A stretch of DNA of 36,320 nt, from IMG/VR virus record IMGVR_UViG_3300025536_000028, positions 1 to 36,320 of that record; one strand, 5' to 3'. The stretch's first letter is position 1; each line of letters starts with the position of its first letter. The notes beneath the pieces are model-generated. The model worked only from the letters and a program-made list of their open reading frames with translations. It was not told where the DNA came from and made no database searches. This DNA comes from a virus. Position numbers and translations under genes: made by a program. Of the stretch, positions 1 to 36,320 are shown piece after piece.

Positions 1-421
1 TGGCCATCCTCAACGCTTGGCCTGTACCGCCGATTATCTTCCCGTCCTTGGTCCAACAATCGATGAAGTCTACTGGCGTATCGAGGTTCTTCCCCAACAC
101 AATCATGCAATTCCTTGCATGGGCGCTCTGTGCGAATCCGTTACATTTGTCCCACGCTGGATGATACTTTGCTGCCATCTCGTACGCTGCTTCTGGGATA
201 TCATCAGATGGTTTGTAGATCTCGATGTCTTTGCTGTACTTACGATGTCCTTTCTCGTACGCTGTATCTGCTCCCTTCGCTCCTCCGCTCCTCAATCTGT
301 AACCTCTGGATCCATACACCTTCGCTCTATACTCCATGTAATCGAGGATCAATTCGGGTGTTTCCCTCGACCCGATGCCGGCGTAGATGGTGGTCATACT
401 CGCCCGCACTCTGTACATCAT
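1..421 (-). CDS. SLOG/DprA-like Rossmann protein, partial
   Basis: The gene runs off the left edge, so the C-terminus is missing; about 140 residues are visible. The start of the fold reads IYAGIGSRETP, followed about 25 residues later by RSGGAKGADTAYEKG. Both are typical of the SLOG/DprA (SMF) nucleotide-binding Rossmann superfamily, where the GGAxGAD loop binds a phosphate or nucleotide. Later there is a NCMIVLGKN strand that fits the same fold. Phages commonly carry such proteins with no assigned reaction. ATG at 421 is used (418 is a second ATG); an in-frame ATG at 397 sits just before the conserved domain and is an alternative start. It lies 4 bases downstream of the DUF6745 gene, whose last codons contain the AAGGAAA ribosome site. 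Fold assignment is good; function is unknown. Confidence 0.75.
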   Translation of the reverse strand, partial: MMYRVRASMTTIYAGIGSRETPELILDYMEYRAKVYGSRGYRLRSGGAKGADTAYEKGHRKYSKDIEIYKPSDDIPEAAYEMAAKYHPAWDKCNGFAQSAHARNCMIVLGKNLDTPVDFIDCWTKDGKIIGGTGQALRMA

Positions 422-425
422 GGCG

Positions 426-1319
426 TCACGTTTCCTTAATCGGATTGTATTGCTGTGTAGATAGATTGAACGTCCATGCGACTCCCTCGTGCGGAGTTGT
501 GATCTCGCGAGGTACGTTGAGGAAGTACGGCTTGAATGTGCCGTCCGGTTCCGGACTAGAGTTGATGACTTTGATCACCCGTATGGGCAGATAATCACTA
601 TTGCGTTCCCAACTACGCCGAACAATATTAATTTTCGGCTCTACCCGTACATCGTAGAGTTCACCATATCTGTCTGCGGCAACCAACTCGAGTGGTCCTT
701 CTTTCATGTAGCGCTCGACGCCAAACACCCTCAACATCAGAGATTTGATCTCCATGTTGCGTTCTTGGAGGATGCTGTTGATGGTTGGGTTTTTGATTCT
801 TTTTATATCTTCTTTTCTTATTGGATTGTTCCTGACCGCGTAGATCTCAGTGTCGTCATGGAACACGATAACTGGCTCATCCATGTTCTGTTGATCGAAC
901 ATCAATGCTTCTGTGCGATCCCAAGGACGCGGAGGTAAAGGAGTTTGGCGCGTAATCTTCGGCTGTCGCACGAGACAAACCAACGTAGGACTCATGCAGA
1001 TCAAGCACGCTTCTCTTCTTATTTCCGTTCGATGATCCAACCACACTATTTGAGGATTGAGAACGGGAAGATAAGGATATAAACGAATAGAACGAGCTAT
1101 AACAATTCCTAAAGCTGTGACGGATTCTTGTGGAAATCCGCGCAGATAATCATCTCGAATTACCTTACCACGGAAATCCCAATCATGGAATTTGATTGAC
1201 TTGGCCGCTGCATCGAGCTGGTCAAGTGAATCAAACCACAGGATTGTTGGCTCTGCTCTGATATGTTTAGAGTAGAGTTTTAGGATATGCTCTTCGACTT
1301 CTTCGTTACGATAGCGCAT
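426..1319 (-). CDS. DUF6745 family protein
   Basis: A 297-residue protein. The C-terminal third has the pattern I associate with DUF6745: a helix RNMEIKSLMLRVFGVERYM, then LYDV, a VINSSPEPDGTFKPYFLNVP strand-turn-strand, then HEGVAWTFNL and a terminal YNPIKET. The family has no established biochemical role. The open frame extends upstream to 1559, but that part is antisense-like sequence overlapping the next gene. The ATG at 1319 has AAGGAT just upstream and follows the upstream stop by 13 bases, so 1319 is the best start. It is the middle gene of a three-gene minus-strand operon. Confidence 0.82.
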   Translation of the reverse strand: MRYRNEEVEEHILKLYSKHIRAEPTILWFDSLDQLDAAAKSIKFHDWDFRGKVIRDDYLRGFPQESVTALGIVIARSIRLYPYLPVLNPQIVWLDHRTEIRREACLICMSPTLVCLVRQPKITRQTPLPPRPWDRTEALMFDQQNMDEPVIVFHDDTEIYAVRNNPIRKEDIKRIKNPTINSILQERNMEIKSLMLRVFGVERYMKEGPLELVAADRYGELYDVRVEPKINIVRRSWERNSDYLPIRVIKVINSSPEPDGTFKPYFLNVPREITTPHEGVAWTFNLSTQQYNPIKET

Positions 1320-1332
1320 ATCCTTGGCGGGG

Positions 1333-1683
1333 TTAGTCTGCGACGAGCCTCGTATCGACGAGCTGGCCGTCAAACTCGGCTGTACGCTGCCGTACCACCT
1401 TGTAAGCGCCGCGCGCCAACGTGATTGGTGCGTGCTCCTCGTGAGTAAGCTGCGCCTCGTCGTCATCGACGACAAGCCAACCCACGGGCCGCATACCGAT
1501 GGGATACACAGCTCCGGCCGGCTCAAACAGGCTGGCGTGGAAATGAGGTTCGAGTGCATGTGCGTGGCCGGTGACCTCGCCGTAAGCGAGGACCACTCGG
1601 CCGTTGTCCTTCTCGACTTCCTGAAGCGAATGCTTCGGGAGCTCGTCGATTGGGATTATGAGTACATCGCCTTGCCGGAACAT
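1333..1683 (-). CDS. Conserved small protein paired with DUF6745
   Basis: A 116-residue protein starting MFRQGDVLIIPIDELP, with a central RVVLAYGEVTGHAHAL segment and HEEHAPITLARGAYKVVRQR near the end. The strand-rich, His-containing pattern (GHAHAL, HFHASL, HEEHAPI) suggests a small beta-barrel that could bind a metal, but no metal site is proven. From general knowledge I recognise this protein type as a frequent neighbour of DUF6745 genes; its function is unknown. The start is supported by GGGAGAA 7 bases upstream of ATG 1683 and by a promoter about 20 bases further up. First gene of the leftward operon that also holds DUF6745 and the SLOG gene. Confidence 0.82.
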   Translation of the reverse strand: MFRQGDVLIIPIDELPKHSLQEVEKDNGRVVLAYGEVTGHAHALEPHFHASLFEPAGAVYPIGMRPVGWLVVDDDEAQLTHEEHAPITLARGAYKVVRQRTAEFDGQLVDTRLVAD

Positions 1684-1710
1684 ATGGGTTCTCCCGTGTT
1701 GTGTCTTGCT

Positions 1711-1738
1711 AGTATAGCAAAGCTATAGCAATTCGCAA
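1711..1738 (-). promoter_or_regulatory. Leftward sigma70-type promoter with palindrome
   Basis: Read on the minus strand, TTGCGA (1738-1733) is followed after 16 bases by TATACT (1716-1711), with TG one base before the -10 (extended -10, TGCTATACT). The predicted start leaves a leader of about 20 bases before ATG 1683. A perfect dyad, TATAGC-AAA-GCTATA (1713-1727), overlaps the -10 and looks like an operator. A very similar extended -10 occurs at 8071-8076. Confidence 0.55.
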
Positions 1739-1739
1739 G

Positions 1740-2138
1740 TCACGCCTCTGGAGCTTTCGGCTTGGCTGCATCACCGAACCACGCATAGATGTCATCCGTT
1801 GTGGCGCTCGGCTCGCCGAATCGCTTCACCGTGGTAAGCACCGCAGCCGGCAATAGTATCGGGAAGTTGTGCGTGGTCTGCTCCATCCGCAAATAGGCCA
1901 TCCCACGGAGGTAGCCGTTCGCGAGATGTGCGATACGAGCTTCCTTGCACACCACGTTCTTTCGATGATGGTACAGACTCTCGCGCGTCGCCAGAAACTC
2001 GGTCTTGGTGTCGCTCTGCTTCTCGGCAGCGCGGCGGTAGTGTTTCTTGGCCCTGAGCTCTTCGAGCCGAATGGCTCGTACCTCAGCAGCCAAAGTCTTT
2101 CGCTTCACCCTGAGGTGAACAAGTCGTTCGTGATCCAT
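1740..2138 (-). CDS. Hypothetical protein, basic, helical
   Basis: A 132-residue protein. Residues 1 to about 65 are rich in Lys, Arg and Glu and likely form one or two long helices. Then comes ARIAHLANGYLRGMAYLRMEQ, a pattern found in small phage proteins of unknown role (LA.GYLRG.xY). The C-terminus, ATTDDIYAWFGD, could be a short helix. ATG 2138 has AGGAGA 6 bases upstream and lies 9 bases after the stop of the membrane protein gene, so it is probably cotranscribed with it. No catalytic motif is visible. Confidence 0.75.
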   Translation of the reverse strand: MDHERLVHLRVKRKTLAAEVRAIRLEELRAKKHYRRAAEKQSDTKTEFLATRESLYHHRKNVVCKEARIAHLANGYLRGMAYLRMEQTTHNFPILLPAAVLTTVKRFGEPSATTDDIYAWFGDAAKPKAPEA

Positions 2139-2147
2139 GTGAATCTC

Positions 2148-2357
2148 CTACGTGGTTTTGCTCTTGAACCAATCAAAGAGCGGTTTGATGAAGAACGGCC
2201 ACAAGATGATGACCGTGACCCATTCCAGGAAGGTTACGCCTATCTTGGCCGTGCCTTTGGCGTGGTCGAGGATATGCATCACCAACATGAAACAGAAGAT
2301 GGCGAGTCCGATACAGAAGTACAGGACGACCAAATTCGAAATCAACGTGATAAACAT
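2148..2357 (-). CDS. Small membrane protein, two TM segments
   Basis: A 69-residue protein with two hydrophobic stretches, about residues 3-30 (ITLISNLVVLYFCIGLAIFC) and 42-60 (VTFLEWVTVIILWPFFIKP), and a basic C-terminal tail. A strong GGAGGG site lies 7 bases before ATG 2357. It sits in the leftward early-type gene block. The size would also fit a holin-like or superinfection-exclusion protein, but nothing in the sequence proves that, and the lysis genes are at the other end of the window. Confidence 0.7.
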   Translation of the reverse strand: MFITLISNLVVLYFCIGLAIFCFMLVMHILDHAKGTAKIGVTFLEWVTVIILWPFFIKPLFDWFKSKTT

Positions 2358-2376
2358 CTTCTAGCCCTCCGTTGAA

Positions 2377-2598
2377 TTATACTGTTAATACTCCAACAAC
2401 GTACTCACCATCGACAGCGAGTACTCTACATCGGAATCTGTCCCCGAACTCGTTCACTATCGTTATCGTGTGACCGATTGTCACGTCTTCTTTGGTGACA
2501 TGGCGGAATAATATCCGCCCGTTCATCGTGAAATGAACATGATGCCGATCGATGAGCTGACGCTCGCGATTCGACATCATTGGTAGGACGTTGTTCAT
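2377..2598 (-). CDS. Hypothetical 73-aa protein
   Basis: Starts MNNVLPMMSNRERQLI and continues with strand-rich sequence ending FRCRVLAVDGEYVVGVLTV, which suggests a small beta-barrel. The open frame continues upstream to 2778, but that part overlaps the previous gene. ATG 2598 overlaps the previous stop as ATGA and has GGAG 6 bases before it, so the shorter form is preferred. Function unknown. Confidence 0.65.
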   Translation of the reverse strand: MNNVLPMMSNRERQLIDRHHVHFTMNGRILFRHVTKEDVTIGHTITIVNEFGDRFRCRVLAVDGEYVVGVLTV

Positions 2599-2915
2599 GT
2601 GCGCTCCAGAATCTTTGCCATGACCCCACGGAGTTGGCGGACCTCTTTGATGAGTGCCTTCAGGTCCGATTCTTGTTCTTTTCGATTGTACTCGTCGGCC
2701 AGCAAGCCGAACCGGAGCTGTTGTGCCGGCGACGTTTCCTTGACGTGTACGATATTGGCACCTGGGAAACGGTAGCAATCTGGAAAATCGCTACAATGTC
2801 CATAAACGAGAAGAGACGGTATGCCAACACCTTTAGTGAAATTATAAGATCTGATGTTCGTGAGAACCACGATACATCCGCCTTGATCCGCTGCTAATTT
2901 GATTGTAAGTTCCAT
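2595..2915 (-). CDS. Hypothetical 106-aa protein
   Basis: Begins with strand-loop-strand sequence around CIVVLTNIRSYNFTKGV and ends in a charged, probably coiled-coil helix (about residues 75-104, EYNRKEQESDLKALIKEVRQ). The start is either ATG 2915, which shares its A with the upstream TGA stop (TGATG), or the GTG at 2918; ATG is more likely. It is coupled on both sides: its own stop overlaps the next gene by 4 bases. I do not recognise a family. Confidence 0.65.
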   Translation of the reverse strand: MELTIKLAADQGGCIVVLTNIRSYNFTKGVGIPSLLVYGHCSDFPDCYRFPGANIVHVKETSPAQQLRFGLLADEYNRKEQESDLKALIKEVRQLRGVMAKILERT

Positions 2916-3331
2916 CACACTCTCCCGGTCCTGATTATTGGTCGTACTCCAAGCAATCCGTTCTTGATGAAATCGTCTATGTCTCCATCAAGTACAATGT
3001 CCGGGCTTTTTTCGATTACACCATCCGTGGCTGTCCATCTTTCCCAATGGACAGTTCGCACAACGATGTTCCCATCATTCCTCGGTACATCGTCCGGCGT
3101 CAAGCTATAATGTACAAGTAGCTTAGCGACTAAACGATGGAAAGCTTCTTTGAGGTTTGATTGACGCTCTCGATGACGTGTACATTGAGCGCGAAGTCCG
3201 GAGGCGGGATGATGGATGCGGCAACAATTCTGATGCTTGTTGCGATGCTGGCCACCCTTCCCCGTGCCAGAGAACCAATCAACAACGAAGTCTTTTTTGG
3301 TAAAATTCACGTTCGTCATGTGGCGTTGCAT
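2915..3331 (-). CDS. GGQ-domain release-factor-like protein
   Basis: A 138-residue protein built around class I release factor domain 3. The segment SGTGKGGQHRNKHQNCCRIH has the GGQ motif at residues 26-28, followed by HHPASGLRAQC and RQSNLKEAFHRL, which match the RF1/RF2/PrfH pattern of a basic helix and a conserved R-Q-x-N-x-x-x-A segment. In such proteins GGQ inserts into the ribosomal peptidyl-transferase centre and hydrolyses peptidyl-tRNA. The codon-recognition domains of RF1/RF2 are absent, so a rescue or PrfH-like role is more likely than normal stop decoding. Residues from about 90 on form an extension I do not recognise. ATG 3331 has AAAGGA 9 bases upstream; an in-frame ATG at 3319 is possible. 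First gene of its leftward operon. Confidence 0.85.
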   Translation of the reverse strand: MQRHMTNVNFTKKDFVVDWFSGTGKGGQHRNKHQNCCRIHHPASGLRAQCTRHRERQSNLKEAFHRLVAKLLVHYSLTPDDVPRNDGNIVVRTVHWERWTATDGVIEKSPDIVLDGDIDDFIKNGLLGVRPIIRTGRV

Positions 3332-3355
3332 GTTGTAACGTCCTTTATATATACT
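3326..3355 (+). promoter_or_regulatory. Candidate rightward promoter for the tRNA block
   Basis: TTGCAT (3326-3331), an 18-base spacer and TATACT (3350-3355) lie between the divergent genes starting at 3331 (minus) and 3395 (plus). It would transcribe the 98-aa ORF and the tRNA array. The A/T-rich TATATATA core may also serve the minus strand. Spacer length and -35 are only moderate matches. Confidence 0.4.
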
Positions 3356-3394
3356 ATTGCCAGACAATGCAACAGCGGACGAGGGGCGTAATAC

Positions 3395-3691
3395 ATGTTC
3401 GAAATCCACGAAATCGTTGTCGTGAGAGAAGACATACCTCCCGATGAAGTGCATCCGCGATTGCGGAAATACATCGGCGAGGACGTTGAAATCATCGCAA
3501 AAAGAATCGATGATAAAAACGGACTTGTCTACGACATCATGCACAAAGACGGAAATGCGTTGAGTGCGCGGGAATGCGCTCTCCGGAAAAAGAAACGCCC
3601 CGGAAATGATGTCGAGACCGGATCGTGGGATTTGATCGAGAAGTACATCGGATGGAACCCGGTGAAGGAGAAAGAGAACACAGCGGCGTAA
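3395..3691 (+). CDS. Hypothetical protein upstream of tRNA array
   Basis: A 98-residue protein: MFEIHEIVVVREDIP, a strand-rich middle (GLVYDIMHKDGNALSARECALRKKKRP), then GSWDLIEKYIGWNP. I recognise the general type of small phage protein with a basic patch followed by a GSWD...W.P ending; no function is known. GAGGGG lies 8 bases before the ATG. The last 10 bases are shared with the 5' end of tRNA-Gln: the TAA stop is formed by positions 8-10 of the tRNA. The overlap suggests that the ORF and tRNA are on one transcript and that tRNA processing would remove the stop from the mRNA. Confidence 0.75.
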   Translation: MFEIHEIVVVREDIPPDEVHPRLRKYIGEDVEIIAKRIDDKNGLVYDIMHKDGNALSARECALRKKKRPGNDVETGSWDLIEKYIGWNPVKEKENTAA

Positions 3692-3753
3692 CCGAGCGGT
3701 TCAGGTATCTGGCTTTGACCCAGAGTAGGCAGGTTCGACTCCTGCCGCCGCTT
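3682..3753 (+). tRNA. tRNA-Gln (TTG)
   Basis: Acceptor AGCGGCG pairs with CGCCGCT. The anticodon stem is TCTGG/CCAGA around loop CTTTGAC, giving anticodon TTG. The T arm is GCAGG-TTCGACT-CCTGC. Unlike most of its neighbours, it has no full encoded CCA (TCA follows the acceptor). Its 5' end overlaps the stop of the preceding ORF. Confidence 0.88.
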
Positions 3754-3763
3754 CAGGGACAAA

Positions 3764-3840
3764 TGCGAGGTGGACTGGAATGGCTCCAGCACGGCTTCAT
3801 GCGCCGTTCGACGCGGGTTCGATTCCCGCCCTCGCTACCA
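3764..3840 (+). tRNA. tRNA-Met (CAT)
   Basis: Anticodon stem ACGGC/GCCGT with loop TTCATGC gives anticodon CAT. The T arm is GCGGG-TTCGATT-CCCGC and CCA is encoded. With CCA fixed, the first acceptor pair is T1:T72, a mismatch; a non-paired 1:72 is a hallmark of bacterial initiator tRNA. The D arm is odd (CTGG/CCAG shifted by two). It could be initiator, elongator or lysidine-type Ile2; the sequence alone does not settle this. Confidence 0.85.
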
Positions 3841-3845
3841 TTGAT

Positions 3846-3933
3846 GGAGAGTTGGCCGAGCGGATGAAGGCTCTAGTCTTGAAAACTAGCGGCTCGTAAG
3901 GGTCCGTGGGTTCGAATCCCACACTCTCCTCCA
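3846..3933 (+). tRNA. tRNA-Ser (TGA)
   Basis: Class II tRNA with acceptor GGAGAGT/ACTCTCC, anticodon stem CTAGT/ACTAG with loop CTTGAAA (anticodon TGA), a long variable arm, T arm GTGGG-TTCGAAT-CCCAC and encoded CCA. The discriminator is T rather than the usual G of bacterial tRNA-Ser. Confidence 0.93.
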
Positions 3934-3939
3934 AGATTT

Positions 3940-4015
3940 GGGTCGTTAGCTCAGTCGGTAGAGCAGTAGGCTTTTAACTTATTGGTCGAGAGTTCGAACC
4001 TCTCACGACCCACCA
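3940..4015 (+). tRNA. tRNA-Lys (TTT)
   Basis: Acceptor GGGTCGT/ACGACCC, D arm GCTCAGTCGGTAGAGC, anticodon loop CTTTTAA (anticodon TTT), T arm GAGAG-TTCGAAC-CTCTC, discriminator A and encoded CCA. The anticodon stem contains G-T pairs. Confidence 0.94.
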
Positions 4016-4019
4016 GAAT

Positions 4020-4094
4020 TGAGGTGTAGCTCAGTGGTAGAGCAGTATCCTGATACGGTATTGGCCGGAGGTTCAAATCCTCCCACCTCAACCA
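4020..4094 (+). tRNA. tRNA-Ile (GAT)
   Basis: Acceptor TGAGGTG/CACCTCA, D arm GCTCAGTGGTAGAGC, anticodon stem GTATC/GGTAT with loop CTGATAC (anticodon GAT), T arm GGAGG-TTCAAAT-CCTCC, and ACCA 3' end. A second isoleucine tRNA with anticodon TAT lies at 6990-7066. Confidence 0.93.
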
Positions 4095-4098
4095 AGAT

Positions 4099-4187
4099 GG
4101 AGATGGTATGCAAGCGGTCAAAGCGATTGGGCTGTGACCCCAATTCAGGAAACTGATTCACGGGTTCGAATCCCGTCCATCACCCCA
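4099..4187 (+). tRNA. tRNA-His (GTG) with a class II body
   Basis: The anticodon stem TTGGG/CCCAA encloses CTGTGAC, giving GTG (His). The 3' end has discriminator C73 and an extra 5' G at 4099 that can pair with it; G-1:C73 is the histidine identity signature. Yet the variable region is 16 bases and forms a hairpin (TCAG-GAAA-CTGA), and the D arm has only 3 pairs with an AAGCGGTCAAA loop, both like bacterial tRNA-Tyr. A histidine tRNA should have a short variable loop. The acceptor also has an A2:A71 mismatch. T arm ACGGG-TTCGAAT-CCCGT is normal and CCA is encoded. Confidence 0.82.
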
Positions 4188-4203
4188 CATAAGAGGAATT
4201 GCT

Positions 4204-4485
4204 GTGAAAATCAATAGCAGAGTTGGAGCAGTGTTATCGGTAGACGATAAACACGTGAACCTGCTTGGCTACGGAGTGTACATCGGAGACTTGCGTTGTA
4301 GCATCAGTATCGCATCTATAAATCCCTGCATTCTTCTGGACAATGGAAGATATGTATGGGGTTGCCAATGTTGGTGGGGCGAGGAAGAACGCATGAAAGA
4401 GGAAATCGAATCATGGCTGAACGGCTCTGTGAAAAGAACGATTAACGAAGTTGAGGTCGAGAACGTACCTCCAACAAAGGATTGA
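4204..4485 (+). CDS. Hypothetical protein inside the tRNA array
   Basis: A 93-residue protein starting at GTG 4204 with AAGAGGAA 5 bases upstream. The N-terminal part is strand-rich (RVGAVLSVDDKHVNLLGYGV), the middle has ILLDNGRYVWGCQCWWGEEE with a Cys-Gln-Cys, and the end is a charged helix plus EVEVENVPP. Related small proteins that begin with GAVLS and carry a W(G/W)xxE segment occur in phages, without known role. It stands between tRNA-His and tRNA-Trp, spaced 16 and 6 bases, so it must be read from the tRNA precursor transcript. Confidence 0.72.
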   Translation: MKINSRVGAVLSVDDKHVNLLGYGVYIGDLRCSISIASINPCILLDNGRYVWGCQCWWGEEERMKEEIESWLNGSVKRTINEVEVENVPPTKD

Positions 4486-4491
4486 TTTACT

Positions 4492-4565
4492 CCGGAGATA
4501 GTTCAGTGGTAGAACGGTTGCCTCCAAAACAACGTACCGAGGTTCGATTCCTTGTCTCCGGGCCA
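4492..4565 (+). tRNA. tRNA-Trp (CCA)
   Basis: Acceptor CCGGAGA/TCTCCGG with discriminator G and encoded CCA. Anticodon loop CTCCAAA gives anticodon CCA; its stem GTTGC/ACAAC has one C-A mismatch next to the loop. T arm CGAGG-TTCGATT-CCTTG. Confidence 0.9.
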
Positions 4566-4572
4566 ATTTCAC

Positions 4573-4648
4573 GCGACGTTAACTCAGTGGCTAGAGTGCC
4601 TGCCTGTCTAGTAGGAAGTCATGGGTTCGAATCCCATACGTCGCGCCA
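4573..4648 (+). tRNA. tRNA-Asp (GTC)
   Basis: Acceptor GCGACGT/ACGTCGC, discriminator G, encoded CCA. Anticodon stem CCTGC/GTAGG around CTGTCTA gives GTC. T arm ATGGG-TTCGAAT-CCCAT. Confidence 0.93.
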
Positions 4649-4656
4649 AAGATAGA

Positions 4657-4731
4657 GAACCTGTAGCATAATGGTCAGTGCAACAGACTTTCAATCTGTC
4701 GATTCGGGTTCAATTCCCGGCAGGTTCACCA
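4657..4731 (+). tRNA. tRNA-Glu (TTC)
   Basis: Acceptor GAACCTG/CAGGTTC, anticodon stem ACAGA/TCTGT with loop CTTTCAA (anticodon TTC), a T arm with TTCAATT loop, discriminator A and encoded CCA. Confidence 0.93.
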
Positions 4732-4737
4732 AACAAT

Positions 4738-4815
4738 TGGAGGGTAGCAATCCGGGTGATTGCGCTCGGCTGTTAACCGAGAATGAGGTGGGTTCGAGCC
4801 CCACCCCTCCAGCCA
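4738..4815 (+). tRNA. tRNA-Asn (GTT)
   Basis: Acceptor TGGAGGG/CCCTCCA with discriminator G and encoded CCA. Anticodon stem CTCGG/CCGAG around CTGTTAA gives GTT. T arm GTGGG-TTCGAGC-CCCAC. Confidence 0.93.
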
Positions 4816-4821
4816 AATATA

Positions 4822-4897
4822 GCGGGTATAGCTCAGTTGGTAGAGCATCGTCCTTCCAAGTCGAATGTCGTGAGTTCGAGTCTCACTGCCCGCTCCA
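4822..4897 (+). tRNA. tRNA-Gly (TCC)
   Basis: Acceptor GCGGGTA/TGCCCGC with discriminator T (usual for Gly) and encoded CCA. Anticodon loop CTTCCAA gives TCC; the stem TCGTC/GTCGA has one T-T mismatch. D arm GCTCAGTTGGTAGAGC, T arm GTGAG-TTCGAGT-CTCAC. Confidence 0.92.
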
Positions 4898-4911
4898 TCT
4901 TATTTGATTAT

Positions 4912-4989
4912 GGGGGTGTATCCCAATTGGAAGAGGAATTGGATTTAAAATCCATACAAGTGTGAGTTCGAATCTCACCACCCCTACCA
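4912..4989 (+). tRNA. tRNA-Leu (TAA) with a short variable loop
   Basis: Acceptor GGGGGTG/CACCCCT (first pair G-T), discriminator A and encoded CCA. Anticodon loop TTTAAAA between TTGGA and TCCAT gives TAA. The variable region between TCCAT and the T stem GTGAG is only ACAAGT (6 bases), whereas bacterial tRNA-Leu has a long class II arm. The D arm TCC/GGA has three good pairs. Confidence 0.85.
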
Positions 4990-5018
4990 CATCGAAGGTG
5001 CGTTCAATGTTCCTAACA

Positions 5019-5095
5019 GCGCCAATAGCTCAACTGGATAGAGCAGCGGAGTTCTAATCCGCATGTTGGGGGTTCGAATCCCTCTTGGCGCGCCA
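5019..5095 (+). tRNA. tRNA-Arg (TCT)
   Basis: Acceptor GCGCCAA/TTGGCGC with discriminator G and encoded CCA. Anticodon stem GCGGA/TCCGC around GTTCTAA gives TCT. T arm GGGGG-TTCGAAT-CCCTC. Last tRNA of the rightward array. Confidence 0.94.
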
Positions 5096-5110
5096 ATTTA
5101 GAGTACAGAT

Positions 5111-5512
5111 ATGCATCACAAGAGACACAGACCGAAGAATAGAAGAGCCGGCTGCCTAATGTGCAAGCCGCACAAGGCCAATGGAGTCAGTGACTCTCGG
5201 GCCTTGAGGCCACAAGATTTACGTCGCATTGACGTACTGGTACCACCCAAGCACCACCGCAAGAAAGTGCGGAAAGTCTGGCTCCTTACAGGTATTTGGA
5301 AAGGAGATAATGCCCGTCCTTGGCATCACAAGCCGTGGACGATGCGGTACGAAAAAGAGCGCGACGCCTTACAGGCTAAGGCGTCGCATGAGAAATCCAG
5401 ATATCTTTGTAATTACGAGTGGACGATTACGAACCTTGGTGCGAGTGATCGTAATATGACTGAACCGACTCCGCCTCCTCTGATTTCCGATGATTATGTC
5501 CCATCGCTCTGA
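5111..5512 (+). CDS. RAGCLMCKPHK-motif small basic protein
   Basis: A 133-residue, strongly basic protein that opens MHHKRHRPKNRRAGCLMCKP and goes on HKANG. I recognise this N-terminal motif (basic stretch, AGCLMCKPHK.NG) as shared by many small phage and bacterial proteins, sometimes mislabelled as Rrp5-like; the CxxC could bind a metal or RNA. The rest is basic and Trp-rich (WLLTGIWKGDNARPWHHKPW). No strong ribosome site precedes the ATG. The 3' end overlaps the convergent VWA gene by 86 bases, which is unusual; the tail beyond about residue 105 may be poorly conserved. Confidence 0.65.
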   Translation: MHHKRHRPKNRRAGCLMCKPHKANGVSDSRALRPQDLRRIDVLVPPKHHRKKVRKVWLLTGIWKGDNARPWHHKPWTMRYEKERDALQAKASHEKSRYLCNYEWTITNLGASDRNMTEPTPPPLISDDYVPSL

Positions 5513-6086
5513 CGTTGGTTGACAAGAGAGCAGAGGCTTCGAACGTCGCTAAGATGCCTCCAGAGGTTTTCTCTACAGCAGCGATATTCGACGCCATGAT
5601 CCCGTAACTCATGCCAGCGGCGAATGCATTCGCATCTGCCGTACCGATGAACGAGAATACCCAATTACCTGCCTCTTGCTCTTTGATGAGCTTCACGATC
5701 ATATCTTTCGTGTACTCCTTCGAAGCGTTCTCTTGTCCGTCCGTAACAATGAGACACAAGACGTTATCCGGCTTGTCTTTCTTGGCTCGCTTCTCGATAG
5801 ATTCCAACATCGTCTTCGTGGCACGACCGATAGCGTCGTTCAGTGCGGTAGATCCACGCGGAATGTAGGTCTTGCTATCAAGTGCCTTGACATCACCAAT
5901 CGCAACTCGATCGTAAACAACCTCGTATTCGTGGTCGAATTGAGTCAAGGTAAGAAACGCCTTACCCTTCTCTTTCTTCTGTTTCTCGATGAACGTGTTG
6001 AATCCACCGATCACATCCTTGGTAATGCTGGCCATCGACCCTGATCGATCCAGCACCACCAAAATATCAGTTATCTTACTTTTCAT
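5427..6086 (-). CDS. von Willebrand factor A domain protein
   Basis: A 219-residue VWA protein. The MIDAS metal site is complete: DRSGS at residues 13-17 (DxSxS), Thr80 in RGSTALNDAIG, and Asp116 in VTDGQEN. Such domains bind Mg2+ and mediate protein contacts. The protein has no signal peptide or TM segment, so it is likely cytoplasmic. Residues from about 190 to the end are low-complexity and polar. It overlaps the end of the Fic gene by 11 bases, with AGGAT before ATG 6086, so the two are translationally coupled and may work together. Partner and role are unknown. Confidence 0.85.
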   Translation of the reverse strand: MKSKITDILVVLDRSGSMASITKDVIGGFNTFIEKQKKEKGKAFLTLTQFDHEYEVVYDRVAIGDVKALDSKTYIPRGSTALNDAIGRATKTMLESIEKRAKKDKPDNVLCLIVTDGQENASKEYTKDMIVKLIKEQEAGNWVFSFIGTADANAFAAGMSYGIMASNIAAVEKTSGGILATFEASALLSTNVRAMGHNHRKSEEAESVQSYYDHSHQGS

Positions 6087-6561
6087 ATCCTGTTTTACTC
6101 TCGTGTTCTGCTAAGGTTTGGTAATAGAAAGCACGCAAGAAGCCAAATCCTAAAGCCTCTCGCATCCTGTTCTCTTTGAACATCATGTAGAGCCAGATAG
6201 CTCTTCCACTACGTCCGTTACCATCCATGAACGGATGTAACTTCTCGTAGTCTAAATGTACGGCATGAGGAGTTCCATCTCGTTTGTTCACTTTGAGTAG
6301 AATTCCTTCTAATATGAACCTGACATGCTCACCACCTCGAGGAGGAATGTGGTTCCCCACGCGAACATTCATGTGCGGGAGCGTTCGTAATTTAGCTCCT
6401 GGCTGAACTACATCAACAAAGTCACAAATATCTTGGACAGTAAGATATCTGGCTTTTTCGAGCAAAGCGTGATGTGCATTTATCTCGCTAGCCAGCGGAT
6501 CACGATTGATGTTCTCAATCTTGTTTGATTCACGAACGAATTCTGTCAGATCCCATTCCAT
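6076..6561 (-). CDS. Fic family protein (AMPylase-type)
   Basis: A 161-residue Fic domain protein. The active-site loop HPFMDGNGRSGR (residues 109-120) matches HxFx(D/E)GNGRxxR, with His109 as catalytic base; such enzymes usually transfer AMP from ATP to a target hydroxyl. An N-terminal SNKIEN (residues 12-17) fits the inhibitory (S/T)xxxE(G/N) motif, so this looks like a class II Fic protein that holds its own inhibitor, with Glu16 blocking the ATP gamma-phosphate position. Start 6561 is chosen because GAGGAAA precedes it; the frame upstream runs through tRNA-Thr. Coupled to the downstream VWA gene. A Doc-like kinase or a host-modifying role are both possible. Confidence 0.88.
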   Translation of the reverse strand: MEWDLTEFVRESNKIENINRDPLASEINAHHALLEKARYLTVQDICDFVDVVQPGAKLRTLPHMNVRVGNHIPPRGGEHVRFILEGILLKVNKRDGTPHAVHLDYEKLHPFMDGNGRSGRAIWLYMMFKENRMREALGFGFLRAFYYQTLAEHESKTGYEK

Positions 6562-6578
6562 GTTTTTTTTCCTCAATA

Positions 6579-6654
6579 TGGAGCCGGTTGAGGGATTCGA
6601 ACCCCCGACATCTAACTTACAAAGATAGCGCTCTTCCGTCTGAGCTAAACCGGC
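6579..6654 (-). tRNA. tRNA-Thr (TGT)
   Basis: Minus strand. Acceptor GCCGGTT/AACCGGC, discriminator T and encoded CCA. Anticodon loop TTTGTAA gives TGT; stem CTATC/GTTAG has one T-T mismatch. D arm GCTCAGACGGAAGAGC. Its first base is the last base of the preceding gene's TAG stop. Confidence 0.91.
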
Positions 6655-6968
6655 TATGTACCGTAATTCTTTTTCCGTTCTGCTCTCAGGCAATCCGAGT
6701 TTGCTTTTCCAAACGGATTCGGGTCCGTCATCACATCGCTGCCGTGGATGTAATCATAGGTCAATTGAATTATACGGCCGTCTTGTGGGTACGTGATGCT
6801 CCATAGCTCGAGCGCGCGCATGGGATTATTCGAGTTAACAACTCCAGCGACATTTACAGCCCAAACACCACATCGATGTTCTGGTATCACACTAAGATCA
6901 ATCGAACCCAGATCCTCCGCATGAGCGATAGATGATGTTAGTGCTGCAATCATGAGTAATTTCTTCAT
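6654..6968 (-). CDS. Small secreted protein with signal peptide
   Basis: A 104-residue protein whose first 17 residues, MKKLLMIAALTSSIAHA, form a Sec signal peptide with AHA before the likely cleavage site. The mature part has two Cys residues (in HRCGVW and NSDCLR) that could form one disulfide in the periplasm. Middle strands AVNVAGVVNSNN and ELWSITYPQDGRIIQLTYDY look like a small beta fold. The TAG stop touches the tRNA-Thr 5' end. Phage-encoded periplasmic proteins may act in superinfection exclusion or surface change, but nothing here shows that directly. Confidence 0.72.
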   Translation of the reverse strand: MKKLLMIAALTSSIAHAEDLGSIDLSVIPEHRCGVWAVNVAGVVNSNNPMRALELWSITYPQDGRIIQLTYDYIHGSDVMTDPNPFGKANSDCLRAERKKNYGT

Positions 6969-6989
6969 GATTACAGCGTAGTCGATAAT

Positions 6990-7066
6990 TGGTAGGAGCG
7001 GTAGGAATTGAACCTACGACCGTTCGCATATAAGGCGACTGCTACTGACCGCTGAGCTACGCTCCT
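6990..7066 (-). tRNA. tRNA-Ile (TAT)
   Basis: Minus strand. Acceptor AGGAGCG/CGCTCCT, discriminator A and encoded CCA. Anticodon stem GTCGC/GCGAA encloses CTTATAT, giving TAT, which reads AUA. T arm GTAGG-TTCAATT-CCTAC. Most bacteria read AUA with a lysidine-modified CAT tRNA instead, so TAT is uncommon. The 5' base lies in the TAG stop of the preceding gene. Confidence 0.9.
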
Positions 7067-7490
7067 ATGAAAATTCTCCTGTGATGTAATCCCACGTTCC
7101 TTCTCCGTGCCCGACGCAATGAACTCCATCAATTGCGTGTCGAAAGAGTCCGTTAGGGCCATCCACCGCGTTATTCTTCCGGAGGAACTCCTCTTTCGAT
7201 GAGTACCATCTATCTGGAACGAATTCCCGCACTGGATGTGAACGATCCATGATGATCTGCATCATTCTCGTATACGAGACTACATGTCCATACTCATCTT
7301 CGATAGTGATGTCAGGACGAATGAGGATGTTCTGGAGTTGGGCTAAGGTAGTTACCCCCGCCTCTTCATCGACATGTAACGCGAAGCACCAACCACCGGA
7401 AGATTTCCCGATATGTTGTTTCTTCCCTCGTATGTGGCCACACGAAGGGCAAACATCGAGTTCTGAGTGATAATAGAAATTAGTACCCAT
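7065..7490 (-). CDS. Hypothetical zinc-ribbon-like phage protein
   Basis: A 141-residue protein that begins MGTNFYYHSELDVCPSCGH and continues HIGKSSGGWCFALHV. The CxxC at residues 14-17 plus His and Cys in the next 25 residues suggest a metal-binding N-terminus; a GTNFY... CGxxHIGKSSxGW.F pattern is familiar from other phage proteins of unknown role. The rest ends RHAIDGVHCVGHGEGTWDY. The TAG stop overlaps the tRNA-Ile 5' end. The ATG at 7490 follows the previous stop by 2 bases, but no strong ribosome site is seen, so it is probably coupled. Confidence 0.77.
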   Translation of the reverse strand: MGTNFYYHSELDVCPSCGHIRGKKQHIGKSSGGWCFALHVDEEAGVTTLAQLQNILIRPDITIEDEYGHVVSYTRMMQIIMDRSHPVREFVPDRWYSSKEEFLRKNNAVDGPNGLFRHAIDGVHCVGHGEGTWDYITGEFS

Positions 7491-7492
7491 GT

Positions 7493-7657
7493 CTACTTAC
7501 CGCCTTCCCCGATTTCGCGTTCGGTTTTACAAACAGTGCATCTCCACTTCTGAGAACCTTTCTCGCCCTTGAACATCTTGTTGTGAACCCGCATCCCTGC
7601 GCCATGCAGAGCATCTTGTTGCTTGTGGACACAAGTGCATTTGTGGATTTTCGTCAT
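7493..7657 (-). CDS. 54-aa zinc-ribbon protein
   Basis: A short gene: MTKIHKCTCVHKQQDALHG, then AGMRVHN, and WRCTVCKTER near the end. Cys7, Cys9 and His11 with Cys40 and Cys43 form a likely zinc ribbon; the pattern with HKQQDALHGxGxRVxN and a C-terminal RCTVC is shared with other small phage proteins. A strong GGAGGAAG site lies just before ATG 7657. It is spaced 2 bases from the next gene, and tRNA-Pro lies directly upstream. Confidence 0.8.
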   Translation of the reverse strand: MTKIHKCTCVHKQQDALHGAGMRVHNKMFKGEKGSQKWRCTVCKTEREIGEGGK

Positions 7658-7672
7658 TACTTCCTCCGAAGA

Positions 7673-7749
7673 TGGTCCGGGTAGAGGGATTCGAACCCCC
7701 GACCACTAACTCCCAAAGCTAGAGCTCTACCAAGCTGAGCTATACCCGG
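7673..7749 (-). tRNA. tRNA-Pro (TGG)
   Basis: Minus strand. Acceptor CCGGGTA/TACCCGG, discriminator A, encoded CCA. Anticodon stem CTAGC/GTTAG around TTTGGGA gives TGG. D arm GCTCAGCTTGGTAGAGC. Bases 8-10 (TAG) are also the stop codon of the upstream 100-aa gene. Confidence 0.94.
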
Positions 7750-8042
7750 CTAACCTGGATGTAATTGTTGTCACCTCTGTACTCACGGATGAAGTCGGCA
7801 AACGACTGGCCTTCTTTGCATCGGGCAACGATGTACCGAGATTCGCCGCACTTGGAGATTTCCGCCTCCATACGTTCCGCGCATTTCGGACAAGTCCCGT
7901 AGCTGCTGAAAACGAAGCCACCAGACTTGTCCGAGTCGGTATAATCATCGTTGCAGAAGTCGCATACGACGATATTGCCGATGCAGATCCTCTCGCCAGT
8001 AGCCTCGGTCTCGTCCCACATCTCGATCAAGTTCTTGTTCAT
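7740..8042 (-). CDS. Hypothetical zinc-finger protein
   Basis: A 100-residue protein with two CxxC pairs (Cys27/Cys30 in CDFC and Cys51/Cys54 in CPKC) spaced as in a zinc ribbon. The C-terminal half is a mixed helix-strand region (ARCKEGQSFADFIREYRGDN). GGGGAG lies 6 bases before ATG 8042. First gene of the leftward operon that continues through tRNA-Pro, tRNA-Ile, tRNA-Thr, Fic and VWA. Its stop is inside tRNA-Pro. Possible DNA- or RNA-binding regulator; no closer family recognised. Confidence 0.77.
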   Translation of the reverse strand: MNKNLIEMWDETEATGERICIGNIVVCDFCNDDYTDSDKSGGFVFSSYGTCPKCAERMEAEISKCGESRYIVARCKEGQSFADFIREYRGDNNYIQVSRV

Positions 8043-8070
8043 GATGCTCCCCTACTGTGACTAGACATTA

Positions 8071-8098
8071 ACTATAGCACATTGACAATGATAGCCAA
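8071..8098 (-). promoter_or_regulatory. Leftward extended -10 promoter
   Basis: On the minus strand TTGGCT (8098-8093), a 16-base spacer and TATAGT (8076-8071), with TG one base before the -10 (TGCTATAGT). The leader before ATG 8042 would be about 22 bases. Spacer, extended -10 and leader length match the promoter at 1711-1738, which makes both more credible. Confidence 0.5.
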
Positions 8099-8114
8099 AT
8101 TGTAATTGTTGAGG

Positions 8115-8149
8115 TTGCATTGTGGATGATATTGCTATTACACTGTAAT
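8115..8149 (+). promoter_or_regulatory. Possible late-operon promoter with dyad
   Basis: Between the divergent starts at 8042 and 8183. TTGCAT (8115-8120), 15 bases, then TATTAC (8136-8141); the -10 overlaps a perfect dyad ATTAC-ACT-GTAAT (8137-8149). A nearby consensus TTGACA (8082-8087) has no good -10 at the right distance. A promoter for the long structural operon is expected here, but the exact one is uncertain. Confidence 0.3.
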
Positions 8150-8182
8150 CTATATCGAACATCTCCATCCGAGGAGCTTAGG

Positions 8183-9607
8183 ATGCCGAACAAGATTAAA
8201 TTTGTTAGCGCAGAGGATTTTAAGACTCTCGCTAAAAGCAATCAAACTCAAGATGTAGGTGTCCGCAAGGGATGGACTTGTAGTGAAGTCCGCTCTATCG
8301 ACGTTGATAAACGTATCGTTGATTTTGTTATCAGCACCGACGCTGTTGATAGAATGGGCGATATTGTATCCGTCGATGGATGGAATCTCAAGGCGTACAA
8401 GAAGAATCCTGTTATCTTGTTTGGCCACGATCATAGCTCTCCTCCTATTGCCCGCTCTTTGAGTGTCAAAGTAGAGGAAATCAAGAAAAACAAGAATGCT
8501 TTGGTGTCTCGAGCTGAGTTTATGCCAGCCGAGATCAGTCCTTTTGCGTTTTCTATCTTCCAGATGTACGTTCAAGGGTACATGAAGGCCACATCTGTCG
8601 GCTTTATACCTCTTGAATACAAATTCTCAGAGGAAAAAGACCGTCCATACGGAATTGACTTCGTTTCACAGGAACTTATCGAATACAGTGCCGTTCCTGT
8701 GCCAGCTAATCCGGAAGCTTTGGTAGATGCACGTAGCAAAGGTATCGACACTGCCCCCATGAAAGAATGGGCGGAATCGGTTCTGGATGACTACGAAAAC
8801 CACCAAGAAAGTGGCCTAATCATACCGAAAAAGCGCATTGAGCAGCTTAGAAAGCACGCCGATCCTGTTCAAAGAACATCGATTTCTGTTACAGCGGAAG
8901 ATCAAGCTCGCATTCTTAAAGAGAATTTAGCTCGCATTGCAGAACAGAAAGAAATCGAAGAAACAATCGATATCGACGAAGAAGATGATACTGTCGTTAC
9001 CGATATCGTTCAAATCGAAGAAAACGCAGAAAAACAGGTAGAAACAGTGACAGAATCAAGCCATTCTGACGTGATTTTTGCCGAAAATCAGGCCGATTCT
9101 ACAGATATCGAAGACAAAGCTGACGAAGATGAGGAATGTGATTGCGCCGGACAAGAAGATTGCGATTGCGATAAAGCCGAGTCTGACGAAGACGATGATG
9201 AAGAAGAAGAGGACGACGAAGAGGAAGACGATGACGAGGACAAAGATTACACAATAGATGCCGTCCTCGAAGCTCTGTTGTCCGCTACAGATACCATTCT
9301 ATCTGTTGGAGATAGCGTGGTTAGAGGTGAATTCGACCAAATTCGTAATACCCGTGAAGGGAAACGGATGCTTCGCTCGGTGCAAGAAAACTGCATCGAG
9401 CTGGCTAACTTAATAAAATCTTTGGATAAGCAAGAAGAAGCTATTGCATCCGAAGATGATTTTGTTTTAGAGTTGGCCACCGATACAGAAACATCAGATG
9501 ATGGTCTTATCGAAGTCAGCGAAGAGGAACTCGCACTGATGGTGGAAGCCGCTTTGCCAGAGATACTCGCCGCCCACAAGGCGAAGCTGATGGGAAAGGT
9601 TGATTAA
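8183..9607 (+). CDS. Prohead protease with acidic scaffold-like tail
   Basis: A 474-residue protein. Residues about 40-185 are an HK97-type (S78) prohead protease: RMGDIVSVDGW, then NPVILFGHDH with His82/His84 as candidate catalytic His, KATSVGF with Ser138 as candidate nucleophile, and LIEYSAVPVPANPEAL. The remaining 290 residues are far longer than a bare protease. They include a Glu/Asp-rich, Cys-containing stretch (about 300-355) and a C-terminal helical region, which suggests a fused scaffolding part removed during maturation. The start is ATG 8183, with GAGGAG 6 bases before it; the frame opens earlier at 8120 without support. The capsid gene follows at once. The protease should cut the capsid N-terminal arm, itself and the scaffold. 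Confidence 0.92.
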   Translation: MPNKIKFVSAEDFKTLAKSNQTQDVGVRKGWTCSEVRSIDVDKRIVDFVISTDAVDRMGDIVSVDGWNLKAYKKNPVILFGHDHSSPPIARSLSVKVEEIKKNKNALVSRAEFMPAEISPFAFSIFQMYVQGYMKATSVGFIPLEYKFSEEKDRPYGIDFVSQELIEYSAVPVPANPEALVDARSKGIDTAPMKEWAESVLDDYENHQESGLIIPKKRIEQLRKHADPVQRTSISVTAEDQARILKENLARIAEQKEIEETIDIDEEDDTVVTDIVQIEENAEKQVETVTESSHSDVIFAENQADSTDIEDKADEDEECDCAGQEDCDCDKAESDEDDDEEEEDDEEEDDDEDKDYTIDAVLEALLSATDTILSVGDSVVRGEFDQIRNTREGKRMLRSVQENCIELANLIKSLDKQEEAIASEDDFVLELATDTETSDDGLIEVSEEELALMVEAALPEILAAHKAKLMGKVD

Positions 9608-9659
9608 TAGATCTTGATCTCCAATAACGGATATTAGGATTAGTCAGAGGAAAGATTAG

Positions 9660-10865
9660 ATGAAACTGACGCAAGAACAACTGCAAGAGATGATTGCTAA
9701 GCAGACCGGAGAAGCGGTAGAAAAAGCTATTGCTCCGATGGCGGCTCAGCAAACCAAGTGGATGGAAGATCTTCGTGCTTCTAGAGCGAGTGATATTCGC
9801 GAGCTGGAAGGCGAGAAAGAACGCGGCCTCGGTTGCGCTCGTGCTGTCCGTGCTCTTGCCGCTTGCAAAGGCAATCGTGAGGAAGCTGTCAAGTTTGCTC
9901 AACGGGCCAATGATAAATTCTGGCGTGATGACCTCGGCTCGGCCGTTGTTAAATCACTCCAATCTGGTGATCTAACTGCTGGTGGATTTTTGGTTGAACC
10001 AGAATTTGCTGCTGGCATTATCGCCTTCCTGTACAACAGAGCTGTTGTGCGGCGCGCGAGTCCGATCATCCTTCCGATGAACAGTGGATCACTGACTCTG
10101 CCGAAGCAAACAGGTAGCGCGACTGCCACCTACATCGGCGAATCGGAAGATATCACCAAGTCTGAGCCAACAGGCGGCCAGATCATCATGACGGCGAAGA
10201 AACTCACCGCTATGGTCCCGATCTCGAACGACCTTCTGCGCTTCGATGCTGGTGATGCGGCTGATCGTTGGGTGCGTGATGATCTGGTGCGCAGAATCGC
10301 CGTCCGCGAAGATGCGGCCTTCATCCGTGATGATGGAACCCAAAACAAGCCGAAAGGCCTCCGTTATTGGGCGGCTGCTGCGAACGTTACGGCCTCGGCT
10401 GGTACATCTGCGACTAACGTCGAAGATGACATCGAAGATCTGATCAACGGACTGGAGTTGAATAACATTGCTCTGGATCGTGTCGCGATCTTCATGAACC
10501 CGCGTCCGAAGAACTTCTTGCTCAACCTGCGCGATGCTAACGGCAACCTGATCTTCCCTGAGATCCGTGGTGCCTCGCCTCGCATTTACGATTACCCGAT
10601 CTTTACCACAAACAACATTCCTCGGAATCTTGGTGGTGGTACAGAAACGGAAATCTACTTCGTCAATATGGACGATGTTATCATCGGTGAGTCGAGTGGT
10701 CTGATGATTGAAGTGGATGCCTCCGCTTCCTACACAGACAATGGAACTCTGGTGTCGGCCTTCCAGCGTGATGAAACTCTGGTCCGGGCGATTACGCATC
10801 ATGACTTTGCGGTTACTCATGCGGAATCGATTGCGATCAAGACTGGCGTCACTTGGGGTGCCTAA
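9660..10865 (+). CDS. Major capsid protein, HK97 fold
   Basis: A 401-residue phage capsid family protein. The first ~100 residues are helical and charged (the delta or scaffold arm that the protease removes). The shell domain begins at about SGDLTAGGFLVEPEFAAGII and continues with the typical PKQTGSATATYIGES, TAKKLTAMVPISNDLL and KPKGLRYW segments, a DRVAIFMNPR helix-strand, and a C-terminal RDETLVRAITHHDFAVTH. It assembles as hexamers and pentamers of the icosahedral head. AGAGGAAA lies 6 bases before ATG 9660. It directly follows the protease gene, as expected. Confidence 0.96.
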   Translation: MKLTQEQLQEMIAKQTGEAVEKAIAPMAAQQTKWMEDLRASRASDIRELEGEKERGLGCARAVRALAACKGNREEAVKFAQRANDKFWRDDLGSAVVKSLQSGDLTAGGFLVEPEFAAGIIAFLYNRAVVRRASPIILPMNSGSLTLPKQTGSATATYIGESEDITKSEPTGGQIIMTAKKLTAMVPISNDLLRFDAGDAADRWVRDDLVRRIAVREDAAFIRDDGTQNKPKGLRYWAAAANVTASAGTSATNVEDDIEDLINGLELNNIALDRVAIFMNPRPKNFLLNLRDANGNLIFPEIRGASPRIYDYPIFTTNNIPRNLGGGTETEIYFVNMDDVIIGESSGLMIEVDASASYTDNGTLVSAFQRDETLVRAITHHDFAVTHAESIAIKTGVTWGA

Positions 10866-10896
10866 TAGCAACTGATATCCAAATAGGATAAACGTC

Positions 10897-10912
10897 GGGC
10901 GAAGGACCGCCC
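10897..10912 (+). other. Hairpin between capsid and cement genes
   Basis: GGGCG-AAGGAC-CGCCC followed by AAAA, with the next ribosome site (GAAGAGGAAA) just beyond. There is no U-run, so this is more likely an mRNA stability or processing hairpin than a terminator. Confidence 0.4.
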
Positions 10913-10934
10913 AAAATGAAGAGGAAATTGAGAA

Positions 10935-11426
10935 ATGGTTACACTGCAAAGAGATATCGGTGCTTACTTGCTCTGCAAGAACGCCTTAAACCCTGTCACA
11001 CTGAATGAAAGCTCGACAGCCGAAAACGGTATCTGGCAGAATGGTGTATCAGTTAACCGAGCGAATACTACACCAGATACGACACTCTATCTATCAGGTA
11101 AGATTGCCGTACCGATTAGCTACTCGCTTGCTGCCGCTGAAACAGCTACAGCTAAAGTCCAACTTCAGGACAGTGCTGCTGGCTCAACATGGGCTGTTGT
11201 GACTGATAAGGACGGATCTACCGCTGCGTCTCTCATACTTGGCTCAACCGCATCTACTGCGGCTCAAACCGGAAACGTCATCCTGGCTACGGATGTGAAT
11301 TTGGCGAAGTGTCGTCAATATGTCAGAATCCGACTGAAAGTTACGTTTACCGGAACGAGCACAAACGATGCAGATGTCGGCGGCGTCTTGATTATGGGCG
11401 GACCCGATCACACTCCGGCTGCTTAA
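10935..11426 (+). CDS. Capsid cement/decoration protein (Bbp16-like)
   Basis: A 163-residue protein placed right after the major capsid gene. The beta-rich pattern with KVQLQDSAAGSTWAVVTD and CRQYVRIRLKVTF fits capsid cement proteins of the Bbp16 type, which bind the outside of HK97-fold shells; the size is also right. A ribosome site (GAGGAAA) precedes ATG 10935. It could instead be another head decoration protein. It is followed by a strong GC hairpin that probably ends or attenuates the high-level capsid transcript. Confidence 0.72.
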   Translation: MVTLQRDIGAYLLCKNALNPVTLNESSTAENGIWQNGVSVNRANTTPDTTLYLSGKIAVPISYSLAAAETATAKVQLQDSAAGSTWAVVTDKDGSTAASLILGSTASTAAQTGNVILATDVNLAKCRQYVRIRLKVTFTGTSTNDADVGGVLIMGGPDHTPAA

Positions 11427-11437
11427 CTCGCCTAACT

Positions 11438-11461
11438 AGAGGGGGCCGAAAGGCCCCCTCT
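11438..11461 (+). terminator. Terminator-like hairpin after cement gene
   Basis: A perfect 10-bp stem AGAGGGGGCC/GGCCCCCTCT closed by a GAAA tetraloop. It is followed by GCTATC rather than a U-run, so termination may be partial or factor-dependent; it could also protect the 3' end of the capsid and cement mRNA while allowing read-through. Confidence 0.65.
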
Positions 11462-11486
11462 GCTATCAGCCTAAAAGGAAGAACCT

Positions 11487-12230
11487 ATGAGGCCAGAAGA
11501 CGAAACTATCAAAACGAACAAGAAAGTTGCTCTTGTTGGTAGTGCATCCAGTACAAAAGACCAAGCTCCTTTCGGTGATTTAGAATTCGATATTTGGTGC
11601 CTAGCATGGAGAACAGATGCTCCACGGTGCACTAGATCATTCGACATGCATCCGATTAACGAGATGCGTAAGAAAGTACCGCCTAATTATCCAGAAGTCT
11701 TATCTAAGAAAGGACATCCTGTTTACCTAACAGAAGCTCGCCCAGATATACCCAATGGGGTTCGCTACCCTATAGAAGAAGTCATCGAGTTCTTATCGAA
11801 ATTTGATCCACTGAACGCCAGTGGAGATTACTTCGCTTCTTCTATTTCTTATATGTTCGCGCTCGCGATGTTTGAGAAATACGAAGAAATCCATCTATAC
11901 GGTATCGATTTGATTGATGACGATGAGTACGCTATCCAGCGACCAAACACGGAATATCTAATTGGTCTTGCTCGTGGATTGGGACATAAAGTGTACATCC
12001 CGAAAGCTTCCGCTCTTACAAAATTCACGTACAGATATGGATACGAGACAGATGTTGAGATAGGCATCATCAATAAATCGATGCTCGAAGGCCGGATAGC
12101 TCAATACAAGCAACGGATGGAGAAAGCGATGGCAGAAGCCCATACTTGTGATGGAGCCATCCAAGAGGCAACCGCGCTCATGTCGGTCCTCAAACATCAT
12201 ACAAGAGGTTCGAAAATCAATGGAGACTAA
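11487..12230 (+). CDS. MptE/DUF115-like Rossmann protein, putative
   Basis: A 247-residue protein. The N-terminus KVALVGSASSTKDQAPFGD resembles the VGxxPS nucleotide-binding loop of DUF115/MptE-like proteins. The middle holds ASSISYMFALAMFEKYEEI and HLYGIDLIDDDEYAIQRP, then GLARGLGHKVYIPKAS, a pattern I know from phage proteins of this type. Residues 190-240 form a charged helix. MptE-like folds relate to glycosyltransferases and pterin pyrophosphokinases, so sugar-linked work is possible but unproven. Its neighbours are cement and fibre-like genes, and sialic-acid-type genes lie 7 kb downstream. A conserved leader box (CTAAAAGGAAGAACCT) lies directly before ATG 11487. Confidence 0.6.
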   Translation: MRPEDETIKTNKKVALVGSASSTKDQAPFGDLEFDIWCLAWRTDAPRCTRSFDMHPINEMRKKVPPNYPEVLSKKGHPVYLTEARPDIPNGVRYPIEEVIEFLSKFDPLNASGDYFASSISYMFALAMFEKYEEIHLYGIDLIDDDEYAIQRPNTEYLIGLARGLGHKVYIPKASALTKFTYRYGYETDVEIGIINKSMLEGRIAQYKQRMEKAMAEAHTCDGAIQEATALMSVLKHHTRGSKINGD

Positions 12231-12489
12231 TGGAATACAGCTTGTCGAGTTTCTGAAATCGAAGTCACCATACAACATTGGCGATAGAGCTGGATTCCCG
12301 ATCCATGCTGCTCACATCTTAATCAGCACTGGATATGCGAAACCAGTAACAGAGACAGGCAAGAAAGACGTAAACTATCGCGGTATGCCGTGGTTCAAAC
12401 TCCGGGCAGTGGTCAAGTCGATAACCGACGAGGAACCAACGGATAAGAATCACGCGCTGGCTTTACTTCAGAGTCACGGATTGGTTTAA
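12220..12489 (+). CDS. Hypothetical 89-aa structural-region protein
   Basis: Starts METNGIQLVEFLKSKSPYNI and continues GDRAGFPIHAAHILISTGYAKPV. This N-terminal helix followed by a (P/G)YN.GDxAGF segment is seen in small proteins between phage head genes, with no known function. ATG 12220 lies inside the end of the previous gene (11-base overlap), with AAGAGG upstream. The frame opens earlier at 12148, but that start would overlap by 83 bases and has no ribosome site. Confidence 0.7.
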   Translation: METNGIQLVEFLKSKSPYNIGDRAGFPIHAAHILISTGYAKPVTETGKKDVNYRGMPWFKLRAVVKSITDEEPTDKNHALALLQSHGLV

Positions 12490-12498
12490 GGAAAAAAG

Positions 12499-12861
12499 AT
12501 GAGTGATTTCCTGAACAGACAAACACTCGAATTCGTCAGATCAGGTAACGATCCATTATTTTCTGAATTAGATTGGATTAAAGACCCAGATCTAAGGAAC
12601 GTAAACGGATGGCCGAAAAAATATTGGTCTATATCTGGAGACATTGTATCTCTAGTGGATCAGGCTACTCGTGATTCTATTGATACAGCAGAAGCCAATG
12701 CAACAAAGAACGCTATTGCAGACGAATTAGTTCATCCCAATACGATTATGAGAGCATTCGCTGAAGTAATTCTCGATGAAATCAACATATTGAGATCTAG
12801 AGCTAGTCTCGCCTCTCGGACACTCGAACAGTTAAAAACAGCGGTTCGAGGTAAATTGTAA
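12499..12861 (+). CDS. Hypothetical protein, head region
   Basis: A 120-residue, mostly helical protein (MSDFLNRQTLEFVRSGNDPL at the N-terminus; two long helices after about residue 60, ending SRTLEQLKTAVRGKL). AAGGA precedes the ATG. It overlaps the next gene as TAATG. I do not recognise a family; its position suggests a head or neck accessory protein. Confidence 0.7.
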   Translation: MSDFLNRQTLEFVRSGNDPLFSELDWIKDPDLRNVNGWPKKYWSISGDIVSLVDQATRDSIDTAEANATKNAIADELVHPNTIMRAFAEVILDEINILRSRASLASRTLEQLKTAVRGKL

Positions 12862-13349
12862 TGTCTACTATCATTCTGCCTTTATTGGCGGCGGCTCCGG
12901 GAGCCGTTCCGCCTCAATTAACCTTTGTTAATGCTCGTCCTCGTCTCGCGTTTGACGCCAGTACTGATGAGTATGTTGTCTTTACTTTCCGGCTTCCAGA
13001 TGATTACAGTTCTGCCGCTGCATTAAAAGTCCAATGGTCTGGGAGTACGAGTACAACAACTTCTCATACCGCTGTATGGGGAGCGGAGATAATGGCGCTG
13101 ACACCAGAAACAGATTCTGTTGCAACAGATTCTGACAGCTACGACACTATCAACACAGTATCAGATGATATACTCGGAACTACAGCTAAGCGCCCACAAG
13201 AATGTGAAATCACTCTTACCAATAATGATAGCATGGCTGCTGGAGACTACATCTCTTTAAGATTCAGGCGCGACGCTGATAACGGATCAGATGATTTAAC
13301 AGAAGATGCTTGGCTTTGGGCGCTGAGTTTTGTTTATACAGCATCGTAA
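12861..13349 (+). CDS. Beta-rich virion protein, putative
   Basis: A 162-residue, Ser/Thr/Asp-rich protein. The pattern YVVFTFRLPDDYSSAAALKV, then KVQWSGS, and near the end SMAAGDYISLRFRRDADNGS is a jelly-roll-like sequence common in phage structural proteins next to fibre genes. No catalytic motif is seen. It probably forms a head fibre or stalk subunit, or caps the large repeat protein that follows 10 bases downstream. Confidence 0.68.
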   Translation: MSTIILPLLAAAPGAVPPQLTFVNARPRLAFDASTDEYVVFTFRLPDDYSSAAALKVQWSGSTSTTTSHTAVWGAEIMALTPETDSVATDSDSYDTINTVSDDILGTTAKRPQECEITLTNNDSMAAGDYISLRFRRDADNGSDDLTEDAWLWALSFVYTAS

Positions 13350-13358
13350 TCCAATACG

Positions 13359-15398
13359 ATGGCTCGAGATTTTCCAAAAGTCCAGAACGGCGATCGTTTA
13401 GATTACGGCGCCAATATAATCGGAACTCTTCTTTCTGGAGCGTCTGCTTGTTCCATTGCCGTTCTTGCTAAAGCAGATACTTACAGCACCGGCAACACTA
13501 ACAATAATCAACTTCTGAACGTCAGACAATCTTCTCCTGGAATATCCGGCGTTAGATTGAATATGGATACTGGAGTTACTGGAGGAGATTCCAGTAATGC
13601 GGCGGTCAGAATAGAAGCTAAATCACAGTCATCTGATTCTATTCAAGTTGGACTCGGTTCAACGCTCATGACAACGGGCGTATGGACTTATATTGGAGCT
13701 GTGTGCGATTTTTCTGGGGATGCTATAAGAGGATATATAGACGGAACAGAAGATTTCAATACGAGTGTGACTTTTGGATCCTCAACATATGTACAGGCTA
13801 CTCCTACAGTAACAGACGCAATCCCAACCTCTGCTAGTGGAGCTGGTGCCAATCCAAGTGGAGTTAGATCATGGGATGGTCAAATCCAATATGTTGGCAT
13901 CTGGAATGTCGATATAGGCGACGAAGCATTTGCTGCATTAGCAGATGGAGCTCACCCATTATCTATTCAGCCAGCAAGTTTGGTGGCTCTGTTTTTCAGC
14001 GTCAATGATTCTGCCGGAAATGAAATAGACTGGATATCAGGAAGATTACTTACAGAATCAGGAACTGTTGGTTATGTGGAAAGCCCTCCGGTAAGAATAG
14101 AGAGCCCTATATATGTAATCTCTCCCGTAGCTTCCGGCCTTGTTTTATCTCCTACAGATTTGCTTCAAGCACAGACACTCGATGGAATAACGATAACACA
14201 ACATCACGTTTTTCCTCTCAACGATCTTGTTCAAAGTCAATTACTAGATTCGGCTGGGTTAAATCAAAATCAAATCATATCCGGATCTGATTTAACACTT
14301 TCGCTTTCGCTTGATAGTACAACGAGTTCGTTAGTCTTCACGATGTCGCCTAACGATTTAACTCAAAATCAGACATTAGATTCCACTTCTCTTTCTCAAA
14401 ATCATGTAATTGTCGGTGCCGATCTGACGCAATCCATTATTCTAGATTCGATTGTATCGAGTCAAAATCACGTTTTATCGGGGAGTGACCTATCACAATC
14501 TCTAATTTTAGATTCTACAGTGATTGTATTGGGACTACTCTTGTCCCCAAATGATCTGACTCAGAATCAAACATTAGATAACGTAGCGATAGCCCAAAAC
14601 CACGTTCTAGTTGGCACGGATCTTGCACAGACTATAACTCTAGATGCTGTGACATTGGCACAGAATCATGCCCTATCTGGGGCTGATCTTACCCAAAATC
14701 AAACACTTGATGCTTCGACAATAGCTCAAGCTCATATTCTGTCTGCGGCTGATTTGACACAGACGCAAACACTAGATGCGGCTACGATAACCCAACTCCA
14801 GATTTTCTCACCTGGAGACCTGACATTAGCCCAACTGCTAGATGCTACTACGATTATCGTAGGTGGGAGTCTTATATTCAGCGCAAATGACCTTGGCATG
14901 TCGATTACTCTCGACGCCGCCACGATGTCTCAGCTTCAATTGCTCAGTCCCGCTGATTTGCTTCAGGGATTGACATTAGATGCGACTACGATAGCCCAAA
15001 ATCATGCACTAAGCGCTGCTGATTTGCTTCAGAGTGTGACATTGGATGCAACCGTCATATCGATGACGTTCATCTTGTCTCCGGCGGATCTCACACAATC
15101 ACAAACTCTAGATGCGTCGAACATAGCTCAGGTTCACGTGATCTTGCCGGGAGATCTAACGATTGCTCAATTGTTAGATGGAACTGGAGTTACACAACTT
15201 CATCTAATCTCGCCTGCTGATCTATTACACGGAGTCACATTAGATGCTACAACGATAGCCATTGTGTCTGATGCCGCTCCAAGAGGTAGAACAATCTTTA
15301 TTGGAGCTAGGGGACAAACCATCCTTATCGGGGCACGAGGAGCTCAAGTTGCAATCGATAGCGATGGTCGTACAATCAACGTAGGCTCGGAAAGTTAA
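13359..15398 (+). CDS. LamG-like protein with 17 tandem 22-aa repeats
   Basis: A 679-residue protein. Residues about 1-230 look like a concanavalin/LamG-type sandwich (SIAVLAKADTYS, GVWTYIGAVCDFSGDAIRGYIDG, GQIQYVGIWNVDIGDEAFAAL). Residues 263-638 are 17 head-to-tail repeats of 22 residues (one unit is 24) with consensus LSPADLTQxQTLDATTIAQNHx. The end (639-679) has the motif RTIFIGARG repeated as QTILIGARG. The repeats probably form a solenoid stalk and LamG a sugar-binding head, so this is a likely head or tail fibre. There is no obvious ribosome site before ATG 13359, so translation is probably coupled to the upstream gene. A related repeat stands in the protein at 29582-31036. Confidence 0.83.
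   Translation: MARDFPKVQNGDRLDYGANIIGTLLSGASACSIAVLAKADTYSTGNTNNNQLLNVRQSSPGISGVRLNMDTGVTGGDSSNAAVRIEAKSQSSDSIQVGLGSTLMTTGVWTYIGAVCDFSGDAIRGYIDGTEDFNTSVTFGSSTYVQATPTVTDAIPTSASGAGANPSGVRSWDGQIQYVGIWNVDIGDEAFAALADGAHPLSIQPASLVALFFSVNDSAGNEIDWISGRLLTESGTVGYVESPPVRIESPIYVISPVASGLVLSPTDLLQAQTLDGITITQHHVFPLNDLVQSQLLDSAGLNQNQIISGSDLTLSLSLDSTTSSLVFTMSPNDLTQNQTLDSTSLSQNHVIVGADLTQSIILDSIVSSQNHVLSGSDLSQSLILDSTVIVLGLLLSPNDLTQNQTLDNVAIAQNHVLVGTDLAQTITLDAVTLAQNHALSGADLTQNQTLDASTIAQAHILSAADLTQTQTLDAATITQLQIFSPGDLTLAQLLDATTIIVGGSLIFSANDLGMSITLDAATMSQLQLLSPADLLQGLTLDATTIAQNHALSAADLLQSVTLDATVISMTFILSPADLTQSQTLDASNIAQVHVILPGDLTIAQLLDGTGVTQLHLISPADLLHGVTLDATTIAIVSDAAPRGRTIFIGARGQTILIGARGAQVAIDSDGRTINVGSES
14145..15272 (+). 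repeat. 17 tandem 66-bp coding repeats
   Basis: In-frame 66-base units (one of 72) inside the fibre-like gene. Key residues per unit are Asp-Leu at positions 5-6, Leu-Asp at 12-13 and, usually, Gln at 19. Units differ clearly at DNA level, so the array is old or selected for protein shape, not a recent expansion. The best-matched neighbours are units 9, 10, 13 and 15. Confidence 0.85.
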
Positions 15399-15410
15399 AA
15401 GGAAGATCAC

Positions 15411-15713
15411 ATGGCGATTGCTGAAGGACAAATCAAATCAGAAACTGTAACCACGATCTTAGAGACCACTGCTACTAATTCTGCCGGCGATTGGTACAAA
15501 GTAGTTCCAAAAGATCGCGTGTACGAGGTGGTGATTACTGGAACGAAGAGTGTGGATATCGAGGGGAGTCTCGATGGAGTTACTGCACTTCCGACTAAGA
15601 TTAAATCTGCGATAACGGCCAGTGCGGCATTCTCTACGGCAGAGCCGATTCCGTACATCAGAGCGAATCCGACTTCTGGCAGCGGAACAGCTCAGGTCAG
15701 AGTAGCCACTTAA
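15411..15713 (+). CDS. Hypothetical virion protein
   Basis: A 100-residue, strand-rich protein (KVVPKDRVYEVVITGTKSVD and YIRANPTSGSGTAQVRVAT). The C-terminal pattern YIRAN.T....G..V.V is like small head or decoration proteins of tailed phages. AAAAGGAAG precedes ATG 15411. Its stop overlaps the next start (TAATG). No family name can be given. Confidence 0.7.
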   Translation: MAIAEGQIKSETVTTILETTATNSAGDWYKVVPKDRVYEVVITGTKSVDIEGSLDGVTALPTKIKSAITASAAFSTAEPIPYIRANPTSGSGTAQVRVAT

Positions 15714-17107
15714 TGACGACTTGGTATTGCCGACCTGTATCTGGTGAGTACGGTGCCGAGGATGGCACCAGTTATGAGGCCGCGTTCGATGGTTTTGCAG
15801 ATATCAATTGGGCCGGAGTCGCAGCCGGAGATATAATTGATCTCACAGGTACATTCTTAGAACAACTCACGATCGGTGCATCTGGTACTGCTGATGCACC
15901 AATCCTTATTCAAGGCGGCATCATCGACGGAGAAGATACACGAGGGAATGCAATCCGAGCAGTAAGCGGTCGAGACAATATCACTTTTCTTGGTGTTGAG
16001 GCGGTCAATAGCGATCCTCTTAGCACTGGAGGAAACTTCAATATTAGCGGCAGTGCACACAGATTGATCAGATGCAAAACCAGTGGTGGCCGTCTCGGGG
16101 TTGGAATTACTGGTACAGATTTCTTAATCGATGAACTGATCGTAACAGATAATACAATCCTTTTAGATGTTATCAATGTGGCTGCGGATGGGATATCCGG
16201 AGTTATAAGAAATAGCGATCTATGGTCGATCGATGCTAACAATGCTGATGTGATCGATATCAGCGGAACTGATTTAGTGCTTTTGCATATCCTCGGTAAC
16301 AGAATCAGAAAAGGAACAGGAGATAAATCTGCGATCACGATGAAAGCGGGCAGCGGAACCATATTGATCGAAGATAATATCATCGACCGTGGAAACTCTA
16401 ATGGTTACGGGATACGAGCAGAGACTGCTAGTTTCATAGGTACTGTCAAGATACATAGAAATTATTTCAGTAATTTCGGAGCTACTAGCGGCGATTTAAT
16501 ACAACAAGATTTAGGTACAGTCGGGAATCCATCTACGTTTGAAATAGTTAGCTCTATTCTGACTGGTGGGCGATATGCAGTAATCTGTAATACGAACAAC
16601 ATCACCAATGTATATCAAACCGTGTTTGAAGGCGTAGGAACTCGAGGTATCTATGACGCCGCGAGTACGAGTGCGATGACATTAAGATGCATTAACAGCA
16701 TCTTTAAAGATTGTACAAGGAACATCCACATAGCTGGAACTGCTGTAGTAGATGACATTGATTATAATTGCTATGCCAATGGAGACTGGTTCGACGGAGC
16801 TACAAAAGCTTCTTTCGCTGCTTGGCAAGCGAATGGTCACGATACCAATGGAATAAACACAGATCCTAAGTTTATTAGTGATACAGATTATAGATTAGAA
16901 GGAGACTCTCCTTGCATCGCCGTTGGAACGAAATGGTGGTCTGGAACACCTCCAACAGGGAAAGATCAACTCAGATTCTTCGATAAACCAAGTATGGGCG
17001 GATATGAAGTTAGACCAGGAAAATCCGGATATGCCAGAAAGCTAGGAGCTCTTCTTCTGAATACCTTGTCCATCGGGCATGATGGTGTATCTGCTAGAGA
17101 TTTATAA
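15713..17107 (+). CDS. Right-handed beta-helix protein (tailspike-like)
   Basis: A 464-residue protein with the sequence style of a parallel beta-helix: start TTWYCRPVSGEYGAEDGTSY, GDIIDLTGTF, repeated Ile/Asn/Gly turns such as RDNITFLGVEAV and IIDRGNSNGYGIRAE, and a closing DTDYRLEGDSPCIAVG. That ending is typical of choice-of-anchor beta-helix proteins. Such proteins often bind or cut surface polysaccharides; I see no clear lyase or hydrolase residue set. TAATG overlaps the previous gene. It stands among head-region genes rather than the tail-tip genes, so it may decorate the capsid. Confidence 0.75.
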   Translation: MTTWYCRPVSGEYGAEDGTSYEAAFDGFADINWAGVAAGDIIDLTGTFLEQLTIGASGTADAPILIQGGIIDGEDTRGNAIRAVSGRDNITFLGVEAVNSDPLSTGGNFNISGSAHRLIRCKTSGGRLGVGITGTDFLIDELIVTDNTILLDVINVAADGISGVIRNSDLWSIDANNADVIDISGTDLVLLHILGNRIRKGTGDKSAITMKAGSGTILIEDNIIDRGNSNGYGIRAETASFIGTVKIHRNYFSNFGATSGDLIQQDLGTVGNPSTFEIVSSILTGGRYAVICNTNNITNVYQTVFEGVGTRGIYDAASTSAMTLRCINSIFKDCTRNIHIAGTAVVDDIDYNCYANGDWFDGATKASFAAWQANGHDTNGINTDPKFISDTDYRLEGDSPCIAVGTKWWSGTPPTGKDQLRFFDKPSMGGYEVRPGKSGYARKLGALLLNTLSIGHDGVSARDL

Positions 17108-17119
17108 TACATCAAGAGT

Positions 17120-17147
17120 TTGTAGAATAGATTAATCCATTTACAAT
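17120..17147 (+). promoter_or_regulatory. Weak internal promoter candidate
   Basis: TTGTAG (17120-17125), 16 bases, TACAAT (17142-17147), in the 80-base gap before the gene at 17188. The -10 is good and the -35 poor. A small 5-bp hairpin (CGAGA/TCTCG, 17150-17167) follows. Confidence 0.28.
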
Positions 17148-17187
17148 ATCGAGAACTAGAGCTCTCGGTTTCTCAGAGGAACATACA

Positions 17188-17625
17188 ATGGCGAAATACG
17201 TTAACGATAACAACATGGATGAGTTGTTAAATCGCATCAAGAACAACAGTGCAAAGATCGTCCTTTGTAATGGTCAGCCGGCCAACTTCAACGAGGCTCA
17301 GACCAACAAAGGAACTACTGTTGCTGGCGGTGGAACAGCTCGAAGATTAGGCGAAGTCGAAGGACTCGGATCATCTTTGTTCACAGGTCCAGCGAACGGC
17401 GATACCAATGGACGGAAAGTAACCAAGAATCAGGTTACTGGTCTATCGATCTCTGTCACCAGTACAGGAGCTAACCACGTTGCTCTTGTCTGTACAACTA
17501 CTCATTCGTCTGTTATCGGAAATGAACTTCTGCTGGTCACTACAATCAGTGCTCCGCAGGACGTGACTTCTGGTAATACAGCGACAATCAACGCCTTCGA
17601 TCTCGAAGTGTCTGATCCGTCGTAA
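17188..17625 (+). CDS. Conserved phage structural protein, unknown role
   Basis: A 145-residue protein. The first ~35 residues are helical (YVNDNNMDELLNRIKNNSAK) followed by IVLCNGQP, then Gly/Thr-rich strands and a C-terminal DVTSGNTATINAFDLEVSD. The N-terminal helix followed by IVLCNGQPA is common in small phage head-region proteins. AGAGGAAC precedes ATG 17188. It may be a head fibre or decoration subunit. Confidence 0.72.
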   Translation: MAKYVNDNNMDELLNRIKNNSAKIVLCNGQPANFNEAQTNKGTTVAGGGTARRLGEVEGLGSSLFTGPANGDTNGRKVTKNQVTGLSISVTSTGANHVALVCTTTHSSVIGNELLLVTTISAPQDVTSGNTATINAFDLEVSDPS

Positions 17626-17661
17626 TAGTGATTCTAAAGGAACAACCTAAGAGGAACTCAT

Positions 17662-17871
17662 ATGCTGTACAGAGTAGAGGTCACTGTATATGGAGTGATC
17701 CAAGTAGAAGCTGAGTCTGCGGAAGAAGCCGAGAAGATTACTCGTGCTGCTATGCCAACTCTACAGGGAAAGCGAGTATATGGTCACAAAATCGAAGCGA
17801 AAGCGATCGGCTTTGTAGAAAACACCATCTTAAAACCAGATAATGTCGTTCAACTGGTTACGAAACACTAA
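17662..17871 (+). CDS. Hypothetical 69-aa protein
   Basis: A short protein with alternating strands and a helix (MLYRVEVTVYGVIQVEAESA, then EEAEKITRAAMP) that fits a small ferredoxin-like alpha-beta fold. AGAGGAAC lies 6 bases before ATG 17662, and a copy of the leader box CTAAAGGAACAACCTA lies 28 bases before it. Its stop overlaps the next start. Function unknown. Confidence 0.65.
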   Translation: MLYRVEVTVYGVIQVEAESAEEAEKITRAAMPTLQGKRVYGHKIEAKAIGFVENTILKPDNVVQLVTKH

Positions 17872-18152
17872 TGTTCGTCAAGACACCAGGAGCGATTCTA
17901 GACTACACAATCGACTGGAATGATGGGTATCTAGAATCAGGAGAGACAATCTCTACGAGCGTATGGGCTGTTATTCCGGATGTGACCGGAGGGGTTGAGA
18001 TTGACAGCGATACAAACTCTACAACTACCGCAACTGCTACTATTTCTGGTGGTCGCCATAGCATCGAGTATCTGCTGAAGAACACCATAACCACCTCTGA
18101 AAGCCGCACAGATCATAGATTTGTCTACGTCTTAATCTGGGGAACACGATGA
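17871..18152 (+). CDS. Phage fiber-tail adaptor-like protein
   Basis: A 93-residue protein with the pattern ILDYTIDWNDGYLESGETIS, then STSVWAV, GGRHSIEYLLKNTITTSESR and RFVYVLIWG. I recognise this as the small phage protein often named fiber-tail adaptor: an Ig-like sandwich starting LDYxIDWxxxLxxGDxIxxSxW. It likely joins virion parts. TAATG overlap upstream and ATGA overlap downstream show tight coupling with the connector gene. Confidence 0.75.
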   Translation: MFVKTPGAILDYTIDWNDGYLESGETISTSVWAVIPDVTGGVEIDSDTNSTTTATATISGGRHSIEYLLKNTITTSESRTDHRFVYVLIWGTR

Positions 18153-18805
18153 GCATCACTGTCAATACAGCCGCCTCTAGGAAAGAGCTAGTATTGCTGA
18201 ATACCATCAAAGACGAGTTGGGCATTACTGGTTCAGAGCAAGACGGATTAATTGCCAACTACATCAAGCGCGCATCTGCGATGGTAGAATCCTACACTGG
18301 TAGACGCTTCGCACGCGAGACTGTTACAGAGACGTTGGCAGGCAGTGGAACACCCAGACTTCTTCTGTCTCGTCGTCCTATAGTATCGGTCACGTACGTC
18401 AAACTCGACGGAAGCACACAATCGTCTACTTCCTACGCCATCGATGATGCTGATGGCGGTATATTGTGGAAGAACGAAGGCTGGTCACCATCTCACATCA
18501 CATCAAGTTTTATCACGACTCGGCCATCAGGCTACAACCAAAGAGATTGGGAGATTAAATATGTTGCCGGATACATCACCCCCGGCTCTACGGAGGGAGA
18601 GTCGAATCTTCCTGCCGACATTGAGTTCGCGACAGCAGAGATCGTCAAGGCTTGGTATCTGGCCAGGACTGACAACCCCAACATCAAGAGTCAGCGGGTT
18701 GGCGATTCTTCAGAAACAAAGTTTACAGAAACAGGAATGTTTGGAATGCCTCCGGTAGCCCAAACCGTTCTATCGCGATGGCGAGATGTTGATATAGCCA
18801 TCTAA
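18149..18805 (+). CDS. Head-tail connector protein (HK97 gp6-like)
   Basis: A 218-residue protein of the gp6/gp15 head-tail adaptor type. The N-terminal helices (LVLLNTIKDELGITGSEQDG, then YIKRASAMVESYTGR) and the following RRPIVSVTYVKLDG match the first connector ring that docks on the portal, although the C-terminal part is longer than in HK97 gp6. The end has LPADIEFATAEIVKAWYLAR. It shares an ATGA overlap with the adaptor gene. The head-closure gene that normally follows is separated from it by the four-gene sugar cassette. Confidence 0.85.
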   Translation: MSITVNTAASRKELVLLNTIKDELGITGSEQDGLIANYIKRASAMVESYTGRRFARETVTETLAGSGTPRLLLSRRPIVSVTYVKLDGSTQSSTSYAIDDADGGILWKNEGWSPSHITSSFITTRPSGYNQRDWEIKYVAGYITPGSTEGESNLPADIEFATAEIVKAWYLARTDNPNIKSQRVGDSSETKFTETGMFGMPPVAQTVLSRWRDVDIAI

Positions 18806-18828
18806 CCCACAGCTAGAGGAAGAACCTA

Positions 18829-19686
18829 ATGCTGCAAGATTACGGAAGGTGTCTAACCATCGCCGAGATCGGTATCAATCATAACGGTGATATCGATACA
18901 GCAAAACAACTCATTCGTACTGCTAAAGATGCTGGATTTGATTTCGTCAAGTTCCAGAAACGAACGATTGACGTTGTTTATACGAAAGAGGAATTAGACA
19001 AGCCAAGAGAGCATCCGTTTGGAACAACAAATGGAGACCTCAAGCGCCATCTGGAATTCTCTTACGGCGAGTACAAAGAGCTCGATCATTACTGCTCTAA
19101 AGTCGGCATCAAATGGACCGCCTCTCCGTGGGATGAGGGATCTGTTGATTTCTTGATGCAGTTCGATTTGCCTGTCCTCAAGATAGCCAGCGCATCAATC
19201 ACAGATAAAGATCTTCTGGTTCACATGGCTAGGACAAAGATACCGCTCTGGGTATCCACTGGTGGATGTGATATTCTGACTATTCAACGAGCCATCGATG
19301 TTATAGAGTCCAAAGATGGGATAGTTGATATCTTGTTCTATTGCAATAGCACATATCCTTGTCCAACAGAAGAACTAAACTTGCTAGGAATACAAACATT
19401 GAATCGAGTGTTCCCAGAATATCGAATCGGCTATAGTGGGCACGAGGCAGGAGTAGAAACAACCATCATGGCAGCAGTTCTTGGTACTTACGCAATAGAG
19501 CGGCACATTACGCTCAACAGAGCTATGTTTGGCTCTGATCAAGCTGCGTCTCTAGAACCTGTAGGTATGCGAAGATTGATACAGGGTATACGAGCGTGGG
19601 AGCTCGCTCGCGGGGATGGAACGATCGAAGTTAACTCGAAACAAGCCGCAGTTATGCAGAAACTGCGTCGCAAGATGACACTGTAA
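18829..19686 (+). CDS. neuB: Nonulosonic acid synthase, NeuB family
   Basis: A 285-residue TIM-barrel enzyme. Signature segments are LTIAEIGINHNG (residues 9-20, Glu13 and Asn17), FVKFQKR (39-45, Lys41/Lys44), KWTASPWDEGSVDFL, VLKIASASITD, WVSTGGC, GYSGHEAGVETTIMAA and ERHITLNRAMFGSD (Glu224 and His226). The family joins phosphoenolpyruvate to a six-carbon amino sugar to give sialic, legionaminic or pseudaminic-type acids; the exact sugar cannot be told. The usual C-terminal SAF (antifreeze-like) domain is missing; the protein stops right after the barrel. A conserved leader box directly precedes ATG 18829. Overlaps the next gene as TAATG. Confidence 0.93.
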   Translation: MLQDYGRCLTIAEIGINHNGDIDTAKQLIRTAKDAGFDFVKFQKRTIDVVYTKEELDKPREHPFGTTNGDLKRHLEFSYGEYKELDHYCSKVGIKWTASPWDEGSVDFLMQFDLPVLKIASASITDKDLLVHMARTKIPLWVSTGGCDILTIQRAIDVIESKDGIVDILFYCNSTYPCPTEELNLLGIQTLNRVFPEYRIGYSGHEAGVETTIMAAVLGTYAIERHITLNRAMFGSDQAASLEPVGMRRLIQGIRAWELARGDGTIEVNSKQAAVMQKLRRKMTL

Positions 19687-20366
19687 TGGCTACCGCAATT
19701 ATCCCCGCACGAGCCGGGTCCGTGGGCTTGCCTCGTAAGGCCATCGCTAAAGTCTATGGTGACCTTAGCTTGTTAGAAGTGACAATAGGAGTCGCAATCG
19801 ATGCGGGCCTCGACACGTTTGTTACTACAGACTCGAAAGAGTTCGCAGATGTAGCAGCAGATGCCGGAGCTTTTGTCATCAAACGACCAAAAGAGCTTGC
19901 TCTGGGCCACATACATTCCGTACATCCAACATTGCACGCGATCGATCATCTGGAGCTTCCTGGCGATGAAATAGTATTCATGTTGTTGCCAACCTGCCCA
20001 CTGAGACGAGTGGATGATATCATAGAAGCAGAGAGACTTCTAAAGACTGCTAATGATCCAGAAGCATCTGTTGTTGGTGTTTCTCAGGTCTCGCGTATCA
20101 ATTCATTACGGAAAGTGTACGGACTGAGCTTAACTCCGTTAGATCCAGACTCACAGAAACATGCATCTCGTCAAGAAGCAGATCCAGTGTTCAAAGTGAA
20201 CGGGATGATATTTTGCAGACGTGCTGCTTCTCTTCGAAAGCACAAAACATTTCACAGCTTTGTAGTTCATCAATTCATTCATTATGGACGTGCTATCGAT
20301 ATCGATTGCTACGAAGACTTAGATTTGGCTAGAATACTGTATCCACATCGGGACATGATGCCTTGA
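19686..20366 (+). CDS. neuA: CMP-nonulosonic acid synthetase, NeuA family
   Basis: A 226-residue cytidylyltransferase. The N-terminal loop AIIPARAGSVGLPRKA (residues 4-19) is the CTP-binding motif of the CMP-sialate/CMP-KDO synthetase family (normally IPARGGSKGxPRKN). Next are FVTTDSKEFADVA, FMLLPTCPLRRVDDI (LxPTxPLR motif), VFKVNGMIFCRR and AIDIDCYEDLDLA, all in the family order. It would activate the acid made by the NeuB-type enzyme. Ala replaces the first Gly of the GGS and Val the Lys, a divergence to note. Coupled by TAATG to the synthase and by TTGA to the next gene. Confidence 0.92.
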   Translation: MATAIIPARAGSVGLPRKAIAKVYGDLSLLEVTIGVAIDAGLDTFVTTDSKEFADVAADAGAFVIKRPKELALGHIHSVHPTLHAIDHLELPGDEIVFMLLPTCPLRRVDDIIEAERLLKTANDPEASVVGVSQVSRINSLRKVYGLSLTPLDPDSQKHASRQEADPVFKVNGMIFCRRAASLRKHKTFHSFVVHQFIHYGRAIDIDCYEDLDLARILYPHRDMMP

Positions 20367-21475
20367 AAACAATCTACATCTGGGGCGGCTGGTCACGGAA
20401 TTTTGGAGATCTTGCGATATGGGAAGCCCAAACAAAAATGATGATCGAGGCCTCAAAAGAGCCCTTGAATCTGGTAATGATCAACTCAGATCTCTCACCA
20501 GATGGACTCTCGGCGCCACGAATTGGCGCAGAGCTCATAGAGGAGATGAACAAGAACGGTCATCTATTGATGATTGGGGCGGGAGGCCAATTAATGCCCA
20601 GAACACCAGATGAAAGTGTTTCTGGTTATCAAGTAAACATCAGCAGATTGGATATCGACAGAATCAAGATACCTATTTGTGTGTTCGGCGTTGGAGTGAA
20701 CACATTCCCAAAGAACGAACATGTCTTGACGAAAGAAGCGATAGAGCATTTCACATATCTTTGCAAGAAATCTATATCTGTGTCTGTTAGAGACGAACTC
20801 AGTTCTCGTTGTTTAGTATCTTGGGGCATCAAAAATCATCATCGAGTTAGCGACCCGGCCTTATTCCTTGACGCATCGAGCGTCATTGACGGACTAGAGC
20901 TCACTACAACGAACATCGGATTGAACTGGGCCGGAGATCGGATCCACAGTCGATACGGAGGAGCACCAGTTCGATCAATCATCGATTACTTGTGCGACCA
21001 GTTAATCGATGTATTAGAGCAAACAAATGGATGGCTCTTCTATTTCCCTCACATCAGCGAATACGATTTAGAAGACGCGAGTCTGTTCTCCCAACTCATC
21101 GGGAGTTCTAGATTCATAAACATCGCAGACACACTCCCCGGTCTTTTCCCTGAGCGACTGTGGGGAGTTCCGTATCTGACCAAATGTTACTCTAAGATGA
21201 GCATAGTGCTTGGTACCCGCTGGCACTCGTGTGTTATCCCGTACGGACAAGGCGTTCCGTGTGTTAGCTACGGAGCGACGTTCAAAAACAAAGCCGCGTC
21301 CATCGAATTCCCCGGAACGATACAAGCAAGTCTGTTCGATGCTGGTTTAGCTAACTCGATGATAAACGTACTAGAGAACAGAACATACCAAAAGAAGGAA
21401 CATCAATATAGAATCGTAGAAGAGCGGAAACAACATACTCTAGCCGTACTTACTAACGTGATGGAGCAGATCTAA
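20363..21475 (+). CDS. Polysaccharide pyruvyltransferase-like protein
   Basis: A 370-residue protein of the PS_pyruv_trans family (CsaB/WcaK type): YIWGGWSRNFGDLAIWEAQ at the N-terminus, HLLMIGAGGQLMPRTPDES, IPICVFGVGVNTFP, SVRDELSSRCLVSWGI, VSDPALFLD and a C-terminal SIVLGTRWHSCVIPYGQGVPCVSYG. Known members add a pyruvyl ketal from PEP to a surface sugar. The start is TTG 20363, which overlaps the NeuA stop as TTGA; no ATG near the domain start fits better, and the first residues match the family's first strand. It could have another transfer reaction on the activated sugar. It is preceded and followed without gaps, so it belongs to the cassette. Confidence 0.85.
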   Translation: MKTIYIWGGWSRNFGDLAIWEAQTKMMIEASKEPLNLVMINSDLSPDGLSAPRIGAELIEEMNKNGHLLMIGAGGQLMPRTPDESVSGYQVNISRLDIDRIKIPICVFGVGVNTFPKNEHVLTKEAIEHFTYLCKKSISVSVRDELSSRCLVSWGIKNHHRVSDPALFLDASSVIDGLELTTTNIGLNWAGDRIHSRYGGAPVRSIIDYLCDQLIDVLEQTNGWLFYFPHISEYDLEDASLFSQLIGSSRFINIADTLPGLFPERLWGVPYLTKCYSKMSIVLGTRWHSCVIPYGQGVPCVSYGATFKNKAASIEFPGTIQASLFDAGLANSMINVLENRTYQKKEHQYRIVEERKQHTLAVLTNVMEQI

Positions 21476-22144
21476 ATGCCCGACCTAGAGGATGTACAGA
21501 AAACAAGCATAGGACCGCTTCTTACTCGGTCGAACAGAAATGATATCATGGCTTTTGCTGTGTCATCTTTTTTGAAAGAACAAAGATCTCTTAGTGGATT
21601 CCCCATAGAATATGTACATTCTCCTGTTATAGCTAGGACGAAAATATATGATGAAGCAGTTTCCAGTTTTATATTGGATAATCCAACTGCAACAATCGTA
21701 AATCTCGGATGTGGCTTCTGTACCCGTTATTTCAGATTAGCATCTACCACACAGATTACGTGGGTCGATGTTGATTTTCAACCAGTACTCGATTTGAAAT
21801 GCAAATTCCTAAAAGCGTATGCTCCTCCACTTCCTCGTTACCATATGGTAGCTCTCGATATATCAAAAGTAGAGAAAGTTCATGATCTAGGAGCGGATCT
21901 AATCATCGCCGAAGGATCTCTTCCATATGTAGAAGAAATAGATGCAAAGAAATTACTTAAAGGCAGAGCGATTGTCGATTTCATAGGACAGAAGAGGAAG
22001 GACATAAGTAAACCTATTCTTTGGAGATATAATCCAGAAAACTGGAAACATTTGAACATTATTAACTCTTGGTTGTATGATGTTGGCGAAACAAGAGAGT
22101 CAATCATTCTGGAAATAGATCAACGTGGTCTGGCTACATCGTAA
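21476..22144 (+). CDS. SAM methyltransferase, leucine carboxyl MTase-like
   Basis: A 222-residue class I SAM-dependent methyltransferase. Segments SPVIARTKIYDEAVSSFIL and ATIVNLGCGFCTRYFRLAS (the SAM-binding G-x-G loop with downstream TRxxR), then WVDVDFQPVLDLKCKF, match the LCM/PPM1/TcmP family, whose known members methylate carboxyl or hydroxyl groups. DLIIAEGSLPYVEE is the motif IV region. At 222 residues it is slightly shorter than typical members. It starts immediately after the pyruvyltransferase stop and overlaps the next gene (GTG 22125) by 20 bases. A carboxylate of the nonulosonic acid or a pyruvyl group is a sensible but unproven target. Confidence 0.82.
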   Translation: MPDLEDVQKTSIGPLLTRSNRNDIMAFAVSSFLKEQRSLSGFPIEYVHSPVIARTKIYDEAVSSFILDNPTATIVNLGCGFCTRYFRLASTTQITWVDVDFQPVLDLKCKFLKAYAPPLPRYHMVALDISKVEKVHDLGADLIIAEGSLPYVEEIDAKKLLKGRAIVDFIGQKRKDISKPILWRYNPENWKHLNIINSWLYDVGETRESIILEIDQRGLATS

Positions 22145-22457
22145 TCTACGTCAAACTGTAACCTATTGGGCTCCTGGAGCTCCAGATGGCTATGGTGGTC
22201 TTTCATTCTCTGCTCCTGTCACAATGAAGGGCCGATGGGAAGATAGAGTGGAATTGATCCGTGATAGTTTTGGCGAGGAAACAGTAAGTCAGGCTGTTGC
22301 TTATTTGACTCAGGATGTCGTCGTTAGAGGATATCTATACGAAGGTAGCTCAACAGCATCTAGTCCGTTATCTGTTGATGGAGCGAAAAAGATCATTCGG
22401 GTAGATAAAACACCAACACTCAACGCACAGTACAATGAAAGAAAGGCATTCTTATAA
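22125..22457 (+). CDS. Head closure/stopper protein, putative
   Basis: A 110-residue protein starting at GTG 22125, with GGAAA 9 bases before. The sequence RNLRQTVTYWAPGAPDGYGG, KGRWEDRVELIRDSFGEE and VVVRGYLYEG is a pattern I know from phage proteins between connector and gp10-like genes, where the head-tail stopper (SPP1 gp16/HK97 gp7-like) normally lies. The function is inferred from position and the small beta-barrel pattern. Confidence 0.75.
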   Translation: MVWLHRNLRQTVTYWAPGAPDGYGGLSFSAPVTMKGRWEDRVELIRDSFGEETVSQAVAYLTQDVVVRGYLYEGSSTASSPLSVDGAKKIIRVDKTPTLNAQYNERKAFL

Positions 22458-22933
22458 TGGCTAAAGCAAAGCGTAAGAATCCACGCCTTAGAAAGAAAAT
22501 GTCTATCGGAGAGGGCTACGGCGGCGTCGAGACTATTAATGCAACGATGGAAGGTCTAACCTCCTTCTTTGACGACGTAGAAGAGCTAACGAAGGATGTA
22601 GTTCAACGTGCTGGAATGATGATAGTTAGTGAAACTGATCCATTAGTTCCTCGTGATACTCAAGCATTAGCCGAAAGTTGGCAAGTTGAAGTAGAAGAAA
22701 CTCAGCGAGGTGGGTACAAAGCTATCGTAGCTTACGGAGGCATATCCAGAATAGGAGAGACAAGAAACGCTCGCGGTGGAATAGTTCACTATGCCGTCAG
22801 AGTCCACGAAGATCTAGAGATGTTTCATCCTAACGGTGGAGAGGCCAAATTCCTCGAGAAGGGCGCTGAAAAAGCGAAGCCGAGAATTGTCGCAGAAATG
22901 GTTGCAGAATTGAGAGATTTAGCTCGTGAGTGA
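22457..22933 (+). CDS. HK97 gp10-like tail component
   Basis: A 158-residue protein of the gp10-like tail-completion group. It has a central helix LTKDVVQRAGMMIVSETDPL, then VPRDTQALAESWQVE and a C-terminal HYAVRVHEDLEMFHPNGGEA followed by KFLEKGAEK. The His/Asn-rich HPNGGxAKFLE segment is typical of these proteins. It acts in the neck, joining the tail to the head. A TAATG overlap links it to the previous gene. Confidence 0.85.
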   Translation: MAKAKRKNPRLRKKMSIGEGYGGVETINATMEGLTSFFDDVEELTKDVVQRAGMMIVSETDPLVPRDTQALAESWQVEVEETQRGGYKAIVAYGGISRIGETRNARGGIVHYAVRVHEDLEMFHPNGGEAKFLEKGAEKAKPRIVAEMVAELRDLARE

Positions 22934-23354
22934 TGTAGCAAAAGACATAGCAGATCGATTGGTAACACAATCGATTGGTACGTTCGCTGCAACATCTGGT
23001 TGGGGTATCTACATATCATCTGAACCCATTAGCCCAGATACCGTGATCACTATCTATAATACGGGTGGAGTTGATGAACCCAATCCAAAATGGAGGTTGG
23101 AGTCAAGAAGCTTTCAGATACGCGTTCGAGGCGCCGAGAATGGCTATACGGCCGCATACTCGAAAGCAGAAGCCATCAAGAATCAACTTCTTGGTCTAGG
23201 ACCAATAACACTCAATTTAACTAACTATATCGGAATATGGATGACGACAAATATCTTGTTCTTGCGATATGATGATAGTCGCAGGCCAATATTTGTGATG
23301 AGTTTCCGATCAGAATGTGAGCCATCTGAGAGCGATAACAGGACAGCATTATGA
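22926..23354 (+). CDS. Tail terminator protein, putative
   Basis: A 142-residue protein from GTG 22926, overlapping the previous gene by 8 bases. The pattern TVITIYNTGGVDEPNPKWRL, FQIRVRG and YTAAYSKAEAIKNQLLGL fits the tail-terminator/minor-capsid group that caps the tail tube (lambda gpU-like position). The site just before the tail-tube genes supports this. The C-terminus is short and acidic. Confidence 0.8.
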   Translation: MSDVAKDIADRLVTQSIGTFAATSGWGIYISSEPISPDTVITIYNTGGVDEPNPKWRLESRSFQIRVRGAENGYTAAYSKAEAIKNQLLGLGPITLNLTNYIGIWMTTNILFLRYDDSRRPIFVMSFRSECEPSESDNRTAL

Positions 23355-23539
23355 GTTCGCAGGAAAAAGATTGGCTCATAGAGTACCTCGATAGCTTGCG
23401 ACGCGCTCGTTTCTATGGCAAGATTATCATCGAGATTAAAGAAGGAAGTATTGTCCTTCTGAGAAAGGAGGAGACTCTCAAGCCTCCTTCTGGTTCGGAG
23501 AGTCAGAAATACTCTCCTTCTACAAACGTAAGAGGTTGA
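23351..23539 (+). CDS. DUF2292-like small protein
   Basis: A 62-residue protein that begins SSQEKDWLIEYLDSLRRARF and continues FYGKIIIEIKEGSIVLLRKEET. The helix followed by a Gly-turn and two short strands resembles DUF2292/YezD-type small proteins of unknown function. An ATGA overlap couples it to the tail terminator gene; 4 bases separate it from the tail-tube gene. Its occurrence inside the tail cluster is unexplained. Confidence 0.6.
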   Translation: MSSQEKDWLIEYLDSLRRARFYGKIIIEIKEGSIVLLRKEETLKPPSGSESQKYSPSTNVRG

Positions 23540-23543
23540 TGCT

Positions 23544-23945
23544 ATGCCAGGTTTAGCCGCATTTAACAAAGTAGTCTCAGTGAAGACTACAGGAGCCTCG
23601 GTCTACACGGAACTGCCGGGAAGTAATGCGTCTCTGACTTTCCAGGGCGAAATGCTCGATGACACCACGTATGAAACAAGTGGTTGGCGTAGCAGAGTCC
23701 GTGGATTGCGAGACTATAATCTATCCGTCACCTGTGTTTACTCGAGTACTCATGCCGGACTTGCGATCATTCGTGCCGCGCTCTTTAGTGGTGTTGATCT
23801 TCAATTCAAGTATCTGCCTGACGGAACTAACGGCTTTGGCGGAAAAGTGAAAGTCGAATCGTTCAATATGTCGGGTGATGTTGGTGGTCTAGAAACAGTT
23901 GATGTGGCGCTCCAGCCTACTGGCACCGGCCTCTCGACCGTTTAA
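23544..23945 (+). CDS. Tail tube protein 1
   Basis: A 133-residue tail-tube type protein: FNKVVSVKTTGASVYTELPG, then the shared segments EMLDDTTYETSGWRSR, NLSVTCVY, LQFKYLPDG and SGDVGGLETVDVALQ. The strand pattern fits the major tail protein fold used by many siphoviruses, with a subunit that stacks as rings around the tape measure. GAGG precedes the ATG. The next gene is a longer paralogue, so which of the two is the main tube subunit is open. Confidence 0.82.
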   Translation: MPGLAAFNKVVSVKTTGASVYTELPGSNASLTFQGEMLDDTTYETSGWRSRVRGLRDYNLSVTCVYSSTHAGLAIIRAALFSGVDLQFKYLPDGTNGFGGKVKVESFNMSGDVGGLETVDVALQPTGTGLSTV

Positions 23946-23957
23946 TAGGAGCGAGCC

Positions 23958-24605
23958 ATGTCAGGCACTCCAGGCTTTCTAACGAAGGTAAACATTACCG
24001 GCACTGCTACGGCTATGACATCTCAAGCGATGTCTACCCACAGCACTGTCGCTAATACCTATCGCATCAATTCAACTGCACGTAGAGTGTGGAACAGAGA
24101 TGCTAATCTAACGTTCTATGAAAACAGTGGATCGTCTGCGGTAGCAGCTATTCCTGCTTCTCAAATAGCGTCAATCAATTATCTCTTTGGGAAAGTGACG
24201 TTTAACGCCACGCAGATCGAACCTGTTAGCGTATCTGGACAATACCTGCCTCTAACTGCTGTTGCCGGTGGCAACAGCTATCAGCTTAGCATCTCGCGAG
24301 AGATGTTAGATGATACTGATTACAGCACAAGTGGGTGGAGAACACGTCAACAGACTTTCACCGATGTATCTCTCACTATCGGTCGATTTGATAATGTTGA
24401 TTTATCTCTTCATAATAGACTTGTGAGTGGTCAGAGCTTAGTCGCAGAAGTAAGACCAGGAGGAAGCACTAGCTTGGTTGCTCGTGGCTTCTTCATCGTC
24501 GAATCTGAATCACGGGCCGGCGATGTTGGCGGCCTGGAAACAGGTGATGTCGTGTTACAAATCGATTCTACCAGCGAGGGTAACTTCGGCTTCGATTCTA
24601 TTTAA
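23958..24605 (+). CDS. Tail tube protein 2 (paralogue)
   Basis: A 215-residue protein. Its C-terminal part (from about residue 110) repeats the pattern of the previous gene: EMLDDTDYSTSGWRTR and AGDVGGLETGDVVLQ. The extra ~100 N-terminal residues (TSQAMSTHSTVANTYRINST, NRDANLTFYENSGS, INYLFGKVTFNATQIEPVSVSG) look like an added beta domain. Likely a second tail-tube or tube-associated protein with an extra outer domain. A TAGGAGCGAGCC leader precedes its ATG. Confidence 0.8.
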   Translation: MSGTPGFLTKVNITGTATAMTSQAMSTHSTVANTYRINSTARRVWNRDANLTFYENSGSSAVAAIPASQIASINYLFGKVTFNATQIEPVSVSGQYLPLTAVAGGNSYQLSISREMLDDTDYSTSGWRTRQQTFTDVSLTIGRFDNVDLSLHNRLVSGQSLVAEVRPGGSTSLVARGFFIVESESRAGDVGGLETGDVVLQIDSTSEGNFGFDSI

Positions 24606-24631
24606 TCAAACTGACAAAGGAACAACCTAAA

Positions 24632-25099
24632 ATGTCATCACGTCGCGATCAAATCCGTGCAGCTACACTCGGCCGCTCTCCTCAATTCCGTAGAAAGATG
24701 ATCACATACTTCCCACCGAAGTATCAAAATGTGGTCAATCAGGACGGACAAGTGATTGGTCTAGAGCACATCGGCTTCGAGGAACAAGGAATTGATGTAG
24801 AGGTACGTCAACCTACCATCAAGCAGCGTAACGATCTTCTAACAAAATGCAGACGTAACGATGGAACACTCGATGAGATGGAATTCATCTTGCAGTGTGC
24901 CATCCGTTTTGTTTACGACCCAGAATCCGGTGAGCAAATCTATGATGAGAAGGACTACGCTACGTTGATTAGTCAGCCTGCGGGAGACTTCGTTGATCAG
25001 TTCGGTGGTGAAGCAATCGAGTTGCTTACCCTCGGTTCACCGGAAAAAAAGTCAAAGAACTTGAAAGAGACCCAACCAGACAAGCCCTCCACGCCATAG
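24632..25099 (+). CDS. Tail assembly chaperone, short form (gpG-like)
   Basis: A 155-residue protein, MSSRRDQIRAATLG followed by VEVRQPTIKQRNDLLTKC and EFILQCAIRFVYDPESGEQI, with a C-terminal GGEAIELLTLGSPEKK. This composition and its position just before the tape measure fit a tail assembly chaperone (lambda gpG or TAC). It ends at TAG 25099 in the zero frame. A slippery heptamer near the end lets some ribosomes make the longer gpGT-like form. A conserved leader box (ACAAAGGAACAACCTA) stands just before the ATG at 24632. Confidence 0.88.
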   Translation: MSSRRDQIRAATLGRSPQFRRKMITYFPPKYQNVVNQDGQVIGLEHIGFEEQGIDVEVRQPTIKQRNDLLTKCRRNDGTLDEMEFILQCAIRFVYDPESGEQIYDEKDYATLISQPAGDFVDQFGGEAIELLTLGSPEKKSKNLKETQPDKPSTP

Positions 25100-25284
25100 C
25101 AGAAGCGATAGGGTGTATGGTCTGGGAAATAGAAGACCAAATGCCCTTAGAGGAGTTTGATAGCTGGATTGCATGGTTTAAACTCAAGCAGGAGACTCAG
25201 AAACGAGAACTCGACAAAGCCAGACAGGAACAGCGGAATAAGAGTTCTGCGAGACCCATTGGCCGGAGTCGGAGGCGCGGTTAA
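24632..25284 (+). CDS. Tail assembly chaperone, frameshifted long form (gpGT-like)
   Basis: The -1 product after the heptamer A AAA AAG at 25045-25051: 140 residues of the zero frame, then 77 residues in the -1 frame. The added part reads VKELERDPTRQALHAIAEAI, then MPLEEFDSWIAWFKLKQETQ and a basic tail GRSRRRG, with TAA at 25282-25284 overlapping the tape-measure ATG. The -1 frame fills exactly the 184-base gap to the next gene, has no independent start that covers it and carries a protein-like sequence, so it is real. It is the gpT-like chaperone that helps the tape measure recruit tube subunits. Confidence 0.88.
25045..25051 (+). promoter_or_regulatory. Programmed -1 frameshift site
   Basis: The slippery heptamer A AAA AAG is in the zero frame (codons GAA AAA AAG), the same sequence as the E. 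coli dnaX site. It lies near the end of the short chaperone frame. No strong downstream pseudoknot is obvious by eye. Confidence 0.85.
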
Positions 25285-28200
25285 TGGCAACAACAATTGG
25301 TGATCTGCAATTCATCATCAGTGCTCAAACCGCCTCTCTGAAGCGTGCCCAGGCTGATGTCGATCAGCTTAAGGAATCGCTGAAGAGGGCGGCTGGAGCT
25401 AACTCCGATTTCTCGAATGTAGGGAAACAAGTTGAATCTGCCACACTTCGGCAGGTCAAAGCGTTCCAGGGCGCGCGCGATACTATCATCAAGCTTCGCC
25501 AGAAGATAGAAGAGCTCAATAAAGCCGGAGCTGATACAACTGTTATTACAGCGCAGATGGATCGCGCGTATGGGCGCCTGCGCTCGCAACTCGAGCGCGG
25601 GATTATCACGCAAACTAAACTCAACACAGAAATGGATCTGTTCAAGCGGCAGACGGCTGCTGTTGGACGCGGATTAGACACACTTTCTAAGTCTACGAAA
25701 GGAACAGATACAGATCTAAAAGCGATGAATCAACGCATGACCGATTTAGCGAAGTCGGTCCAGATTGCGTTGGGACCTCTTTCTGGTGTTGCCTCTCGTA
25801 TCACCGCTATCGCCTCGTTGGCCAACAGGAATACTGCCGCGATTGCTGGAACTGTTGCTGCTCTTATCGCGTTTGGTCACGCTGCTACATCGACTATACA
25901 GAAAGGACAGATGTATGAATCAGAGATGAAAATCATCGAGAACCGAGTTAAATCACTCGGGGGCTCGATTGGGTTTACGTCAGATCAATTAGATCAAATG
26001 GCCAAGAAGCTCGGTAGGGATACTCTTACCAACGCTAACGAAGCTAGAATGGCGATTGTTAATTTGACGACTGCTACAAGTCTTTCTGGTGCAAATTTCA
26101 AAGCTGCTCTGGTAACAGCTCAAGATCTATCAGCTACTGGATTCGGAGATTTGATTTCACAATCTCGTAGATTGGCGCAGATTCTTGGTGAACCGGCGGA
26201 AGGAATGGAGCGTCTCCGTGATATCGGAATCATATTCACACAAGAACAGAAAGCTGTTATCCAAACACTCGACGCCACAGGACGAAGCGCAGAAGCACAA
26301 GCCATCATACTCGGGGAACTTAATAAACGAGTAGGTGGCAACGCAGTTGCTGCTGCGAAAGGATATGCTGGAGCCATCGATACTCTGAGAGAACGTTTCA
26401 ATGAGATGGCAGAAAACGCTGCGAAAAGCGGTGGAGTTCTTGATCGCTTAGCTGCCGCCGTTAATCGAATCACAGATGCAATTATACATTTATCTGAGAA
26501 CAGTGATATTATCAGGAAATTTGGATCGCTCGTTTCATCTGTCCTTGGAAATACAATCGAAATATTCGCATCTTTTGTAGAACACATCGATGTTATTGGT
26601 GTTTCCTTGGCCAGTGCTTTAGGTGTGAGTGCAATTACCTCAATAGTATCAGGCATTAAAAAGCTCACAACGGCTACCATTGCCGCAGATGCTGCTGTAG
26701 CAAAGGCCGGCGGCTTACGAGCGCTTTTGAGTTGGCCAGTAGCTTTAGCTGCGGTTATCGGATTAATAGTAGGATTGTTGGTAAAACTCGGCTTAGTTGA
26801 TGATTTGTGGAATGCCATAAAAGGCACAATCGAGTCAATCAAGATTAGTATCGAAGAGCTTTGGAAAACAATGTCCGGAGAGAAGATTATTGCCGGCGTG
26901 AGAGAACTTCTTACGAATACTTTCAACTATTGGGCTAGGCAATTGGAAAACACTCCATTCGACGGCATGTTGAAGAGGATGGCAGAAGGCTTATCTAATC
27001 TTACCGGAGTTGTTGGAGAAGCGGGAGTAGCCTTCGGTAAAAATGTAAAGGAGGCGTTCGGAGACAATAAGTGGATTCAAGATACAATAAGTGGGATGAA
27101 TCTAATCACTGATAACATTTCTAAATCTGTAGCATCCGCCGTTGCTGCTCAGAAAGCTGCTGTTGATGCGAAAAAAATCACAGATGATGCTATTGGTGGA
27201 ACCTCTGTTAGCGGTCAACTAGAAAGGGATCCGGTAACGTTTGATTTTATTCAATACACAGATGCTATTCAGAAAGCGGCACTAGAACTCCAATCGATGG
27301 ACCTTGCCACGAAAGGAGTAGATGACTCTACGATCAAATTAGCAGCTTCCGTGCAGGGCATCTCAAAGGCATTCAATATCACAGCGGATGGTATTGAGAT
27401 CGTCAACAATCATCTGGCTGTGTACAACGAGCGTGTTAAAGGAAAAGCGGTCTTCGCCGAAGTCAGTAAAATGATTGAAAAGGACTTGCCAAAAGCAAGT
27501 GCGCTAGAAGAAGCAAGCAAATCCACGAGAGAATTAACTACTTCGTGGATAGAATTAGCAGCTCAAATCGGCATCGGCGATGAGAAGCTTGCTCAAGGAC
27601 TCGAAGCGATTGCGAATAATGGTAAGAAGGCTGAGGCTTTGATCCGTAAACCTCAAACAGCCCTAGATGATCAAGTTAAAACCCTAAATGCTCAGGCAAA
27701 AGCACTCGAGAAAAGTGAGAAAGAGCTATTCGTCATAAACGAGCTCTTGAAAGTTGATGTAGCTGGGTTAGAGGAAATGGGCATCAAAGGCGCGGCTCTC
27801 GCGGCAGAACTTGAGAGAGTTCGTGTTGCTGCCGAGGGCTCGTTTGATCAGAAAGAACGCATCAAACAAATGAAATCGGCGATGCAAGAACTCAGTAGCT
27901 TGATGGAGCGCTCGTTCGATAGAATAGGTAGCGCAATCACCGAGATGTTCTTGAGAGGGAAAGATGAGGCCATTAGCTTCAAAAACGTGATGAAAGCTAT
28001 TGGTAGTGAAATCCTTCAATTCTTCATTCAATTAGCGATTGTTAACCCAATCAAGAACGCCTTTACTGGTGGATTCGGTGGAACACAATCCGCCACATTG
28101 GGCTCACTGAACATGGCTTTAAGTGCCGCTGGAGGCGGAGCGGCAGGTTCTGGTGTAGGAGGAATAGGAGGAGCGGGCAGCCCAGGAGGGTCCGGTAGTA

Positions 28201-29582
28201 TGGGAAGCCTCTTTTCCTTATCTGGACTTTTGAACGGACTGAATACTGGAGGTGCAGGTCTGTTCGCCACCAATATCGCATCCAGTCTCGGATTCGGGAA
28301 CACAGGACAGATGATCATTGGGAACGCTTTCAGTCATCTTGGTTTTGGGGCGATTGGCTCATTAGGAGCCAGTCTGTTTGGTCTAGGTGGTGGATTAGGT
28401 GGTGGTATCGGAGGCACGGCCGGAACGCTAATCGGCAGTGCATTCGGTGGTCCTGTTGGCTCTGCGATCGGTGGATTCTTAGGATCTGCAATTGGTGGCC
28501 TCTTTGGCGGAGGCATCTCTCGTCAAACTGGCGGCGCTACAGTCAACTCGCGCACGGGAGCTGTGACGAGCCAAGGCGGTAAAGGCGATAGTGGTGATTT
28601 TGCCAGACAATTAGCATCTGGTCTTCAAGACGCTTTATCTAGTGCCGCTGATTTAATTGGAGCCGATTTGGCGCAGAATTTGCTCGCTGTCAGAACATTC
28701 GCTAACTCAGACAGATTCAATGGGCAATCTCCATTCACTCTTTTCGGAGAGGGTTTCAACAATAGAGTAATCGGCAACTTCTCGTCAGAGCAAGATTTAC
28801 TCCAGAAGGGCGTTTTGGCGCTCTTGCGTGATCCAAAATTCGTTCAGAACGTACCGAAAGAATTTCGACAAGCGCTCAGCCAAGCAACTACTCTTGATCA
28901 GTTCTTGAAAATGGCTCAAGAAATCAAATCAGTGACAGAGGCCCTTAATGGATTAGCAGATACGCTTCTGAACATTACTCCGTTCGGACAACAGATCAAA
29001 GAGCTGACCACTAATTTCCAATCGCTCAGAACAAATGCAAGTTTACTCGGATTGACTCTGGCTGATATCAACAAAGCAGAGTTGTTCCATCTGAATAGTC
29101 TGCAACTCGATATTATAGGTGCTATTAACTCAATTCCAGATCAAGCCCGATCGTTATTGAGCATAGATGCTTTACAAGCATTCAGAGATTCAACGAACTT
29201 TGGTTCTTTGTCACCCGGATCGCCAGTGGATAAGTTCGCGGCGGTAAGAGCTAGCTTTGATCAAATAGCTCAGGCTGCCCTCAGTGGCGATCAGTCGGCT
29301 ATCGCTAAACTACCGGGCATAGCTAGCGAGGCGCTTGCTCAAGGCCGAGACGTGTTCGCAAGCGGCCCTGCGTTTGCAGAGTTCTTCCGTACCGTTACAT
29401 CTACATTTGATCAGGTGTTATCTAACCAACAGAATCTGGCGGATGAATCTGGCGTTGATTTAGATTTCACAATCAGAGAAACCACCCAACTTCAGCTTGC
29501 GGCCCTGAAAGAACTTCAAACGCAGCTCAGTAAGGACCTCCAGGATGTCCGTAGAGCTATAGATCGAAACAGAGCTCGATAA
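25284..29582 (+). CDS. Tape measure protein
   Basis: A 1432-residue tail length protein, the longest gene of the window. N-terminal residues 1-60 (GDLQFIISAQTASLKRAQAD) and the following coiled regions, a hydrophobic segment near residues 480-505 (PVALAAVIGLIVGLLVKLGL) and a Gly/Ala-rich stretch at about 946-1080 (GIGGTAGTLIGSAFGGPVGS) are typical of siphovirus tape measures. It sets the tail length and may open the inner membrane during DNA entry. It starts at the shared TAATG after the frameshifted chaperone. By the usual ~1.5 angstrom per residue rule it would fit a tail around 200 nm; this is only an estimate. Confidence 0.95.
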   Translation: MATTIGDLQFIISAQTASLKRAQADVDQLKESLKRAAGANSDFSNVGKQVESATLRQVKAFQGARDTIIKLRQKIEELNKAGADTTVITAQMDRAYGRLRSQLERGIITQTKLNTEMDLFKRQTAAVGRGLDTLSKSTKGTDTDLKAMNQRMTDLAKSVQIALGPLSGVASRITAIASLANRNTAAIAGTVAALIAFGHAATSTIQKGQMYESEMKIIENRVKSLGGSIGFTSDQLDQMAKKLGRDTLTNANEARMAIVNLTTATSLSGANFKAALVTAQDLSATGFGDLISQSRRLAQILGEPAEGMERLRDIGIIFTQEQKAVIQTLDATGRSAEAQAIILGELNKRVGGNAVAAAKGYAGAIDTLRERFNEMAENAAKSGGVLDRLAAAVNRITDAIIHLSENSDIIRKFGSLVSSVLGNTIEIFASFVEHIDVIGVSLASALGVSAITSIVSGIKKLTTATIAADAAVAKAGGLRALLSWPVALAAVIGLIVGLLVKLGLVDDLWNAIKGTIESIKISIEELWKTMSGEKIIAGVRELLTNTFNYWARQLENTPFDGMLKRMAEGLSNLTGVVGEAGVAFGKNVKEAFGDNKWIQDTISGMNLITDNISKSVASAVAAQKAAVDAKKITDDAIGGTSVSGQLERDPVTFDFIQYTDAIQKAALELQSMDLATKGVDDSTIKLAASVQGISKAFNITADGIEIVNNHLAVYNERVKGKAVFAEVSKMIEKDLPKASALEEASKSTRELTTSWIELAAQIGIGDEKLAQGLEAIANNGKKAEALIRKPQTALDDQVKTLNAQAKALEKSEKELFVINELLKVDVAGLEEMGIKGAALAAELERVRVAAEGSFDQKERIKQMKSAMQELSSLMERSFDRIGSAITEMFLRGKDEAISFKNVMKAIGSEILQFFIQLAIVNPIKNAFTGGFGGTQSATLGSLNMALSAAGGGAAGSGVGGIGGAGSPGGSGSMGSLFSLSGLLNGLNTGGAGLFATNIASSLGFGNTGQMIIGNAFSHLGFGAIGSLGASLFGLGGGLGGGIGGTAGTLIGSAFGGPVGSAIGGFLGSAIGGLFGGGISRQTGGATVNSRTGAVTSQGGKGDSGDFARQLASGLQDALSSAADLIGADLAQNLLAVRTFANSDRFNGQSPFTLFGEGFNNRVIGNFSSEQDLLQKGVLALLRDPKFVQNVPKEFRQALSQATTLDQFLKMAQEIKSVTEALNGLADTLLNITPFGQQIKELTTNFQSLRTNASLLGLTLADINKAELFHLNSLQLDIIGAINSIPDQARSLLSIDALQAFRDSTNFGSLSPGSPVDKFAAVRASFDQIAQAALSGDQSAIAKLPGIASEALAQGRDVFASGPAFAEFFRTVTSTFDQVLSNQQNLADESGVDLDFTIRETTQLQLAALKELQTQLSKDLQDVRRAIDRNRAR

Positions 29583-31036
29583 TGCCTACTACAGTCACTC
29601 GATACGTTAACACTGCCTCTACGGCTGGTGGAGACGGAACTACAAACGCAACAGCGGGAGCGAATCGGGCTTATGCTTCTTTGTCGGAAGCAGAAACAGC
29701 AGAACAAAAAGATTTAGTATCAGCCGACGAGGCGTTAATTATTGAGTGTTGTGGTTCCACCCCAGATACTACGGTGCTTATAAATGGGTTTACAACAGAT
29801 GCAACAAGAAATATCACAATTCGAGGGAATCGATCAGATCCAACTGGATTTAACACATCTGGAGTTTATAGTAATTCGTTCTATGCTATTGAGGGATCTA
29901 GTACAACTCTGCCTTTCCAATGTTTAGATAATTATGTGACACTGGATGGGGTTCAAATAGCCATAAGAGGATCGAGCGATACAGGCATAGTAAGTGTAAG
30001 TTCATCGAACACTACTTTTGCTCTGAGAAATAATATACTTCTTAGTGCTACTACTGGATTAATTTCTTCTAATGCGGCTGTGCAGATTAACGCAGATGGA
30101 TCCATTGTAGAAAACAACATTATATATTGTACAGGCTCTCCTGGCGTTTATCATGGTCTTTCTGTAAACAACGACATAACGAGTGGAAGAATATATAACA
30201 ACACCATTTATGGTTGGAATAGAGGTATAACTAATTCTAGCTCTCAATCAGATGATATCAAAAACAATGTGTTGTTCGATAACATCGATGATATATTCCC
30301 TGGTATTGGATCTCCTACAATCGATTACAACGCATCCGATGATCTGGATGGAACAAATGCTGTAGATATATCTCCAGGAGCTACAGAAGCTGATGATTGG
30401 GACGATTGTTTTGTCGATTATCTAAATGGAGATCTTCGTCCAAAAGGCGCGAGCGTCTTAGTTGCTGCTGGTATTGGAAGTGGAACAGATGCAAATGTTC
30501 CAACTACAGACATAATCGGGGCCTCTAGAAGCTCAACTACTCCAACAATCGGAGCATTTGAAAAAGCCGTTCACGTTTTCACGTCTGTTCAAGACTTGAT
30601 GATAAATCAATCTCTTGAAACTGTGATATTTGTCGCACATGAATTCACTTCTGTTCAGAGTTTATCTCTAGATCAATCGCTAGAATCAGTAATTGTAGAT
30701 AGCAACACAGCCAAAGATTTAGAGATAGAACTTAATCTAGATGCAGTTACGATCGTTTACGATCATATTCTGTCTCCCGCTGATTTGGCATTATCGATAA
30801 CTATTGATGAAGTTATTGATATCGATTATTTGCTCCAGTCGCTGTCATTAGATAGTCCAACTATGGCGAGTGTGTATGTTCTGTCGCCATCAGACATGAC
30901 AATATCTCAATCACTCGAGCCAGTGATTGGCTTCGCAGAGGATTCTGGGTTAACAAGATTCCAACAACTACTCACACAACCCACATCCAAGAGAGAGTTT
31001 TTGATTCATCTACGTCCGTTTAAACTCGACTCATAA
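29582..31036 (+). CDS. Beta-helix tail protein with fibre-type repeats
   Basis: A 484-residue protein. The first ~325 residues are a parallel beta-helix (start TVTRYVNTASTAGGDGTTNA, rungs with NIIYCTGSPGVYHGLSVNND and IYNNTIYGWN, ending GDLRPKGASVLVAAGIGSGT). Residues about 330-455 hold degenerate copies of the 22-residue repeat found at 14145-15272 (HILSPADLALSITIDEV; LSPSDMTISQSLEP). The C-terminus SKREFLIHLRPFKLDS may dock on the tail tip. TAATG overlaps on both sides. It probably binds the host surface; no clear enzyme residues. Confidence 0.78.
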   Translation: MPTTVTRYVNTASTAGGDGTTNATAGANRAYASLSEAETAEQKDLVSADEALIIECCGSTPDTTVLINGFTTDATRNITIRGNRSDPTGFNTSGVYSNSFYAIEGSSTTLPFQCLDNYVTLDGVQIAIRGSSDTGIVSVSSSNTTFALRNNILLSATTGLISSNAAVQINADGSIVENNIIYCTGSPGVYHGLSVNNDITSGRIYNNTIYGWNRGITNSSSQSDDIKNNVLFDNIDDIFPGIGSPTIDYNASDDLDGTNAVDISPGATEADDWDDCFVDYLNGDLRPKGASVLVAAGIGSGTDANVPTTDIIGASRSSTTPTIGAFEKAVHVFTSVQDLMINQSLETVIFVAHEFTSVQSLSLDQSLESVIVDSNTAKDLEIELNLDAVTIVYDHILSPADLALSITIDEVIDIDYLLQSLSLDSPTMASVYVLSPSDMTISQSLEPVIGFAEDSGLTRFQQLLTQPTSKREFLIHLRPFKLDS

Positions 31037-32547
31037 TGCGCGGATATACTCCCTACGCCGAGTTACCATTTGCGACCCTCAGATCATCTGACTCGGGTGT
31101 AGAGGCGGTCGGGAATTTCTACTTCAGCAAATTCGGTTTCATCAGCAGTAGCGGTATTGCGCCAGAACACACACTTTATGATCCACGAGTGATCCAGCCT
31201 CTGAGATTCGTGAGAACGATTCTGAACGGAGGATACATGTCCGGCATCACTGATGTTGATGGAGAAATACTTCTCGATAACACAGATGGCGGTCTCGATA
31301 GTATGCTCATTGGTAACTCTTTTATTGGACGAAGCGTTACTGTAAAGCTCGGAGCTACTGATTTTGCTACATCTGAATTCGGTACTATTTTCAACGGGTT
31401 GATGGATGTTGTGGATAACACAGAAGATGTTATCCGCATCACTGTTAGATGCAAAACATTCAACCTCGATGCCCCTGTCCAGACGAATCTCTATGATGGA
31501 ACAGGAGGAAACGAGGGAAGTACAAACCTCGAGGACAAACCAAAACCTCTCGCTTATGGAGTTGTTCGTAATGTCCCCGCGATACTCGTAGATGCCGCAA
31601 ACTTGATCTATCAAGTTCACGATGGGTCCGTTAACGATATTCCAGCCGTGTATGACAGAGGTGTTCTTTTAACGGCTGTAGCGAGTTCTGTAGCCCCTGG
31701 TCTCGGTGAGTACCAGAACAATAGCTCTGTCGGAATGTTCAAGTTAGGTGGATCTCCATCAGGCGAGGTTACAGCAGACGTAGAAGGCGACAACTCGAGT
31801 GGTTACGTCACGAAGACGGCCGATATAGTGAAAAGAGTGATGCTCACAAAAGGCTCTTATTCGGCTACAGAGCTGGAATCTACATCCTTCGATAAACTGA
31901 ACACGCTGAGTACGGCTGCTGTCGGAATCTGGGTTGGAACCAATATCACCTCAGTTCGAGAAGTAGTGGATGAATTGCTGAAAGGAATCGGAGCTTTTGG
32001 ATATTTCAGTAATCTAGCTGTGTTCTCGGTTGGTAGATTCGATCTACCAATCAACCCAGCAATATTATCACTCGATCAAGACAAGATAATATCAATTGTG
32101 CGGAGCAATATTTCTACAGTTGGTAATCCTCCTGTATGGCGTACCAGAGTTGGATATCAAAGAAACTATACAGTTCAAACTGATTTGGCGGGTTCTGTCG
32201 ATTCTGCTCGTCGAGAATTCGCTACGCAACCCTACAGATTAGCTACCGCTTCTGACTCTGCTGTATTGAACAGATTCGCCATAACAAACGAGCCAGAACC
32301 TATAGCATCTTATTTTGATAATCAAGTGGATGCGCTCGCCGAAGCTGTGCGTATTCAAGAGATTACAGGAGATATGCACTACATATATGAAATCATCACC
32401 AAAGAATCTGTGCAAGATATCAAATTGAACAGCGTAGTGTCTCTTACATATCCGCGATGGGAATTGAAAAATGGTAAGCTAGGTCGCGTAGTTGGAATTG
32501 ATGTTGATAACGACCTCAATGAAAACAGATTGGTGATATTCATATGA
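31036..32547 (+). CDS. Tail tip/hub protein
   Basis: A 503-residue protein placed directly after the beta-helix gene in the tail-tip region. Features include an N-terminal FYFSKFGFISSSGIAPEHTL, an early domain with GSVNDIPAVYDRGVLL and a C-terminal VVSLTYPRWELKNGKLGRVV followed by DNDLNENRLVIFI. That ending resembles the closing domain of tail hub or distal tail proteins (gp27-like) of siphoviruses. It probably forms the tail tip ring or hub to which fibres attach. TAATG overlap upstream, ATGA downstream. Confidence 0.68.
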   Translation: MRGYTPYAELPFATLRSSDSGVEAVGNFYFSKFGFISSSGIAPEHTLYDPRVIQPLRFVRTILNGGYMSGITDVDGEILLDNTDGGLDSMLIGNSFIGRSVTVKLGATDFATSEFGTIFNGLMDVVDNTEDVIRITVRCKTFNLDAPVQTNLYDGTGGNEGSTNLEDKPKPLAYGVVRNVPAILVDAANLIYQVHDGSVNDIPAVYDRGVLLTAVASSVAPGLGEYQNNSSVGMFKLGGSPSGEVTADVEGDNSSGYVTKTADIVKRVMLTKGSYSATELESTSFDKLNTLSTAAVGIWVGTNITSVREVVDELLKGIGAFGYFSNLAVFSVGRFDLPINPAILSLDQDKIISIVRSNISTVGNPPVWRTRVGYQRNYTVQTDLAGSVDSARREFATQPYRLATASDSAVLNRFAITNEPEPIASYFDNQVDALAEAVRIQEITGDMHYIYEIITKESVQDIKLNSVVSLTYPRWELKNGKLGRVVGIDVDNDLNENRLVIFI

Positions 32548-33311
32548 AATTAGCGTGGATCAATCGATTCGACGATGCAATAATCGAAGCCGGATCGGCA
32601 GTATCTACACTTCCTGTATCGAATCTGAAAAACCCTCAATTGGCTGTGAAATGGCAATCAGCCGGCGGAATAACAACGACATACATACTAGCTGACCTCG
32701 GATCTGCTTATCCAATCGAGTGTGTAGCTGTTCTTGGTACGAATCTCACCCCTGCGGGAACAATCAGAATAAGAGGAAGTAACTCAGATAACACTGCTGT
32801 TACCGGAGAGATTGTTGATACTGGAACTCTGTCAAGCATTCTAAAGACGGGATATCGTCATATCTATCGTGTGTTGGCGGCAGAATACACAGCACGCTAC
32901 TGGCGCATCGATCTAACAGATGCAACGTTAGACAAAATCAGTGCGGGGCGCGTGTTTCTTGGTCCAGCTTGGACACCATCGAAAGCGATGTTGTTTGGAT
33001 GGGGTGTTACTTATCACGATGCCTCACGTACTACCAGATCGAAAGGCGGACAGGTTTACGCAGATCAATCGTTTCGATTCCGCTCTCTTGATTTCACTCT
33101 GGCCTTTATGGATCAAGCAGAGATGTTCAACAACTCTTTCGAGATAGACAGAGCCAATGGATTAACCGAAGATGTTCTGATTATACCGGACGAGAACGGT
33201 TCTTTCAATCCAGAAATGTCTATCTACGGGTTGGTTATCGGATCTCTTCCTTTGAATCATCAGACATACCAGATATATAGACAACGGTACCGTATCGAGG
33301 AGCGCCTCTAA
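32544..33311 (+). CDS. Tail-tip protein with discoidin-like domain
   Basis: A 255-residue protein. Residues about 15-130 (LPVSNLKNPQLAVKWQSAGG, TYILADLGSAYPIECVAVLG, TARYWRIDLTDATLD) have the pattern of an F5/8 type C (discoidin) or galactose-binding-like fold. The C-terminal part ends IYRQRYRIEERL. It probably bridges hub and fibre or binds surface sugars. ATGA overlap with the hub gene. Confidence 0.68.
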   Translation: MKLAWINRFDDAIIEAGSAVSTLPVSNLKNPQLAVKWQSAGGITTTYILADLGSAYPIECVAVLGTNLTPAGTIRIRGSNSDNTAVTGEIVDTGTLSSILKTGYRHIYRVLAAEYTARYWRIDLTDATLDKISAGRVFLGPAWTPSKAMLFGWGVTYHDASRTTRSKGGQVYADQSFRFRSLDFTLAFMDQAEMFNNSFEIDRANGLTEDVLIIPDENGSFNPEMSIYGLVIGSLPLNHQTYQIYRQRYRIEERL

Positions 33312-34375
33312 TGTTCGTAGTAGCAGATCGGGTCAAAGAAACATCGACCACTAATGGAACTGGAAACCTAGATTTAGATGGCGCTTCTACTGGATTCCAG
33401 TCTTTTGTTGGGGCGATAGGAACCGGGAACACAACTCTCTACCTCATAACCGATAACACGGATTGGGAAATCGGTATTGGTACTATCACAGATGGAACAC
33501 CGGATACCATAACGAGAACAACAGTCCTTTATTCAAGTAACAGTAACAATCTGGTGAACTGGGCTGGAGGAGCCACAAAAGACATTGCTTGCGTATTTCC
33601 CGCAGATGGATATATCCCCTCTATGCGTCTGTTCAACAACGACAGTGGTTCTGCTCTTGGTCCGACGTTGAATCTCATTCGGCGATCTGAGTCTCCGGCA
33701 GACGACGATTTGTTGGGTCATATCGATTTCATCGGAAAAGATGATGCCGGCAATGACACTATTTACGCGCGAATTCACGCGAAAGCTACAGATGTATCGA
33801 ATACAACAGAAGATGGAGAATTGGTCCTCTCTATCATGGTAAATGGAACTCTAACCGAGATGGTTAGTTTCGATGAGACTGGTATTGTCGCTGACATCAG
33901 TCAAGTTTTGCCTGGGACAATCATCGCGTATGGAGGAACAGGAACTCCAACAGGTTATCTAGAGTGTAATGGCCAGAATGTATCACGTACCACTTATGCA
34001 GATTTGTTTACAGCAGTATCCACGACTTGGGGATCAGGAGACGGATCCACAACTTTCGGTGTCCCGAACTTCCAGCGGAGAACCCTAGTAGGAAAAGGGG
34101 GCAGTGGAACCGGAACATTAGGGAATGCTGTAGGTAATACAGGTGGAGCCGAGACTGTCAATCATTCTCATACACACACGTTCAGTGGCTCTGCTTCTAC
34201 TGGTACACCAAGTTCTACTCTTCCTGTAGATGATAGTGCTGGAAGTCCGGCACCTGTTGGTTCGTCTACTCATACACACCCCGTTCTTATAAGTGGCACG
34301 ACAGGCGGAGCTAGTACAGTGACGTTCAGCGTTATGCAGCCTTCTGCTGTCGTTGGATATTTCATCAAGACTTGA
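33311..34375 (+). CDS. Tail fibre with phage tail collar domain
   Basis: A 354-residue protein. From about residue 200 it has a tail collar / microcystin-dependent-type domain: PGTIIAYGGTGTPTGYLECN, then RTTYADLFTAVSTTWGSGDG, TTFGVPNFQRRTLVGKG, repeated NHSHTHTFSG/STHTHPVLISG histidine segments and a final AVVGYFIKT. The His pairs may hold metal ions in a trimer. The N-terminal part (DRVKETSTTNGTGNLDL) is the attachment segment. It likely forms the receptor-binding end of the tail. TAATG overlap with the upstream gene. Confidence 0.9.
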   Translation: MFVVADRVKETSTTNGTGNLDLDGASTGFQSFVGAIGTGNTTLYLITDNTDWEIGIGTITDGTPDTITRTTVLYSSNSNNLVNWAGGATKDIACVFPADGYIPSMRLFNNDSGSALGPTLNLIRRSESPADDDLLGHIDFIGKDDAGNDTIYARIHAKATDVSNTTEDGELVLSIMVNGTLTEMVSFDETGIVADISQVLPGTIIAYGGTGTPTGYLECNGQNVSRTTYADLFTAVSTTWGSGDGSTTFGVPNFQRRTLVGKGGSGTGTLGNAVGNTGGAETVNHSHTHTFSGSASTGTPSSTLPVDDSAGSPAPVGSSTHTHPVLISGTTGGASTVTFSVMQPSAVVGYFIKT

Positions 34376-34382
34376 GGTATAT

Positions 34383-34664
34383 ATGATTAAGATAAGTACA
34401 GATGCTTGGCGCGGAACCATAGAAGAGCTTCGAGATAGGGTAGAAGCATTCGCACGAGCCAAAAAAGAACACTCTATGACTGTAGGAGTTCCGGCTCCTA
34501 TAGAAGAGGAGCTAATAGAATACCTATGGCAAAGCGGCGATGATTATGTTCTCGTAACGGATGAGATGACGATGATTCGAAGAGCACTTATTGCTCTATC
34601 AAAGAAAAGGGGTGCGCCGAAAGAATTGCTAGATTACGCAGAGATGTATACTGTAAACACATGA
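34383..34664 (+). CDS. Hypothetical 93-aa protein
   Basis: Starts MIKISTDAWRGTIEELRDRV and is mainly charged and helical to the end. GAGG lies 6 bases upstream of ATG 34383; the frame opens earlier at 34353 inside the fibre gene. An ATGA overlap couples it to the next membrane protein gene. Probably a fibre or lysis-region accessory protein; family not recognised. Confidence 0.62.
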   Translation: MIKISTDAWRGTIEELRDRVEAFARAKKEHSMTVGVPAPIEEELIEYLWQSGDDYVLVTDEMTMIRRALIALSKKRGAPKELLDYAEMYTVNT

Positions 34665-34915
34665 ACACATTCTACGATAGAAACAAACAACTCATAGATC
34701 AAACTGCTCATTTCGCTGTTGGTCTTGGTTTCGTTGTGGTCATGAGCATTATCGCTCCTATATTGGTATCGATGGGCGTCATGATGGCTCTGGCGATTGC
34801 CAGAGAGATTATCCAACACGAGGGATTCGATTTAGGTTTTGGCAGCGCACTAGATCTTGCTTTCTTCTTCGTCGGTGGTTTTTTTGGCTGTGTCATATCA
34901 GCTCTGATCTATTGA
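34661..34915 (+). CDS. Two-TM membrane protein, possible holin
   Basis: An 84-residue protein with hydrophobic stretches at about 18-45 (FAVGLGFVVVMSIIAPILVS) and 64-83 (ALDLAFFFVGGFFGCVISAL). The HF.VG ... REIIQ ... DL...F.GG pattern is known from phage membrane proteins. Located just upstream of the endolysin region, so a holin or antiholin is plausible, as is a VanZ-like membrane role. Confidence 0.6.
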   Translation: MNTFYDRNKQLIDQTAHFAVGLGFVVVMSIIAPILVSMGVMMALAIAREIIQHEGFDLGFGSALDLAFFFVGGFFGCVISALIY

Positions 34916-34925
34916 GGACATCGAA

Positions 34926-35375
34926 ATGAGCTTTTTTGGAACCGCTAAAATAGAACAATATGACCGCCTGGATATCGCCCTAGAAGCAATAGGACAACTC
35001 GCACTCAAAACGAAAGATCAATTATCTAGATTCACTCTACAATGGTCGGAAGAATGTCCGATACCTGTTTGGGTAACAGCAGAAGATGACACAGTTATTT
35101 ACATCAACGCCGCATACGAAAAAGAGTTCAATAAGACATACTCATCTTTCGTAGGAAATAACGGGAAAGGATCTTGGCCTCAGGAAGTAAGTGACCGTTT
35201 TGCTATCGAGAGCCGCCACGTAAGATCACAGAAACGTAGTATTTGTTTTACAGAAACACTAAATGGAAAGACGTATTTTGTGGTGAAATATCCCATCAAT
35301 GGAAACAAAGTCGGTGGATTTTGTATCCCTATGGATCTTATAGGGGCCGCGAATGAGCAATGGAGATCAGTCTGA
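34926..35375 (+). CDS. PAS-domain protein in the lysis region
   Basis: A 149-residue protein. Residues about 45-140 have a clear PAS pattern: CPIPVWVTAEDDTVIYINAA followed by YEKEF (core strands and helix), a WPQEVSDRFAIESRHV helix region, then ETLNGKTYFVVKYPINGNKV followed by GGFCI (closing strands). PAS domains sense ligands, redox or light, or hold proteins together. The first ~40 residues are helical; no output domain is present. No TM segment is seen. It overlaps the next gene by 23 bases, so it sits in a coupled lysis cassette. Confidence 0.78.
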   Translation: MSFFGTAKIEQYDRLDIALEAIGQLALKTKDQLSRFTLQWSEECPIPVWVTAEDDTVIYINAAYEKEFNKTYSSFVGNNGKGSWPQEVSDRFAIESRHVRSQKRSICFTETLNGKTYFVVKYPINGNKVGGFCIPMDLIGAANEQWRSV

Positions 35376-35592
35376 ATTAGATCAAGTCATCAATAAAATC
35401 ATTGCGGGAGAAGAAGTACCTCCAGATGTGTTGATGATTGTTTTCGCAAGTGCCCTAAGAGAAGCTCGCAAAGACGCGAAGACTGCTCTTGCTTTGGCAA
35501 CCGAAAACAAGAAATTGTTGTACGGGATCACATCGATATTCGCCGCAGCCGTATACGCGACAGAGAAAGGATGGCTTAACTTGCCTTTTTAA
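35353..35592 (+). CDS. Small membrane-associated lysis-region protein
   Basis: A 79-residue protein with a polar N-terminus (SNGDQSELDQVINKIIAGEE), a helix with VLMIVFASALREARKDAK and a C-terminal hydrophobic segment LLYGITSIFAAAVYATEKGW. The single C-terminal segment fits a pinholin- or spanin-like accessory, but the identity is unclear. It overlaps the PAS gene by 23 bases and ends 1 base before the endolysin start. Confidence 0.6.
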   Translation: MSNGDQSELDQVINKIIAGEEVPPDVLMIVFASALREARKDAKTALALATENKKLLYGITSIFAAAVYATEKGWLNLPF

Positions 35593-35593
35593 A

Positions 35594-36124
35594 ATGAAAC
35601 ACCCGATGCTCAAGATTGAAATGTGGATCAAAAGAATCGTTGGCCATGAGGGCGGATTCTCTTTAGATCCCAAAGACAAAGGAAATTGGACTCTCGGCCA
35701 TGTCGGAAAAGGCGAGCTGAAAGGCACGAAATGGGGAGTTTCTGCCGCAGCTTATCCACACTTGAACATTCGAAATCTGAGTGTTCAAGACGCGGCTGAT
35801 ATATACAAAAGAGATTATCTAGACCCACTTCAAGCTGATTCTTTTGAAGATGGTGTCGCATTCCAGCTTTTGGATTTCGCCATTAACTCTGGTGTGGCCG
35901 CCGCCAAGAAAGGAATTCAGAAAGCAGTTAACGTGAAGCCAGATGGCGTGATAGGTCCGGTCACATTGAAAGCAATCTTGTCCTATACCGAGGCAGACAT
36001 GATTATGCTATTGTTGGCCACGAGATTGGAGTTTCTGACATCTGCTCCGACTTGGCCAGATCATGGTCGAGGTTGGGTAAGAAGAGTCGCTCAGAATCTC
36101 AAATATGGTGTTTTAGATTCTTAG
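35594..36124 (+). CDS. Endolysin, GH108-type muramidase
   Basis: A 176-residue peptidoglycan hydrolase. HEGGFSLDPKDKGNWT (Glu19 in the EGGF motif, the expected catalytic acid of GH108) followed by GTKWGVSAAAYP, DAADIYKRDYLDPLQAD and LDFAINSGVAAA matches the GH108 lysozyme family, and KPDGVIGPVTLKAI fits the C-terminal PG_binding_3 part. The start is ATG 35594, one base after the previous stop; ATG 35606 is possible. Neither has a strong ribosome site, so translation is likely coupled. There is no signal peptide, so it needs a holin to reach the wall. Confidence 0.9.
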   Translation: MKHPMLKIEMWIKRIVGHEGGFSLDPKDKGNWTLGHVGKGELKGTKWGVSAAAYPHLNIRNLSVQDAADIYKRDYLDPLQADSFEDGVAFQLLDFAINSGVAAAKKGIQKAVNVKPDGVIGPVTLKAILSYTEADMIMLLLATRLEFLTSAPTWPDHGRGWVRRVAQNLKYGVLDS

Positions 36125-36133
36125 GAGGATCAA

Positions 36134-36313
36134 ATGAACGCAATCCTGAACAGACTGAAGGAACCTAGCACATGGGCCGGTATCGCCGGCGTGATGGCTG
36201 GCGTTGGACTCTTCGGACTTACCGAAGACCAATGGATGCAAGTTGGAGGTGCTATCGCTGCGGTCGCTGGTGTGATCGCAATGCTGGTATCAGAAAAGGG
36301 GGTTGCTAAGTAA
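36134..36313 (+). CDS. Holin-like small membrane protein
   Basis: A 59-residue protein with hydrophobic stretches at about 13-28 (TWAGIAGVMAGVGLFG) and 37-53 (VGGAIAAVAGVIAMLVS), separated by a polar turn. The start LKEPSTWAGIAG followed by a Gly/Ala-rich second segment is familiar from small phage proteins next to GH108-type endolysins, often named holin. GGAGG lies 5 bases before ATG 36134. The TAA stop lies in the terminal hairpin. Confidence 0.72.
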   Translation: MNAILNRLKEPSTWAGIAGVMAGVGLFGLTEDQWMQVGGAIAAVAGVIAMLVSEKGVAK

Positions 36314-36320
36314 GCAACCC
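36300..36320 (+). terminator. Hairpin at the end of the lysis cassette
   Basis: GGGTTGCT-AAGTA-AGCAACCC, an 8-bp stem that contains the stop codon of the last gene; two further G residues before it could extend the stem past the window edge. A U-run would fall outside the window, so the terminator role is likely but not fully seen. Confidence 0.6.

Follow-up and report, generated by a model that had tools for sequence, protein, structure and literature searches.

Long variable arms are found in cells in the leucine, serine, bacterial tyrosine and selenocysteine tRNAs, and the cellular tRNA-His belongs to class I. How far this restriction of the long arm is needed, and how tRNA identities switch, is an old question. 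The identity of histidine tRNA for E. coli HisRS resides in the G-1:C73 pair with a contribution of the anticodon; minihelices carrying G-1:C73 are charged, and the transfer of this pair onto a tRNA-Ala minihelix conferred histidine acceptance (PMC9976931). For tyrosine identity A73 is critical, and the A73C change abolished leucylation of a minimal tRNA-Leu (PMC9976931). Histidine was inserted in E. coli by engineered tRNAs that combine a long arm with G-1:C73, in some cases only once the variable arm had been adjusted (PMC7590224). Since one early engineered long-arm His tRNA stayed uncharged until its variable arm was altered (PMC7590224), the tolerance of HisRS to a long arm is not automatic. 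A full-text search of the open-licence literature yielded no description of a naturally occurring class II tRNA-His.

The DNA analysed here (the window) is a linear viral fragment of 36.3 kb which encodes phage head and tail proteins, with members of the major head protein, tape measure and tail fibre families. Its capsid protein shares 37-43% identity with HK97-type capsids of Burkholderia, Pseudomonas and other phages. A search for phages directly related to that of the window and carrying the tRNA array yielded just two contigs, in which the capsid protein is 43% identical and no tRNA was found. ARAGORN detected 16 tRNA genes in the window, among them one tRNA-His and no tRNA-Tyr, and 13 of the 16 are clustered (Table 1) in the order Gln, Met, Ser, Lys, Ile, His, Trp, Asp, Glu, Asn, Gly, Leu, Arg. 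The histidine codons of 23 window genes are CAT (63) and CAC (41). Over 78 nt, the tRNA-Lys gene of the cluster (3938-4015) shares 86% identity with the attP/tRNA-Lys of the Haemophilus phages HP1, HP2 and S2, which hints that the host of the window phage may be gammaproteobacterial. Just upstream of the cluster (2915-3544, minus strand) lies a gene whose product contains a domain of RF-1, the peptide chain release factor (E 9e-13); this product is possibly a phage-carried ribosome-rescue or release factor. A Fic/DOC-family protein (E 1.9e-6) adjoining a von Willebrand A domain protein is also encoded beside the tRNA genes (6076-6693 and 5427-6086, both on the minus strand).

Table 1 Features of the tRNA-His gene and its cluster in the window
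Feature	Position	Strand	Basis
Cluster of 13 of the 16 tRNA genes, including tRNA-His	3682-5095	+	
G-1, extra 5' nucleotide of tRNA-His, facing C73 (4184)	4099	+	sequence
Class II tRNA-His(GTG) gene with encoded CCA	4100-4187	+	ARAGORN; Rfam RF00005
Acceptor 5' strand GAGATGG, A2 opposite A71 (4182)	4100-4106	+	sequence; His profile fits better
Positions 8-26 with D arm: 3-bp stem TGC/GCG, loop AAGCGGTCAAA, tyrosine type	4107-4126	+	nearest D arms from viral tRNA-Tyr; kNN class Tyr
Anticodon arm TTGGG-CTGTGAC-CCCAA, anticodon GTG at 4134-4136	4127-4143	+	ARAGORN
Variable arm, 16 nt: U44, TCAG/CTGA (4145-4148/4153-4156), GAAA loop, UU, C48	4144-4159	+	ARAGORN; layout
T arm ACGGG-TTCGAAT-CCCGT, histidine-type T stem	4160-4176	+	profile log2 scores
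Acceptor 3' strand CCATCAC (4177-4183), discriminator C73 (4184), CCA (4185-4187)	4177-4187	+	sequence

The sequence-only reading had proposed a histidine tRNA on a body resembling bacterial tRNA-Tyr at 4099-4187, and these limits proved exact, the first position being G-1 and the last one the A of the encoded CCA. The GTG anticodon with the G-1:C73 histidine signature was confirmed from the sequence, in agreement with the tRNA-His(gtg) call by ARAGORN, and the class II body with its GAAA-capped 16-nt variable arm and short D stem was found as described. The Rfam model RF00005 matched 4100-4184 with 42.7 bits (E 5.8e-6); neither ARAGORN nor Rfam gave a better standard fold, and the relatives of the gene are tRNA-His whose anticodon occupies the same position, rather than tRNA-Tyr with a different one. 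In the window there is a single match to the pattern TGTGA-N19..31-GGTTCRAATCC, and 100 shuffles gave none. With canonical tRNA-His the gene shares the GTG anticodon placed after U33 in a 7-nt loop and an encoded G-1 and C73 which can pair, but not the class I build with a short variable loop. Because of the 16-nt variable arm and its 4-bp stem (TCAG/CTGA, capped by GAAA), we filed it as a class II, non-canonical variant of tRNA-His. It has the 3-bp D stem (one of the pairs being G.U, U10.G25), the Tyr-type D loop and the two unpaired nucleotides before C48 that are typical of tRNA-Tyr, but neither A73, which is replaced by C73, nor the anticodon G34 U35 A36, position 36 being G.

This copy also shows signs of weakness that the sequence-only reading did not mention. 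Besides the U10.G25 pair of the D stem, the acceptor contains the A2.A71 mismatch (4101/4182), and most class II tRNA-His have U2-A71 there. The RNAfold minimum differs from the cloverleaf (-29.5 vs -22.6 kcal/mol), and the gap between them (about 7-9.3 kcal/mol) is the largest among the 16 tRNAs of the window; the median for viral class II tRNAs in general is 3-5 kcal/mol. Within the class II tRNA-His, the window copy may be a weak member or one in decay.

Viral contigs were scanned with patterns in which a GTG anticodon loop and the T loop lie as far apart as in class II tRNAs. Many matches were due to chance, but they also included a coherent group of tRNA-His whose variable arms measure 9-20 nt. 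After the removal of duplicates and of one doubtful gene, the set comprised 43 distinct genes in 42 records, that is, the window gene and 42 others, one of them from an isolate, Arthrobacter phage Talia1610. A tRNA-His(gtg) of locus L270 was excluded as it lacks U33. C73 is present in 42 of the 43 genes but in only 4 of 618 other viral class II tRNAs, and G-1 in 37 of the 43 compared with 23 of the 618 (Fisher 1e-61 and 1e-37, respectively, computed before the doubtful gene was dropped); both are found together in 36 of the 43. Two of the scans made no demand on C73, and its frequency was 38/39 when the loci found with a pattern demanding CCCA were left out. The discriminator is A in viral tRNA-Tyr and tRNA-Ile, G in tRNA-Trp, T in tRNA-Cys and mostly G in tRNA-Ser, and C73 is the rule in no other common isotype of the viral set. 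Positions 73 and -1 thus track the anticodon and not the body. G-1 is missing in 6/43 genes; the class II tRNA-His of loci L013, L195, L220, L249, L252 and L407 have C73 and T at -1 and are therefore without an encoded G-1:C73 pair. Those of L140, L144, L153, L157, L188, L189 and L230 have two acceptor mismatches in common and intact ends, the mismatches in L144, L188 and L230 being U.U at 5:68 and 6:67. The mean number of acceptor mismatches is 0.5 in viral class I and 0.7 in class II tRNA-His. Over the whole set, variable-arm stems showed a weak excess over shuffles (mean 3.7 vs 3.3 bp).

Class II tRNA-His seem to be uncommon among viral tRNA-His. They made up 2 of the 84 tRNA-His in viral loci sampled through class I tRNA-His, and there was no convincing case among about 30 viral tRNA-His in loci sampled through tRNA-Tyr. 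The D-loop pattern GCGGTCAAAG-N10-TGTGA matched 79 stretches of viral contigs; as just three tRNA genes were among them, the matches were taken as chance and the pattern was rejected. With the window tRNA as the BLAST query, all phage matches were to class I tRNA-His and covered the 3' half alone, and E. coli genomes gave none. When 982 nt of class II tRNA-His sequence served as the query, the matches among phages were confined to incomplete stretches of class I tRNA-His, one tRNA-Tyr and one tRNA-Leu; a second batch of such queries led to Talia1610.

In the viral contigs, the pattern CTGTGA-N18..30-GGTTCRANTCC-N10-CCCA matched 19 stretches, 16 of which lie on class II tRNA-His genes called by ARAGORN. 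The same pattern in 84,980 bacterial and archaeal species (257 Gb) matched seven stretches, none of them on a tRNA. A second pattern, TTGTGR-N18..30-GGTTCRANTCC, matched no tRNA-His in 795 genomes of two phyla: three of the 50 loci that were read lay on a tRNA, in all cases tRNA-Arg, and 17 more matches were judged from the matched letters alone. The contrast between viruses and cells is strong, although such strict patterns may miss prophage copies and sequence variants.

Profiles were built from viral class I tRNA-His and from viral class II Tyr, Leu and Ser tRNAs. The histidine profile fitted the acceptor in 34 of the 43 class II tRNA-His and the T stem in 32. Their D arms were classed as Tyr (16), Ser (12), Leu (11) or His (4), i.e. 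39/43 were of a class II type, and the D arm of the class I tRNA-His controls was classed as His in 107/122. For the window gene, the acceptor scored -18.6 with the His and -30.3 with the Tyr profile (a difference of about 12 bits), and the T stem scored -6.3 (His), -10.1 (Leu), -12.9 (Ser) and -19.3 (Tyr) on the log2 scale. The proposed resemblance to tRNA-Tyr was borne out. With the anticodon and position 73 masked, five of the six top viral neighbours of the body were tRNA-Tyr, which accounts for 151 of the 2,772 references, and the nearest viral D arm was that of a tRNA-Tyr. The variable-arm layout (1,3) is the commonest one in viral tRNA-Tyr (54/150), and the layouts favoured by tRNA-Leu and tRNA-Ser are (0,1) and (1,1), respectively. 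The D-arm type is matched by the layout in the window gene and L218 (Tyr) and in L028, L222 and L558 (Leu). A histidine identity on a class II, Tyr-like core is thus supported, but the suggestion that the tRNA changed its identity through the anticodon and acceptor is not supported in that form, since the T stem is histidine-type too (by about 13 bits). A histidine-type T stem on a Tyr-type core makes the window gene a His/Tyr mosaic.

Nor is this build confined to the window phage, since tRNA-His with the same core occur in L218 and L244. Trees computed from the core (D arm, anticodon stem and variable arm) place these two with the window gene next to tRNA-Tyr, and the Leu-type L028, L222, L255 and L558 lie across a supported branch from this group. 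In phages, class II tRNA-His are likely to have more than one origin, involving Tyr, Leu and Ser cores; repeated origin falls short of proof because the AU test for one clade of class II tRNA-His did not reject a single origin (p 0.10, 53 columns) and its eight members were chosen by D-arm type. The remodelling may have gone in either direction, from a Tyr tRNA turned into tRNA-His or from a His tRNA given a class II core.

Cultured phages provided a comparison between two isolates. The tRNA-His of Talia1610 (PQ559666; 107022-107107) has G-1, C73 and CCA, a Leu-like D arm and the 15-nt variable arm UGUCAGAAAUGACAU. An annotated tRNA-His of Arthrobacter phage Racecar is 90.7% identical to it; the other near-full-length BLAST matches are annotated as tRNA-Leu. 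Between the two phages, pairing is kept at the acceptor positions 4:69 (G.U vs U-A) and 5:68 (U-A vs C-G) and in the D stem (C-G vs A-U), and G-1, C73, the anticodon and the entire variable arm are unchanged. Judged from these two sequences, this is the pattern that a folded and selected tRNA would leave. An RNA ligase gene is located directly upstream of the class II tRNA-His in both Arthrobacter phages (L558, 3007-3975; L564, 2014-2982), as if tRNA repair and this tRNA were linked.

We consider the window gene to be a working class II tRNA-His which is charged by HisRS, a His/Tyr mosaic of a kind that has likely arisen repeatedly in phages, with a probability of about 0.74. Once transcribed, the tRNA would be processed by RNase P so that the encoded G-1 is kept and pairs with C73. 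The G-1:C73 pair and the GUG anticodon would then be recognized by the host HisRS, with no requirement for a short variable loop, and C73 together with G-1 would exclude TyrRS, LeuRS and SerRS. The expectation of charging rests on HisRS reading G-1:C73 and the anticodon and tolerating a long arm, in line with the engineered long-arm tRNAs. The charged tRNA would decode CAC and CAU in phage mRNAs. The molecule joins a histidine acceptor-plus-T-stem half to a tyrosine-type core of D and variable arms, and the histidine-type T stem might also tune EF-Tu binding. The minihelix, engineered long-arm and A73 data make a histidine tRNA for CAC/CAU the simplest reading.

The class II core, of Tyr type in the window, could alternatively attract TyrRS (or LeuRS and SerRS in the case of the other cores), so that histidine codons would be misread. 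A precedent exists in the nematode nev-tRNAs, which bear a variable arm and were charged with leucine in vitro (PMC4300185). Such a missense tRNA is nevertheless highly improbable here given the histidine signature of the set (C73 in 42/43, G-1 in 37/43), the histidine-type acceptor and T stems and the above-mentioned effects of position 73 on tyrosine and leucine identity. Very unlikely, too, is an ordinary class I tRNA-His with an insertion in the variable loop and no class II core involved. The acceptor and T stems do resemble tRNA-His, and for several class II tRNA-His the overall nearest neighbour is a class I tRNA-His, but the D arm is altered as well (3-bp stem and Tyr-like loop), Tyr, Leu or Ser D arms occur in 39/43 class II but in only 15/122 class I tRNA-His, and the variable-arm layout tracks the D-arm type.

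The remaining explanations concern function. The A2.A71 mismatch, the weak cloverleaf energy and an Rfam score which is the second-lowest of the 16 window tRNAs would fit a copy that is decaying or already non-functional, while the class as a whole may work. We regard this as unlikely, as the anticodon, the T and variable stems, G-1, C73 and CCA are all intact, acceptor mismatches occur in viral tRNA-His of both classes at the means given above, and the gene is the sole tRNA-His of the window. A class II body might also hide the tRNA from nucleases cutting class I tRNA-His, or serve as a decoy, translation being secondary. The RNA ligase genes of Talia1610 and Racecar are compatible with this, as is the class change in other isotypes of the same arrays (36/288 vs 23/695). 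Evasion nevertheless appears doubtful: no nuclease is known here that targets tRNA-His via its short variable loop, and the variable arm itself adds a target.

Changes of tRNA class were also seen in other isotypes. In viral loci sampled through tRNA-Tyr (including L265-L344), 23 of 695 tRNAs (about 3%) of normally class I isotypes had a class II variable arm, and their discriminators fit the anticodon (G or T for Asn, G for Trp, T for Cys, A for Lys, Ile, Pro and Met). In the loci with class II tRNA-His, class II arms were found in 36 of 288 tRNAs of other class I isotypes. Conversely, 20 of the 67 sampled viral tRNA-Leu (about 30%) have no long arm, all with A73, and the window itself contains a class I tRNA-Leu(TAA) with a 6-nt variable loop (4912-4989). 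A wrong variable-arm class combined with the right discriminator in several viral isotypes may be the larger story. We put forward only tentatively the idea that phages broke the link between tRNA class and amino acid which cells have kept, the repeated class II tRNA-His on Tyr, Leu and Ser cores being part of a wider swap (class II Asn, Ile, Lys, Trp, Cys, Pro and Met; class I Leu) that was selected, possibly by tRNA-cutting defences. Class II tRNA-His also bear on whether phages carry tRNAs as a supplement to decoding or as a means of outlasting such defences. Natural class II tRNA-His with intact signatures, among them those of the two Arthrobacter isolates, would show that HisRS identity is movable across tRNA cores in nature. 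Class II tRNA-His make identity switching directly testable and could provide natural scaffolds for orthogonal tRNAs.

Compared with the canonical class I tRNA-His of bacteria and phages, the window tRNA has the same anticodon, G-1:C73 pair and histidine-type acceptor and T stems, but a 16-nt arm in place of a variable loop of 4-5 nt and a 3-bp Tyr-type D stem in place of the class I D arm. With the class II tRNA-Tyr of bacteria and phages it shares the D-loop sequence, the 3-bp D stem and UU before C48, whereas tRNA-Tyr has A73 (150/150 in viruses), GTA and other T stems. The engineered His allo-tRNAs H072 and H073 (Mukai 2020, PMC7590224), which are charged by E. coli HisRS, likewise combine a long arm with G-1:C73, but they are man-made with a 9/3 branch and an amber anticodon, while the window tRNA is natural with a 7/5 branch and GTG. 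The nev-tRNAs likewise place the anticodon of a class I amino acid on a class II body (PMC4300185), but they accept leucine in vitro despite their anticodon; in the window tRNA, instead of the discriminator and acceptor of the body's synthetase, C73, G-1, the acceptor and the T stem are histidine-type, so that positions 73 and -1 match the anticodon. In mitochondrial alloacceptor remolding (PMC4783518) and nuclear anticodon shifts (PMC3923123) the body similarly groups with the tRNAs of another amino acid, but these occur in mitochondria and eukaryotic nuclei, whereas here phages are concerned and the structural class and the T stem were changed too. The selC* tRNA-Cys and allo-tRNAs (PMC7609411) are natural long-arm tRNAs outside Leu, Ser, Tyr and Sec, as is the window tRNA; they are bacterial and non-histidine with an 8/4 or 9/3 acceptor/T branch, in contrast to the 7-bp acceptor plus G-1:C73 and the 5-bp T stem of the window gene.
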